Shown here piece by piece: positions 1-64,000 of a stretch of DNA of 64,000 nt. Source of the stretch: Bacteroides sp. (GTDB lineage Bacteria > Bacteroidota > Bacteroidia > Bacteroidales > Muribaculaceae); NCBI GenBank assembly GCA_014801945.1, contig JAAVDF010000025.1, positions 1 to 64,000 of the forward strand. Reading direction: 5' to 3'. The notes under the pieces were generated by a model. It did no database searches and was not told where the DNA came from. It worked only from the letters and a program-made list of their open reading frames with translations. The position numbers and the translations under genes were made by a program. Position 1 is the stretch's first letter; each line of letters opens with the position of its first letter.

Positions 1-1032
1 AGCCAGCTGACCGGCTTGGAAGTTTCGAATGCATCGATGTATGACGGAACAACTGCCGTGGCCGAAGCTATGCTTATGGCAGTCAGCCATGCCCGTAATA
101 AGAACCGTGTGCTTGTATCAGCTACTCTCAACCCCATCTATCGTGAGGTTATCGATACCTACGCTCACTATCATAGTGTGACAGTCGATACAGTTCCTGA
201 AAAAGATGGTGTGACCGATATTGAAGCCATGCGCACGATGCTGGCTGACGGAGATGTGGCCGGAGTAATTGTCGCCACACCGAACTTCTACGGTATTCTT
301 GAAGATTATACCGGCGTAGCCGATATGGTTCATGCGGCGAAAGCCCTTCTCATAATGACTGCTCCCGCATCAGCTCTCGGAGTGATCCGTACGCCGGGAG
401 AGTGGGGGGCTGACATCGCAGCAGGTGAGGCGCAGTCGCTCGGTATGCCTCTCAATTTCGGAGGTCCATATCTCGGTTATATCTGCTCGACCAAAGCTCT
501 GATCCGTAAGTTGCCCGGACGTATTGTCGGTGCTACGACCGATGCTGACGGCCAACGTGTGTTCGTGCTTACACTTCAAGCTCGCGAACAGCATATCCGC
601 CGCGACAAAGCCACTTCCAACATCTGCTCGAATCAAGGATTGATGACTCTATATGCAGCCATATACCTCTCGCTTATGGGAGCGAAAGGTCTGCGTGAAG
701 TAAACGAACTTTCATCAGCAGGTGCCCATTATCTTGCCAAGCGACTTGTTGAAAGCGGAGCGTTCGAGCTTAAATATCCCGACCGCCCCTTCCTCAATGA
801 ATTTGTCGTGCGTTTCAAGGGTGAGGTCAAGCTCGCCGATTTTGTGGAGGTCTGCAACTCATGCGGATGTCTCCCCGGAGTAATGATTTCCGATGACGAA
901 CTTCTCGTCTGTGTTACCGAAACACGCACCAAAGAGGAGATTGACCGCTATGCTTGGCGTGCTGAAACTTTTTCAAAAGCCACTTTGCCTTCGATGAATG
1001 TGGGCGACTTGGCCGATAATATGTCCAACTGA
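1..1032 (+). CDS. gcvPA: Glycine dehydrogenase (decarboxylating) subunit 1, 5'-truncated by window edge
   Basis: Frame is open from base 1 (SQLTGLEVSNASMYDGTTA...); GcvP alpha-subunit motifs; followed directly by gcvPB. Confidence 0.93.
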   Translation, partial: SQLTGLEVSNASMYDGTTAVAEAMLMAVSHARNKNRVLVSATLNPIYREVIDTYAHYHSVTVDTVPEKDGVTDIEAMRTMLADGDVAGVIVATPNFYGILEDYTGVADMVHAAKALLIMTAPASALGVIRTPGEWGADIAAGEAQSLGMPLNFGGPYLGYICSTKALIRKLPGRIVGATTDADGQRVFVLTLQAREQHIRRDKATSNICSNQGLMTLYAAIYLSLMGAKGLREVNELSSAGAHYLAKRLVESGAFELKYPDRPFLNEFVVRFKGEVKLADFVEVCNSCGCLPGVMISDDELLVCVTETRTKEEIDRYAWRAETFSKATLPSMNVGDLADNMSN

Positions 1033-1049
1033 TCAGATGTCCCGAAAAC

Positions 1050-2531
1050 ATGAATAAGAAATATTACGGAAAAGTAATTTTTGAGCTCTCGCGTCCGGGA
1101 CGTCAGGGCTACAGTCTTCCCGCCAACGGTTGTGAGGATGCGCTTTCATCACTTCCATCCAATCTGCTCCGCGAGACAGCACCCGAACTTCCCGAAGTTG
1201 ATGAGCTGACTACTGTCAGACACTACAATAACATGTCAACCAATAACTTCGGCGTCGATACTGGATTCTATCCCCTTGGATCATGTACGATGAAGTACAA
1301 CCCTAAGATAAATGAGGAAATAGCGTCTCTGCCTGCATTCACGAGTCTGCATCCTTTCCAGCCGTCAGCAACGGTACAGGGAGTACTCGAAGCCTATTAT
1401 ACCCTCCAGACCATGTTGAGCGAGATAGGAGGCATGGCGGAATTTACGCTTAATCCCTACGCCGGAGCACACGGTGAGCTGACAGGTCTGATGGTTATCC
1501 GTGCCTATCACGAGAGCCGTGGTGACGACAAACGTACGAAAGTGATTGTTCCTGATTCTGCGCATGGTACTAATCCGGCTTCTGCAGCCGTAGCAGGGCT
1601 TAAAGTTGTCGAGGTCAAGAGTCTCCCTGACGGCACAGTGGATGTCGAAGCTCTTCGTGCGCTTCTTGACGACACCGTGGCTGCTGTCATGATGACAAAC
1701 CCCAACACTGTCGGCATCTTCGAACATCATATTCCGGAAATTGCCGAGATGGTGCATGCATGTGGCGCACTCCTTTACTATGACGGAGCAAATCTTAATC
1801 CCCTGCTTGGCGTGGCTCGTCCCGGTGACATGGGATTTGATGTCATGCACATAAATCTCCATAAGACCTTCTCGACACCTCACGGTGGCGGTGGCCCCGG
1901 CTCAGGCCCGGTCGGTGTCCGTGCCGGCCTCGAACAATTCCTGCCGAATCCACGTGTGGTGAAGCACAAGCCTGACAGTGGTGATGCAATTTTCCATCTC
2001 GATTTCGGAACGGAAAAAGGCCCGCATGCACTCGGTCGTATTTCGGCATGGCTCGGAAACTTTGCGGTAGAGCTCCGTGCGCTTGCCTATATCCTTTCGC
2101 TCGGACGCGAAGGATTGAAGCTTGCTGGAACGTTGGCTACCCTCAACGCCAACTATATCAAAGAATCACTCCGTGATCTCTACGCTCTTCCGATTGATCG
2201 TGTGTGCAAGCACGAATTTGTCTTCGACGGACTGGCCGACAAGTCAACAGGCGTGACGACGCTCAATGTTGCAAAACGACTGCTTGATCACGGCTTCCAT
2301 GCACCGACTATCTATTTCCCACTGCTCTTCCATGAATCACTCATGATAGAGCCAACGGAAACAGAAAGCAAGGAGACTCTTGATGAATTTATCGAAGTCA
2401 TGCGCGACATTGCCCGTGAGGCAATCGAGACACCTGATGTGGTGAAAAATGCTCCGCTCGAAACACCGATCCGTAAGCCCGATGACACAGCCGCGGCTCT
2501 GAATCCGGTCGTTACTTTTTCAGCACTCTAA
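1050..2531 (+). CDS. gcvPB: Glycine dehydrogenase (decarboxylating) subunit 2
   Basis: FYPLGSCTMKYNPK and NLHKTFSTPHGGGGPGSGPVGV PLP-binding motifs. Confidence 0.96.
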   Translation: MNKKYYGKVIFELSRPGRQGYSLPANGCEDALSSLPSNLLRETAPELPEVDELTTVRHYNNMSTNNFGVDTGFYPLGSCTMKYNPKINEEIASLPAFTSLHPFQPSATVQGVLEAYYTLQTMLSEIGGMAEFTLNPYAGAHGELTGLMVIRAYHESRGDDKRTKVIVPDSAHGTNPASAAVAGLKVVEVKSLPDGTVDVEALRALLDDTVAAVMMTNPNTVGIFEHHIPEIAEMVHACGALLYYDGANLNPLLGVARPGDMGFDVMHINLHKTFSTPHGGGGPGSGPVGVRAGLEQFLPNPRVVKHKPDSGDAIFHLDFGTEKGPHALGRISAWLGNFAVELRALAYILSLGREGLKLAGTLATLNANYIKESLRDLYALPIDRVCKHEFVFDGLADKSTGVTTLNVAKRLLDHGFHAPTIYFPLLFHESLMIEPTETESKETLDEFIEVMRDIAREAIETPDVVKNAPLETPIRKPDDTAAALNPVVTFSAL

Positions 2532-2545
2532 TTCCATCATATATA

Positions 2546-3877
2546 ATGGAAAGATCTGATTTACTTATTATCGGGGCTGGCCCCGGCGGCTATGAAACAG
2601 CCGTCGAGGCTGCTGCCCACGGTAAAACCGTTACGCTTATCGAAAGAGATCTTGCAGGCGGCACTTGTCTCAACCGCGGATGTATCCCGACCAAGGCTCT
2701 GTGTCGTTCAGCTGAAGCAGCAATGACGATTGCCGCTGCCGAAGAGTTCGGTCTGTCGTCGGTCACGGCAACTGTCGATTTCCCAGCTGTAATGGAACGG
2801 AAGAACCGCATAGTTTCAGAGCTTCGTGAGGGTGTCGGAACGCTGCTGAAAACTGTAAATGTCATCAAAGGAGAGGCGCGCTTCAAATCTCCATCAGTTG
2901 TTGAAGTTGACGGCATCGAATACACCGCTCCGGAAATCATTATCGCCACCGGCTCTGCACCGACTCTTCTACCTGTGGAGGGAAAAGAGCTTTGCATGAC
3001 AAGTGACGAAATCCTCTCGCTCGAAAAACTTCCCGCATCGCTATGCGTGATCGGGGGCGGTGTGATCGGTATGGAATTTGCCTCCATATTTGCAGCATTT
3101 GGTGTTGAAGTGACCGTCGTAGAATACTGTAAGGAAATCCTTCCTCCTTTCGACGCTGAGATTGCAAAGCGTCTCAGAATGTCGCTTAAACGTCGTGGCA
3201 TAAACGTCATCACCGGAGCGGAAGTGAAGTCAATAACTGAAGGTCCTGTTGTCCATTATTCGGTAAAAGGGAAGGAAAAGACGGTTGAGGCTGAGACTGT
3301 CCTGATGGCTGTTGGCCGTAAGCCTGTCATCCCTGAGGGGCTGGCTGATGCTGGGGTGGTCATTAACCGTGGAGCTGTCTGTGTCAACGACGATATGAGC
3401 GTCATTTTTGAAGAGGGTCGTGAGCCGTCGGATGTCAGGCTTTATGCCATCGGTGATGTCAACGGTAGATGTATGCTTGCACATGCTGCTGTGATGCATG
3501 GAAAGGTCGCATTAGGGTTGGCCCGCCTTACTGATGTTATTCCCTCCGCTGTCTTTACTTCTCCGGAATGCGCTATGGTAGGACTTACAGAAGAGAAATG
3601 TATTGAACTCGGACGTAATATCCGTATAGGTAAAGCTACTTTCCGTGCCAACGGTAAAGCTTTGGCAATGGGTGAGCCTGAAGGAGTGGCCAAAGTAATT
3701 GTCGATGCTGATACGGATGAGATTCTCGGTTGCCATATATGCGGGGCACATGCGGCTGATCTGGTTCAGGAAGTTGCTACTGCAATGCAGTCAGGGCTTA
3801 AATCATCGGCCATACGCTCTACAGTTCATGCTCACCCGACACTTGGAGAAGTCGTCCTCGCTGCAATGCCGGAATGA
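2546..3877 (+). CDS. lpdA: Dihydrolipoyl dehydrogenase
   Basis: GAGPGGYETAVEAA, redox motif GGTCLNRGCIPTKAL, C-terminal HAHPTLGE. Confidence 0.95.
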   Translation: MERSDLLIIGAGPGGYETAVEAAAHGKTVTLIERDLAGGTCLNRGCIPTKALCRSAEAAMTIAAAEEFGLSSVTATVDFPAVMERKNRIVSELREGVGTLLKTVNVIKGEARFKSPSVVEVDGIEYTAPEIIIATGSAPTLLPVEGKELCMTSDEILSLEKLPASLCVIGGGVIGMEFASIFAAFGVEVTVVEYCKEILPPFDAEIAKRLRMSLKRRGINVITGAEVKSITEGPVVHYSVKGKEKTVEAETVLMAVGRKPVIPEGLADAGVVINRGAVCVNDDMSVIFEEGREPSDVRLYAIGDVNGRCMLAHAAVMHGKVALGLARLTDVIPSAVFTSPECAMVGLTEEKCIELGRNIRIGKATFRANGKALAMGEPEGVAKVIVDADTDEILGCHICGAHAADLVQEVATAMQSGLKSSAIRSTVHAHPTLGEVVLAAMPE

Positions 3878-3918
3878 ACGTAAAACTTGAATTTGTAATA
3901 CGTTTAGATCATTTCAAC

Positions 3919-3975
3919 AGAACAGATGAACCGATTCATTAATTGATAAAATCAATGAATCGGTTCGTCTGTTCT
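3919..3975. terminator. Bidirectional hairpin between convergent genes
   Basis: agaacagatgaaccgattcatt / aatgaatcggttcgtctgttct: 22-bp inverted repeat, one mismatch. Confidence 0.75.
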
Positions 3976-3990
3976 TGCAGTGTTATTCTC

Positions 3991-4545
3991 TTACTCGTCG
4001 TCGTGGGGGAAGAGTTTATCCTCACGGTCAAGATGGAAATCTTTTGTCAACAAAGCAATGAATTTTGAGATTTGCGTGATGGCATTCTGTGTCTCAGGGG
4101 AAATCTCCTTGCTCTGCAGACGCAGCATAAGCATACCGTAAAGGGCGTTGAAACATGTTTCGATCTCCCCTGTAGGGTTCTCACCGGCTTTGGCGCGAAG
4201 TTCGACGATGTAGGGGAGGGTTTTGTAAAACTCAGCGGTATATTCAGGGAAACGCGGGTCTTTGAGCAGCGCGAGATGCAAGTCCGTCAATTGAATTATG
4301 ACATTCTTATTGAGCTGAAGGTGTCCGCTTTTCTGCACGTTTTCACGACGCATCATATCAATGAGCGATTCATACCATTCCAGCATCTCTTTTTCCTGAG
4401 CAGGCGCAAGATTGAACTTGTCAATGACGTTGGCCTTTATTTTGTCAAGATCCAAGTCATTGGCACGGATTATATCCTCGATCTGCCACATGTAAAGCAG
4501 ATACTCCGCAATATTTTCTTTATTTTTTTGTGATGCGATATACAT
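3991..4545 (-). CDS. DUF4924-like protein
   Basis: MYIASQKNKENIAEYLLYMWQIEDIIRA resembles the Bacteroidales DUF4924 family. Confidence 0.75.
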   Translation of the reverse strand: MYIASQKNKENIAEYLLYMWQIEDIIRANDLDLDKIKANVIDKFNLAPAQEKEMLEWYESLIDMMRRENVQKSGHLQLNKNVIIQLTDLHLALLKDPRFPEYTAEFYKTLPYIVELRAKAGENPTGEIETCFNALYGMLMLRLQSKEISPETQNAITQISKFIALLTKDFHLDREDKLFPHDDE

Positions 4546-4670
4546 TGATGATTATAATTTTGTTCTGAATAAGTGACTATACAAAAATAACACATTCCGG
4601 CGTAAATTAGTGCACGGTTGCGTCAATATTTGTATTTTTGCATCAAAAATCAATCCAAATAAGTTTAATC

Positions 4671-6356
4671 ATGCTCACTACCGATAAGCTCTCCTGTAAT
4701 ATTCTTGCCGATCTGCTCGTGGCTCATGGAATAAATCGAGCCGTCCTTTCACCGGGAAGCCGTAACGCTCCTTTAGTGATCGCCCTCACGCGAAGGGAAA
4801 GCCTGCAGACTTCTGTGGTAATTGATGAGCGGTCGGCAGCTTTCATCGCGCTCGGAATGGCTATTCAGAGTGGTGAACCTGTCGCATTGGTGTGTACGAG
4901 CGGTACGGCATTGCTCAATTACGCGCCTGCTGTGGCCGAGGCTTTTTATCGTGGTGTGCCCCTGATTGTTATTTCGGCCGACAGGCCGGAAGAATGGATC
5001 GATCAGGATGATTCGCAGACAATCTGGCAGCAGAATGCACTTGCCCCATACGTTAAACGTAGCTGTGACATTCCGGCTCATACTGATTTCAGCAATGGAG
5101 AGTGGGTATGTAACCGACTCATCAACGACCTGTTGCTTGAGGCCGTCAACGGTAGGAAGGGGCCTGTCCATATTAACATTCGTCTGGATGCTCCGCTCAG
5201 CCGCGTCAACGAATTTCAGCCTGACTGCAGTCGTATTGTACGCATGGTATCACCTTCTGTCGAACTGCCTACTGCTGAAGCCAGAAGAATAGGAGCGACA
5301 ATAGCTTCTCCGCGAAAAGTCCTTATAATAGTTGGATTTCACGAACCCGACGAGAAGCTTAATCGTGCCCTTGCCAAACTTGCGGCTTTGCCTAATGTGG
5401 CGGTGATGACGGAGACCATAGCCAACCTTCACTCGCCCCTGTTTATCAGTCGTATTGATTCCACACTCTGCCGTCTTAAGGACGGTGAGCGTAGAGAGCT
5501 TGCCCCCGACGTTGTCATTACGGCGGGTGGGGCACTTGTCTCCCGTTTCGTAAAGGAGTGGATTCGTTCTCTCTCTGATGTTGAGCACTGGCATGTCGGT
5601 CTTTCGCATACGACCATTGATTGTTTCAAGCATCTCACGCTGCGCATCGAGATGCGTCCATCGGTATTCCTGCGCCAACTTGCTTCAGCACTTCAGATCT
5701 TCAAAGCTCAATCCGACTATGCTGCACGCTGGCGCAAGGTAATGGCTTATGCAGTGGAAGCGCATGATTCCTATATCACCGCCTCTCCGTGGTCAGACAT
5801 GAAAGCATTCTCCTTTATTATTCCTCACATTCCCCCTCGGTGGAATCTGCACCTTTCAAACGGTACACCCATACGCTATGCGCAACTTATGGATTGTTCA
5901 CGCATACACCGCTGTGACTGCAACCGGGGAGTCAGCGGTATTGACGGCTGTAGTTCTACCGCCTTGGGTGCATCCGTAGTCTATAAGGATACTACTTTGC
6001 TTATCACAGGCGACATGAGCTGTCAGTATGATCTCGCTGCTTTCTCGTCACAGCTTGTCAGCCCTAAGTTCAAGGTCATAGTCATCTGTAACGGTGGAGG
6101 AGGCATATTCCGTTTTATCTCATCGACATCATCACTTCCGGAACTGGAAGAATGCTTTGCTGTAGGCACACGTCTGCCTCTCCGACAGATAGCCGAGGGA
6201 TACGGCTTCGCCTATCATGAGGCTCATGATCTTGCCGGATTGCAACGTGAATTTAAGGACTTCGTCGCTGTGGATGATGCACCTGCCTTATTGGCCGTAT
6301 TTACTCCTGCAGAGGAATCGGCTGAAGTTTTGAAGCGATACTTTCAGCAGCAATAA
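4671..6356 (+). CDS. menD: 2-succinyl-5-enolpyruvyl-6-hydroxy-3-cyclohexene-1-carboxylate synthase
   Basis: LSPGSRNAPLVIAL, SADRPEEWIDQDDSQTIWQ, NGGGGIF motifs; ATG at 4671 preferred over the upstream TTG at 4638. Confidence 0.93.
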   Translation: MLTTDKLSCNILADLLVAHGINRAVLSPGSRNAPLVIALTRRESLQTSVVIDERSAAFIALGMAIQSGEPVALVCTSGTALLNYAPAVAEAFYRGVPLIVISADRPEEWIDQDDSQTIWQQNALAPYVKRSCDIPAHTDFSNGEWVCNRLINDLLLEAVNGRKGPVHINIRLDAPLSRVNEFQPDCSRIVRMVSPSVELPTAEARRIGATIASPRKVLIIVGFHEPDEKLNRALAKLAALPNVAVMTETIANLHSPLFISRIDSTLCRLKDGERRELAPDVVITAGGALVSRFVKEWIRSLSDVEHWHVGLSHTTIDCFKHLTLRIEMRPSVFLRQLASALQIFKAQSDYAARWRKVMAYAVEAHDSYITASPWSDMKAFSFIIPHIPPRWNLHLSNGTPIRYAQLMDCSRIHRCDCNRGVSGIDGCSSTALGASVVYKDTTLLITGDMSCQYDLAAFSSQLVSPKFKVIVICNGGGGIFRFISSTSSLPELEECFAVGTRLPLRQIAEGYGFAYHEAHDLAGLQREFKDFVAVDDAPALLAVFTPAEESAEVLKRYFQQQ

Positions 6357-7065
6357 GCGAATCAGGTTTCCCTATATCGATCCAGTTATAAGATGTATGC
6401 GGTATGAATCCTTTTATATATAAGGTGGAACATGAATCGGTGTAGAACGGAGTTATTGAAAATTTCGCTTCATTCGTATATTCTTCAAGGACTGCAAAAA
6501 TCTCAGGATTTACTATATGGACTCCACCGAAAGCCAATCGTCGTACGGGCATTGAATTGATATCAGTAAAGGGCGATCGGATCTCACCGGTCCTGATATT
6601 CTCCCAACCGACCATCCTCATGTCAGGATTAAAAAGCAGATAGCGAGAAGTCGGACGCTCACCCACAAGCAGAGTGATCTGCGCATCCGATTCAATATGA
6701 CTACGCAGCATTTCACTGATATCAAAATCTGTCAGGATGTCGGCATTATGAACCAGTATCGGTTCATCGCCCTGTAAAAATTCCCGTGCTTTCAGAAGGC
6801 CACCTCCTGTGTCAAGGAGACAATCGCTTTCATCGCTGATGATTATATTTACTCCGAAGTTGCTGTTTTCAGCAAGATAATTTCTGATGGCGTCGGCATG
6901 ATGATGGATATTCACCACCATATCCCTGATACCGGCAGATTTGAGTTTTAGGATGACACGTTTCAGCATCGGTTCTCCACCGACTTCAACGAGTGCTTTA
7001 GGTTTCCTACGGGTAATATCGCCGAGACGCGTTCCAAGTCCGGCGGCAAAGATCATAGCTTTCAT
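6301..7065 (-). CDS. Sugar-phosphate nucleotidyltransferase, MurU-like
   Basis: MKAMIFAAGLGTRLGDITRRKPKALVEVGG signature; overlaps the upstream kinase gene by 4 bp. Confidence 0.85.
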   Translation of the reverse strand: MKAMIFAAGLGTRLGDITRRKPKALVEVGGEPMLKRVILKLKSAGIRDMVVNIHHHADAIRNYLAENSNFGVNIIISDESDCLLDTGGGLLKAREFLQGDEPILVHNADILTDFDISEMLRSHIESDAQITLLVGERPTSRYLLFNPDMRMVGWENIRTGEIRSPFTDINSMPVRRLAFGGVHIVNPEIFAVLEEYTNEAKFSITPFYTDSCSTLYIKGFIPHTSYNWIDIGKPDSLIAAESIASKLQPIPLQE

Positions 7066-8453
7066 AGTGACTGATCTATATTCTGTTCACGGTGGATGAG
7101 ATGAACTTTGACGTGGGGATATTTGGCTTTGATATGCTCAGCCATTTTTTGCGCACCATAGACGCTGCGGTGTTGTCCCCCTGTACATCCGAAATTGACT
7201 GAAAGAGAGGTAAAACCGCGACGGTCATAACATTCGACCGACGGATCTACCAATCCATAACAATTCTCAAGAAAACGGATGATCTCACCACGGCTTTCAA
7301 GGAAATCTATAACCGGTCTGTCAAGACCAGTTCTCGGCTTATATTCATCGTAACGTCCGGGGTTTTCCATGCCACGGCAGTCAAAGACAAAACCACCGCC
7401 ATTGCCCGACATATCCTGCGGTATCCCTTTCTTATACGAGAAACTCATGACGGTTACGGTTAGTGAACTTTCATTCCGTCGCGTAGCAGACAGCAAAAGT
7501 TCGCTGGTTACCTTATTTATCATGCGTTCAAGTACTTCTGTCAAGTAGGGATATTCCGCAAAAGGTTCAGCTATTAAGGTTGAGAGATTACCGATAGCAA
7601 GCGGAATGCTTTTCAGGAAGTGGGGCTTGCGCTCGAATTTTCCTCTGAATCCGTAGGCCCCAAGCACTTGGAGATTACGGAGCAGTGAAAATTCACGAAG
7701 ACGCAGACTGAATTTTTCAGGATCAATATCCACGTATCTTGATGCGCTGCAGATGTAGGTCTGAGTCAGCTCCTCACGCAATTCCACCGGAAAACCGGCA
7801 CGGGCCTGAGTGATGAACGACACAAGATCGTATTCGGCCGGTCCGCGACGTCCTCCCTGAAAATCTATGAAATATGGCTGCCCATCCTTGATCATTACAT
7901 TGCGTGACTGGAAATCACGATACATGAATGAACCGGAGGGATTTGCTGAAAGGCGTACAGCCATTTTGCGGAAATCCTCCTCCAATCGCGGTTCGCTATA
8001 TGAAATACCGGTGGTGTTGAGAAAGCAATATTTGAAATAATTGAGATCCCAAAGGATGGCTTGGCTGTCAAATTCACTTACGGGATAGCATTTTGAAAAA
8101 TCCAATCCCTCAGCTCCGGCATACTGAAAATCCGGCAGCAGTGAAATTGTCTTTTTCAGCAGCTCTATCGAAGAGCGTTCGTCAAATAGCAAACGGTCAC
8201 CGAGATCTTCCTGCAAATAAGCCAATGAATCCTCACTGACTGCGAAGATCTCCGGGACAGGAAGTCCCTTGCTCCGGAAATGACGGGCAAGATAGATGAA
8301 TGCATCGTTCTCCTCCTTGCTGCAGCCAATAACACCTACAACTGTAGGACAGCCTTTAAGACGGAAATACTGCCGGTTGCTTCCTGCGGGAGTAAGCCGT
8401 TCGACTTCGGAAGGGGAGACCCCAAACTTTTTTTCGTATAGATCCTTTAGCAT
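7062..8453 (-). CDS. APH-fold (AmgK-like) sugar kinase fused to RapZ C-terminal domain
   Basis: N-terminal APH fold with MYRDFQSRNVMI and PYFIDFQ; C-terminal RapZ-like VFDCRGMENPG...TGLDRPVIDFL...NFGCTGGQHRSVY; ATG at 8453. Confidence 0.87.
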   Translation of the reverse strand: MLKDLYEKKFGVSPSEVERLTPAGSNRQYFRLKGCPTVVGVIGCSKEENDAFIYLARHFRSKGLPVPEIFAVSEDSLAYLQEDLGDRLLFDERSSIELLKKTISLLPDFQYAGAEGLDFSKCYPVSEFDSQAILWDLNYFKYCFLNTTGISYSEPRLEEDFRKMAVRLSANPSGSFMYRDFQSRNVMIKDGQPYFIDFQGGRRGPAEYDLVSFITQARAGFPVELREELTQTYICSASRYVDIDPEKFSLRLREFSLLRNLQVLGAYGFRGKFERKPHFLKSIPLAIGNLSTLIAEPFAEYPYLTEVLERMINKVTSELLLSATRRNESSLTVTVMSFSYKKGIPQDMSGNGGGFVFDCRGMENPGRYDEYKPRTGLDRPVIDFLESRGEIIRFLENCYGLVDPSVECYDRRGFTSLSVNFGCTGGQHRSVYGAQKMAEHIKAKYPHVKVHLIHREQNIDQSL

Positions 8454-8518
8454 TTTCAAATAACGTTTCGGCAAAAGTAGTCAAAATATCTAATTGAACC
8501 GTACAAGCGATGACAGCT

Positions 8519-8550
8519 TTTGCTTATTTTTATGAAAATATGTAACTTTG
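8519..8550 (+). promoter_or_regulatory. Bacteroidota-type promoter of the TrmH-family gene
   Basis: TTTG (8519-8522)-N20-TAACTTTG (8543-8550). Confidence 0.7.
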
Positions 8551-8569
8551 ACACTCCTTTAGATAAGAC

Positions 8570-9337
8570 ATGGCTGAACTCACAAAAAACATATACCGTA
8601 CTGTCCGCTCTCTTGATGAGCGAAAGACGCGCCGGAAGGAATGTGCATTCAAGGCTGAAGGTACGAAATGTGTGCTCGACACACTCGGTCACTTCACTCT
8701 GCGTAATCTTTTTGCTACACACGAATGGCTTGAAATGCATCAGCAATCCGTCAGGAAGCACTGTCATGGAGATGAACCGGTCAAAGTTACGCGCAATGAC
8801 CTCTCAAGGATGTCAAGTCTTTCGACTCCTGCCGATGTCATCGCGGTCTATGATATCCCGGAACTGAAATTTGACCCCCAGTCGCTTTCAGGCCGTCTGA
8901 TCCTTGCACTCGATACCATTCAGGACCCCGGTAATCTCGGAACAATTATCCGTGTTGCCGACTGGTTCGGCGTTCATGATATCCTGTGCAGTCAGGAGAC
9001 GGCGGACTGCTTTTCACCGAAGGTCATACAATCGACGATGGGTTCAATTTCCCGTGTGAAACTTTACTATGGTTGTCTCCCTGAAATGATCCGTGCTGTC
9101 GGGGCGAAGAATGTCTATGGAACATTTCTCGATGGCGAGAATATCAGTAATGCAACCCTTGCTGACAAAGGTATAATTGTCATAGGCAATGAAGGCAAGG
9201 GCATATCTGCAGAAGTTGAGGCAACAGTCAGCGAACGCCTTCTCATACCTTCATATCCTGAAGGTCAGGAAACCGGTGAATCGCTCAACGCGGCCATTGC
9301 AACCGCAATCACTTTGGCTAAATTCAGAGGTGTCTGA
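8570..9337 (+). CDS. TrmH/SpoU-family RNA 2'-O-methyltransferase
   Basis: DTIQDPGNLGTIIRVADWFG and IVIGNEGKGIS SpoU motifs. Confidence 0.9.
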   Translation: MAELTKNIYRTVRSLDERKTRRKECAFKAEGTKCVLDTLGHFTLRNLFATHEWLEMHQQSVRKHCHGDEPVKVTRNDLSRMSSLSTPADVIAVYDIPELKFDPQSLSGRLILALDTIQDPGNLGTIIRVADWFGVHDILCSQETADCFSPKVIQSTMGSISRVKLYYGCLPEMIRAVGAKNVYGTFLDGENISNATLADKGIIVIGNEGKGISAEVEATVSERLLIPSYPEGQETGESLNAAIATAITLAKFRGV

Positions 9338-9381
9338 TCTATTTGGATCACTATCATTCATCCGAAACTCTATTTAAGAGA

Positions 9382-10752
9382 ATGAAAGCTACAAAAACAG
9401 CATGGTTCTGCACAAGCTGCGGCGCACAAGCTCCGAAATGGCAAGGGAGATGTCCCGCCTGCGGAGAATGGAACACTATGGTGGAGGAAAAGATCGTCTC
9501 TGAAAAAAAATCAAAGACTCTTGCACCGTCTTCTCATAGTGGGCGACGGGCACGTCCGCAACTCATCCATGAGATCGAGATTGATGAAGAGCCACGCATA
9601 AAGATGCCGAGTGCCGAGCTCAACCGGGTGCTTGGAGGAGGAATGGTCGCCGGTAGTCTTGTACTCATAGGCGGAGAGCCCGGAATCGGTAAATCCACCC
9701 TTGTGCTTCAAAATATTTTATCCATCCGTTCGCGTCGAATTCTTTATGTGAGCGGTGAAGAAAGTGCACGTCAGTTGAAAATGAGGGCTGACCGGATAGG
9801 CCGTCCAAACGACAACGTATATATAGTATGTGAGACATCACTGCAGAATATCAAGGATCATATTGAAGAGGTTGATCCCGGTCTCGTCGTGATCGACTCC
9901 ATTCAGACAATCGCGTCAGATGACATTGAGTCCGTTGCCGGAAGTGTCTCTCAGGTGCGCGAATGTGCGGCACAACTCCTGAAATATGCGAAGGAAACCG
10001 GAGTGCCGGTCATACTTATAGGACATATAACTAAAGAGGGTAGTATTGCAGGCCCGAAGGTACTCGAACATATTGTCGATGCAGTGCTTCAGTTTGAAGG
10101 TGACCGTCAAGGAATATACCGCATACTTCGTTCCATAAAGAACCGTTTCGGCTCTACGGCCGAACTCGGTATTTACGAAATGTGTCAGCGCGGCCTCCGT
10201 GAAGTGACCAATCCGTCTGAAATGTTTCTCTCGCAGAGCAGTGATGATCTTTCCGGAATCTCTATCGGAGTAACTATGGAAGGCATCAGGGCTTTTATGA
10301 TCGAAGTGCAGGCACTTGTCAGCACTGCTGCCTACGGAACGCCGCAGAGATCCGTGACCGGATTTGACTCAAAGCGCATGAACATGCTCCTTGCTGTTCT
10401 TGAGAAACGTGTAGGTTTCAAACTCGCTGCAAAGGATGTCTTCCTTAATATTGCAGGCGGACTCAAAGTCAATGACCCGGCTCTCGACCTTGCGGTAATC
10501 TGTGCCATCCTGTCGTCCAATGTCGATATTACCATACCTAAACGCGTCTGCATGGCCGGTGAAGTCGGACTTTCTGGCGAGGTGCGACCCGTGACACGAC
10601 TGGAGCAGCGCATGCGTGAGGCAGAAAAACTCGGCATGGAGACAATTATCATCCCACGCCATAACTTGAAAGGTGTGGATGTGTCTGGTCTTAATATCAA
10701 AATCATCGAAGTCGCCAAGGTTGAAGAGGCATTCCGCACGCTCTTTGCCTGA
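9382..10752 (+). CDS. radA: DNA repair protein RadA
   Basis: CTSCGAQAPKWQGRCPACGEWNT zinc finger, GGEPGIGKST Walker A, KNRFGS motif; ATG at 9382. Confidence 0.95.
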   Translation: MKATKTAWFCTSCGAQAPKWQGRCPACGEWNTMVEEKIVSEKKSKTLAPSSHSGRRARPQLIHEIEIDEEPRIKMPSAELNRVLGGGMVAGSLVLIGGEPGIGKSTLVLQNILSIRSRRILYVSGEESARQLKMRADRIGRPNDNVYIVCETSLQNIKDHIEEVDPGLVVIDSIQTIASDDIESVAGSVSQVRECAAQLLKYAKETGVPVILIGHITKEGSIAGPKVLEHIVDAVLQFEGDRQGIYRILRSIKNRFGSTAELGIYEMCQRGLREVTNPSEMFLSQSSDDLSGISIGVTMEGIRAFMIEVQALVSTAAYGTPQRSVTGFDSKRMNMLLAVLEKRVGFKLAAKDVFLNIAGGLKVNDPALDLAVICAILSSNVDITIPKRVCMAGEVGLSGEVRPVTRLEQRMREAEKLGMETIIIPRHNLKGVDVSGLNIKIIEVAKVEEAFRTLFA

Positions 10753-10775
10753 ACGTTCAAGTATTATAGTTAGCG

Positions 10776-11492
10776 ATGGGAATATTTCATTTCAAGCAGT
10801 TCAGCGTCGATGACAGTCGATGCGGCATGAAAATCGGGACTGATGCCGTGCTCCTCGGAGCATGGACTGCTACCGAACATGCGCGCACGATAGTGGATGC
10901 CGGTTGCGGATCCGGTGTCATATCTCTGATGATGGCTCAGCGTAGCAGGGCCGAAAAAATAATCGCTGTTGACATCAGTCATGAAGCATGTCTTGATGCC
11001 ACGGATAATGCCTTCCGTTCACCGTGGAGCGAAAGGGTAGAGGTCGTGGAAAATGACGTGACGCAGTTTTTCCCGGTAGTATCACATCCGCTACTCATCA
11101 TATCCAATCCTCCGTTTTTCAACGAGCAGCTTCATTCACCTGATGCGGATAGGGCTCTTGCCCGTCATGGTAATGATTTTACCGTTACGGAACTCATAGC
11201 AATTGCTGATCGTAATATCAACCATCCTGATGACTCTCTTGCATTCATAGCTCCGACTGGACGCACGGATGAAATTGAATTTCAACTTTCACTCCACAGA
11301 TTGACCGTCGGGAGGATCTGTAAAGTCTTTTCGCGTGAAGGGAAGGAGTCGATACGCACATTGTGGCAGGTCTGGCGTGAATCCCCATCCGCGCCGTCAT
11401 TGTGTCGTGACAGTCTCTATATCCGCGACAGCGACAATCAATTCAGTGAAGCTTACCGGAAGTTGACAACAGATTTCTATCTTGATAAATAA
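10776..11492 (+). CDS. tRNA1(Val) (adenine(37)-N6)-methyltransferase-like protein
   Basis: FSVDDSRCGMKIGTDAVLLGAW, ISNPPFF (NPPF) motif. Confidence 0.85.
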   Translation: MGIFHFKQFSVDDSRCGMKIGTDAVLLGAWTATEHARTIVDAGCGSGVISLMMAQRSRAEKIIAVDISHEACLDATDNAFRSPWSERVEVVENDVTQFFPVVSHPLLIISNPPFFNEQLHSPDADRALARHGNDFTVTELIAIADRNINHPDDSLAFIAPTGRTDEIEFQLSLHRLTVGRICKVFSREGKESIRTLWQVWRESPSAPSLCRDSLYIRDSDNQFSEAYRKLTTDFYLDK

Positions 11493-11522
11493 AATTCGTT
11501 GTATCAATAAAAAACTATTTAC

Positions 11523-12407
11523 GTGGAAACTCATCCGCAAATATCTCCGTTTTCAGATCTTCGGTTCACTCCTGCGCAGCGCGTGGTAGTTCTCCTTGTG
11601 GCATTGTGTCTTTTCACTGTCATAGGCTCGGCTTTAGTCGGGATAGTGATGCGAAACGGTATCACAACACCGAGTCTCCGTATAGCTACCGTCTTGCAGG
11701 ACTGCATCATCTTCATTCTTCCCGCTGTGATAAGTGCACTTCTTATAAGTCCTATGGCTGCGCGTTTCCTCGGAATTGACAGTGGATTCCGCCTTTCGCA
11801 ACTCCTCCTCGCGGTGCTCGGGATGATAGCTTCAATACCGGCCATGAACGCACTCGTCAAATTCAACGAACAGCTCATCCTCCCGGAATCGCTTTCAGCT
11901 ATCGAATCATGGATGCGTGCGGCTGAAGGACAGGCTCAGGAATCGGTAGGCATACTCCTTGGCCAATCAACTGTCGGCTCGCTGATAGTAAGTCTGCTGA
12001 TAGTCGGTGTGCTGGCCGGTGTCAGTGAGGAACTGTTTTTTCGCGGGGCACTCCAGCGGATATTTATGAGCGGCAGGATGAACGTTCATGTGGCCATCTG
12101 GCTGACGGCTTTTGTGTTCAGCGCATTTCACCTTCAGTTTTTCGGTTTTCTCCCACGTCTGTTGCTCGGAGCATATTTCGGCTACCTGTTCTACTGGTCC
12201 AAATCTCTCTGGTTACCCATAGTCATGCACGTATTCAATAATTCTATGGTTGTCTGCGTGATGTGGCGAGAAAATTCGGTAGGGGAGATGGCTCGCCAAA
12301 CCGAATCGCTTAACAATTGGGGGGCAGATTCGGCAATGCTGATAATTGATTCCATAATCTTTACTTCGTTCATCATGGTATGGCTTTATAAAAAGCGTAC
12401 CGTCTGA
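11523..12407 (+). CDS. CPBP-family intramembrane metalloprotease
   Basis: GVSEELFFRGALQ and HVFNNS motifs in a multi-TM protein. Confidence 0.88.
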   Translation: METHPQISPFSDLRFTPAQRVVVLLVALCLFTVIGSALVGIVMRNGITTPSLRIATVLQDCIIFILPAVISALLISPMAARFLGIDSGFRLSQLLLAVLGMIASIPAMNALVKFNEQLILPESLSAIESWMRAAEGQAQESVGILLGQSTVGSLIVSLLIVGVLAGVSEELFFRGALQRIFMSGRMNVHVAIWLTAFVFSAFHLQFFGFLPRLLLGAYFGYLFYWSKSLWLPIVMHVFNNSMVVCVMWRENSVGEMARQTESLNNWGADSAMLIIDSIIFTSFIMVWLYKKRTV

Positions 12408-12458
12408 GATGAATATTATACAATAGCATAAAATCAGATCAAATCACATATATTTCTT

Positions 12459-13868
12459 ATGGCAAGAAAAAAGAAAGAATTACCACTCCTCAATGACGTC
12501 GAGATACTCGATGTCGCTGCTGAGGGAAACTCGATAGCCCGTGTGGATGATATGGTGGTGTTTGTGCCATTCGGCGCACCCGGCGATGTGGCCGATGTAA
12601 AAATCGACCGCAAGAAACGTAATTATGCCGAAGGACATATCGAAAAACTGACCAAACCGTCGCCAATACGTGTTGAGCCCCGATGCGAACATTTCACACT
12701 ATGTGGTGGATGCCGATGGCAGCATCTCCCGTACGAATTTCAATTGAAATGTAAGCAGAAACAGGTTGAGGATGCTCTGCAGCGGATTGCCAAAATACCT
12801 TTTCCGGAACTTACGCCGATACTTGGCTCTGAAAACATCTGGGAATACCGTAATAAGATGGAATATACCTTCTCAAACAAGAAATGGCTGACATTTGACC
12901 AGCTTCGTTCCGGAGAAGAGTTCCCCGAACGCCGTGCGGCGGGATTCCATATTTCCGGTGCATTTGACAAGGTATTGGACATCAACCGTTGTCACCTTCA
13001 GGATGATCTCGGAAACCGCCTCCGTCTTTTCATCAAGCATTATGGCATGGAGCACGACTATAGCTTCTATGATCTCCGCGAGCAGCATGGACTGTTGCGT
13101 ACGCTGATGATACGAATCGCCTCTACAGGCGAGGTGATGGCCGTCATGGTCTTTGGTGAGGATGACAAGGAGAAGATCTCGGAACTCATGAACGCCATTG
13201 CAGAGAAATTTCCTGAAATCACATCTCTGCTCTATGTTGTAAACACCAAAGTGAATGATACTATCGCTGATCAGGAAATCATTCTCTTCAAGGGTCGTGA
13301 ATATATCGAAGAGGAGATGGAAGGACTGAAATTCAGAGTAGGGCCTAAGTCTTTCTATCAGACCAATTCCCGACAGGCTTACAGACTTTACAGCGTTGCC
13401 CGTGATTTTGCAAAGCTCAAGGGTGACGAACTCGTCTATGACCTCTACACCGGCACAGGCACTATCGCATGTTTCATCGCGCCTAAAGTCCGCCACGTAA
13501 TCGGTATCGAATATGTCCCTGAAGCCATTGAGGATGCTAAGATTAATGCGGAAGTCAATCATCTCGGCAACACTGAATTCTATGCCGGAGATATGAAAAA
13601 CGTGTTGACCGCAGATTTTATCGCTGCTCACGGTCGTCCCGATGTGATGATCGTCGATCCTCCGAGAGCCGGAATGCATGAGGATGTTGTAAAAGTAATC
13701 CTTGATGCAGCTCCTTCTCGCATTGTATATGTAAGCTGCAATCCGGCTACACAGGCACGGGATCTCGCGCTGTTACATGAAAAGTATGATATCGAAGCTG
13801 TACAGCCCGTTGACATGTTCCCTCATACGCAGCACGTTGAAAACGTTGTATCACTGACACTTAGATAA
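12459..13868 (+). CDS. rlmD: 23S rRNA (uracil-5-)-methyltransferase (RumA/RlmD type)
   Basis: CEHFTLCGGCRWQH Fe-S cysteines, DLYTGTGTI, IVDPPRAG, YVSCNP. Confidence 0.92.
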   Translation: MARKKKELPLLNDVEILDVAAEGNSIARVDDMVVFVPFGAPGDVADVKIDRKKRNYAEGHIEKLTKPSPIRVEPRCEHFTLCGGCRWQHLPYEFQLKCKQKQVEDALQRIAKIPFPELTPILGSENIWEYRNKMEYTFSNKKWLTFDQLRSGEEFPERRAAGFHISGAFDKVLDINRCHLQDDLGNRLRLFIKHYGMEHDYSFYDLREQHGLLRTLMIRIASTGEVMAVMVFGEDDKEKISELMNAIAEKFPEITSLLYVVNTKVNDTIADQEIILFKGREYIEEEMEGLKFRVGPKSFYQTNSRQAYRLYSVARDFAKLKGDELVYDLYTGTGTIACFIAPKVRHVIGIEYVPEAIEDAKINAEVNHLGNTEFYAGDMKNVLTADFIAAHGRPDVMIVDPPRAGMHEDVVKVILDAAPSRIVYVSCNPATQARDLALLHEKYDIEAVQPVDMFPHTQHVENVVSLTLR

Positions 13869-13870
13869 AA

Positions 13871-14337
13871 TAAAAAAAGCGTCCGCTGCATCGCGCAGCA
13901 TGACGCCCGAAATTATAATCATCAATTCTAATTATCGGTATTCGTTTTCTCAAACTCATTCTGTAAGAGACAAGGCGGTTGCACACAAACATAAGTGTGT
14001 GATCGCTTTATCTTTCAGATTGATAACAGCTTAAATTGATTTGGGATAGGAAAATTAGCGGTAATTTTTCATTTGATTCAGAAAAGGATAAGAATGATTA
14101 TTCAATAAGATTTTTTTAGATAATAATAGGTTTAATGTTGTCAGCGATTCTGAGAAATATACTCTCTGTGACGCTTAAATTGTGGAGAGAGGGATCAAGA
14201 TTTCAAATTAATCAGTTTTTGGTTTGAATCTTTTTAGGAACGGGGTTGATATTTGCAATTATGATCGGATTATCGTTAGTTTAGCTGAAGCTAAAAATAT
14301 GATTCCTTGTTATGAAGTTGTGTGTTATTTCATTTTC
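13871..14337 (-). ncRNA. Candidate minus-strand transcript with no convincing ORF
   Basis: Consensus promoter (TTTG-N20-TAATTTTG, minus strand) and a hairpin plus T7 tract at the other end; no ORF above 60 aa on the minus strand. Confidence 0.4.
13872..13907 (-). terminator. Minus-strand intrinsic terminator
   Basis: Minus-strand GCGTCATGCTGCGCGATGCAGCGGACGC hairpin followed by TTTTTTTATTTTAT. Confidence 0.7.
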
Positions 14338-14343
14338 ACAGTG

Positions 14344-14375
14344 CAAAATTATAAAGAATTCAATTCACTGCCAAA
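14344..14375 (-). promoter_or_regulatory. Bacteroidota-type promoter facing into the 13.9-14.3 kb gap
   Basis: Minus strand: TTTG (14375-14372)-N20-TAATTTTG (14351-14344). Confidence 0.6.
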
Positions 14376-14912
14376 TGACTTAACTCTTATTGACCAAACT
14401 CCGGCATGATTTAACTATTCAGCACAAAATGCAATGAAATCCATGGAATTATTAACTTAAAATCTTAATAAATCTTCAAATGATTCAAAACATCATATCA
14501 GAGCACTTACAAACCGACCTAAGTCACCACCTATACTTGTCTCCTATAAATTGTCCCATAATCTCGATTATGTAAAATAATGTCTATCTTTTTTACATCG
14601 GCGGTAAATTTTTATCATTTCTCTCTTTCTCATATTTCCGTCTTGTGGATGCTGAGCCACCCTACTTCATTTTCACGGTCCGTATTATTTTCGGATATTA
14701 TTAATGAAAAAGGATTCATATTCATGTTTTAGATCTGCACGCAAAAGATGATTCGGTGTAAAAATCAACTCTATTGTAGTGATCTGTTCTTGTGCTTGCC
14801 GGATTCTACGCTGGTAATTGGCCGATTTTCATATTGCCTTAAATTTCGGTCAGCACAAGCGTAGATCCTACAACCCGAAATTTATCCAGTCTGACACAGC
14901 CACATCCCGTCA

Positions 14913-16979
14913 TTATGCTTTTTTCTTCTGAAGAAGCTTTTTGAGTTTGGCCGGAGTCAGATCTTCAGGATATTCTGAGAAATTAAGACGAAGTGTGCAG
15001 CCTTCACGATAACGGCTACATCCAAAAGCCGTCTTACCTTTTAATAGATGGCCTTGTCCACATACAGGACACTCGATTTGCTCAAATTTACGTGTGCGTG
15101 GCGCACGAGGTTTCGGTTTGTCAGGCTTAGCACTTACGCTACCATCTTTCTCACCCCCGTCATCAGATTTCTTCGGTGAATTATCCACAATAATTTTTGA
15201 ACGGGAATTATCACTCAACACATTGATTACAATCTGATTAATCAGAATTTTCAGCTCCTGAATAAATTCTGCCGCCGAGTATTCGCCACGTTCGATCCTA
15301 CGCAGTTTATTTTCCCAAAGTCCCGTCAGTTTAGCACTTTTAAGCAGCTCTTCATTTATGCTGTCAATCAGGTCGATACCGGCCTGAGAAGCCATGATTG
15401 ACTTACGGTTGCGATGGATATACTTTCTCTTGAAAAGGGTCTCGATTATTGCCGCACGAGTCGATGGACGACCTATGCCATTCTCTTTCATTGCCTCACG
15501 AAGTTCCTCATCCTCAACCGTTTTACCAGCTGATTCCATAGCACGTAACAGCGTACCCTCCGTATAATACTTAGGCGGTTGAGTGGTACGTTTCTGCAAG
15601 GAAGGCTCATGCGGGCCGCTCTCTCCTACCGTAAAATCAGGTAGAATACGGTCATCGCTATTGTCTTCATCATTCTTGGATTCATCCGGAGCGGCATTGT
15701 CATACAATTTTCTCCAGCCCGGATCTTCGATTACCTTACCTGTAGCTTTGAAACCTGTCTTATCTACCTCTCCCATCACTGTCGTACTCAGGAATTTACA
15801 ATCAGGATAAAAGGCAGCTATGAAACGGAGTGCTATAAGATGGTAAAGCTTACGTTCATGTCCTACAAGCACCGTCGGAGACTGTCCGGTAGGAATGATG
15901 GCATGGTGATCCGTTACCTTTGAATTGTCAAATACCTTCTTGCTTTTAGGTAGTTTCGATTCGAGCAAAGGTGATGTAAGCGACGCATACGGCGTCATGT
16001 TGCGCAATATGCCGGGCACCTTGCCATAGATATCATCAGAAAGATACGTCGTATCAACACGCGGATAAGTCGTCACCTTTTTCTCGTAAAGTGACTGTAT
16101 GAGACGGAGAGTTTCGTCAGCGGTCCAACCCCATTTCTTATTACACTCAACCTGTAAGGATGTCAGGTCAAAGAGTCGTGGCGGAGCTTCCCTACCCTTC
16201 TTTTTCTGCACATCTGTGATGACCATCGGGAAAGCCTTTATCGCTTCAAGAGTCGATTCGGCCTCCTCAGGCGACTTAAAACGTCCGGCCGTTGCATTGA
16301 ACACCGCACCTCTGTATAAAGTCTTGAGTTCCCAATAATCCTCCGGCTTGAAATTCTCGATCTCGAAGTGACGCTGCACTATAAGTGCCAGTGTCGGTGT
16401 CTGCACTCGTCCGATCGACAGTACATTGCCCGGAGATGAATATTTGAGCGAATAAAGACGTGTGGCATTCATTCCGAGAATCCAGTCTCCTATGGCACGC
16501 GAAAGCCCTGCATGATAGAGATTGTCAAAATCAGATTCGGGTTGCAGATGAGCAAAGCCCTCACGGATGGATTCATCCGTCAGCGATGAAATCCAAAGCC
16601 GTTTCACCGGACAATGGATCGATGCTTTCTGCATCACCCAACGCTGTATCAGTTCTCCTTCCTGGCCGGCATCACCGCAATTGATCACTTCATCAGCTTC
16701 AGCTATGAGATTCTCGATTACCTGAAACTGACGTTCAATTCCCTTATCCGGTATGACTTTTATACCGAAACGATGAGGAATCATGGGGAGCACACCGAGT
16801 GCCCACCGTTTCCAACGCTCTTCATAATCACCGGGTTCTTTAAGTGTACAAAGATGTCCGAAGGTCCAAGTGACTTTATAGTCCCCACCCTCGTAATAAC
16901 CGTCACGGCGCACATCCGCGCCAAGTATCTGTGCTATATCCTTTGCTACACTGGGTTTCTCGGTGATACAGAGCTTCAT
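14913..16979 (-). CDS. topB: DNA topoisomerase III
   Basis: MKLCITEKPSVAKDIAQILG, active site YPRVDTTYLSDD, C-terminal CPVCGQGHLLKGKTAFGCSRY zinc domain. Confidence 0.95.
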   Translation of the reverse strand: MKLCITEKPSVAKDIAQILGADVRRDGYYEGGDYKVTWTFGHLCTLKEPGDYEERWKRWALGVLPMIPHRFGIKVIPDKGIERQFQVIENLIAEADEVINCGDAGQEGELIQRWVMQKASIHCPVKRLWISSLTDESIREGFAHLQPESDFDNLYHAGLSRAIGDWILGMNATRLYSLKYSSPGNVLSIGRVQTPTLALIVQRHFEIENFKPEDYWELKTLYRGAVFNATAGRFKSPEEAESTLEAIKAFPMVITDVQKKKGREAPPRLFDLTSLQVECNKKWGWTADETLRLIQSLYEKKVTTYPRVDTTYLSDDIYGKVPGILRNMTPYASLTSPLLESKLPKSKKVFDNSKVTDHHAIIPTGQSPTVLVGHERKLYHLIALRFIAAFYPDCKFLSTTVMGEVDKTGFKATGKVIEDPGWRKLYDNAAPDESKNDEDNSDDRILPDFTVGESGPHEPSLQKRTTQPPKYYTEGTLLRAMESAGKTVEDEELREAMKENGIGRPSTRAAIIETLFKRKYIHRNRKSIMASQAGIDLIDSINEELLKSAKLTGLWENKLRRIERGEYSAAEFIQELKILINQIVINVLSDNSRSKIIVDNSPKKSDDGGEKDGSVSAKPDKPKPRAPRTRKFEQIECPVCGQGHLLKGKTAFGCSRYREGCTLRLNFSEYPEDLTPAKLKKLLQKKKA

Positions 16980-17389
16980 TTGCGTTTCTTAGTTGCGATC
17001 TTTTTAGCGGTAGTCGTTGACTGTCCGCGTGCTGTGGTGAAAAGAAGCTGCACTCCGGCATCAGGTTTCGTTGCGGGAAAGTCGATTTCCAAAGGTATTT
17101 CGCCCTCATCCTCCCACTGGAAGTAACGGCGGAAATCAACGCCATCAATATCTGTAGCCTTCCATGATGCGCTATTGCCTACATACTGCACTTCGTCTAT
17201 ACGCGCCGAAGTGTGCGGACGGCCTTGCACACGCCCATAGACCCTCGTCAGGTCAGGACGATAGTCGATGCTATCCACAGTAAAGGTCAGCACATTATCT
17301 GAAGTACTGGTAAAATTCTTTACGACTTTTGCCGAGAGCGTCGTGCAAACGAATGCGGCAGATGCTATGAGTGTGACGATTCTTTTCAT
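16976..17389 (-). CDS. Exported protein of unknown function
   Basis: Signal peptide MKRIVTLIASAAFVCTTLSA; overlaps topB start by 4 bp (ATGA); ATG at 17389. Confidence 0.75.
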   Translation of the reverse strand: MKRIVTLIASAAFVCTTLSAKVVKNFTSTSDNVLTFTVDSIDYRPDLTRVYGRVQGRPHTSARIDEVQYVGNSASWKATDIDGVDFRRYFQWEDEGEIPLEIDFPATKPDAGVQLLFTTARGQSTTTAKKIATKKRK

Positions 17390-17448
17390 GATGAATGGTA
17401 ATGCAAATTTAGTGAGAATTATTAATTTGAGCAAACTTTCTCTTCAGC

Positions 17449-17946
17449 TCAATGCTTGGAGAGATACTTTTCAAGAGTGCTTACAGAGGGGTTCACTGCT
17501 ACGATCTTTCCCTGTGGATCAATGAGATAAGATGAAAAACCTGAATCAAGACGATAATTTGAGGAAAGATGGCGAGCCTTGGCATCAGAGATATGAAATT
17601 GTGTCGAGTTATCAAGATTATCCTTCTTCACGATTTCACGGAACAGATCGGGGTCAGCATCGGTGTTAACCGACAGAAGTGAGAAATCATGCTCCGGATT
17701 TGCATGGAGAAACCTGTCATACTCACCCGCAGCAATACGCGAGACCGCATTTGAGGAGTCCCAGAAATTGACCAGAACGTATTTTCCTCGGAGCTTATCG
17801 AGCGAAACATTTACAGAATCATTGGCAAGAAGCTCAATTTCCGGGGCCGTGTAGCCTTCATCGGCTTTGACGACACGATCTGAATAAGCCGCTATCAATG
17901 CAATCAGCGCGGCAAAAAATACTATATAAGTTAATGCTTTTTTCAT
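17449..17946 (-). CDS. TlpA/thioredoxin-fold protein lacking the CXXC motif
   Basis: YTAPEIELLANDSVNVSLDKLRGKYVLVNFWDSSNAVSRI...YLIDPQGKIVAVNPS; canonical WCxxC replaced by SSNAV. Confidence 0.8.
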   Translation of the reverse strand: MKKALTYIVFFAALIALIAAYSDRVVKADEGYTAPEIELLANDSVNVSLDKLRGKYVLVNFWDSSNAVSRIAAGEYDRFLHANPEHDFSLLSVNTDADPDLFREIVKKDNLDNSTQFHISDAKARHLSSNYRLDSGFSSYLIDPQGKIVAVNPSVSTLEKYLSKH

Positions 17947-17954
17947 GTCTATCT

Positions 17955-18030
17955 GCGTTGTAGAACTTTTATGGGCCTGAATTGCCCCATATTATTAAGA
18001 CAACTCAGACCCATAAAAGTTCTACAACGC
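17955..18030 (-). promoter_or_regulatory. Long RNA hairpin between tamL and the TlpA-like gene
   Basis: 21-bp perfect arms gcgttgtagaacttttatggg (17955-17975) / cccataaaagttctacaacgc (18010-18030), with imperfect inward extension. Confidence 0.8.
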
Positions 18031-18043
18031 TCCTCTCTGATCA

Positions 18044-20326
18044 TCAGAAAGGATAGCCTATGGCGAGATGGAATGCGAGTGATTTTTTGAATGATTCCAT
18101 GTTGTAATATCCTCTCTTACCTGTATTATATGGAGCATGGATACCAATTCCGAGGTCACCGCGCAGGACAAGCATCGAGATATCGAAACGCAGGCCGACT
18201 CCGGTGCCGAGCGCGAGATCCTTAAAGAAGTTATTGGCTCTCAACTGACCTCCGGGTCGTTCCGGTTCATTTTTAATAGTCCAGACATTACCGGCATCGA
18301 GAAATGCCGCTCCGTGCAGCGGACCAAGTATCGGGAAACGATATTCACTGTTAGCAATAAAGGTGAATGTACCTGTCTGATCGAAATAACCATTGACCTG
18401 ACTTGCCGGGGCGTGGTATGAACCGGGGCCTATCGACCGGACTGTAAATGCACGCACCGAGTTAGCACCACCACAATAGAACTGCTCGCTGTAAGGAACC
18501 TGTGACGAGTTCCCGTAGGCGTATGCTGCTCCGGTGCCTATACGGCTCACGAGCCAATGATCTCCGAAAAATTTCCGGCCATAGACAATCTGCGCGTAAC
18601 CCTTGACAAACTGAGAGAAGGGTGTGTGGAACAATGTCTTCTCCCCTTTCTTTCCGCAAAGTTCATAGATGGACCAGAAAATATTGCCGGCTTCCTGAAG
18701 AGTAAACTGGACGTTGATGGTATTACTCTTGTTCATCGCACGGTCATAAACGAAACCATAGGACATCTGCGGGACATACTGGCTCTGGAAGCTTAGTGCA
18801 ATGGCAGGATTAGCATTCATGATCGAATCAAAGACAGCCGTCGTGCGCTGAAGCTTATTGTAGGTCATCTTGAATAGTGTAAACGTATTCGAGATGTATC
18901 TCGACGATTGCCAATCGTAAGCTATACCGGCGTTGAACTGACTAAGTTTGAAATAATGGGGACGGTTTAGAAGATCAATGCCGAGCGATAGACGTGTCCA
19001 ATTGACATTACGCCTCATACGCGGTATGACATTCGGCGCAAGTAAACGTGGAAAAGCAAGCGTTCCGTTGAGACCTACTTCGTAGGAATTAAAGACAGAA
19101 TTATGTCGTCCGGAACCTGTCTGCCATTCGTATGAACCCGTAAGCGCAACAGTCAGCAACTCACCTCCACCGAAAAGATTGCGGTTGGTCAGGCCGAGAC
19201 TTAGACCCGGCCCAAGATATGAATTGGATTTTGACGAAACATTAGCTTCGATGGATGCCTCCAACGGTCGGTCATAGGTACACTCGATCGTCACGTCAAG
19301 CAGATTTTCAGAAGTGTTCGTACTGTCACGCTCAACGTTGATTGTTATATCATTGAAAATTCCGAGACGTGCAAGACGTGTTTGAGTAGCGTTCATCTGA
19401 CGGACAGAAAATGTCCGCCCCTCCTGAAATACTATACAAGACGGGATCAATCCTTTGCGCAGACGCGACGGCATATAGCGGATCAACGTGCCTCGTTGAG
19501 TCTCTGTCGTGTCAGGTACACCACCTGAACGGTTCTTATATATATAGGTAGTGATCTGTCCGGTCTTATACTTTGCAAGAGCCAAAGACGGAATATTATT
19601 GGCAATATCCAGCTTAATCGCAATACTACCGGGATTGATAGTACTGTCGGCGAGATACTGTATGTATTCCGGTCTGAAGAAATAATAACCGTGATTGCGG
19701 ACAGCATTAGCGATATTTACGCGTAATGCCGACAAGGAATCAGTTGAATAACGCGAACCGACCTTAAAATATTTCGAGCGGTTGACGACGGAGTCGATCA
19801 CATGAAAGAGAGGCACCGAATCCGGTAGCAATATCAGCGAGTCGATATTATAAGGATGTCCGGCGTTTATCTTATAAAGGATCGAGGCTTTTTTCTTGTT
19901 GCGTTTCTGCACAAGTTCATAACTGGCAGTACCCGAAAAATAGCCGTTATTGTCCAGCAGTTCTTCAAGCATGTGTGTACGCACCTCCGGGCGGACATCG
20001 CTCACGAGCACAGGAGTGGCAGCGAGTTTCTCATATATCCAGTGTTTCAGGCCCTTGGGAGGATTCGGCCAATTGTTATATACCCACAATCCGAGTGGAA
20101 ACGGCACGCGGACAGATGCCGAGCCGAGCAATGAATTGTTCGGCTTGACCGAAACCGCTTCCGTGAGGGTCGAACGTACACCTGTCGGGAATTTCTCTTT
20201 ATCAGGAGTTGTCACTTCTACCCCCTTGAGTCCTGTGTAAAGAATCTCGTCCTGTCCTATACGGCGTGTGGTGGAGCATCCTGCAAGCATAAGGCTTGCG
20301 ACAACGTATATAAAAAGTTTCCTCAT
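18044..20326 (-). CDS. tamL: Omp85-family outer membrane protein, TamL (lipoprotein TamA homologue)
   Basis: Lipobox LAGC; C-terminal Omp85 barrel (EQFYCGGANSVRAFTVRSIGPG); directly downstream of tamB. Confidence 0.85.
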   Translation of the reverse strand: MRKLFIYVVASLMLAGCSTTRRIGQDEILYTGLKGVEVTTPDKEKFPTGVRSTLTEAVSVKPNNSLLGSASVRVPFPLGLWVYNNWPNPPKGLKHWIYEKLAATPVLVSDVRPEVRTHMLEELLDNNGYFSGTASYELVQKRNKKKASILYKINAGHPYNIDSLILLPDSVPLFHVIDSVVNRSKYFKVGSRYSTDSLSALRVNIANAVRNHGYYFFRPEYIQYLADSTINPGSIAIKLDIANNIPSLALAKYKTGQITTYIYKNRSGGVPDTTETQRGTLIRYMPSRLRKGLIPSCIVFQEGRTFSVRQMNATQTRLARLGIFNDITINVERDSTNTSENLLDVTIECTYDRPLEASIEANVSSKSNSYLGPGLSLGLTNRNLFGGGELLTVALTGSYEWQTGSGRHNSVFNSYEVGLNGTLAFPRLLAPNVIPRMRRNVNWTRLSLGIDLLNRPHYFKLSQFNAGIAYDWQSSRYISNTFTLFKMTYNKLQRTTAVFDSIMNANPAIALSFQSQYVPQMSYGFVYDRAMNKSNTINVQFTLQEAGNIFWSIYELCGKKGEKTLFHTPFSQFVKGYAQIVYGRKFFGDHWLVSRIGTGAAYAYGNSSQVPYSEQFYCGGANSVRAFTVRSIGPGSYHAPASQVNGYFDQTGTFTFIANSEYRFPILGPLHGAAFLDAGNVWTIKNEPERPGGQLRANNFFKDLALGTGVGLRFDISMLVLRGDLGIGIHAPYNTGKRGYYNMESFKKSLAFHLAIGYPF

Positions 20327-20384
20327 ATATTATCTCTGGAGACTTAATTTATATTTCTTAATACTATATGGATAGTCACTTCTG

Positions 20385-23300
20385 TCAGTCCCTGCGGATA
20401 CCAAAAAGTTCCCAAAGCGAATTGATTTTTCTCTTCAGCACAAAACCGACACCTGTCTGCGTGATCTCACCTTCAAGGATACTTTCATAGCCCGTGTGGC
20501 GGAAGATCCGGACATACATTGAGCCTGATTTGTTGAGCAGATATTCAAACGAGATATCGTTGATAAGATTCTGTGAGAAGTTTTCATCGGCATCTGAGTC
20601 TGTGTAATTACCTCCGACAATGATCTTGAAGCGATCATTGAAGAACGATTTGCTTACACGATAGCTGTAAGATGTCGTCGTAGAGGTATTACCACCGTAT
20701 GTCTGGTCATACTGGTCAATACCGAACGAGATATCCACGCCACGGATATTATTCGCAGCCCATGAGTTGAGTCTGGATGTAAGGAACGAGTAGAGCTGAT
20801 TGCCCGACAGATTTGCATTGCCCTTTGTGCCTGCTCCGGAATACACATTATAAAGGAGCATATTCATAGCCTGATTGGCTCGCTGCTCCGCAGACATTGA
20901 TGAGAGTTCGTTCTGAACCGTTATATCATCGTCGGTCGAGAGATCAAACGCTACGTTCATATTGGCGAGTGTGTTGGTTATAGCAAGACTGACATCGAAG
21001 TTCACGAGTCGTGAGTTCTGTCCCTCCTGAGTGACATTGGCTTTAATCACATCAATGGCATGAATATTCAATGTAGGATTCATCATGTCACCGTTAAATG
21101 AAATGTATGACCCCTCCTGAAATGCGAAGTTCTTTTCGGACATGAAGGGAGGCGTATAGCGTACGAAACCGCTGTTGATATTTATACGTCCTGTCATACG
21201 TTCGCCGTTGAGTTCCGACATGGAGAATGTCACATTGCCCTGCGGCATGATCTGAGCTTTATTTGAACCGTTGGCGGAAAGATCGACATTGAATATTGCC
21301 CCCTCCATCAGATGCAGGTGTGCCTCAAGATCGAGCGACATTGAAGGTGTGACGAGCGAATCAGCCTTCACAACAACCGATGTGTCGTTGAACTGAACGA
21401 AATGAACCATATCCTCATCAGTCTGTGAGCTGAGGTTCTGCACACTTTCAGTCACGACATAGGTAACATTTGTACCTGTAAGCACACTTAGGTCAGCATT
21501 GACATCAAGGCGCGTCATGTCACCTTTAGCACTTGCATCAATATCAAGGAATGCCTTACCATAAACCTCCGAACCATTCTTCGCGCGGTTGCTGTTGACG
21601 ATCTGTATATTATTTGCCTTGAGCGTAAGGTCAAGACCGAGATTCGCAAGATTGCGGGCATTGACTGTACCGTTCACATATAGAGGATTCTCATTGCAGC
21701 CCGTAACCGCGAAATCATTGAATGATACGATACCGCTGTCAACAGGGATCTTCTCATCCGAGAAGCGGAAAGGAGTGCCAAGCATCGTTACTTTGACTTC
21801 GGTTGTGTCAAAGTCAATGAACCCGTTGAAAACGGGGTGAGCCATATTGCCTGTAATTTCCATTTCACCGTTGAGCATACCTGACAGTTTGGCCATTCCC
21901 TGCGGAATGAATGGATTGACCACACGCAGCGGGAATTTGATCATTCGGAAATCAAGAAGGAAGGGATTTCCTGCAGTGCTGTCATTGAGCACACCATGAG
22001 CGGTTATGGTCTTTATGGAATCTACCATAAGGCTTACGTCGGCCATCAGCTTACCGCCGGGATTATTGGCCACATCGACAGCCAGATCAAAATCACCGAC
22101 GCGATCGCGGCCATAAAAGAGATCCTTCAATCCAACACTTCCCTTTCCGGTCAGGACACCTGCATCATAGCTGATACGCATATCAGCGTTGAGATCACCC
22201 TTGATCGGAGGTGCGAACGGGTTGATAGCAAGCCAATCCTGTAGATGCACGTCGGAGATCTGAACGATCAGGTCGTCATATTTCAGGATACTGTCATTTG
22301 TCATACCGACTGAATCCACACCGGCAGGATGCTCTGTGAATATTTTGATGAAACTGTTATCGCCATGCAAGGCAAGGGATGCTTCGAGATGACGAGTACC
22401 AAGATTATAACTTATGAAATTATCCTTGTTGATTGTCCACGGTTTGTAGGCAATGGTGGGTTTGGTAGGAACAATCTTCACTGTCACTACGCTATCGACC
22501 AGCAGTGCGGTAAGGCCGAGATTAAATCCGTTCTCTCCTTTTATATTCTGCTGTTTCATGTAGGCGGAGAACCGGTTCGTGCCCACGAAACCATTGAGAG
22601 CGACATGAGCAAAATCATCAAACGTTCCGGGTCTATTATTGATATCGGCCTTATAGACAAGATAGGGTCCGTGCTGTATAGCATTGAATGTAATGGTGTC
22701 AATACGCGTGGTTCCGGTAGCAAATCTATAGATCTGCGTGTTGAGCCACAGGAGCGAGTCATTATGGACACCACCGATAACCTTTTTCATGTCAATGGCG
22801 GAGGACTCGCTAAGGAACTTAGCCGCAAGGTTATTCTGTCCCATTTCAAACAGCATATCGAATGGCGGCAATGCCTGATGCAGTCTATCCACATCGATAC
22901 GCATACTGTCCATCTGGGTTACTGCCTCCTTCATTCCAGACGTAAGTCCGTTAATGAATGGGAAGAGTGTTAGCTGTGAATGGAGTTTTACATTCATATC
23001 GCCGTTGATGAGCGATCCGTCAAGCACGGAATCAGCCGAAACGAGTGTGAGGTTAACAGGCTGGGGAGACACTATGTCAAGTTCCGGAAGATTCCAAGTC
23101 AGATTGCTGACATCGGCTTTCGCATCTATGTCTGACGATACGACATTATAGTAGCCGGAAGTCGAGAGATCAAGACTTCCGCGGTTGACTGTCGGAGACA
23201 GGCCTAGAGCCTGCAGGTTGATATTTCTTACGTTAGTAGTCAGATTCCAGCACACGCTGTCACCGTCAATGCTTGCATCAAAACGTGCCGAAGCATCAGC

Positions 23301-25109
23301 GTCGTGATTATAACTGTCGAGAGACCCCTTTGCGTTACCGTCATGAAGAGTTGTGTTGAGCACAATATCGCGGTAAGTCTCCTTATTGTATCTGATACTG
23401 TCAAGCTTGACATTAGCATCAATTGTGGTATTCTTGCTGAGCGGATTGTAACCACGGCCATCGACGGTCAGAGATGCAGTCAGACGTTCCACTCCATACT
23501 CCGGCACAAATGCATCCACCGGGAAATTCCTTAAATTGAGTGTCGCATTGTATGATTCGGCTTTTGCCACCCATCGGCCTGCACCGGCAAGACGACCTCC
23601 CCCGGTTGTAAGAACGAGGTCACCTGCCACCTTACCGGGATAATAATCTACAGTGCCGTTGACAGCGAGAGCCGGAACTTTTTTGATCGGCAGGAAGGCA
23701 AATTGCTTGTCTGTAATAGTTGAGAGATTTCCGTCAAGGCTAAGCTGTCCACCGATCTTGTCAGGATCGAAAGCATCGCTGACCTCACCTTCAAGTGCGA
23801 CATGTGCCAAACCGGGCATCCTCACATCAAAAGTATAGACATTCAGGAGTTTTGGTGTTCCCTCGATGTCAGCCGATACGGAAATCGGAGTCAGGGGTTT
23901 CAACATGCTTTTCATGTCAGGGAAAGCCATTGCGACCTCAGCCGGGTCAATAAGACCGGAAGCCTTGAGCATGAGCGGAAGATTTGGATCAGACATAAGG
24001 TCGCCCATACCCATCGATGCATTGACAAGCAGGGAAGATCGGAGTGTCTCGATCGAAAAATCTTTTGCGGACATTGCGTTACTGTCCATCTCAAACAGGC
24101 CGTCGGCGTGAAGCTGCAAACCGCTCCGCTCTAAACCGGAAAGTTCCTTCAGGGGAACGCGGATTGAGGTTCCTTTATTATAGAATGAATCAACCTCGAT
24201 GCTGACATTGCTAACAGCTATGTATGACGGATCAAAGCCGGGAAGCGGTTTCACATCCTTCTGCGCATAAAGTCCTTCACGGGCAGTCAGGCGTAGGGTA
24301 TCGGCGGTTATCGTCCACATTTCGGATTCAGGTGTGACAACCGTATCAGCAGCTACGGGCACAGTCTCCGTAACAAGTGGATAGATATATGCAGCTGAAA
24401 CACTATCGACATGCAGACTCTGACCATAGATGCGTTTGGTAGCCATATCGAAATGCCCGTTGCGTAACTCCATCCGGTCAACGCTACAACCAAGACTGTC
24501 GATCATCGGCTGCATTGACATATCGTAAGTGAGATCAGTAATGGTTATCCGGTCAGCTTTCACATTCCAAGGTGTACCTTGTGCAGTGTCAACAGGAGTG
24601 GCTGTCGAGTCCTCAAGCATACGCAGTTTTACCCTTACACCATCGATATTGACAGTAGTAAGGTCAATATTACCCTCTTTAAGGATGATATCAGTAGCAT
24701 TGATATCAGCGCGGGCTATATTGGCTCTGAGCCACATTATGGAATCATTATTGCCGAGCTGATAAAAGACACTGTCAAGTTCAGCACCACCGATCTCGAT
24801 ATTGCCTTTGAAGAGAGGACTCAACTTGACATCAACTGCAAGATGCGCCGATGTCAACATGGTATCTCCGTTAGCCTGAATGACAGTGGCGTCATCTACT
24901 TTCAGTTTGAGGGGGAAACCAAGTCGCAGTCTGCCGACTTCGATTTTCATGCCGGTGGATTTGCTCACCTGTTCGGTTGCAATCCTTACAGCAAAATCCT
25001 GCACGAAAGGAACGTAGAGGAGCACCGGTATTGCAATCAATAACAAGACGAGGCCAAGAATAGCCCAAAGGAAAATCCTCAGCAACTTTTTAGCTATGTT
25101 ACGGCTCAA
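20385..25109 (-). CDS. tamB: Translocation/assembly module TamB (DUF490)
   Basis: 1574 aa with N-terminal TM helix; C-terminal GINQYDQ-like FGIDQYDQTYGG...YRVSKSFFNDRFKIIVGGNY. Confidence 0.88.
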   Translation of the reverse strand: MSRNIAKKLLRIFLWAILGLVLLLIAIPVLLYVPFVQDFAVRIATEQVSKSTGMKIEVGRLRLGFPLKLKVDDATVIQANGDTMLTSAHLAVDVKLSPLFKGNIEIGGAELDSVFYQLGNNDSIMWLRANIARADINATDIILKEGNIDLTTVNIDGVRVKLRMLEDSTATPVDTAQGTPWNVKADRITITDLTYDMSMQPMIDSLGCSVDRMELRNGHFDMATKRIYGQSLHVDSVSAAYIYPLVTETVPVAADTVVTPESEMWTITADTLRLTAREGLYAQKDVKPLPGFDPSYIAVSNVSIEVDSFYNKGTSIRVPLKELSGLERSGLQLHADGLFEMDSNAMSAKDFSIETLRSSLLVNASMGMGDLMSDPNLPLMLKASGLIDPAEVAMAFPDMKSMLKPLTPISVSADIEGTPKLLNVYTFDVRMPGLAHVALEGEVSDAFDPDKIGGQLSLDGNLSTITDKQFAFLPIKKVPALAVNGTVDYYPGKVAGDLVLTTGGGRLAGAGRWVAKAESYNATLNLRNFPVDAFVPEYGVERLTASLTVDGRGYNPLSKNTTIDANVKLDSIRYNKETYRDIVLNTTLHDGNAKGSLDSYNHDADASARFDASIDGDSVCWNLTTNVRNINLQALGLSPTVNRGSLDLSTSGYYNVVSSDIDAKADVSNLTWNLPELDIVSPQPVNLTLVSADSVLDGSLINGDMNVKLHSQLTLFPFINGLTSGMKEAVTQMDSMRIDVDRLHQALPPFDMLFEMGQNNLAAKFLSESSAIDMKKVIGGVHNDSLLWLNTQIYRFATGTTRIDTITFNAIQHGPYLVYKADINNRPGTFDDFAHVALNGFVGTNRFSAYMKQQNIKGENGFNLGLTALLVDSVVTVKIVPTKPTIAYKPWTINKDNFISYNLGTRHLEASLALHGDNSFIKIFTEHPAGVDSVGMTNDSILKYDDLIVQISDVHLQDWLAINPFAPPIKGDLNADMRISYDAGVLTGKGSVGLKDLFYGRDRVGDFDLAVDVANNPGGKLMADVSLMVDSIKTITAHGVLNDSTAGNPFLLDFRMIKFPLRVVNPFIPQGMAKLSGMLNGEMEITGNMAHPVFNGFIDFDTTEVKVTMLGTPFRFSDEKIPVDSGIVSFNDFAVTGCNENPLYVNGTVNARNLANLGLDLTLKANNIQIVNSNRAKNGSEVYGKAFLDIDASAKGDMTRLDVNADLSVLTGTNVTYVVTESVQNLSSQTDEDMVHFVQFNDTSVVVKADSLVTPSMSLDLEAHLHLMEGAIFNVDLSANGSNKAQIMPQGNVTFSMSELNGERMTGRININSGFVRYTPPFMSEKNFAFQEGSYISFNGDMMNPTLNIHAIDVIKANVTQEGQNSRLVNFDVSLAITNTLANMNVAFDLSTDDDITVQNELSSMSAEQRANQAMNMLLYNVYSGAGTKGNANLSGNQLYSFLTSRLNSWAANNIRGVDISFGIDQYDQTYGGNTSTTTSYSYRVSKSFFNDRFKIIVGGNYTDSDADENFSQNLINDISFEYLLNKSGSMYVRIFRHTGYESILEGEITQTGVGFVLKRKINSLWELFGIRRD

Positions 25110-25199
25110 GGCACATCAATTTTTAAAGGTTAATATTTCAATTGCGATGAAAGGTAAGCCGAGATACAATTCCCTCCGGCCATACATATTTACTAACTG

Positions 25200-25207
25200 C
25201 AAATGTA
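25200..25207 (-). promoter_or_regulatory. Probable -7 element for tamB
   Basis: TACATTTG on the minus strand (TAnnTTTG). Confidence 0.4.
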
Positions 25208-25374
25208 CGACAATTGTTCTAAAATAGCTATAAAAAGTTAAATATTCATAGAAGATGTAACACGCACACCGAGTATAATAGACTGATCAATGAGGATGAG
25301 TAGTCCGATGGGTGGATTATGGCAACTATATAATTTTTCATTACCTTTGCATCAGAATCAGTTCACAGATATAA

Positions 25375-25953
25375 ATGGCTAAATCTAAATCAAGCGACCT
25401 ATTGCGAATAGTTTGTTGGATGGGACTCGGCATAGGTGTAGTCCTGTTTGTCGGAGGAAGTTGCGTACTCTATTCAGACACTCTGATCGACTGGTGGAAA
25501 CCGGTGACGGGCTGCGCGATTCTCGCCGTCATATCAGCCTTGATCTACGGTCACCGGTGGGAACGATTTACCTGTACAGATTTCTTCCTCATCAATTTCT
25601 GCATACAGGCTATCGTTGGCTTCTCGGTGCTTATCTTTGCATTTTTCAGTGTGAACTATTTCTTTTCAGATGACGACGCTGGGCATACGGAGAATGTGAC
25701 CGTCGAACGCCGCTACCGTGAGACGCGTTACCGGACTAAGAGAATCGGGCGTCGTGTGGTGGGGCGTGGTACTCCATATTATGTTTATTTCATTGAAATC
25801 CGTTTTTCTGACGGCAGACTCAAATCTCATCAGGTCCCCAAAGGGAGATATGACCGTATCCATCAGGGAGACACTATATCACTGGAAGTAAGTAACGGGT
25901 TTCTGGATATTCCTGTCATCAAAACCCGACTTTCATCAAAGCCAAAGCAATGA
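25375..25953 (+). CDS. Small membrane protein, DUF3592-like
   Basis: Several TM segments followed by a soluble domain; TACCTTTG -7 element at 25342-25349. Confidence 0.6.
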   Translation: MAKSKSSDLLRIVCWMGLGIGVVLFVGGSCVLYSDTLIDWWKPVTGCAILAVISALIYGHRWERFTCTDFFLINFCIQAIVGFSVLIFAFFSVNYFFSDDDAGHTENVTVERRYRETRYRTKRIGRRVVGRGTPYYVYFIEIRFSDGRLKSHQVPKGRYDRIHQGDTISLEVSNGFLDIPVIKTRLSSKPKQ

Positions 25954-26897
25954 CTATCGACAAAGACTTCAGACTTTTGTGCGCACCGCTTCAGGGATTT
26001 ACTGAAGCGGCATTCCGACATTTTCATGCCCAACTCTATCCGGCAATAGAGTCTGTAACATATTACACACCCTTCATCAGAATTGAAAAGGGCGAGATCC
26101 GCTCACGTGACATGCGCGAAGTCTGTTCCACACTCAATACCAATCATCATCTCATCCCTCAGATAATTTTCAAGGATACGACCGAATTTTCAAAGCTGAC
26201 GGAGGAGCTGTATGGAAACGGTTATCGGGAGATTGATCTGAACATGGGTTGCCCCTTCGTCCCCCAAGTTCGCAAAGGTCGTGGTGCCGGTATAATTGGA
26301 AATCCTGCAGTATTCAAAGATATTTGCGGGATCATACGGTCAATGCCTGAGATCCGGTTTTCCATCAAGATGCGTGTCGGGATCTCTGCTCCCGACGAAT
26401 GGCGTGCCCTCATTGCAGATATTAATTCTACGCCTTTGTGTCATGTCACCATTCATCCGCGCACTGCTTCCCAGCAATACGGTGGGGAGTTACATTACGA
26501 TCAGTTTGAGGAAATGCTCCATACATTTGAGCATCCCGTGGTCTTTAATGGTGATATCGAGAATCCGGATCAAATCGGACAGCTTCGTGAGCGTTATCCT
26601 GAATTAAGCGGGGTGATGATTGGCCGCGGTCTGCTGAAAAGACCATCAATAATAGCAGAATGGATTGAAAACCGCGAGTGGTCCCGCTCCGAACATATCG
26701 CAAAAATTCTGACACTTCACTCAATGATTGCAGATAATTACCGCAGCACTCTGACCGGAGGTGATACACAGATCCTATCTAAAATCAAACCCTTGTGGGA
26801 ATATTTCGGAGAAGAATTTGACCGCAGGACAGTGAAGAAAATCATGAAAGCATCCACTCTCTCAAAATATGATGAAGCCGTAAGAAATCTAAGGTGA
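25950..26897 (+). CDS. dus: tRNA-dihydrouridine synthase
   Basis: LCAPLQGFTEAAFR, IDLNMGCPFVPQVRKGRGAG, MIGRGLL motifs. Confidence 0.92.
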   Translation: MTIDKDFRLLCAPLQGFTEAAFRHFHAQLYPAIESVTYYTPFIRIEKGEIRSRDMREVCSTLNTNHHLIPQIIFKDTTEFSKLTEELYGNGYREIDLNMGCPFVPQVRKGRGAGIIGNPAVFKDICGIIRSMPEIRFSIKMRVGISAPDEWRALIADINSTPLCHVTIHPRTASQQYGGELHYDQFEEMLHTFEHPVVFNGDIENPDQIGQLRERYPELSGVMIGRGLLKRPSIIAEWIENREWSRSEHIAKILTLHSMIADNYRSTLTGGDTQILSKIKPLWEYFGEEFDRRTVKKIMKASTLSKYDEAVRNLR

Positions 26898-26982
26898 GAA
26901 AGACAACCGTTTAAATAAATAGTCTAAACAAATGGTTAATTACTAAATTTTGACTACTTTTGCACAAAAGTAACACTTAGCA

Positions 26983-27843
26983 ATGAAAAACCTCATATTA
27001 AGAAGCATAACAGGCATAATCTACGTCGGTCTCATCTGTGCTGTCGTCCTTACAGGCGGTTGGTCCTACATCGTATTCTTCGGTCTGATAGCCATCCTCG
27101 CGCTTGAAGAATTTTACAATCTCACCAATGCCTCCACCGGTGGTGAAAATATGACCACACTGATCATAGATGTCGCAGGAGGGTTGATTATGTGCATAGG
27201 TCTCGGAATTGTAAATACCGGAGTGCTGACACCCTTCACCATGGCCGTGCTCGGCGGTACATTCTTCACAATCTATCTTCTGTATCTGATTGTTCGCCTC
27301 GTGATGCAACTCTACAATCAGGAAGCCTCTCCCCTCACCAACCTCGCTTATTCCTATATGGGACAGATGTACATAGCACTTCCGCTGGGTCTCATGTCCA
27401 TGTTCTATACCCTTCCCAACGGCACTCATCTTCTCCTCGCCATGTTCATCATGATCTGGCTCAACGATACCGGCGCGTTCTGTGTCGGCTCGCTTCTCGG
27501 CAAGCACAAATTGTTTCCGAGAATATCACCCAACAAATCGTGGGAAGGATTCTTCGGAGGTGTATTTTTCGCCATCGCCTCAGCATTTGTATTCAAATAC
27601 GGATTCCCCGATTACTTCAACAATATCTCACTTGTCGGACTCTGCGGCCTCGGTGCTGTTGTTGCGGGCTTCGCCACATGGGGTGATCTTGTGGAATCTC
27701 TGATCAAACGCACACTTGGCGTGAAGGATTCCGGAAAACTCCTCCCCGGTCATGGCGGCATTCTTGACCGTATTGATTCGCTACTGCTTGTCGTTCCTGC
27801 CTCTCTTCTCTATCTTACCGCCCTCCGTCTCTATTTCCAATAA
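26983..27843 (+). CDS. cdsA: Phosphatidate cytidylyltransferase
   Basis: C-terminal GDLVESLIKRTLGVKDSGKLLPGHGGILDRIDSLL signature. Confidence 0.95.
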   Translation: MKNLILRSITGIIYVGLICAVVLTGGWSYIVFFGLIAILALEEFYNLTNASTGGENMTTLIIDVAGGLIMCIGLGIVNTGVLTPFTMAVLGGTFFTIYLLYLIVRLVMQLYNQEASPLTNLAYSYMGQMYIALPLGLMSMFYTLPNGTHLLLAMFIMIWLNDTGAFCVGSLLGKHKLFPRISPNKSWEGFFGGVFFAIASAFVFKYGFPDYFNNISLVGLCGLGAVVAGFATWGDLVESLIKRTLGVKDSGKLLPGHGGILDRIDSLLLVVPASLLYLTALRLYFQ

Positions 27844-27941
27844 CAAGGAAATATTTGACCGGGCAATAGTCCTCTCTTCCGATCTATAGAGTATAAATTT
27901 AGTTTTCTATCATACTTACATTTTTAAGCTTTTAAACAGAC

Positions 27942-29378
27942 ATGAATAAACTTCTTTGCTTCGCATTTGCAGGAGCCGGATTGTTTGTAGCCTGTTCGAC
28001 TGACAAGGCTCTGCAATCAACTGCAGATACAAATGATGATGTGATCCTCCACGCTTGGTCTTGGTCATTCGACACCATAGCAGCAAATATGAAAGACATA
28101 GCCGAAGCCGGCTATGCATACGTGCAGACCTCACCTGCCAACACTTGTTTTGTAGGCGAGGATGGAGGCATGGCTCTATTTTCGCAGCCGGGTGATACCG
28201 TAAAAGGAAAATGGTATTATTACTATCAGCCAACCGATTGGAAAATAGGAAACTATCTGCTCGGATCACGCGATCAGTTCAAATCGATGATGGACAGTGC
28301 GGCTAAGTATAATGTAAAGGTGATTGTAGATGTGCTCCCCAATCATACTGCTGTGGATCACACGGCTGTCCTTCCATCTCTTGACGAAGCTGTCGGCGGT
28401 CACGACAAGCTATTTCATGCTAACGGTTTCACACCGATTAGAGACTATAATGACCGTTATGAATGCACCACTGGCGAGATGGGCGGACTTCCGGACGTCA
28501 ACACAGAGAATCCCGATTTCCAGCACTACTACATGACGTATGTCAACGATCTTCTGAGTCTCGGTGTCAAGGGTTTCCGCTACGATACAGCAAAACACAT
28601 CGGTCTCCCGTCCGATCCGCTTGACAGTCTTGCAACGAGAAACAACTTCTGGGATGTGGCTACAGGCCGTGAAGATGTCAAGGGGCTTCGACTCGCTGTT
28701 CCGGCCGATTCACTTTTCATATACGGTGAAGTCCTTCAGGACAGAAATGTAAAGGAAACCGAATATGCCGAATACATGGATCTAACGGCAAGTGCCTACG
28801 GACACGCACTCCGCAACGTGCTCGGAAATTCGGATTTCAAAGCGGATTCTCTGCTAAACTGGCATCATCCCGTGGATGGAAAACACCTCGTGACATGGGT
28901 GGAATCACATGACACCTATGCCAACGAACATGAGTCAGCCGGCCTCACGGACGAACAGATCAGAATGGGATGGGTGTTCCTCACCGCACGCCAGAACGGT
29001 ACTCCCCTCTTCTTCAGCCGCCCTGCCGGAAGCACTCGTGAGAATTACTGGGGAAATAACCGTGTCGGCGCACGCGGTAATGACGAATTCAAACATCCGG
29101 AAGTTGTGGCTGTAAATAAATTCCGACGCGACATGAAAGGACAGCCTGAAACCATCTCTGCTACGGACAATGGAGCTGTCATAGAGGTGTCTCGCGGAAC
29201 TGCCGGAGCAGCCATTATCAATATCACCGGTGAAAATCAGACAGTCGAGAATCTTGCTACCTCCCTCCCTGACGGTGAGTTCACCGATGTTGTCAATGGA
29301 AACACATTCACTGTGACTGACGGACAGCTGAGCGGACAACTTGCTCCCTATACATCATATATTCTCTACGGAAAATAA
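27942..29378 (+). CDS. Secreted/lipoprotein alpha-amylase family GH13
   Basis: Lipobox LFVAC; VIVDVLPNHTA, GVKGFRYDTAKH, YGEVLQ, WVESHDTY GH13 motifs. Confidence 0.9.
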   Translation: MNKLLCFAFAGAGLFVACSTDKALQSTADTNDDVILHAWSWSFDTIAANMKDIAEAGYAYVQTSPANTCFVGEDGGMALFSQPGDTVKGKWYYYYQPTDWKIGNYLLGSRDQFKSMMDSAAKYNVKVIVDVLPNHTAVDHTAVLPSLDEAVGGHDKLFHANGFTPIRDYNDRYECTTGEMGGLPDVNTENPDFQHYYMTYVNDLLSLGVKGFRYDTAKHIGLPSDPLDSLATRNNFWDVATGREDVKGLRLAVPADSLFIYGEVLQDRNVKETEYAEYMDLTASAYGHALRNVLGNSDFKADSLLNWHHPVDGKHLVTWVESHDTYANEHESAGLTDEQIRMGWVFLTARQNGTPLFFSRPAGSTRENYWGNNRVGARGNDEFKHPEVVAVNKFRRDMKGQPETISATDNGAVIEVSRGTAGAAIINITGENQTVENLATSLPDGEFTDVVNGNTFTVTDGQLSGQLAPYTSYILYGK

Positions 29379-29399
29379 AAAACACACATAAAACAAGAG

Positions 29400-29436
29400 C
29401 ACAAGGCACTGATGGTAAACCCATTGGTGCCTTGTG
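29400..29436 (+). terminator. Hairpin downstream of the amylase gene
   Basis: cacaaggcac...gtgccttgtg arms. Confidence 0.7.
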
Positions 29437-29492
29437 AACTTTTAGACATATAAAATTGTTAGCAAAATAGTAATAAATTTATAAAAAAATAG

Positions 29493-29500
29493 TATATTTG
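29493..29500 (+). promoter_or_regulatory. -7 element upstream of the small winged-helix gene
   Basis: TATATTTG; no clear TTTG at N20. Confidence 0.4.
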
Positions 29501-29590
29501 CGCCATAACGCTAAGATATCAGGCATTCAATCAATAAAATCTACTTTTTGATAGCACTAAATACTATTAATACATTAATTCACAAAACAA

Positions 29591-29806
29591 ATGAACACTG
29601 ACATTATCGGTCTTAACGCAGGTCGCGTTTGGGCCGCCCTTAACGAAGCGGAAGCAGTCGGAACAAAGCAGCTTAAAAAGATTGCCAAACTCAAGAATGA
29701 CAAGGAACTTTTCGCTGCTCTCGGCTGGCTCGCCCGTGAAGGAAAAATCAAGTTTGAAGAGAGTGAGGATAGCAAGGAACTGATCGTCTCTCTCGTACAG
29801 GAATAA
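29591..29806 (+). CDS. Small winged helix-turn-helix protein (DUF2582-like)
   Basis: 71-aa ORF MNTDIIGLNAGRVWAALNEAEAVGTKQLKKIAKLKNDKELFAALGWLAREGKI. Confidence 0.85.
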   Translation: MNTDIIGLNAGRVWAALNEAEAVGTKQLKKIAKLKNDKELFAALGWLAREGKIKFEESEDSKELIVSLVQE

Positions 29807-29903
29807 AAGTACCCTCAAGGTTCATGAGGCGGATGTCAGATAAAAAAGAGTTACTCTTGATTATAACCTACATACACTCTCCTCAGATCCTCTCCCGTAT
29901 CAC

Positions 29904-29946
29904 TCCTGCCGATCCAATTTCCCGGCGGGAGATTTTTTGGTCAAAG
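29904..29946 (+). terminator. Intrinsic terminator
   Basis: tcctgccg...cggcggga stem followed by a T-tract. Confidence 0.7.
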
Positions 29947-29998
29947 CCAATCAAACACAAATCATTCTAACAAGTACAATAGCTCGAATATAATATAC

Positions 29999-30745
29999 AT
30001 GAATCCACTGTTCTCAATAATTACCGTTACCTACAACGCCGCCTCAACACTGCCGGCCACGTTGCGCAGTGTCGGCGAACAGACTTGTAAATTATATGAA
30101 TATCTTGTCATTGACGGAGATTCTAAAGACGGGACAGCCGACCTTGCCAATGCTTCAGGTATAGATAATCTGACTGTGGTCTGTGAACCTGACCGTGGTC
30201 TCTATGATGCCATGAACAAGGGATTGGGACTGGCTAAGGGTGACTATGTAATTTTCCTGAATGCGGGTGACAGTTTCCACAGTCCCAATGTGCTCCAGCT
30301 CATTGCCGATGCTATTATGGAGAATGATTATCCCGGAATTGTCTATGGTCAGACCCAGATAGTCAATGCTGACCGCAAACGCATCGGAGACCGTCATCTG
30401 ACTGCCCCGGCCATTCTTACGCTTGACAGTTTCAAGGAAGGAATGGTGGTCTGCCATCAGGCATTCATCGTGCTAAGGAAACTCGTTGACAATTACGACA
30501 CACGCTATAAGTTTTCAGCTGATTTCGAGTGGTGTATCCGCTGCCTCCAACGCTCTCACCGTAATTGTTATATTGACCGAATACTGATAGACTATCTTTC
30601 GGAGGGAATCACCACTTCAAACCGTTGGAGCTCATTGTGGGAACGATTCAAGATCATGAGCTTCTATTTCGGCTTCTTCCCCACTCTCTATCGTCATGTC
30701 GGATTCTATTTCCGCAATATGCGTCGTAATAAAAACAATAAGTGA
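29999..30745 (+). CDS. Family 2 glycosyltransferase
   Basis: FSIITVTYNAASTLPATLRSV...VIDGDSKDGTADL...CEPDRGLYDAMNKG. Confidence 0.92.
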   Translation: MNPLFSIITVTYNAASTLPATLRSVGEQTCKLYEYLVIDGDSKDGTADLANASGIDNLTVVCEPDRGLYDAMNKGLGLAKGDYVIFLNAGDSFHSPNVLQLIADAIMENDYPGIVYGQTQIVNADRKRIGDRHLTAPAILTLDSFKEGMVVCHQAFIVLRKLVDNYDTRYKFSADFEWCIRCLQRSHRNCYIDRILIDYLSEGITTSNRWSSLWERFKIMSFYFGFFPTLYRHVGFYFRNMRRNKNNK

Positions 30746-30758
30746 TTGTCAATCCAAT

Positions 30759-31346
30759 ATGGATATATCGAATGACATGAAGCTACTTGCTTCCGGTGAA
30801 TGGATGAACGGTTTTAGCGATGAGCTTTCTGTTAGGCTTACGGAATGTGAGGAGCTTTGTTTCACCTTAAATTCACTCCCGCCATCACGCAGCAATGACC
30901 GACGTGAAATCATCAGGAATCTCTTGGGAAATATCGGGGAGAATTTTGTACTCCACAGTCCATTCCATTGTGATTTCGGATGCAACATTCACATTGGAGA
31001 GCACTTCGTCGGTAACTTCAACCTTACCATTCTTGATGAAGCCGAGGTCAGAATCGGCAATAATGTGTTTATCGGTCCGAATACAACCCTCTGTACCATT
31101 ATCCATGCCCTTGACTGGGAAAAACGGAACGAGGGAATAATGCGTGCGCTCCCCATCACTATCGGTGACAATGCATGGATCGCGGCCGATGTGACGATCC
31201 TGCCGGGAGTAACTGTTGGTGAGGGTGCTGTCATAGGTGCAGGCAGTGTTGTGACAAAGGATGTCGAAGCATCGACAGTCGTGGCCGGAAATCCCGCAAG
31301 GATGATAAAAAAGATTGAAGGACATCAGACGGAATCACATACATGA
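30759..31346 (+). CDS. Left-handed beta-helix sugar O-acetyltransferase (maltose acetyltransferase-like)
   Basis: HIGEHFVGNFNLTILDEAEVRIGNNVFIGPNTTL...GDNAWIAADVTILPGVTVGEGAVIGAGSVVTKD; ATG at 30759. Confidence 0.9.
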   Translation: MDISNDMKLLASGEWMNGFSDELSVRLTECEELCFTLNSLPPSRSNDRREIIRNLLGNIGENFVLHSPFHCDFGCNIHIGEHFVGNFNLTILDEAEVRIGNNVFIGPNTTLCTIIHALDWEKRNEGIMRALPITIGDNAWIAADVTILPGVTVGEGAVIGAGSVVTKDVEASTVVAGNPARMIKKIEGHQTESHT

Positions 31347-31560
31347 TACGGGAGTCCAAGTCCTTCAATCAGTTAATTTTATTGTCAAATTTCATTATCG
31401 CACCTTTTCCATTGACTTCAGGATGTAAATTTGCAGTGTAAATCTCATTCTTACCTCTCCACATCCCACAGCTCAATGACTCTAAGACTCTCAATCCATT
31501 ACCACAACCTTATCCATCCGACATCGGCTGATATTCCGGTCAGCATGGTGCTGATCGATT

Positions 31561-32115
31561 CTACTTCACACGATCAGGATTCTTCGCCACAAAGTCCTTC
31601 CATGATTTCGGACCTCCGGACGGGATTGGGCGCGATGACTCGTAATGATGGCATAATGCAGCGGCAAGAGCATCTGTCGCATCAAGTTCTATGTCAAGTT
31701 TATCGGCCGAGATGTTCAGGATTCGTCTGAGCATTTCGCGGACTTGTTCCTTACTTGCAGCACCGTTGCCGGTAATCGCCATCTTTATTTTTCGTGGTTC
31801 ATATTCCGTGATAGGTACGTCGCGCGACAAGGCTGCGGCCATCGCCACACCCTGTGCACGTCCGAGTTTCAGCATTGACTGAACGTTTTTGCCAAAGAAC
31901 GGAGCTTCAATGGCCATTTCGTCCGGCAGGAACTGTTCGACCAGTCCGAGCACCCGCTCATGGATACGCAACAGACGCAGATAGTGGCTGTCAAATTTAT
32001 TCAATTTGACAACGCCGAGGGCTATCAGCTCCGGTTTCTTACCCTTGATGCCAAGGATACCGTAGCCCATCACGTTAGTGCCCGGGTCGATTCCGATTAT
32101 AATCTTGTCGTGCAT
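31561..32115 (-). CDS. ruvC: Crossover junction endodeoxyribonuclease RuvC
   Basis: [43 protein letters not shown] at 32115. Confidence 0.94.
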
Positions 32116-32131
32116 ACAGTATCCCTTCCGG

Positions 32132-32446
32132 TCAGCAGTCAAGAGGGAGTTCCTCCATATAGGTCGTAAAGAACACCACTCCTTCACCAAAACGCTTGTG
32201 AAGCTCCGCGCGAAGTTCAGCTCCTTCGTTGTCGTGCCATTCGACAGCATTTTCTGCTGTCTCTGCTTCGAAACTTACCGCATAGCTCACACATTCCTCC
32301 TGCACCTCGATAAGCAAGGCTGCAAAGCGCGGAGATGTGAGCAGCCCTGATCTAACGGCTGACGGTATATAGGTCCTGCGCACCCACTCCTTAAATTCGG
32401 AATCAAAATTCAGGTGCACGTGAAAACTTGTATTCAGTATAAGCAT
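32132..32446 (-). CDS. DUF4286-like protein
   Basis: [34 protein letters not shown] resembles DUF4286; directly upstream of ruvC. Confidence 0.75.
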
Positions 32447-32472
32447 GGATTATCGTTGGAATAAATTAATGA

Positions 32473-33915
32473 TCAGGCCAGACCACCCTCCTCCGGGATT
32501 ATGACCTTAGGGTTTACACGGGTATTGGCGAGGAAGCCGAAGCCGATCGTCGTGATTCCGGCAAGGATAAATGCAAGAACACGATTTTCAATACCGAAGA
32601 ATTGTGGTGAGACAAAAACAAAACATGTAACCACGAATGTCATTGCAACCGCCGGTACAAGAGCGACCCAGTAGTTTGAATTACGGCGTGCGAGCCATAC
32701 ATAGATTGTCCAGAGAACCACAGCGGCAAGTGTCTGATTCGCCCATGCGAAATAACGCCACACGATGTCGAAATTGATCAGTGTAATAGCATAGCCCACA
32801 ACAAAGAGCGGAATGCAGACCGCAAAACGCTTGAGGATGGGACGCTGATCGATATTGAAGATATCGGCCACGATAAGACGCGCACCACGGAAAGCAGTAT
32901 CACCTGAAGTGATGGGAGCGACGACAACACCCAAGAGTGCGAGGACAGCACCAACCTTGCCGAGTGTGGTATTCGAAATCACATCCACAGCCCACGCGGC
33001 ATTTCCGCCATTGGCCGCAAGTTGCTCACCAAGCTCTGTCGGCCCGTGGAAGAAGGCCATCGCTATGGCAGCCCAGACAAGCGCGATGATACTTTCTGAG
33101 ATCATCGAACCATAGAACACCGAACGGCATTTTTTCTCACTTGTGATACAGCGTGCCATGAGTGGTGACTGCGTGGCATGGAAACCGGAAATAGCACCGC
33201 AAGCAATCGTGATAAAGAGCGTAGGCACGATGGGCAAAGCCTCCGGATCAAGCTGATAGTTATGAAGATTCGTAAGTTCGGGAATGGGATATTGACCGGT
33301 CAGAAGCACACCCAAAAGACCGGCGGCCATCGCCACGAGAGCGACACCAAACACAGGATAGACCTTGCCAATGACCTTATCGACAGGAAGCATAGTGGCA
33401 AGGATATAATATGCGAGAATAATCCACACCCATATATCTTTGCTGATGACCGGAACCATATTGGAAAGCAGCGCAGCCGGACTGAGAATGAACACTGCAC
33501 CAACGAGAACCATAAGCACAATGGAAAATATCCTGACAACTGTGCGTGCAGGTATTCCGAGATAGATACCGATAATTTCCGGGAGGCTGCGGCCGTCATG
33601 ACGCATGATCATCATTCCGGAAAGAAAATCGTGCATCGCTCCGAAGAAAATACCGCCAAGCGTAATCCAAAGGAAAGCTATAGGGCCGAAACATGCACCG
33701 AGGATAGCACCGAAGATCGGACCTGTACCGGCGATGTTGAGCAGCTGTATAAGGAAAACGCGCCAACGGGGCAGTCGGATGTAATCCACGCCGTCCTCCA
33801 TGCGTTCCACAGGTGTCTTACGATCGGGATTGACATCGGCCAGATGTTCGAGATAACGGCCGTAAGTAAAGTATGTCGTGACAAGTAATGCCAGACAGAT
33901 AAGAAAAGTTACCAT
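32473..33915 (-). CDS. cstA: Carbon starvation protein A (CstA-like peptide/pyruvate transporter)
   Basis: AGTGPIFGAILGACFGP, SGFHATQSPLMARC; many TM helices. Confidence 0.92.
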   Translation of the reverse strand: MVTFLICLALLVTTYFTYGRYLEHLADVNPDRKTPVERMEDGVDYIRLPRWRVFLIQLLNIAGTGPIFGAILGACFGPIAFLWITLGGIFFGAMHDFLSGMMIMRHDGRSLPEIIGIYLGIPARTVVRIFSIVLMVLVGAVFILSPAALLSNMVPVISKDIWVWIILAYYILATMLPVDKVIGKVYPVFGVALVAMAAGLLGVLLTGQYPIPELTNLHNYQLDPEALPIVPTLFITIACGAISGFHATQSPLMARCITSEKKCRSVFYGSMISESIIALVWAAIAMAFFHGPTELGEQLAANGGNAAWAVDVISNTTLGKVGAVLALLGVVVAPITSGDTAFRGARLIVADIFNIDQRPILKRFAVCIPLFVVGYAITLINFDIVWRYFAWANQTLAAVVLWTIYVWLARRNSNYWVALVPAVAMTFVVTCFVFVSPQFFGIENRVLAFILAGITTIGFGFLANTRVNPKVIIPEEGGLA

Positions 33916-33952
33916 ATTGTTTCTTTTATATTTTCAGGTATGAATATTTCAA

Positions 33953-34924
33953 TTATTGTGATTGGTCAGCCTTGTTGAAGTACCACGGATGATTTATCAT
34001 TTTCACTATTCCGGGAGTCCCCTCATTACCTGCGATACGCGATGCACCGCGATAAAACCGTTTGGAATAATCCGGATCGTTCTCGCGCATATAATTGGTC
34101 TTGACCAAACCTGATGAGTGGATATAACGTCCATCTTCGTCATAGACGGCAACATGTGAGATTCGTCCGTCAGAAGTGTTGGAGAAAAACAAAAGATCGC
34201 CCCTCTCCAGATCACTGAGGTCGGAAGACTCTATTCGTGTTCCGATCTCGATCTGCTGGCGGGCATCACGCAGTGTGAGCACTCCTTGATCAAAATAGAT
34301 AACCCGGACAAGTCCGGAACAATCGACACCTTTAGTGGAACATGCACCCCAAAGATAGGGTGTCCCAAGCAACCAGTATGCGCTGTCGATGGCTTTGTCC
34401 ATGTCAAAAGGAGTCGTCGCCCATTCTTCTGCTTTTACAAATGAGCTTGCATCTGCATAACCTGTACGGCCATCAGGGAGTCTGATTTCTGCTATTGAAT
34501 CGTTTAAAGCCTGTCCTTCCACGATTGATGAAAGCACAAGTTCGGTGACTATATCACGCGGGCCACGGCCTTCCATCGAAGCATAGACTTTTACTTCCGG
34601 CTTGGAGATAGAGACAAGTCTTTCGGCATTCCTCCATGACTGCATCTCTTCATCGGTCTTATTAGCGACACTGGACACATTCATATATCCCTCGTAACCT
34701 TCGGGACTCTGAATATGAAGCCATTCGCCATCCGAATCCAACAGGCGCAGGGGTGTCCCCATGATAGCTTGTGAAGTCATTTCAGTCGAATGTCCTTTGC
34801 CGTCACGGATACAAGCAACCGGGATACGCACTTGCACCCATGCCGAATCCTGAGCCGAAAGCTCAGGAAGGAATGACAACGAAAGCAATGTTATTAAAGT
34901 CCTTATGGTAGATCTGATAGCCAT
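33953..34924 (-). CDS. SH3-domain NlpC/P60 peptidase
   Basis: YLWGACSTKGVDCSGLVRVIYFDQG and ISHVAVY catalytic regions; ATG at 34924. Confidence 0.9.
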   Translation of the reverse strand: MAIRSTIRTLITLLSLSFLPELSAQDSAWVQVRIPVACIRDGKGHSTEMTSQAIMGTPLRLLDSDGEWLHIQSPEGYEGYMNVSSVANKTDEEMQSWRNAERLVSISKPEVKVYASMEGRGPRDIVTELVLSSIVEGQALNDSIAEIRLPDGRTGYADASSFVKAEEWATTPFDMDKAIDSAYWLLGTPYLWGACSTKGVDCSGLVRVIYFDQGVLTLRDARQQIEIGTRIESSDLSDLERGDLLFFSNTSDGRISHVAVYDEDGRYIHSSGLVKTNYMRENDPDYSKRFYRGASRIAGNEGTPGIVKMINHPWYFNKADQSQ

Positions 34925-34978
34925 TTGCAATTTCGGATTTCTCAATTTATAGTTTAGAATAACAAAATTACAAAAAAT

Positions 34979-34996
34979 AGGCCGGATTACCGGCCT
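34979..34996 (-). terminator. Intrinsic terminator downstream of tatD
   Basis: Minus-strand AGGCCGG-TAAT-CCGGCCT followed by ATTTTTTG. Confidence 0.8.
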
Positions 34997-35069
34997 CTAA
35001 AATGATAAAATATCACAAATTAACTGTTAAAACACGTATTTCGTCAGTAAGCACTAACTAAAACTACCC

Positions 35070-35846
35070 TTATTTAATCCTGTCAAACAAAGCAAGGGCG
35101 TTAGCAGTCGTTATTTCCTCCACTTTCTCAGTTGGCATCCCGAATATGTCAGCAACACGAGCTGCTGTGTTTGCAATGTAGGCACTCTCATTACGTTTCC
35201 CCCTATGAGGGACAGGAGCGAGATATGGAGCGTCAGTTTCAAGGACTATTCTGTCAATACCGATTTCAGGTAAAACCTCGTGAAGGCGGGAATTTTTAAA
35301 AGTGACGATACCGTTTATCCCGAAATAGAAATCACCTACTCCACGTATAGCCCTGACGTCATCGACAGATCCACCGAAGCTATGAAACACGGCCTTTGGC
35401 TTGACTTCCTTGGAGCTAAGAACATCAAGTACTTCAGGCAGTCCTTCACGGCAGTGGATTATCACGGGTAAATCTTTCTCGATAGCCCAATCGACCTGTC
35501 GGGAGAATGCTTCGATCTGCTCTTCGCGGTAAGTCTTGTCCCAGTAGAGATCAATACCGATCTCCCCTACCGCTATATAATCGTCAGGACAACTGTCAAG
35601 TTCTTTCCGGATCTTAGTAAGATCCTCCTGCCAAGTCTCGCGGATCTCGGTCGGATGCAGCCCCATAGCCATGAATGTCTGTGAAGGGAAAGCAGCGTGC
35701 AACTCCTTCATCGGGACGATCGTGGTGAGATCCACATTCGGAAAGATCATTCTGCTCACACCGGCATCGAGGGCGCGTTTAACTGTCTCGATATTTTCGG
35801 GCGCAAAGTCGTCAAGATAGAGATGCGTATGAGTGTCAGTCAGCAT
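35070..35846 (-). CDS. tatD: TatD-family DNase/hydrolase
   Basis: MLTDTHTHLYLDDF, VIHCREG, VLETDAPYLAPVPHRGKRN. Confidence 0.94.
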   Translation of the reverse strand: MLTDTHTHLYLDDFAPENIETVKRALDAGVSRMIFPNVDLTTIVPMKELHAAFPSQTFMAMGLHPTEIRETWQEDLTKIRKELDSCPDDYIAVGEIGIDLYWDKTYREEQIEAFSRQVDWAIEKDLPVIIHCREGLPEVLDVLSSKEVKPKAVFHSFGGSVDDVRAIRGVGDFYFGINGIVTFKNSRLHEVLPEIGIDRIVLETDAPYLAPVPHRGKRNESAYIANTAARVADIFGMPTEKVEEITTANALALFDRIK

Positions 35847-35873
35847 TATTCTGATTAGGGAAATTCTACGTGA

Positions 35874-36836
35874 TTACTTATTTCTCGTGGCCGATTTCAG
35901 GGCAAGTTCAATGAAGAATGCACGTGCGTCCGGCATGATGGGGAGTTGATCGAGACAACTGATGGCAGTATCGATATATGCACGGATAAGCTCATGGATT
36001 CTGTCGGGAAGTCCAAGCCGGTCATAGACCTCACGTACACGGCGGATTTTCTCTTCCGGATTTTCGTTGCTTCCGATAAGTGATCTGACTGTACCTGTCT
36101 CGTCCTCTTTCAGTGCCATGATCAGCAACCAAGTCTTTTTATCGTTGAGAATGTCGCCACCGATAGCCTTTCCGAATGTTTCGGGATTTCCGTAAGTATC
36201 CAAGAAATCATCCTGAAGCTGGAATGCGAGACCTAGATTCACACCGTAGTTGAAAAACTGGAGCTGAGCGTCGAACTCTGCATCCGCCATGAGCGCACCC
36301 ATTCCGCATGCACATCCGAGAAGCACGGAGGTCTTGAGACGGATCATCTCCATGTACTCCTCAACGGTTACATCAAGACGTTTCTCAAAATCCATATCGT
36401 ACTGCTGACCTTCATATATGTTCATCGCAGTACCGTTGAAGAGCTCAAGAGCCGAACCAAGGCGTTCGCCGGCTTTTATAGCGAGAAGCATGGTTGAAGT
36501 GGTGAGCATCGCGTCACCTGAGAGTATTGCTGTCTCCATGTTCCAACGCTTATGGACAGTAGGCCGTCCGCGGCGGACATCAGCATTATCCATGACATCA
36601 TCATGGAGAAGCGTGAAATTATGGAACATCTCTATTGCAATCGCCTGATGGATCGCGGTCATAGGTTCTTTGCCCATCGCCTGACATGCTGCAAGTGTCA
36701 GGACGGGACGCAGACGCTTACCGCCGCAATCGAGCGTGTAACGTATCGGATCATAGAGCCCGGCGGGCTGTGCGGGAAGTTTCAGATTGGCTATCGCCTG
36801 ATTGACCATTGCGATATACTCATCAAATTCCTTCAT
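35874..36836 (-). CDS. Polyprenyl synthetase (geranylgeranyl/farnesyl diphosphate synthase type)
   Basis: LLHDDVMDNADVRRGRPTVH and FQLQDDFLD aspartate-rich motifs. Confidence 0.93.
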   Translation of the reverse strand: MKEFDEYIAMVNQAIANLKLPAQPAGLYDPIRYTLDCGGKRLRPVLTLAACQAMGKEPMTAIHQAIAIEMFHNFTLLHDDVMDNADVRRGRPTVHKRWNMETAILSGDAMLTTSTMLLAIKAGERLGSALELFNGTAMNIYEGQQYDMDFEKRLDVTVEEYMEMIRLKTSVLLGCACGMGALMADAEFDAQLQFFNYGVNLGLAFQLQDDFLDTYGNPETFGKAIGGDILNDKKTWLLIMALKEDETGTVRSLIGSNENPEEKIRRVREVYDRLGLPDRIHELIRAYIDTAISCLDQLPIMPDARAFFIELALKSATRNK

Positions 36837-36975
36837 GGTGTTGTCTGTTATGGTTAAAGTTGTGTATTTGTGTTTGCAGCGGCCGGCGGATTAGACGCAG
36901 GTCGCTGCAATTCTTATTTGTTAATATAGTCTCTGTCAGGTTCTATAACGGTCAGAAGCCTGTTATGATCGGTTA

Positions 36976-39225
36976 TTACCTGCGACGACGCTTTTTCTTC
37001 CCGTGGTTATTGGAAAGGGCTTCGGCGACAGTAACCTTTTTGCCTAACTCGTCTTCGCCGCTTTTACGCAGTGGTTGTCCCTTGTCATCAAGAAGGAAGA
37101 AGTCAAGCTGTTTCTTTTCAAGATCAGCACGTGCGACCTTGATGTCAACATTATCGCCAAGACGGTAACGATGATTGTGACGACGACCTACGAGACAGTG
37201 GTTCTTTTCATCGAAATCATAGAAATCGTCCGCAAGATCACGCATAGGGACAAGACCTTCACAAAGATTGTCGTTAAGCTCGACATACAGTCCCCACTCG
37301 GTAACACCGGAAATGATACCTGAGTAAGTCTCGCCGATATGTTCCTGCATGTACTCGACCTGCTTATATTTGATCGACGAGCGTTCAGCGGTGGAAGCAA
37401 GAATCTCCATCTCACTCGAATGCCTGCACTGATCCTCAAGCTTCTGGACATTCACGCTGCGTCCACCTGCAAGATAGCGTTCGAGCAGACGGTGAACCAT
37501 CATGTCGGGATAACGGCGGATAGGTGAAGTGAAGTGGGTGTAGTATTCAAAGCCAAGTCCGTAGTGACCGATGTTGTCAGTCGTATATACTGCCTTTGCC
37601 ATCGAACGTATAGCGAGGGTTGCAAGGTAATTCTCCTCACCCCTGCCCTTCACCTCGTCGAGCATACGGTTGATCGAACGGTTGATCTCACGTGGCGTAC
37701 CTGATGCCTTTATCTTGTAGCCGAATGCGCGTGCGATGGAGGCAAGATCGGCAAGACGTGTGGGATCGGGCACATCATGGACACGATAGACAAATGCCTT
37801 TGGCTTCTTCTTGTCCTTTGGCTTGCCGACAAAGGTTGCAACCGTACGGTTGGCGAGCAGCATGAATTCCTCGATGAGCTTATTGGCATCCTTCATCACT
37901 TTGAAGAACACGCCTAAGGGTTTGCCATCTTCATTAATATGGAATTTTACTTCCGGGCGGTCAAACTCAACCGAACCGTTCTCGTAACGCTGACGGCGGA
38001 GGATCTTTGCGAGACCGTTGAGGGTCTGAATAGCTTCCACACAGTCACCGAGACCGGTCTCGATTACTTCCTGAGCCTCCTCGTATGCAAAACGACGGTC
38101 AGACTTTATAACGGTACGCGCGATCTTAGAGCTGAGCACCTTCGCCTCACTATCCATGTGGAAAATAACTGAAAACGCCAACTTTTCCTCATTGGGACGA
38201 AGAGAACAGATGCCGTTACACAGATGCTCCGGGAGCATCGGGACAACGCGATCGACAAGATAGACGGATGTGGCTCGCTTCTGGGCCTCACGGTCAATGA
38301 TAGTGTCAGGCTGCACATAGTGCGTCACATCGGCAATATGCACGCCGACCTCATAATTACCGCTGGGGAGAACGCGGAATGACAAGGCATCGTCAAAGTC
38401 CTTGGCATCCGCAGGGTCAATGGTAAATGTGAGGACATCACGCATGTCTATACGTTGCGCGATCACTTCCTCCGTTATACCGGCGTCAATCTTGTCGGCA
38501 GCTTTCTCTACTGCGGCAGGATATTTGTATGGCAGACCGAACTCTGCGAGAATAGCATGTATCTCAGCATTGTTCTCACCGGCACGGCCGAGAATATCGA
38601 CCACCTCACCACTCGGATTCTTGCTGTCTTCTTTCCACTCGACAATCCTTACCACTGCCTTATCACCGGTCTTGCCACCTTTGAGTTTGGCTTTGGGAAT
38701 GAATATGTCGGTCGAAAGATATTTGGAATCCGTAAGAAGGTATGCGAAATGGCGATCGACCTTGAGCGTTCCGATGAACGTCTGATCCTTCTTTTCAATT
38801 ATCTCTATCACCTCGGCCTCCGGCTCGGCACCACGACGGTGAGCAGCGATGTTGACACGTACTTTATCGCCGTTAAGCGCACGCATTGAATTGCGTTCGG
38901 CCACCATGATGGCCTCGCCATCGGCATCGGTGATCACAGAATTCTTACCGTTGCTGCGGCGTACAAACACTCCGGTGGCCTCATTGCCACGCTGGGGTGA
39001 TTTGTACTTACCGGGAGCCACTTCTATGATCTGTCCGTTGAAGGCCATTTCGACAAGTTGAAGCGCGATGTTCCGCTGCTGGGTTGCAGTGGTGGCCCCG
39101 ATAGCATGGGCCACCTGCTTATAGTTATATGTGTTGTTTTTTTGCTGCGCGACAAATTCCTCCACCTTCTTCTCGAGGATGGCGGCACTTCGTGAACCGG
39201 CAGTTGCTTTCTTTGATTGAGCCAT
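36976..39225 (-). CDS. rnr: Ribonuclease R
   Basis: FTIDPADAKDFDDALS, HYGLGFEYYTHFTSPIRRYPDMMVHRLL RNB motifs and S1 domain. Confidence 0.95.
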   Translation of the reverse strand: MAQSKKATAGSRSAAILEKKVEEFVAQQKNNTYNYKQVAHAIGATTATQQRNIALQLVEMAFNGQIIEVAPGKYKSPQRGNEATGVFVRRSNGKNSVITDADGEAIMVAERNSMRALNGDKVRVNIAAHRRGAEPEAEVIEIIEKKDQTFIGTLKVDRHFAYLLTDSKYLSTDIFIPKAKLKGGKTGDKAVVRIVEWKEDSKNPSGEVVDILGRAGENNAEIHAILAEFGLPYKYPAAVEKAADKIDAGITEEVIAQRIDMRDVLTFTIDPADAKDFDDALSFRVLPSGNYEVGVHIADVTHYVQPDTIIDREAQKRATSVYLVDRVVPMLPEHLCNGICSLRPNEEKLAFSVIFHMDSEAKVLSSKIARTVIKSDRRFAYEEAQEVIETGLGDCVEAIQTLNGLAKILRRQRYENGSVEFDRPEVKFHINEDGKPLGVFFKVMKDANKLIEEFMLLANRTVATFVGKPKDKKKPKAFVYRVHDVPDPTRLADLASIARAFGYKIKASGTPREINRSINRMLDEVKGRGEENYLATLAIRSMAKAVYTTDNIGHYGLGFEYYTHFTSPIRRYPDMMVHRLLERYLAGGRSVNVQKLEDQCRHSSEMEILASTAERSSIKYKQVEYMQEHIGETYSGIISGVTEWGLYVELNDNLCEGLVPMRDLADDFYDFDEKNHCLVGRRHNHRYRLGDNVDIKVARADLEKKQLDFFLLDDKGQPLRKSGEDELGKKVTVAEALSNNHGKKKRRRR

Positions 39226-39292
39226 AGTATAAACGAGGTGTGTATGAATTGATGATTATTTTATGAATAAACGCTTGTAACGCATAAATCGT

Positions 39293-41236
39293 TTATGCGT
39301 CAATATTCGCGTAGTTGGCATTTGCCTCGATAAAGTCACGTCTGGGAGCAACATCCTCGCCCATAAGCATCGAGAAAATACGGTCGGCTTCAACAGCATC
39401 ACTGATCGTAACCTGTTTAAGGAGACGCTGTTCGGGATCCATGGTAGTGTCACGGAGCTCTTCTGCACTCATCTCACCGAGACCTTTGTAACGCTGCACC
39501 TTGGTTTTCTCTCCATTTATGGCAATAAACTGCTGCACCTGCGCGTCAGTCCAGCAATATTCTTCTTTCTTTCCGCGGATAGAGCACTTATAGAGCGGCG
39601 GAGTTGCGAGATAGAGATAGCCCTGTTCGATTATTGGACGCATACGGCGGAAGAAGAATGTCATGAGAAGTGTGGCGATATGGCTACCATCCACATCGGC
39701 ATCTGTCATGATGATGATCTTGTGGTAGGCAAGGCGCGAAAGGTTGATCGCCATGGGATCTTCCTCCGTACCGATGGTCACACGCATCGCACGGTAGAGA
39801 CTCGTGATTTCCTGATTATCGAGGATTTTGTGATCCATAGCCTTCTCCACGTTTAGAATTTTACCACGGAGAGGAAGGATTGCCTGAAATGTGCGGTCAC
39901 GACCCTGCTTTGCCGTACCGCCTGCGGAGTCACCCTCGACGAGGAAGAGCTCACAGTCCTCAGCGTGACGCGAAGAGCAGTCGGCCAGTTTGCCGGGAAG
40001 TCCGCCACCTGCAAGAGGTGATTTGCGCTGGATTTTCTGACGGGCGTTCATGGCCGCGTGGCGGGCCTGAGCAGCAAGGACGATCTTATCGACAATTGTA
40101 CGGGCCTGTCGGGGGTGCTCCTCAAGATAGTAGCGGAGAGCTTCGCTGACAGCAGCCGACACAGCACCCTGAACCTCGCCGTTACCGAGTTTAGTCTTGG
40201 TCTGACCCTCGAACTGCGGTTCGAGCACCTTTACGGAGATGACCGCTGTAAGGCCCTCGCGGAAGTCATCGCCCGAAACCTCGACCTTGCACTTTTCAAG
40301 GAGCTTGTTGTCCTCGGCATATTTCTTGAGCGTGGTGGTGAGTCCGCGACGGAAACCGGTCAGGTGTGTACCACCCTCGATGGTGTGGATGTTGTTGACG
40401 TAGGAATAGACATTCTCATTGTAAGTGTTGTTGTAAGTCAACGCCACTTCCACGGGAATACCCTGACGCTCGGTGTTGAGATGGATCACATCGTTGATAA
40501 GTGATTCCTTGTTGGAGTCGAGATACTGGACAAATTCGCGCAGACCGTCGCGTGAATAGAAGGTTTCAGTCTTGGGATTACCCTCGGCATCGAGCTTACG
40601 AAGATCCGTAAGGATGAGTGTGATGCCGGCATTAAGGAATGCAAGGTCACGGAGACGGTTGGCAAGTGTGTCATAATCGTACTCTGTCACAGTGAAGATC
40701 GAGTCGTCCGGGAGGAAGGTGATTGTCGTACCGGTAGTGTCGCTCTCACCTATCACCTGAAGCTCCGTGGTGGGTTTGCCGCATGAGTATTCCTGCATGA
40801 ATATCTTGCCCTCACGACGCACCTCGGCACGAAGATAGGTTGAAAGCGCGTTTACACATGACACACCGACGCCGTGGAGACCGCCTGACACTTTGTAGGA
40901 ACCCTTGTCGAACTTACCACCTGCATGGAGCACTGTAAGCACCACCTCAAGCGCGCTCTTGTGTTCCTTTTCGTGCATATCGACAGGGATACCGCGGCCA
41001 TTATCGACCACAGTGATGGAATTGTCCTTATTGATGGTCACTTCAATATGCGTGGCATAGCCTGCAAGAGCTTCATCAATAGAGTTATCGACAACCTCAT
41101 AAACAAGATGATGGAGTCCCTTGAAGCTGATGTCGCCGATATACATGGCCGGACGTTTTCTTACGGCTTCAAGTCCTTCAAGCACCTGAATATTACTTGC
41201 GCTATACGCCTCTTCGCGTTCTTTGTCTTGTGACAT
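39293..41236 (-). CDS. gyrB: DNA gyrase subunit B
   Basis: VRKRPAMYIGDI, GGLHGVGVSCVNALS, LFLVEGDSAGGTAKQGRDR, TDADVDGSHI. Confidence 0.95.
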   Translation of the reverse strand: MSQDKEREEAYSASNIQVLEGLEAVRKRPAMYIGDISFKGLHHLVYEVVDNSIDEALAGYATHIEVTINKDNSITVVDNGRGIPVDMHEKEHKSALEVVLTVLHAGGKFDKGSYKVSGGLHGVGVSCVNALSTYLRAEVRREGKIFMQEYSCGKPTTELQVIGESDTTGTTITFLPDDSIFTVTEYDYDTLANRLRDLAFLNAGITLILTDLRKLDAEGNPKTETFYSRDGLREFVQYLDSNKESLINDVIHLNTERQGIPVEVALTYNNTYNENVYSYVNNIHTIEGGTHLTGFRRGLTTTLKKYAEDNKLLEKCKVEVSGDDFREGLTAVISVKVLEPQFEGQTKTKLGNGEVQGAVSAAVSEALRYYLEEHPRQARTIVDKIVLAAQARHAAMNARQKIQRKSPLAGGGLPGKLADCSSRHAEDCELFLVEGDSAGGTAKQGRDRTFQAILPLRGKILNVEKAMDHKILDNQEITSLYRAMRVTIGTEEDPMAINLSRLAYHKIIIMTDADVDGSHIATLLMTFFFRRMRPIIEQGYLYLATPPLYKCSIRGKKEEYCWTDAQVQQFIAINGEKTKVQRYKGLGEMSAEELRDTTMDPEQRLLKQVTISDAVEADRIFSMLMGEDVAPRRDFIEANANYANIDA

Positions 41237-41340
41237 AGTCTGATAAAATGATTTTCTCGAAATAGTTATATGTTTTCATGTCATCGCTCCTAATCCCTGA
41301 CATCGGGGATAGCGGGCGTCCGACAGCTCTTTTGAGCAAA

Positions 41341-41372
41341 CAAAATTACAAATTTTTTCGCACTCCGGCAAA
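41341..41372 (-). promoter_or_regulatory. Bacteroidota-type promoter of gyrB
   Basis: Minus strand: TTTG (41372-41369)-N20-TAATTTTG (41348-41341). Confidence 0.7.
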
Positions 41373-41429
41373 TGGAAAAAGCCAATAAATCCACTGTCTT
41401 GACCAGAAAAGTCTCCACGTAGGGGACTA

Positions 41430-42206
41430 TCAATCGTTAGCCATGGCCAACGAGAGGCGATGCTCAAGCTCCGTGGAGCTCAGACGGGTGGTCAGGGTCC
41501 CGCGATGAGCGACAGAAATGTTGCCCGTCTCCTCCGACACCACAATTGCAAAAGCATCCGTCGCCTGCGAGATGCCGAGAGCCGAGCGGTGGCGCAATCC
41601 GAGCGCACGGGGCACATTACGGTCATGACTCACCGGCAGGATGCATCCTGCGCTCCTTATGCGGTCATGGTCTATGATCATTGCACCGTCGTGAAGCGGA
41701 GAATTTTTGAAAAATATATTCTCGATAAGCCGGGAATTAATATCCGCATCAATGATGTCGCCACTCTTCTCGTATGATTCAAGCGGCATCTCCTGACGAA
41801 TCACGATCAGCGCGCCGGTCTTTGTCTTGGACATGTTAAGACAGGCATAGACAATGGGGAGTACATATTTGCGTGTATCCGATGCGCGGTCACGCTTGTC
41901 ATGAATAAACAGATTCCTTAAAAAACGCCATCGCTTATGGTCGCCAAGCTCAACGAGAAACCGTTTGATCTGCTCCTGAAAAAGAATTACAAGGACGAGA
42001 AGACCAATTCCCATGAACTGATCGAGGATTGATCCGAGCAATTTCAGTTCAAGAATCTGCGACGTAAGCACCCACACAACGATAAATGCAAGCACGCCGA
42101 AGAAGATATTCAACGTGCCGCTCTCCTTCATTATCTTGTAAAGGTAATAAAGCAGAAGTCCGACAATCGCAATATCAAGAGCGTCTTTTATCCCGAAATG
42201 ATCCAT
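41430..42206 (-). CDS. cdaA: Diadenylate cyclase CdaA (TIGR00159 type)
   Basis: Three N-terminal TM helices; SPLHDGAMII (DGA) and LGLRHRSALG (RHR) DAC motifs. Confidence 0.94.
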   Translation of the reverse strand: MDHFGIKDALDIAIVGLLLYYLYKIMKESGTLNIFFGVLAFIVVWVLTSQILELKLLGSILDQFMGIGLLVLVILFQEQIKRFLVELGDHKRWRFLRNLFIHDKRDRASDTRKYVLPIVYACLNMSKTKTGALIVIRQEMPLESYEKSGDIIDADINSRLIENIFFKNSPLHDGAMIIDHDRIRSAGCILPVSHDRNVPRALGLRHRSALGISQATDAFAIVVSEETGNISVAHRGTLTTRLSSTELEHRLSLAMAND

Positions 42207-42221
42207 GAGGAAAGATAAATT

Positions 42222-43058
42222 TTAAAATGTTTTCATAAACAGTTTTACCGTCTGGACAGCTTCAAGCACATCGTGGACACGAAGGAAAGCCGCCCCTTGT
42301 GTAAGAGCAAATGCGTCCAACGCCACCGTACCGGCAAGAGCATCCGCCGGGTCAATATCAAGAGTGCGGGTTATCATTGATTTGCGCGAGATCCCGACCA
42401 GCAATGGACAGCCAAGTACTTCGAACTGCTGCAAGTTGCGCATCATCTCGAAATTCTGCTCCGTTGTTTTACTGAAACCAAATCCGGGATCGACAACCAC
42501 ATCAGCAACTCCAAGCAGATGAAGCTCACGCAATTTCACCGAAAGATCAGCAATGACATCAGCAGTCACATCGGAATAATCTGTCAGGGACTGCATAGTA
42601 GCCGGAGTGCCGCGCATGTGCATCAATATATACGGGACTTTAAGCCGTGCGACAGTTCTGAACATATCTTGATCAAGCGAACCTCCGGAAATATCATTGA
42701 CTATATTCGCTCCAAGTTCTTCTATTGCGACCCGCGCGACTTCCGAACGGAAAGTATCTATCGAGACCGGGATTTGCGGATCAATAGATCTCAGCACTTT
42801 CATCCCTACACGGAGACGGGCTATTTCTTCCGCAGGATCTACATCGGCCGCTCCGGGACGTGACGAATAAGCCCCCATGTCTATGAAGTCTGCACCGTCA
42901 GCTATAAATTTTTCTATCCTCGATGACAATGCATCTTCATCCATCGTGCGTGAATTCTTGAAAAAAGAATCGGGCGTGACATTGATAATTCCCATCACCT
43001 GCGGACGGGAATACTCGCGGAGTTCACCTCCTATATTTAAGCTGAAGGGCTGAAACAT
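42222..43058 (-). CDS. folP: Dihydropteroate synthase
   Basis: MGIINVTPDSF, DMGAYSSRPGA, DPGFGFSKT. Confidence 0.95.
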   Translation of the reverse strand: MFQPFSLNIGGELREYSRPQVMGIINVTPDSFFKNSRTMDEDALSSRIEKFIADGADFIDMGAYSSRPGAADVDPAEEIARLRVGMKVLRSIDPQIPVSIDTFRSEVARVAIEELGANIVNDISGGSLDQDMFRTVARLKVPYILMHMRGTPATMQSLTDYSDVTADVIADLSVKLRELHLLGVADVVVDPGFGFSKTTEQNFEMMRNLQQFEVLGCPLLVGISRKSMITRTLDIDPADALAGTVALDAFALTQGAAFLRVHDVLEAVQTVKLFMKTF

Positions 43059-43158
43059 GGTCTTGACTGGATATTAAAACAGCTTCGGTTAGACAGCGCG
43101 AAATTAGCAAAAATCCACGTCATATCCAAACTTATTTACCCCGGTCAAATTCCGACTG

Positions 43159-43212
43159 GCTAAAACGACAATACGACCTCTCCTCACGGAGAAGTCGTAT
43201 CGTTGTCTTAGC
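43159..43212 (-). terminator. Long hairpin at 3' end of candidate ncRNA / upstream of folP
   Basis: 25-bp arms, 4-nt loop, 4 non-Watson-Crick positions; 3 of the 4 are G-U in minus-strand RNA, only 1 in plus-strand RNA. Confidence 0.65.
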
Positions 43213-43401
43213 AATAAGACTCTACAAACCTAACATAAAAACACATTTACTATTATGCAATTCTTCTCATATAACTAATGAATTACGCTAAGATACTAAC
43301 AATCTATACTAACCCTAAAACTAAAAATATGCAATTCTGTCTGATTCGTAGTGATTACTTCGAGTTCCGGGCAGCCTAAAAACACTGCCTTTTTCCTCTC
43401 T
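43159..43401 (-). ncRNA. Candidate structured ncRNA of about 240 nt
   Basis: Promoter at 43439-43408 on the minus strand and a 25-bp terminal hairpin at 43212-43159; no ORF over 60 aa; internal repeats and 5' GGCAG/CTGCC hairpin. Confidence 0.5.
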
Positions 43402-43407
43402 GCATTG

Positions 43408-43439
43408 CAAAATTATATCGAAATCACAGCTCATGCAAT
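43408..43439 (-). promoter_or_regulatory. Bacteroidota-type promoter of candidate ncRNA
   Basis: Minus strand: ATTG (43439-43436)-N20-TAATTTTG (43415-43408). Confidence 0.6.
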
Positions 43440-43603
43440 ATCCATGAAGCCGAATTGAGGGTATATAAATGTTGCATCACACATAACACTATAAAAATCA
43501 ATAATATATACCATATAAAATTTAGCAAAAATACAAATATGTTTAGGAAATATCAGGCATTCATGTGGGTTATAGATCGCCTATTGTTAACAAAACCGAC
43601 CCA

Positions 43604-45193
43604 TCATGAAACCGATTTAATGTTCATGATCATATCTTCAAAAGTATCCCTGTTGATGGCCCGATTCTTCAGTTTATTGCGATAAGTATAGATAGTATAG
43701 ACCGAATAATTTAGCATCTGTGCTATCCGCGTGCTCTCCTCGATCCCAAGGCGCATGAAAGCAACTATGCGAAGATCTGTGTTGAGTTTTTCGCCTTCGC
43801 GGAGCACAATCTGCTCGTCAGGGCGCAGAAGCTTGTTGACCTCAGATACGAACTGAGGATAGATATGGAGGAAGGCATCGTCAAACACATCATAGAATTC
43901 CTTGGATTGCTCCTCTATGAAGCGGCCCTGCTTTGTGAGTTTCAGCAGATCGTCAACCTTACCGGTAGTAATTTTGCGGTTCACCATCTTATTGAACTGG
44001 TTGAGCTTGTCCATATAGATCGAACAGAGATTCAGAAACTGCGAAATATAGACATCCTTAGTGTTATTGGCCTCCTCAAGTTTCAAGGCCATACGATCCA
44101 TCAGCTGCTTCTTCCGGTTAAGGATATAGAGCGTGACGGCAAGTCCGACCAGCAACATCGCCATTATAAGAATGACAATAAAAGTACGACGGTCAGACTT
44201 TTTAAGTTCTGCTTTATAAGCACTCTCGATAATGGGGAAAATGCTTGATGACTGCAACACACGCAGAGGAGCGTCACATTCCACGGCTTCGGACAAGGCA
44301 GTGGAGAGGTAATCATAGGCATGATGAACGTCACCGTTCAAGTACATTATACGGCCGAGCTCCTGCAGGGATGAATTTTCAAGCGTAGCTCCGCGCGTAT
44401 CAGCTATCGCTGAAAGCGCAAGATAATAGACGTAGGAATTATGCTCACCGTTCGCTTTTGAGATATCCGCGAGGAAGTGGCAGGCTCTGGCATATAGGTT
44501 GTCTTCTTCCGACACGCGTTCGAGGAGCGCGAAGAGTATGGCCTTGGCCTTGGCATATTGCTGATGAGAAAGCAGATATTCACCCTGATTCAACATGAAT
44601 TTAGGCGAGCCTTCCTCTAACAGAGTCAGCAGGACGGCTTGCGAAGCCTGCGACTGCTTGATATACTTATCATATACCTCAGGGTGATTGATATAATATG
44701 AAGCAATGTAGAAGTACATCTGACGTGCCGCATCATAATATTCCTCGCGTAAGCCCGCCGGTAGAGTCCCCGGATCAATCGATTCAAAACGGCGTGAGGC
44801 TTCATGCATGAAAGCGAGCAGAGGCAGATAAGTTGCTATCCTGAGTTCAAAACGCGTCCGTATGGAATCCTCCCCTATCGATGTGGCCAGCTCATACCCT
44901 TTGTTGTAAAATGTCAATGCAGAGTCTGTATTGAGCGCATTATAGCTGTCACCGAGTTCCAAGAATGATTCCAGACGATCTTCAGTTGAAATATCACCCG
45001 AAACCACCACGCGCTTCAAGGAATCGATGAATGCGTGACGGGCGTTAAGGTAGGTGCCTCGTTTTTCAAGTTCGGTATCAAGACGTTTAAGTATCGCATC
45101 GACATCCTTTGCCCCGATTTCATTACCGGCATAAGCGGCAACGGATGAACAAAGGAGAAACAAACAAGCTAAAAATGAAATGAAAATATGCAT
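43604..45193 (-). CDS. TPR protein with TM helix and C-terminal HTH (DUF6377-like)
   Basis: Signal peptide, TPR-like helices, TM IVILIMAMLLVGLAVTLYIL, C-terminal LGIEESTRIAQMLNYSVYTIYTYRNKLKNRA. Confidence 0.8.
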   Translation of the reverse strand: MHIFISFLACLFLLCSSVAAYAGNEIGAKDVDAILKRLDTELEKRGTYLNARHAFIDSLKRVVVSGDISTEDRLESFLELGDSYNALNTDSALTFYNKGYELATSIGEDSIRTRFELRIATYLPLLAFMHEASRRFESIDPGTLPAGLREEYYDAARQMYFYIASYYINHPEVYDKYIKQSQASQAVLLTLLEEGSPKFMLNQGEYLLSHQQYAKAKAILFALLERVSEEDNLYARACHFLADISKANGEHNSYVYYLALSAIADTRGATLENSSLQELGRIMYLNGDVHHAYDYLSTALSEAVECDAPLRVLQSSSIFPIIESAYKAELKKSDRRTFIVILIMAMLLVGLAVTLYILNRKKQLMDRMALKLEEANNTKDVYISQFLNLCSIYMDKLNQFNKMVNRKITTGKVDDLLKLTKQGRFIEEQSKEFYDVFDDAFLHIYPQFVSEVNKLLRPDEQIVLREGEKLNTDLRIVAFMRLGIEESTRIAQMLNYSVYTIYTYRNKLKNRAINRDTFEDMIMNIKSVS

Positions 45194-45399
45194 CTTGGGA
45201 TCAAAAAAATGGAATATAGCAAGAAGGAGTATGGACGACCTTATCAGGTATTAGGAGATCAGGATTTTATATCCTGTGATGCACGGATACAATATAATTT
45301 TTCAGTTCCCGCGGCAGTTTTTTTAGATTAAGGCCGGGAAACAGCGTTAGATCTAAGGGGGAGGAAAGTCGGTTGACAGGAGGGAGGAGTGGAAGTGCA

Positions 45400-46584
45400 T
45401 TAAAGCACTTCCACTGTAAGTTTTTCATAAGCGCGATCAGCCTTGGCTCTCGCCTCCTCCACTGTGTCGGCGGTAGCAAGGATGACGGCCATACGGCGGT
45501 GTCCCTTCACTTCGGGCTTGCCGAATATGCGCATCTGCACTCCGGGCTCTTCAAGAACCTTTTCAAGTCCGCCCATCACGACTTCCTTACTGTCGCCTTC
45601 TACGACAACAGCACGTGAAGCCGACGGAGCGAGGAAACGGATTTCAGGGACAGGGAGGCCTGTCAGGGCGCGTGCATGGAGAGCAAATTCACTAAGCTCC
45701 TGCGAGATCATAGTGACCATACCGGTGTCATGGGGGCGTGGCGAAACCTCACTGAAGATCACTTCATCACCCTTGATAAAAAGCTCCACACCGAAAATTC
45801 CGTAACCACCGAGAGCATCGGTCACCTTCCGAGCTATCTCCTGCGCCTTGGCCTTCGCAGCCGGCGTCATGGCCTGTGGCTGCCAAGAATAACGGTAGTC
45901 ACCATCAACCTGAATATGGCCGATAGGCTCGCAGAACGATGTGCCGGCCACTGAACGCACAGTGAGAAGGGTGATTTCATAATCGAAATTCACGAAGCCC
46001 TCGACAATGACACGACCAGCACCTGCGCGTCCGCCTTCCTGTGCGATTTTCCATGACTTCTCTATATCATCGGCTGACTTTATCACACTCTGACCGTGAC
46101 CGCTCGACGACATGATAGGTTTCACGACACAAGGAATACCCACGGCCTCCACAGCGGCCTTGAATTCTTCAAAATCCGAAGCAAAACGGTAGGGTGAAGT
46201 CGTGACGCCAAGCTCCTCGGCTGCAAGACGACGGATACCCTCACGGTTCATTGTCAGCCATGCGGCCTTGGCTGTCGGGGTCACATTCTGACCTTTCTCT
46301 TCAAGTTCCACGAGCACGGGGGTGGCTATGGCTTCCACTTCCGGGATGATATGGTCAGGTTTTTCCTCTGCAATAGCAGTTTTCAGAGCTTCAGGATCAA
46401 GCATGTTGAACACGCGGCAGCTATCTGCCACCTGCATTGCAGGAGCGTTGGCATACTTGTCGCAGGCAACAACCTCGACGCCCATACGCTGCAGTTCAAT
46501 CGCTACTTCCTTGCCTAATTCTCCACTTCCGAGAAGCATGGCCTTGCGGCCGCTTCCGGTCCATTTACTTCCTATTTTTGCCAT
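45400..46584 (-). CDS. purT: Phosphoribosylglycinamide formyltransferase 2
   Basis: [51 protein letters not shown]. Confidence 0.95.
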
Positions 46585-46761
46585 CAGTGATTAATGAAAT
46601 GATTGGTTATTGATGATTACTGCCTGACTTTCCGGTCCGGAATCATCTTTGATTGACTGCTGCAAATTTAAGTATTTTTTTTCAAGTAACCGCTCAGGAC
46701 ACAAAAAATGGAGCAAATTCAAAGGAAATACGTGCGGCGAGCCAATATTGAAGCCCAAGAG

Positions 46762-46793
46762 GTTGAATAATTCAACAGAAATCGTTAATTTTG
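46762..46793 (+). promoter_or_regulatory. Bacteroidota-type promoter of tpiA
   Basis: GTTG (46762-46765)-N20-TAATTTTG (46786-46793). Confidence 0.6.
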
Positions 46794-46832
46794 TCCTCGA
46801 ATTTTCAAAAAACCACATTAATTAAGGTAAAA

Positions 46833-47588
46833 ATGAGAAAAAACATCGTAGCAGGCAACTGGAAGATGAACACCACCCTGCCCGAAGGCATCAAGCTTGC
46901 TGAGGAAGTAAACGCAGCCCTCAAAGGCGAGACTCCCAAATGTGACGTAGTCATCTGTGTTCCTTTCACTCACCTTGCTTCAATCAACAACGTTATTGAT
47001 AAGAACAAACTCGGCCTTGGTGCAGAAAACTGCGCTGATCACCGTTCAGGTGCCTACACAGGCGAGGTTTCCGCTCCCATGGTAGCATCCACCGGTGCGA
47101 CATACGTGATCCTCGGTCACTCAGAGCGTCGTCAGTACTACAACGAGACTTCCGAGACTCTCCGCGAGAAGGTGCGTCTCGCCCTCGACAATGGCCTTAC
47201 TCCTATCTTCTGTATCGGCGAAGTCCTCGAACAGCGTGAGGACGGCAGCTACTTCGAAGTCGTAAAGGCTCAGCTCGAAGAAGGTCTCTTCAACCTCGAC
47301 GCAGAGGAATTCGGCAAGATCGTCATTGCCTACGAACCCGTATGGGCAATCGGAACAGGCAAGACAGCTACTGACGATCAGGCTCAGGAAATCCACGCCT
47401 TCATCCGCAAGACTATCGCTGATAAGTATGGTGCAGAGGTGGCTGACAATACTTCTATCCTCTACGGTGGAAGCTGCAAGCCCTCTAACGCCGCACAGCT
47501 TTTTGCAAAGCCCGACGTCGATGGCGGTCTCATCGGTGGCGCCGCGCTCGAAGCTGCTTCATTCATGGGTATCGTGAACGCATTCTGA
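46833..47588 (+). CDS. tpiA: Triosephosphate isomerase
   Basis: [49 protein letters not shown] at 46833. Confidence 0.96.
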
Positions 47589-47634
47589 TCATAGATCACA
47601 CGATAACAACCCCGAAAATATAATCACATTCTCA

Positions 47635-47693
47635 AAACCGCGCGGCCTATTACCGGTCCGCTATGACAGTGGACAGTCAAGTCCGCGCGGTTT
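47635..47693 (+). terminator. Hairpin downstream of tpiA
   Basis: aaaccgcgcgg / ccgcgcggttt, 11-bp perfect arms, then ctttgac. Confidence 0.55.
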
Positions 47694-47725
47694 CTTTGAC
47701 ACATCAACCGCACCTCAAAATCCTT

Positions 47726-48205
47726 ATGAAAGCAATCGTATTACCACTGATGATGCTCATGGCTGCTCCGGCCGTTAACGCCGATGTAGAAGTCGTGACC
47801 ATCGTTGACCATATCACAAGGGGCAATTCGAACGTGATCAATCAACCGGACAAAATGCTGCTGCGTCTCGTCCCCGTGGAGGTTGCGCCAGAGGATGACA
47901 GGGAGAAAGAGGAGGTCAACCGCCCGGTCAACGGCCGCATGGCCGGTTACCGCGTGCAGGTGTTCAGTGACACAAATGTGCGTACAGCTAAGAACGAGGC
48001 CCGCTCGAAACAGCGCGTCATATCCTCCCGCTTTCCAGCTTATCAGACATACGTCATGTACAATTCGCCTTACTGGCGATTACGAGTGGGCGATTTTAGA
48101 ACGCAGAGGGATGCCAACGCTGCGGCCGAAGAGCTGCGCAAGGCGTTTCCGGCCTATAGCAAAGAGATACGTGTGGTCCGCGATCGCGTAAACGTACAGG
48201 ACTAA
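47726..48205 (+). CDS. Exported SPOR-domain protein
   Basis: Signal peptide; GYRVQVFSDTNVRTAKNEARS...YNSPYWRLRVGDFRTQRDANAAAEELRKAFP; ATG at 47726. Confidence 0.85.
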   Translation: MKAIVLPLMMLMAAPAVNADVEVVTIVDHITRGNSNVINQPDKMLLRLVPVEVAPEDDREKEEVNRPVNGRMAGYRVQVFSDTNVRTAKNEARSKQRVISSRFPAYQTYVMYNSPYWRLRVGDFRTQRDANAAAEELRKAFPAYSKEIRVVRDRVNVQD

Positions 48206-48235
48206 TCTGCACTGAACATACGCACACGGATCAAA

Positions 48236-48835
48236 TTGTCCCAAACAAAATCAAGCACAGTGAAAGAACTAAGCGAAGATACCATCAAGGAAATAGCGTC
48301 ACATTACGAGGCAATCATACGTCTTCTTGGAGAAGATGTCGAACGCGAGGGTCTCATCAAGACCCCGATGCGTGCGGCCAAAGCAATGGCCTACGTGACA
48401 CGCGGCTACCGTCAGGATGCCGACGAACTGATCAACGGTGCGATTTTCTCATACGAAGGCTCACGCATGGTTGTCGTCAAGGATATAGAATTCCATTCTC
48501 TGTGTGAGCATCATATCCTCCCCTTCTTCGGGAAAGTTTCAATCGGCTATATTCCGGATGGCAAAACTATCGGACTGAGCAAACTCGCTCGTCTCGTGGA
48601 TTTTTACGCACGACGTCTTCAGGTTCAGGAACGCATGACCGCGCAGATCTGCAAGATCGTGATGGAAAAACTCGGTGCTAAAGGCGTGATCGTAATCTGT
48701 ACGGGCGAGCATCTGTGCATGAAAATGCGCGGTGTGGAAAAACAGAATTCTTCAACAACGACTATTGAAACCGCCGGTGTGTTTGAGGAATCGGCCGAAC
48801 TCCGCGAGGAGTTTTTCAATACACTGCGTCATTAA
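48236..48835 (+). CDS. folE: GTP cyclohydrolase I
   Basis: [57 protein letters not shown] or downstream GTG start. Confidence 0.95.
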
Positions 48836-48943
48836 AACTATGGCCATAGATTAACAGACCTCTTCATAGAACAGAAAGGTCCGTTGCCGATACCAACAAA
48901 AAATAGTATTAAAGCATTGCTATATCCCACCCATCAGGAATGC

Positions 48944-49552
48944 TCATAGCTTATCCATATCGGATTTTATGTCCTCAAGCTTGACAAGATTCGACACGAT
49001 TGCAAATATCGTCAGACCGGCCGGGGTATGGATGTGAAGCTTTGCAGCTATGTTGCGTCTGTGGGTCATTACAGTATTGACCGAAACATTCATTTCCAAT
49101 GCGATCTCCTTGTTGGAGAGCCCCTTAACGATACCGACAATAACCTCTTTTTCACGTGGGCTTAGATCCTTTCCCTTGTCGATGTCTTCATCAGCTTTGA
49201 CATTCCGTCGGATCACGTCGATAATTGCAGTCGCATTATCGTAAATTGAAAAACTATCATCAAACCATCTTAAAGCCGTCTTTGGCATCTGCTGCGTAAG
49301 AACCGCTATGATCTTCATGGGTGACGACGATGAGCTTTTCAGAACATCCCACTCAACGCCGTTTATGACCGGATCGACTATAAGTATGGCCGGGTGCATA
49401 CGTGCGATAGCCTCCATATAGCCATCGGGCTGCAATTCCGTGACTGTGCATGGAAGATCGGGGAGCGAACGAAGAAGTGTCCCTATCCCCGCGACCATGA
49501 GCGGAGAAGGAAGCATAAGGGCGATAGAGATATGATGACGCATGGCTGACAA
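48944..49552 (-). CDS. LuxR/NarL-type regulator with degenerate receiver domain
   Basis: HTH LSPREKEVIVGIVKGLSNKEIALEMNVSVNTVMTHRRNIAAKL; N-terminal receiver lacks the acidic pair. Confidence 0.85.
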   Translation of the reverse strand: MSAMRHHISIALMLPSPLMVAGIGTLLRSLPDLPCTVTELQPDGYMEAIARMHPAILIVDPVINGVEWDVLKSSSSSPMKIIAVLTQQMPKTALRWFDDSFSIYDNATAIIDVIRRNVKADEDIDKGKDLSPREKEVIVGIVKGLSNKEIALEMNVSVNTVMTHRRNIAAKLHIHTPAGLTIFAIVSNLVKLEDIKSDMDKL

Positions 49553-49565
49553 ACTCCTCCTTTCC

Positions 49566-50249
49566 TTACCGGCAATGTTCGATCCGCGAGATCATGGGAA
49601 CGAGAATATCGTTTTCGATCTGCGCATGTGACTTGAGATCCTGCTCGCAGTTATAGATGTCCACCAAGGCATCATACATTTTAAACGGCATAGAGGTGGA
49701 ATAATAGCGCAGGATTATATTTTTAAGTTCCGAGAGTTTTTCCTCAATCTCATCGTCATGCTGACGGCGGAACACATCGATACTGTAGTCCGTAGGAGTG
49801 CCGGACGCAAGCGCACGGACGTAAGGGAAGACCACCCCTTCCTCGTAACTGAAATGTTGTTTTACGAGCGAGGTATAGTCATCGAAAAATTTGATTATTA
49901 TCGGATTGATGTCACTGTGACCCTCATCGAGCGCGGTAAGCAGATTGGCCCTTATATGGGGAAGTTTGTAGGAGAGATAGTACTCATGGGAATTGTGAAG
50001 GAAATAGGCCACATCGGCCGGGCTCACGTAAGGTAGCGCAAGCTGATCTATCTCCCCGCTTAGGAGGAAATTGACCACCAGCAGGAAAGCCTCGGTATTT
50101 ATGCCGGAATCCTCGCAAAGTTCGGCAATGGTCTTATGGCCGAATCCCAACGGGAGAGAAAAACGGCTGAGGACAGTGAGGACGTTATAATCATATTCGA
50201 TCAAATCGACCACACTGTCCTCGGCGGTAAACAGACGGTTTATTTTCAC
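49566..50249 (-). CDS. Hemerythrin-domain protein (Ric/ScdA/YtfE-like)
   Basis: HNSHEYYLSYKLPHIRANL, KQHFSYEEGVVFPYV, RRQHDDEIEEKL, SHAQIENDILVPMI metal-ligand pattern. Confidence 0.82.
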   Translation of the reverse strand: MKINRLFTAEDSVVDLIEYDYNVLTVLSRFSLPLGFGHKTIAELCEDSGINTEAFLLVVNFLLSGEIDQLALPYVSPADVAYFLHNSHEYYLSYKLPHIRANLLTALDEGHSDINPIIIKFFDDYTSLVKQHFSYEEGVVFPYVRALASGTPTDYSIDVFRRQHDDEIEEKLSELKNIILRYYSTSMPFKMYDALVDIYNCEQDLKSHAQIENDILVPMISRIEHCR

Positions 50250-50680
50250 TTCTCTTCGCTTTCAAGTGCAGATTTCGGAGCAGCCACCTCTTTTTCAGCA
50301 AATTCAGTGATGCCACCTTCAAGAAGTTGGTTGTACCATGTGAGAAGTTTTTTGATGTCGGAGGTATAGACGCGATCGCGGTCGAAATCAGGAAGGATCT
50401 CGGCGAAATACTCGCGTACAGCCTCGTCATTACCTATGGCCTTGATATCTACAGGCTGACCGTTGCTCTTAGCTTTGACGCTTTCAAGAACTGTCGGTAA
50501 GGGTATATCATCCTCGACTGTGTAGATGGAAATATCGCCGAGAGAGATCACCTTGTCATGAGCGTAGGCGGGAGTACGCTTCTTTGTCGTGATGGATTCA
50601 ACTATGAGCATATTTTTGCCACGGTTGACAAGACGGTATAGACCGGGACGGCCTGCTATTGCAAGTATGGTTTTAAGCAT
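50246..50680 (-). CDS. DUF5606-like protein
   Basis: MLKTILAIAGRPGLYRLVNRGKNMLIVESI; overlaps the hemerythrin gene by 4 bp. Confidence 0.78.
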   Translation of the reverse strand: MLKTILAIAGRPGLYRLVNRGKNMLIVESITTKKRTPAYAHDKVISLGDISIYTVEDDIPLPTVLESVKAKSNGQPVDIKAIGNDEAVREYFAEILPDFDRDRVYTSDIKKLLTWYNQLLEGGITEFAEKEVAAPKSALESEEK

Positions 50681-50793
50681 GGTTTTCGATAAATAAATTT
50701 AATTTTATTATTTAAGCGGGGGCAAAGATACAAATTTTATAACTGGCTTCCAAAAATTTTCATACCGACTGTTATGTCTGGCAGTAATCGGAA

Positions 50794-52176
50794 TTATGCC
50801 AAGGCATACTGCTCGGATTTCTTGAAACGGGCGAGCTGCCATCCTACCATGACAGCTGTAACGACGGTCGCAATTATGTCAGACATAGGGAATGCCGCCC
50901 ATACTCCATCGAGTCCGTACTCCGAAGGCAAAATCAGAAGAAGGGGAATAAGGAAAAGCACCTGACGGGTAAGCGAAAGGAAAATCGAAGCTGAAGCCTT
51001 GCCGATGGACTGGAAAAGCGTTGTCGCCACAATCTGGAAACCAACCACCGTAAAAGCAAGCAACGAAATGTGGAGACAGCGTGATGTCTCTGCAATAAGC
51101 CCTGCATCGGTCGTGAATGCACGGCCGATATAAGCCGGCATCGTAAGTCCGATTATCTGACCCGTCGTCACAATAAGCGTTGACACCCCTACAGCCAACC
51201 AGAACGTCCGGCGGAGACGATGGATGAGTCCTGCTCCGTAATTATATCCTATGATCGGCTGCATTCCCTGACAGATACCAACCACAACCATGGTCATAAG
51301 CGAGGTATAGGTCGTGAAAATGCCGGCAGCAGCCACCGCCGTATCACCACCGTGGGCGTAAAGCGTCTTGTTAATGATAACGTTTATGAAGCAGGCAGCT
51401 GCATTGACAAGCGATGGAGCTGCACCGATCGACAGCATCGGCACAAACACACGCATTCGTAAACTATACATAGTCTTATCCGGGAGGAAATGCAGTGTGC
51501 TCGACTTTTTGAAAAAGTGAGACAGCACGAAGAATGCCGAAATCCCCATGGATATATCTGTTGCAATAGCTGCCCCCTTGATCCCCATCTCCAGATAATA
51601 TATGAAAATTGGAGCGAGCAGTAAATTCGAGAGCGCACCTATGAACATCGTGACCATGGCCCGCACAGGGTAGCCTGACGCTCTCATGAAATTATTGAAC
51701 GTGAAAGCGAAATTGGTCATGAACATACCCGGCAGTATATAGAGCATGAAATCCCTCGCATACGGGAGTGTCACCTGACTGGCACCGAAAGCAAGAAGAA
51801 TGTCATCAATGAACACAGCAAAAACCGTGAGATAGCAGCATATTATCAACGAAAGGAGAACAAGCGCATTGCCGAGGACAGCCTGTGCCCCCTTATGGTC
51901 TTTAGCACCGAGAAGTATGGATATTCTTGCCGCGCCACCTGCACCGATGAGCACACCGAGAGCGGCCGACAGATTCATCACCGGAAATGTGATCGCAAGT
52001 CCGGCTATCGCTTCCGGCCCTACCCACTGCCCGATAAAAATACGGTCAATAATATTGTACAATGACATCACGAGCATACCCACGACTGCAGGCAGACTGT
52101 ATTTCCACAGAAGCCTTCCGACAGGGGCTTCACTCAGCTCTTTGAGGTTTTTGGATTGTTTTGTAGCAGATTCCAT
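50794..52176 (-). CDS. MATE-family efflux transporter
   Basis: LLWKYSLPAVVGMLVMSLYNIIDRIFIGQWVG...GMQPIIGYNYGA; ATG at 52176. Confidence 0.92.
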   Translation of the reverse strand: MESATKQSKNLKELSEAPVGRLLWKYSLPAVVGMLVMSLYNIIDRIFIGQWVGPEAIAGLAITFPVMNLSAALGVLIGAGGAARISILLGAKDHKGAQAVLGNALVLLSLIICCYLTVFAVFIDDILLAFGASQVTLPYARDFMLYILPGMFMTNFAFTFNNFMRASGYPVRAMVTMFIGALSNLLLAPIFIYYLEMGIKGAAIATDISMGISAFFVLSHFFKKSSTLHFLPDKTMYSLRMRVFVPMLSIGAAPSLVNAAACFINVIINKTLYAHGGDTAVAAAGIFTTYTSLMTMVVVGICQGMQPIIGYNYGAGLIHRLRRTFWLAVGVSTLIVTTGQIIGLTMPAYIGRAFTTDAGLIAETSRCLHISLLAFTVVGFQIVATTLFQSIGKASASIFLSLTRQVLFLIPLLLILPSEYGLDGVWAAFPMSDIIATVVTAVMVGWQLARFKKSEQYALA

Positions 52177-52285
52177 CAATACAAAATTACTAAAATTAGA
52201 GATGCAGGGGCTTTTTTTAGCAAACTTTAGCGTTTGTTTAAGATATAAATAGTAATTTTGTGAAATAGACATCAGTTGGACAGTT

Positions 52286-52834
52286 ATGAAAGCAATTATA
52301 CTTCTGTTTGCCTCTCTTTTCGCCCTTTCAGCCCACGGCGCGGTCAACGATCTTGACATGTTCGGGCTCAAAGGGGCAGTGGATTCCATCTGTATAATCA
52401 TGGATGACGCAGGTCTCGAATGGCAAACCGAATTTACATTCGATGAGGATGGAATGCTCATTGAGATCGACGGTTCGGAGGTGGAGTGTACCCGTGATAA
52501 ACAAGGCCGCATATCAAGCATCACCGTTGAAGATGCCGTGGAGGATAATGAGGATGAGTTTACGACTATCGAAATGAAACTCACGTATGACAGTGCCGGA
52601 CGCGTCATAAAGGTAACCGCTACATCCCAAGGCGAAAGCTGGGTGCAGAATTACCGTTATGACTCCAGAGGGCTCCTCAAGGAGCATGACTATGACGGTG
52701 CGGATCAGGATGAGGCGCAGAAATATGAATATCTCGAATTTGATGCTCATGGAAACTGGACTCTCCGTCATGAGAAACTCGAATCAATGGATCAGACCAT
52801 AGTACAAAAACGTAATATCACTTATCGTAATTAA
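52286..52834 (+). CDS. Exported small protein with YD-repeat-like strands
   Basis: Signal peptide; LTYDSAGRVIKV, YRYDSRGLLKEHDYD, EFDAHGNWTLRHEK. Confidence 0.7.
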   Translation: MKAIILLFASLFALSAHGAVNDLDMFGLKGAVDSICIIMDDAGLEWQTEFTFDEDGMLIEIDGSEVECTRDKQGRISSITVEDAVEDNEDEFTTIEMKLTYDSAGRVIKVTATSQGESWVQNYRYDSRGLLKEHDYDGADQDEAQKYEYLEFDAHGNWTLRHEKLESMDQTIVQKRNITYRN

Positions 52835-52856
52835 AATCAATCGCAGACACTAAGTT

Positions 52857-53645
52857 ATGTCAATGTTTAAAATCGTAGAGAAAGAACATTTCTCGGAAAA
52901 TGTGGTAAAGCTTGTAGTGGAAGCCCCGATGATAGCGCAGTCGCGCAGGCCGGGCCATTTTGTCATTGTCCGCACAGGCGAAGGTGGCGAGCGTATCCCC
53001 CTCACTATCGCTGATGCAGATCTGCAACGCGGGACTATCACACTTGTCATTCAGGCTATAGGTGACAGCACACGTAAGATATGCGCGCTCGAACCGGGTG
53101 ATTGTTTCACAGATGTCGTCGGACCACTCGGACAGGCTACGCATATCGAGAAAGTAGGCACAGTGGTGTGTTGCGGAGGCGGCGTAGGTGTAGCCCCCCT
53201 ACTCCCGATCATCAAGGCAATGAAACAGGCTGGAAATCGCGTGATCTCCATCCTTGCCGCCCGTACATCCGAGCTTATCATACTTGAAAACGAGGTGGCG
53301 GAATTCAGCGACGAAGTGATTTTCATGACCGATGACGGCTCAAGGGGACAGAAAGGTCTTGTCACTGCAGGTGTGGAAGCCGTTATCGAACGTGAAAAAG
53401 TTGATCTCGTAGTGGCTATCGGCCCTGCGGTGATGATGAAGTTTGTCGCGCTTACCACAAAGAAACATGACGTCCCGACAATGGTATCGCTCAACACTAT
53501 CATGGTCGATGGAACAGGTATGTGTGGAGCTTGCCGCGTGACTGTCGATGGCAAGACTAAATTCGTATGTATCGACGGCCCGGAATTCGACGCACACAAA
53601 GTGGATTTCGACGAAATGATCATGCGCCTTAAAGCTTATAATTAA
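52857..53645 (+). CDS. nfnA: Sulfide/dihydroorotate dehydrogenase-like FAD/NAD-binding protein, NfnA
   Basis: PGHFVIVRTGEGGERIPLTIAD, CCGGGVGVAPLLPI, GTGMCGACRVTVDGKTKFVCIDGPEFD. Confidence 0.88.
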   Translation: MSMFKIVEKEHFSENVVKLVVEAPMIAQSRRPGHFVIVRTGEGGERIPLTIADADLQRGTITLVIQAIGDSTRKICALEPGDCFTDVVGPLGQATHIEKVGTVVCCGGGVGVAPLLPIIKAMKQAGNRVISILAARTSELIILENEVAEFSDEVIFMTDDGSRGQKGLVTAGVEAVIEREKVDLVVAIGPAVMMKFVALTTKKHDVPTMVSLNTIMVDGTGMCGACRVTVDGKTKFVCIDGPEFDAHKVDFDEMIMRLKAYN

Positions 53646-53713
53646 AACATCACCTTTCTTTTGGAGAAAGCTTTTTTCATACCTCAGTTTTTTCACAGCA
53701 TACAATTTCAGAA

Positions 53714-55189
53714 ATGAATATAGATACAAACCGCAACGCCAAATGGCGTGAGGAACTCCGCTCCGCTCTTGGCGCAAAAGAGCGCACATCGATTCCAAGA
53801 GCCGTAATCCCTCAACTTGATCCTAAATATCGCGTTCACTCCAACCATGAAGTGAATCAGGGTCTGTCACAGGCGCAGGCCGTGCTCGAAGCTACCCGCT
53901 GTCTCGATTGTCCCGATCCCCAGTGTATCAACGGTTGCCCTGTGTCAATCGAGATTCCTGCATTTATCAAAAATATCGAGCGGGGTGAAATCCTTACGGC
54001 TGCAAAGGTGCTTAAACGCACAAGTGCGCTTCCGGCTGTCTGTGGCCGCGTCTGTCCGCAGGAAAAGCAGTGCGAGTCACGCTGCATCTACAATAAAATG
54101 AAGAAAGCACCTGTGGCCATCGGCTATCTCGAACGCTTTGCTGCTGACTTCGAACGAGAGAACAACCGTGCAAACAACATCCGTCCGCAAGCTCCTGATG
54201 TGGAGAAAAACGGCATGAGTATCGCAGTCGTAGGCTCAGGGCCTGCCGGTCTGTCATTTGCCGGCGATATGATCAAGAAAGGATATAACGTGACCGTTTA
54301 TGAAGCACTTCATGAGATAGGTGGCGTGTTGAAATACGGTATCCCCGAATTCCGCCTCCCGAATGTCGTTGTCGAAGCAGAAATCGATGGTCTGCGTGCA
54401 GAAGGCGTAAACTTTGTCAAGGACTGCGTGATCGGCAAGACTATTTCATACGATGAACTTCACAGACTGGGCTATGACGGCATATTCGTAGCTTCCGGTG
54501 CGGGCCTGCCAAGATTCATGGGTATCCCCGGTGAGAACTTCATCGGCATAATGTCGGCCAACGAATATCTTACACGAATAAATCTTATGGGAGCAGGTCG
54601 CCCCGGTGAGGATACACCTGTACTCAAAGGTAACCGCGTAGCTGTGATCGGCGGCGGCAACACTGCGATGGATTCAGTGCGCACGGCTCTGCGTCAGGGC
54701 GCAAAGACTGCCATGATCGTGTATCGCCGTAGTCTTGAAGAGATGCCTGCCCGCGTAGAGGAGGTGCATCACGCGCAGGAGGAAGGCGTAGAGTTCATGA
54801 CCCTCTGTAATCCCGTGGAGTATCTTGCCGATGAGAAAGGCCGCGTGAGGGCAATGCGGGTTCAGCGTATGGAGCTTGGCGAGCCTGATGCTTCCGGCCG
54901 ACGCACCCCCGTGGCCATCGAAGGTGCGATCGACGAGATTGAAGTGGATCTGGTGATCGTCAGTGTAGGTGTCTCCCCCAACCCCCTTATCCCCAATGCC
55001 ATTCCTGAACTTGAAGTCTCACGCCGCGGCACAATCGTTGTCAATGAAGAGAGTATGCAATCGTCGATCTACGACATATATGCCGGAGGCGACATTGTCC
55101 GCGGTGGCGCAACCGTAATCCTTGCTATGGGCGACGGCCGCAGAGCCGCAGACGCTATGCACAAGGAGCTTATGAAACAGGAAAAGTAA
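53714..55189 (+). CDS. nfnB: NADPH-dependent glutamate synthase-like subunit, NfnB
   Basis: CLDCPDPQCINGCPVSIEIP, CGRVCPQEKQCESRC, VVGSGPAGLSFA; directly downstream of nfnA. Confidence 0.9.
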   Translation: MNIDTNRNAKWREELRSALGAKERTSIPRAVIPQLDPKYRVHSNHEVNQGLSQAQAVLEATRCLDCPDPQCINGCPVSIEIPAFIKNIERGEILTAAKVLKRTSALPAVCGRVCPQEKQCESRCIYNKMKKAPVAIGYLERFAADFERENNRANNIRPQAPDVEKNGMSIAVVGSGPAGLSFAGDMIKKGYNVTVYEALHEIGGVLKYGIPEFRLPNVVVEAEIDGLRAEGVNFVKDCVIGKTISYDELHRLGYDGIFVASGAGLPRFMGIPGENFIGIMSANEYLTRINLMGAGRPGEDTPVLKGNRVAVIGGGNTAMDSVRTALRQGAKTAMIVYRRSLEEMPARVEEVHHAQEEGVEFMTLCNPVEYLADEKGRVRAMRVQRMELGEPDASGRRTPVAIEGAIDEIEVDLVIVSVGVSPNPLIPNAIPELEVSRRGTIVVNEESMQSSIYDIYAGGDIVRGGATVILAMGDGRRAADAMHKELMKQEK

Positions 55190-55207
55190 TTTTTTCAACG
55201 TCTGAAT

Positions 55208-56641
55208 ATGAACATACCATTCCGACACATACTGTTGGCCTCAATGATTTCCTCCGTGATGGTTGCATCGGCAATCACCCCGGAAGAGGTCACAAAGGCC
55301 GTGAACCTCGCTCGTGAGGCACCCAAGAACAAAGTGCTGAACCGCAAGGCCGGTGAAGCTCTGCAGGAAGCAGGTCGCTATAAAGAAGCGGTGAGCTTTT
55401 ATCTTAAAGGTGACAACGCGGCAAATCTTGGCGCGGCAGAGTGTTACTTCTACCTTTATGATTTTGACAAAGCTGAGGAGCATCTTGACAAATATCTTGC
55501 GAAAAGGACAAAGGCAGAGGAAGCCAAGGACCGTAATTTCTCTTACGGTGACGGAAGTGAAATGATCGACTGGACTGAAAATCTGAGCAACCGTATCGAA
55601 CTCGGCCGCTCAATGCTTGACCGTGTCGAACAGATCGAGATCGTAGATAGCATCAATGTCCCGGCCGAACAGTTTTTCAAATTTATCAAGCTCGCAAAAA
55701 GTGCGGGCACACTCGCGGATGATAGCGCGCTCGACAAAGCGGTCAACGCTACCGCTATGGAGCAGCTTGGCGTCAACGGTCTGTGCTCACCGGTGTATGT
55801 CAGCGAATCAGGTGACGATATTATATGGTATGGTTCTACAGGGACAGGAAACTCAAAAGTATTCGAGTCAATACGTCTTGCCGATGGAAGTTGGGACAAT
55901 CCGACGGAACTCTTCGACTATACATCCATCTTCGGTGATTCTAACGGCTCGTGGGTATCCTACCCGTTTCTCATGTCGGATGGTATCACACTTTATTTCG
56001 CTGCAGACGGTGAAAACTCACTTGGTGAACTCGACATCTTCATCTCGCGCAGGGAGTCGGACGGTTTCCTCCAACCTTCCAATATAGGTATGCCATACAA
56101 TTCTCCTTACAATGACTACTTATATGCAATTGATGAGGAGAATGGTATCGGATGGTGGGTTTCAGACAGAAATCAACTGCAGGATTCTGTGACAATCTAT
56201 ACTTTTCTCCCTAAGGATCTGCGCGTCAATTATCCGGTAGAAACTCCGGATCTCGCCGACTATGCACGTGTAAGTTCCATAGCCATGACACAGAAAGGCG
56301 AAACTGATTATGCACAGATCCGAAAGCAGATAGCTGCTATCTCAAGCAGTACCGGGAAGAAAAATGAGGATGAAATCCGCTTTGCTTTACCGGGAGGACG
56401 CATAATTACCTCTACTTCACAGTTGAGAAGTCCGCGGGCCGCTACGGCTTTGCGCGAATACTTTGCAGCAGAAGCAAAGGTCGAAAAGATGCGTCAGGAC
56501 TTGGCCGCTATGCGTACAACCTACGCCAAACGTGATAAGTCAATCGGTCCCCGGATTCTGGCTGCGGAAAAAGAGCTTGAACAGAAGGAAGCTGAACTTA
56601 AACAGCTGAAGAACCGTGTGATCTCTCTTGAAAAGAACTAA
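55208..56641 (+). CDS. Exported TPR/PD40-like protein with C-terminal coiled coil
   Basis: Signal peptide; TPR-like repeats; ITLYFAADGENSLGELDIFISRRESDGFLQPSNIGMPYNSPYNDYLYAID. Confidence 0.78.
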   Translation: MNIPFRHILLASMISSVMVASAITPEEVTKAVNLAREAPKNKVLNRKAGEALQEAGRYKEAVSFYLKGDNAANLGAAECYFYLYDFDKAEEHLDKYLAKRTKAEEAKDRNFSYGDGSEMIDWTENLSNRIELGRSMLDRVEQIEIVDSINVPAEQFFKFIKLAKSAGTLADDSALDKAVNATAMEQLGVNGLCSPVYVSESGDDIIWYGSTGTGNSKVFESIRLADGSWDNPTELFDYTSIFGDSNGSWVSYPFLMSDGITLYFAADGENSLGELDIFISRRESDGFLQPSNIGMPYNSPYNDYLYAIDEENGIGWWVSDRNQLQDSVTIYTFLPKDLRVNYPVETPDLADYARVSSIAMTQKGETDYAQIRKQIAAISSSTGKKNEDEIRFALPGGRIITSTSQLRSPRAATALREYFAAEAKVEKMRQDLAAMRTTYAKRDKSIGPRILAAEKELEQKEAELKQLKNRVISLEKN

Positions 56642-56678
56642 CCCTATAGTCTAATCCATTAATCCCCTAATTTTGCCT

Positions 56679-57647
56679 ATGGAGATAACATTAATCCTGA
56701 TTCTGATTGCAGTAGTAATCATTATCTGTATCTTCTTCTACTACGTCCCCTTCTTCCTGTGGATCTCGGCACGAGTAAGCGGAGTGAAGATCTCGCTCAT
56801 GCAGTTATTCCTCATGCGCATACGAAATGTACCCGCCTCACTGATCGTGCGTGCCCTCATCGAGGCTCATAAAGCAGGTCTCAACGATGTCACACGCGAT
56901 GATCTTGAAGCACACTACCTTGCCGGTGGTAATGTCGAGAAAGTGGTTCATGCACTCGTGTCGGCTTCAAAAGCCAACATTGACCTTGGTTTCAAGATGG
57001 CTACCGCTATCGATCTCGCAGGTCGTGACGTGTTTCAGGCCGTACAGATGTCAGTGAATCCCAAAGTGATTGAAACGCCTCATGTCACAGCCGTTGCTAA
57101 GGATGGTATTCAGCTTATCGCAATAGCCCGTGTGACAGTCCGTGCGAATATCCGTCAACTCGTCGGCGGCGCCGGTGAGGATACTGTGCTCGCCCGTGTC
57201 GGAGAAGGCATTGTATCATCTATCGGATCGTCTGAAAGCCACAAGCAGGTTCTTGAAAACCCCGACAACATCTCGAAACTCGTACTCCGCAAAGGTCTTG
57301 ATTCGGGAACTGCGTTTGAGATCCTTTCGATCGACATCGCCGACATTGACATAGGTAAGAATATCGGTGCGGCCCTTCAGATCGATCAGGCTCAGGCAGA
57401 CAAGAGTATCGCACAGGCCAAGGCGGAGGAACGCCGCGCTATGGCGATAGCTCTCGAACAGGAAATGCGTGCAAAGGCTCAGGAAGCACGTGCAAAAGTG
57501 ATCGAGGCCGAAGCAGAGCTACCGCGTGCTATGGCTCAAGCCTTCCTTTCAGGAAATCTCGGTATCATGGACTATTACCGCATGAAGAATATCGAATCCG
57601 ATACCACCATGCGTCAGAACATAGCCAATCCTCCAACAACTAAATAA
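56679..57647 (+). CDS. floA: Flotillin-like protein FloA
   Basis: [59 protein letters not shown] at 56679 (GAG ATA ACA) is more likely than the upstream start at 56673. Confidence 0.92.
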
Positions 57648-57653
57648 AGAACA

Positions 57654-58499
57654 GTGAACATAAGAGAAATTATAAGCTCGACAAGAGCGTATAACCTTCA
57701 TTCTCATACTCAATTCTGTGACGGGCGCGCCGATATGGCGCGCTTTGTTGAAGCAGCCATCGAAGCCGGGATACAACATCTCGGCTTCACTCCTCATTCC
57801 CCGATTCCTATTGCATCGCCCTGCAATATGAGTGCTGATGCGGTTGATGAATATATCCGGACATTCAATAATCTCAAGGATGAACATGCAGGAGAAATCA
57901 ATCTCTATCTGTCAATGGAAATTGATTATCTTGGCAAGAACTGGGGTGCATCACACGAGTATTTCAGAAACCTTCCGCTTGACTACCGACTCAGCTCGAT
58001 TCATTTCATTCCGACTCAGGAAGGCGAACTGATCGACATCGACGGTAGTCCTAAGAGATTTATCGAAAAGATGCATACCAATTTCCATGATGACATCCGT
58101 TATGTGGTCGATACTTTTTACCGTCATACTCTTGACATGATCGAGGCAGGAGATTTCGACATAATCGGGCACTTTGATAAAGTGGGGTTCAATGCCTCAC
58201 ATTTCCGTCCCGGAATCGAGGATGAGGATTGGTACAGAAAACACCTCGACAATGTGATCGATGCCCTCATTGCAAAAGATATCATTATTGAGGTCAATAC
58301 CAAAGCATGGGAAGCTCCGGTCGGAAGCACGGAAGAAGAAGTGAAGAAATATGTCCCGCGAATGTTCCCGTCGCCCCACACTGTAAGACGTCTAAGGGAT
58401 GCCGGTGCTGTTCTCGCAGTCAACAGCGACGTCCATTACCCTGAACGCATAACTTTCGGCCGTCAGGCCGCTTTCGATATAATTGACGGGAAGGTGTGA
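57654..58499 (+). CDS. PHP-domain histidinol-phosphatase-like protein
   Basis: YNLHSHTQFCDGRADMARFVEAAIEAG...GFTPHSP...EIDYL. Confidence 0.88.
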   Translation: MNIREIISSTRAYNLHSHTQFCDGRADMARFVEAAIEAGIQHLGFTPHSPIPIASPCNMSADAVDEYIRTFNNLKDEHAGEINLYLSMEIDYLGKNWGASHEYFRNLPLDYRLSSIHFIPTQEGELIDIDGSPKRFIEKMHTNFHDDIRYVVDTFYRHTLDMIEAGDFDIIGHFDKVGFNASHFRPGIEDEDWYRKHLDNVIDALIAKDIIIEVNTKAWEAPVGSTEEEVKKYVPRMFPSPHTVRRLRDAGAVLAVNSDVHYPERITFGRQAAFDIIDGKV

Positions 58500-58521
58500 C
58501 GAAAACGTACTGCATTAAACC

Positions 58522-58579
58522 TTATAAGACCATCCGCGGACTGAATTTCTGATAATTCAGTCCGCGGATGGTCTTATAA
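58522..58579. terminator. Bidirectional hairpin between convergent genes
   Basis: 26-bp perfect inverted repeat ttataagaccatccgcggactgaatt / aattcagtccgcggatggtcttataa, 6-nt loop. Confidence 0.85.
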
Positions 58580-58591
58580 TAAATCACGCTA

Positions 58592-60337
58592 TCAATCGCC
58601 GAACAGAACCTTACGATCCCTCCGGGCTGCCGGTGCAACAATATCTTCCGGTATGAATCGCCAGTTTGTATCGACCTTTGGTGAAATAGAGCCACGCTTC
58701 TCTATCTCCTTGATGAGATAGTAGCGCAGATCTTTGTCAGTAGATGAGAGTATGCGGGATTTCAATTGGTCATGGGGAATACCTGCACCTTTCGTCAACA
58801 GATCTCCACCGCCATTGCCACGATAAGAATTGACAGCAACCTTATAGACCTTCCGAGTATCAAAGGGAGTGCCGTCACTCATGGAGATGATATTTATTTT
58901 CTCACCCTGAGGTTTAGTGACATCCACAGTATAATCTATACCTGACGCAGAGTCGAAATTATATGACGGATTGAGAAGCTTGGCATAATCTCCCTTAGCA
59001 GCTGTCTTTTCACCTGAGAAAAGCAAAAGATTATCATCAGCCGATTTCATCACATCAGTCCAAAGCGAATAGCTCATCTCAAGATAGTCCTTGATCTCCT
59101 GTCCGGTCATAGAAATTGTGTAGAGCATATTCTCATACTTATACAAAGTAAACATATCGCTCATGCGAAGGTCACCTTTCTTGATCAGTGCGTCGAATGA
59201 TAGCGGTGCAGCGAGTGAAATATCAGCTCCGGAGATAGCCAGTTGTAAATCATGCAGAAGCGTCATGAAAGCCGAGGGACCGAAATAGGCATCACGGACG
59301 GAGAAATCACCTTCGGAAGAACCAAGTCGGCGGCTGACGAACTCTTTGATTTCCTGCTGTTCGGGATGAAATGCCTGCATAAAGGCAGAGTCTGGTTTGA
59401 GATTATTAAGGGGTGTAAGCAATCCGCTCACCTTTTTATCCACAATCTTTCCATCGGCATTTCTCGTAAAGGTTACCTCACCCTCGGCAAGATAGCCGGC
59501 ACTATTGGCCGGATTCAGTATGACAGCCTTGGATTCAGGGTACTTGCCGTCAGTGGAATTATAAAGCGTGTGATCATGACCCATGAATATCATATCGAAT
59601 CCCGGCACTTGATCAGCCACAAGAAGCGAGGCATTTTCACGCCATTCACCCGTCATCTTCCCGGAATCATGACCTGAATGGAACAGTCCGACAAGAAGAT
59701 CAGGTTTTTCATTTTCGAGAATATAGGGAACCCACTTGCGCGCGCTTTCCACCATATCCTCAAATTCCAGTCCCGACCAAAGATTTTCAGGAAGCCACGC
59801 AGGGATGGCGGGAGTGAGAAGTCCGAGCACTACAACCTTGACTCCATCACGTTCGATCACGGCATAAGGCTGGAGATAGGGCTTGCCTGTCGAACGGTCA
59901 ACGACATTCGCTCCGAGGAGAGGAAGATTTCCAAGATCAGCACGGTAACGGTCATAAACGGCATGACCTGTCTCCACATCATGATTACCTATCGTCTGCG
60001 CGTCATACGAAAGGTAGTTCAGCATCCGTGCTGTCGGATGTGGGACATCTGTCTTGATAAAATTATAGTAATAAGCTGTCGGTTGTCCCTGAAGGATATC
60101 GCCGTTGTCAAGGAGAATTACACGGTCATTCCCCAAGGAGTCGCGCAACTGACGCACACGTGTGGCCACTCTTGCAAGTGATCCGTTTCCGGGTGTCATT
60201 TTTATAAAGTCATACGGAAAGAAATTTCCGTGAACGTCAGAAGTAGCTGCGATTTTAAACGTCAGCTCCTCGGCCGCAGTATTAGCCGCGCCGAGGAGTG
60301 ATGATGCAATGGTCATTGCCAAAATGTATTTTTTCAA
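58592..60337 (-). CDS. Bifunctional metallophosphatase/5'-nucleotidase
   Basis: Signal peptide; ATSDVHGNFFPYDF, LLDNGDILQGQPTAYY, TIGNHDVETG; C-terminal NSYRGNGGGDLLTKGAG. Confidence 0.93.
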   Translation of the reverse strand: MKKYILAMTIASSLLGAANTAAEELTFKIAATSDVHGNFFPYDFIKMTPGNGSLARVATRVRQLRDSLGNDRVILLDNGDILQGQPTAYYYNFIKTDVPHPTARMLNYLSYDAQTIGNHDVETGHAVYDRYRADLGNLPLLGANVVDRSTGKPYLQPYAVIERDGVKVVVLGLLTPAIPAWLPENLWSGLEFEDMVESARKWVPYILENEKPDLLVGLFHSGHDSGKMTGEWRENASLLVADQVPGFDMIFMGHDHTLYNSTDGKYPESKAVILNPANSAGYLAEGEVTFTRNADGKIVDKKVSGLLTPLNNLKPDSAFMQAFHPEQQEIKEFVSRRLGSSEGDFSVRDAYFGPSAFMTLLHDLQLAISGADISLAAPLSFDALIKKGDLRMSDMFTLYKYENMLYTISMTGQEIKDYLEMSYSLWTDVMKSADDNLLLFSGEKTAAKGDYAKLLNPSYNFDSASGIDYTVDVTKPQGEKINIISMSDGTPFDTRKVYKVAVNSYRGNGGGDLLTKGAGIPHDQLKSRILSSTDKDLRYYLIKEIEKRGSISPKVDTNWRFIPEDIVAPAARRDRKVLFGD

Positions 60338-60411
60338 AATATATATGATTATTGATTTTACAGTAGTCGAAATGCTGATTAAGTCTATAATGACTTACGT
60401 TCCAACCCCCG

Positions 60412-61185
60412 TCAGGGATTCGGTCCGGTGTAGAGTGCGCGGACCTTACCAACCGGCAATGAGCCTTCCACTTTCAAAGGTATTCTCTGTCCATCAGTAG
60501 AGATCCAGCCGGAAATAGGCTCAGAACTTTCAACACCTCTGCGGGTAAAAGTGAAATTTATATAGTATGCCGGATAGGACTGGCCATTTAAGCTCACATT
60601 CTGACGGCCCATATAAGTGATCCTCAGTTTTTCTTTCTTTGAACCAGAAAAGATATTGACTGTCACACCCTGTCCTTTTGACATATTATCGAAATCCAGA
60701 GTTCGGAGATAGAAGAACGAGCTGAGCATATCGACAGTCATACCCTGCGCCTCAAGATCGAGCGTTGAAGATGTAATCGGTTCACCGGGTGCTGAACGCT
60801 TATAGCGTACAGCCTCTGCGGTAAATGTATTACCGTCGCGCTGAAAATTAAGCACGTCCTTCTTGTACTTTCCATTCTCGTGGGCAATATAGACGTAGTT
60901 GATAGGAAAGAAACCGTCTTTCGTCATTGTGGAGTAAAGAGTGTCGCGCAACATATAGATACTGTTGGCCCACGGTGCGTTTTCAGCATAAAGGGCTGCC
61001 TTGTAACAATCGCCCTCATTTTGGAGCGACATGGTTGCGTAGCCTGCCACTTTATTAATGAAACCCCATTTATACATCACATCATAGGTCAGAGTTTCAT
61101 CCTCAAGTGCCACAGGGGTTGCCGCGTTTGCGGCTGAAGCAATGATGAACAAGCCGAAAAAGGCTCTAAAAAATTTATGTTTCAT
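60412..61185 (-). CDS. DUF3108-domain exported protein
   Basis: Signal peptide; DETLTYDVMYKWGFINKVAGYATMSL...PISGWISTDGQRIPLKVEGSLPVGKVRA; ATG at 61185. Confidence 0.82.
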   Translation of the reverse strand: MKHKFFRAFFGLFIIASAANAATPVALEDETLTYDVMYKWGFINKVAGYATMSLQNEGDCYKAALYAENAPWANSIYMLRDTLYSTMTKDGFFPINYVYIAHENGKYKKDVLNFQRDGNTFTAEAVRYKRSAPGEPITSSTLDLEAQGMTVDMLSSFFYLRTLDFDNMSKGQGVTVNIFSGSKKEKLRITYMGRQNVSLNGQSYPAYYINFTFTRRGVESSEPISGWISTDGQRIPLKVEGSLPVGKVRALYTGPNP

Positions 61186-61210
61186 ACAAAACCGTATTTG
61201 ATACGTTTTA

Positions 61211-61849
61211 TCAATCTGCCTTGAGTTCGCGGAATGGCAGAACCGAACGGTAGGACTGCTCGATGCGCTTATTGCGCCAGCACTTGCGGCATACGGCAAT
61301 ATAGCGGTCGTCGCCACCGATCTCTACCTGCTCTCCCTCCTCCACGAAATCTCCGTTACGGTCTATTCTTGCATTGATGATTGTCTTTCGGCCACATGTA
61401 CATGTCGATTTTATCTCATCAATAGTATCTGCAATTTCAAACAGACGGCGCGAACCTTCAAAAAGGTTACTCTTGAAGTCGGTACGCAGTCCATAGCAGA
61501 TGACATTGCTGCCGAAATCATCCACGACACGTGCAAGCTGATCTACCTGTTCCACTGTAAGAAACTGCGCTTCATCTACCAGAAACCAGTCGATGACAGC
61601 CTCCGATTCCTCCGACAACTGTCTTGCCATCTCATAAAGGTTTGTGTCATGATAGACCCATCTGCACTCACGCTGGATGCCGATACGCGACTTGATCACA
61701 TTGGTCAGGTCACGAGTATCGACCACCGGTTTCAGGCAGACATATTTCATGTGCCGTTCCTCAAAATTGTAGGCCGTTGTCAGAAGGATAGCGGTCTTTG
61801 CCGACCCCATCGTGCCGTAACGGAAATAAAGTTTACCTTTCCTGTTCAT
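61211..61849 (-). CDS. tdk: Thymidine kinase
   Basis: GKLYFRYGTMGSAKTAILL, LVDEAQFL, CTCGRKTIINARI...CRKC zinc cysteines. Confidence 0.92.
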   Translation of the reverse strand: MNRKGKLYFRYGTMGSAKTAILLTTAYNFEERHMKYVCLKPVVDTRDLTNVIKSRIGIQRECRWVYHDTNLYEMARQLSEESEAVIDWFLVDEAQFLTVEQVDQLARVVDDFGSNVICYGLRTDFKSNLFEGSRRLFEIADTIDEIKSTCTCGRKTIINARIDRNGDFVEEGEQVEIGGDDRYIAVCRKCWRNKRIEQSYRSVLPFRELKAD

Positions 61850-61894
61850 CTTTCCATGTATAAGATTTCACAGCAAAGGTAAGGATTTTTTTTC

Positions 61895-62500
61895 TTATTG
61901 CGGTGTGCCCTGACGGGTAAACACGCAATCCATATTACCGATCTCGAATTTCAGTAACGTGCCTTTGACCTTTACATCGTCGAGATGACGGATCGAGGAA
62001 TAGCGCACTTCCAAAGCCCGCTTCATATTTGAAGTTACAGCCTGCGCTACAGACGAACGCATTGTCTCTATCTCCGGGGTCTGCGTGCCTATCATGTTTC
62101 CCTCGGCCACAATCTGATCGGGATCGACCATGACATTTAGTGTGGCAGGATCAAGAGCGACAGTTATCTCATCGTCATCAATAGCGGTCCATGTGCCACT
62201 GATGGTCGAACGCGCGGAAGCTGTAAGCGTGAGAGGCTGCTCGATGCCTGTATCAGCCAATACCTGCGTTGAGATAGTCAGCATTCCGGCTATGGTTATG
62301 CTTCCGGTCTTACCACCATTTTCAGGTGCAGCGAAATCATAAGTCTCAAGAATAGTTGTTGAGGCAACTGAATTGTCCATAAAATTCTCAGGCGTACCGC
62401 TCCAAGAACCTTGGATATCTTTGGCCAGACGGCTGCTGCCGTCACATGACACAAGAGAAAGCGCTGCAAAAATGCAGGCTGAAGTGATCAAACCTTTCAT
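61895..62500 (-). CDS. Lipoprotein of unknown function
   Basis: Lipobox LVSC in MKGLITSACIFAALSLVSCDG. Confidence 0.7.
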   Translation of the reverse strand: MKGLITSACIFAALSLVSCDGSSRLAKDIQGSWSGTPENFMDNSVASTTILETYDFAAPENGGKTGSITIAGMLTISTQVLADTGIEQPLTLTASARSTISGTWTAIDDDEITVALDPATLNVMVDPDQIVAEGNMIGTQTPEIETMRSSVAQAVTSNMKRALEVRYSSIRHLDDVKVKGTLLKFEIGNMDCVFTRQGTPQ

Positions 62501-62680
62501 TGTCTTTAATTGTAGTTATTAACTATTTTTACCAAATAAACACTCATGTATTAAGATTAGTTTCGTGGCTATCGGAAAAAATGATTAATTTTGTGTGGCG
62601 GATATGGTCGTATGACCCTGTCAACAGGAGATTCCATATCCTTTTATCCCATTATCCAACAATTAAAAATCCAAGTCAAG

Positions 62681-63016
62681 GTGAGCGTCAACAAAGTCAT
62701 ACTTATAGGTAACGTGGGTGGCAATCCCGAAATCCGCTATATAGAATCGCGGCCTATAGCTACTATACGGCTTGCGACAAACGAGCGCGAACGCACACGC
62801 CCCGACGGAACAAAGATCCCTGAAAGAACGGAATGGCACACTATAATAATGTGGGATGCCGCGGCCGAGTTTGCCGAAAAATATATCCGCACAGGCACAC
62901 GCCTCTATGTGGAAGGGAAGATACGCTATCGGATATGGGAGGACCGTAATGCCATCAAGCGCACGGTAACAGAAATATATGTGGATAACTTCGAGTTGCT
63001 TGGAGCAGGGAAGTGA
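62681..63016 (+). CDS. ssb: Single-stranded DNA-binding protein
   Basis: VSVNKVILIGNVGGNPEIRYIES...ATNERERTRPDG...TEWHTIIMWDAAAEFAEKYIRTGTRLYVEGKIRYR; GTG start at 62681 fits the family N-terminus. Confidence 0.93.
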   Translation: MSVNKVILIGNVGGNPEIRYIESRPIATIRLATNERERTRPDGTKIPERTEWHTIIMWDAAAEFAEKYIRTGTRLYVEGKIRYRIWEDRNAIKRTVTEIYVDNFELLGAGK

Positions 63017-63062
63017 CGCTTCTCATCTACGGTTTTCTACCTGCCTTTCCCGCCTTGAGTTT

Positions 63063-63359
63063 TCAATCAAATAATGAAGGATAGGATTTACGCTGTCCCC
63101 GCCCGGTTGATGCATAGAAGCCGGCTGACATGTTAGGTTTAGCCTGCGTGTTGAGAACGACATTGTGTTGCTGTACCCACCCTTGGGTGCTGTTGCGTAT
63201 TCTTAATGTAACCACTCCTTTTGTCATTTCTGCCTGACTTTTGACATGACGGAGCACATCGCCCATTGACTCTGCACCACGCAGACTGGTCGAAAGAAGA
63301 GTCACACCGCTGCTGAGAGCGGTAACATAGAGGGTGTCTGTTCTATTGATAGCTGTCAT
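63063..63359 (-). CDS. Hypothetical small protein
   Basis: 98-aa ORF MTAINRTDTLYVTALSSGVTLLSTSLRGAESMGDVL; ATG at 63359. Confidence 0.5.
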   Translation of the reverse strand: MTAINRTDTLYVTALSSGVTLLSTSLRGAESMGDVLRHVKSQAEMTKGVVTLRIRNSTQGWVQQHNVVLNTQAKPNMSAGFYASTGRGQRKSYPSLFD

Positions 63360-63561
63360 AATCAGAATATTTATGGTTAAAATTACTCCGGAGAGATTAA
63401 TCTCCTGATTATAATGCAAATTTACCGTGATAGATGTGCCAACATTAAGCACACCAATTAAAATGAAGGTTAAAAAATCGTTATATACATGATTTTTTAT
63501 ATGTGATATGATGAACAGAGAATTTAATTGGGATGTTTGAATAAAAGCAACCCAACCTGTT

Positions 63562-64000
63562 ATGAGAAAAATAATTCACGTTTTGACTATTGCATGCGGA
63601 ATAATCTTCTGCTCAACTCAGATCTCATCCGCACAAAGCACCAATAGGGATCTTTTGAAACGAAATGTCCCTGACCGATGGATGTATGCCTCCGAAATGG
63701 AGCAGACTCTCCCTAGTGATGACCAGTGGTGGAAACGATTCAACGATCCGCTTCTTGACTCACTGATTTCCGTCGGTATGGACAATAATTTCAATGTACT
63801 GACAGCCCTCCACCGCATGGATATGGCAAAAGCCCAGATAAAAAGTGCGGAGGCGAGCTATTATCCTACCTTCGGACTCAGCGGAGGCTACACGAAAAGC
63901 CGCAGTGCAGGTGCAATGAGCGGCAGTAAAGTCACGTCAAGCAATTCGAGCTATTTCAATCTCGGAGCAAACATGCAGTGGGAAATCGACGTATTCGGAA
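63562..64000 (+). CDS. TolC/OprM-family outer membrane efflux protein, 3'-truncated by window edge
   Basis: Own translation: MRKIIHVLTIACGIIFCSTQISSA...DQWWKRFNDPLLDSLISVGMDNNFNVLTALHRMDMAKAQIKSAEASYYPTFGLSGGYTKS...NLGANMQWEIDVFG; not in the ORF track. Confidence 0.88.
   Translation, partial: MRKIIHVLTIACGIIFCSTQISSAQSTNRDLLKRNVPDRWMYASEMEQTLPSDDQWWKRFNDPLLDSLISVGMDNNFNVLTALHRMDMAKAQIKSAEASYYPTFGLSGGYTKSRSAGAMSGSKVTSSNSSYFNLGANMQWEIDVFG

Follow-up and report, generated by a model that had tools for sequence, protein, structure and literature searches.

What is the C-terminal domain of the RNase adapter RapZ (RapZ-C) doing behind a kinase? The question is raised by one gene in the window, i.e., the whole 64-kb stretch of DNA that was analyzed. 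A literature search found no paper naming AmgK and RapZ together, and the sole paper in which it found RapZ together with Bacteroidetes is a review of RNA degradation. In public annotation, the fusion is called “RNase adapter RapZ” (in the two annotated carriers that were examined), a label under which an enzyme of cell-wall salvage would go unnoticed in gut Bacteroidota as common as Bacteroides, Phocaeicola, and Parabacteroides. The answer proposed here is that the locus is an anabolic module for the salvage of MurNAc, made up of RapZ-C as a sugar-6-phosphate phosphatase, the kinase and a MurU-like nucleotidyltransferase; the chance that this answer is right is put at slightly less than even.

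The Fusion Gene and the Overlapping Gene

The fusion gene (7062..8453, minus strand) is an open reading frame of 463 amino acids, which starts with the ATG at 8453 and ends with the stop codon at 7062–7064. The kinase half occupies approximately residues 1–325, within which residues 25–234 (7752..8381, minus strand) match the Pfam family APH (PF01636; E 5e-12; 46.5 bits against a cut-off of 23.2). The catalytic loop RDFQSRN (R179–N185) and the motif IDFQ (I196–Q199) lie at 7857..7919 on the minus strand, and R179, D180, N185, and D197 are invariant in the 37 fusions compared. The domain thus has the AmgK-type APH fold with the catalytic Asp (D180), the Asn (N185), and the DFG-type Asp (D197). 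Among solved structures, 3csv is its top kinase match, in sequence as well as in fold. Against the two NCBIfam equivalog models for AmgK it scores 40 and 31.6 bits, i.e., under the cut-offs of 550 and 500.

Residues 331–457 (7083..7463, minus strand) match the RapZ C-terminal family (PF22740; E 2.8e-32; 111.9 bits against a cut-off of 27). The AlphaFold models are confident (mean pLDDT 92.6 for the fusion and 95.1 for RapZ-C alone), and in Foldseek the RapZ-C model matches 5o5s with a TM score of 0.92 on target length. The N-terminal P-loop domain of RapZ (PF03668) has no match in the fusion or anywhere else in the genome. The nearest named relative of the window is an uncultured Muribaculaceae metagenome-assembled genome (77% identity), and homologous fusions recur at about 40–77% identity in many other genomes, so the fusion is not a product of chance or of assembly. 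Scans for promoters and terminators gave no clear excess over shuffled sequences.

The end of the fusion gene is overlapped by 4 bp (ATGA) by the gene for a MurU-like nucleotidyltransferase of 254 amino acids (6301..7065, minus strand). This protein matches NTP_transferase (PF00483; E 2e-27), its nearest solved relative is MurU (4y7t; E 4e-24), and MurU is also its best NCBIfam model, at 129.7 bits, short of the cut-off of 250. Because the kinase and the nucleotidyltransferase score under the equivalog cut-offs, the proteins are not filed here as members of AmgK, MurU, RapZ or MupP; most likely, they function as an AmgK–MurU pair to which a sugar-phosphate domain has been added. The preliminary description of this DNA, which had seen an APH-type kinase fused to RapZ-C, the loss of the ATPase of RapZ, and an overlapping MurU-like gene, was therefore correct in its domain assignments, the matches to both Pfam families of the fusion being above their cut-offs.

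Distribution and Architecture in Bacteroidota

The survey covered 396 Bacteroidota genomes and, separately, 80 named loci. RapZ-C is present in 49 of the 396 genomes, and strong matches to the kinase (E 1e-42 or better) are present in 50, i.e., in all 49 genomes with RapZ-C and in one further genome (G009), the only one with a strong kinase match and without RapZ-C. Most carriers have RapZ-C fused to the C-terminal side of the kinase; a further group has a free-standing RapZ-C gene, flanked by those for the kinase and the nucleotidyltransferase; and in four genomes (G180, G272, G307, G332) RapZ-C is distant from the kinase gene, with both genes retained. That both genes persist even without linkage is a good indication that the two proteins work together.

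In at least 64 of the 80 named loci, the fusion is followed immediately by the nucleotidyltransferase gene, usually with the 4-bp overlap, so that the nucleotidyltransferase combines MurU as nearest solved relative with a position next to an AmgK-like kinase. Three loci (L092, L121, L131) carry triple fusions, i.e., single open reading frames of 760–780 amino acids in which the kinase, RapZ-C, and the nucleotidyltransferase were each confirmed by Pfam. The wider neighborhood is not conserved, broad recurrence being limited to the nucleotidyltransferase. Thus, the survey of domain architectures proposed in the preliminary description yielded three-gene operons, kinase–RapZ-C fusions and triple fusions, and the module is widespread in Bacteroidota rather than an isolated fusion.

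A Proposed Exit for MurNAc-6-Phosphate

The usual fates of the MurNAc-6-phosphate (MurNAc-6-P) that AnmK makes are cleavage by MurQ, or dephosphorylation by MupP followed by transfer to AmgK (PMC5371407). AnmK was found in 272 and MurQ in 279 of the 396 genomes. Among the genomes that have AnmK, MurQ is present in 240 of the 241 without RapZ-C, and in 16 of the 31 with it. Conversely, 15 of the 16 genomes with AnmK and without MurQ carry the module; they belong to six families (Fisher p 2.7e-15, which, like all co-occurrence counts given here, is not corrected for phylogeny). Such a distribution is what a module serving as an alternative exit for MurNAc-6-P should show. Genomes in which the kinase occurs without RapZ-C (G009 and the family f19, as visible in the AnmK table) also have no AnmK, again as expected for such an exit, and represent few independent lineages. 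The presence of AnmK alone was also tried as a marker of the module and showed no association (31/49 against 241/347; p 0.41).

No MupP scoring above the NF009696 cut-off was found in any of the 51 genomes tested. MupP-like HAD proteins below that cut-off occur in 30 of the 51, and for many of the 15 carriers with AnmK and without MurQ, most of family f6 among them, MupP gave no match even at E 1e-12. RapZ-C itself is not a HAD domain according to Pfam, and so is not a MupP; it is the only phosphate-loop candidate that is tied to the proposed exit of MurNAc-6-P.

The Phosphate Loop of RapZ-C

The phosphate loop is C423-TGGQHR-S430 (7164..7187, minus strand). It is conserved as CTGG[QKR]HRS in 49/49 domains of the survey and as CTGGxHRS in 79/79 named loci, and the signature C-x5-R-S/T of cysteine phosphatases of the PTP type is thereby present in all 49. 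Sulfate or malonate is bound by this loop in E. coli RapZ, with His190, Thr248, Gly249, His252, and Arg253 (PMC5737377), and a likeness of the pocket to the loop found in Cys-dependent tyrosine phosphatases was noted by the RapZ authors (PMC7199280). Replacement of the cysteine by either alanine or serine (C247A, C247S) abolishes the activity of E. coli RapZ, which in the case of C247S was termed unexpected by the authors, and in the RapZ crystal GlcN-6-P seemingly had been chemically transformed (PMC9841335). Phosphatase activity has been reported for YvcJ of B. subtilis, although the accessible part of the report does not show it to reside in the C-terminal domain (PMC7525490).

Four of the five pocket residues (T248, G249, H252, and R253) are retained in Bacteroidota, and the fifth, His190, is Gly in 49/49 domains. 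The change lies in the motif NPGR (N364–R367; 7353..7364, minus strand), which aligns with N188-P189-H190-W191 of E. coli RapZ. Compared with RapZ, of which the sequences came from plasmid-collection records, the Bacteroidota domains have an NGGG insertion, His/Tyr190 is replaced by Gly, and Trp/Tyr191 by Arg or Lys. MurNAc is bulkier than GlcN and bears a carboxylate, so MurNAc-6-P could be well accommodated by a pocket in which residue 190 is smaller and residue 191 is positively charged. An overall PTP fold was considered for RapZ-C and rejected: at E below 1, Foldseek returned RapZ alone, and the resemblance to phosphatases is therefore local.

Taken together, the invariant cysteine loop, the module in 15 of the 16 genomes with AnmK and without MurQ, and the lack of a MupP above cut-off in the genomes tested suggest RapZ-C as a MurNAc-6-P phosphatase. 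In the proposed scheme, RapZ-C would act as a phosphate-loop domain rather than as a binder of RNA: it would dephosphorylate a sugar-6-phosphate at position 6, MurNAc-6-P being the likeliest, and pass the freed sugar on to the kinase. The kinase half would then phosphorylate MurNAc at C1, giving MurNAc-1-P, which the overlapping nucleotidyltransferase would convert to UDP-MurNAc. RapZ-C would thus do the job that the unrelated HAD enzyme MupP does in Pseudomonas. These substrates, the phosphorylation at C1, and the phosphatase catalysis are predictions. What was obtained directly is the identity of the domains and their conservation, the almost constant presence of RapZ-C and the kinase in the same genomes, the context of the operons, and the finding that the module takes the place of MurQ where AnmK is present.

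Sensor or Phosphatase

Both AnmK and MurQ are missing from 14 carriers, including this genome, and these would be accounted for if RapZ-C were a sensor, i.e., if it bound a hexosamine phosphate (GlcN-6-P or a different one), did not turn it over, and switched the attached kinase on or off, thereby matching salvage to the supply of amino sugars. Enzymes commonly come under allosteric control by being fused to a ligand domain, which counts for a sensor, as does the conservation of the phosphate loop. The C-terminal domain of E. coli RapZ binds GlcN-6-P (PMC7073468). Yet the residue corresponding to His190, which lines the phosphate pocket of RapZ, has been lost throughout, and a pure sensor would not require the invariant cysteine. 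A sensor would also leave unexplained why genomes with AnmK and without MurQ almost always carry the module, and it sits less easily with RapZ-C genes that are unlinked to the kinase. In this genome, of which the assembly is 79% complete, no match was found to AnmK, the MurK family, AmpG or NamZ, and the search for MurQ gave a weak partial match only, inside a frame of 619 amino acids that is probably an unrelated SIS-type protein. In view of the missing AnmK, MurK-family, AmpG and NamZ matches, the GlcN-6-P sensor is kept as the main rival to the phosphatase reading, and is judged unlikely; allosteric control by a hexosamine phosphate, as envisaged in the preliminary description, is to that extent possible.

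The Sugar

Some of the operons point to MurNAc salvage. In one named locus (L110), genes on one strand encode, in order, SpoIID, an AmpG-like MFS transporter, the exo-N-acetylmuramidase NamZ, GH18, the fusion, and the nucleotidyltransferase; a similar arrangement is found in two others (L095 and L112). In family f19, whose genomes are small, a more distant kinase–nucleotidyltransferase pair without RapZ-C is followed by NamZ and a sodium:solute symporter (Pfam confirmed NamZ in L148 and L152, and the symporter in L148). These neighbors would supply functions that release MurNAc and probably import it.

Could the module instead act on GlcNAc or on a sugar of a surface glycan, so that its product is not UDP-MurNAc? 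NTP transferases shift specificity easily, the scores of both enzymes fall below the AmgK and MurU cut-offs, and the NCBIfam name for AmgK covers GlcNAc too. Another sugar is nevertheless improbable, given the NamZ, AmpG-like, and SpoIID neighbors, MurU as the nearest solved relative of the nucleotidyltransferase, the replacement of MurQ in genomes with AnmK, and the AmgK/MurU route from MurNAc to UDP-MurNAc that two papers propose for Tannerella forsythia and other Bacteroidetes (PMC5790795, PMC7670621). MurNAc salvage by an AmgK/MurU pair, one part of the preliminary functional reading, accordingly stands as probable and well supported by homology, by the operons, and by the replacement of MurQ.

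The other part, in which RapZ-C connects the recycling of sugars with control by small RNAs, as RapZ does in E. coli, found no support, and such a connection is very improbable: RapZ-C is homologous to the RapZ domain and largely retains the RNA-contact positions Lys170 and Arg184, but R238 has become Phe or Trp, K194 is most often Glu, K251 is changed, H190 is Gly, there is no basic C-terminal tail, the domain has been joined to a metabolic chain, and no GlmZ was found in this genome, no Hfq in 13/13 carrier genomes tested, and no Rfam match in the 64-kb window. A Cys-dependent phosphatase, which was absent from the preliminary description, is the better fit.

If the phosphatase reading is true, it supplies the missing step from AnmK to AmgK in genomes without MurQ, and offers a direct way to probe the role of the conserved cysteine whose replacement in C247S inactivates E. 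coli RapZ. Perhaps, RapZ-C domains in general are sugar-6-phosphate phosphatases, one of which took over from MupP in Bacteroidota and became joined to AmgK. The result would be a bifunctional protein, MurNAc-6-P phosphatase and anomeric kinase in one, to which the triple fusions add MurU, and the sensor and RNA-binding role in E. coli would have been derived from an old phosphatase. This wider view is offered more tentatively, its chance being appreciably below even.

Comparison with Known Systems

The resemblance to Cys-dependent protein tyrosine phosphatases, noted for RapZ before (PMC7199280), lies in the C-x5-R-S loop, whereas overall similarity of fold to RapZ-C was not detected by Foldseek. 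With RapZ and YvcJ, the present C-terminal domain shares 29% identity over 168 residues, the fold, and the CTGGxHRS loop; unlike them, the present protein has no N-terminal P-loop ATPase, has the NGGG insertion and Gly in place of His190, has lost the RNA tail, and is fused to a kinase. The MurTKQ/NamZ/AmpG salvage system of T. forsythia belongs to the same order, Bacteroidales; some of the fusions adjoin AmpG-like, NamZ, and SpoIID genes, and an AmgK/MurU route is predicted for T. forsythia, whereas RapZ goes unmentioned in the accessible parts of its descriptions. The Legionella AmgK-like/MurU-like pair adjoining lptD is 27% and 31% identical to the present proteins. With AmgK–MurU–MupP of Pseudomonas, the module has in common the order of the genes, the nucleotidyltransferase coming after the kinase and overlapping or adjoining it, and the occurrence in place of MurQ; it differs in having scores below the equivalog cut-offs and in being without a MupP above cut-off. 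Instead, it has RapZ-C, fused or adjacent.

Variant arrangements of the module

The kinase, the RapZ C-terminal domain (RapZ-C) and the nucleotidyltransferase are joined in a single open reading frame at loci L092 (5992-8274), L121 (5908-8250) and L131 (5989-8274). In the window, the MurU-like gene shares its last 56 bp (6301-6356) with a convergent menD-like open reading frame (4638-6356). Public records from Bacteroides finegoldii and Parabacteroides distasonis label kinase–RapZ-C fusions (L132 and L133, both 7986-9416) as "RNase adapter RapZ", which is a misleading name for such a protein.

At the rearranged locus L087 (2499-7071), the fusion is divergent from the nucleotidyltransferase and an AmpG-like gene, and behind the fusion lies a weak match to a BadF/NagK-type sugar kinase, possibly MurK. 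In two genomes with an unlinked RapZ-C gene and the kinase encoded elsewhere, AnmK lies about 10-16 kb from the RapZ-C gene on the same contig (L037 in genome G307; L041 in G272); this proximity is only a hint, because both genomes belong to one genus.

Small actinobacterial plasmids encode stand-alone RapZ-C-like proteins (L142, 2956-3498, and other matches in Streptomyces, Nocardiopsis and Planobispora); the RapZ N-terminal domain is absent from these matches, and the Planobispora gene adjoins a NUDIX gene. A Desulfosarcina plasmid (L143, 2067-2671) carries two fragments annotated as RapZ, apparently a broken copy.

Locus L148 (4915-9510) has consecutive genes for an AmgK-like kinase, a MurU-like nucleotidyltransferase, a NamZ exo-N-acetylmuramidase and a sodium:solute symporter, without RapZ-C, as do L149, L151 and L152, all presumably from Chlorobiaceae. 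This row looks like a complete operon for the import and salvage of MurNAc.
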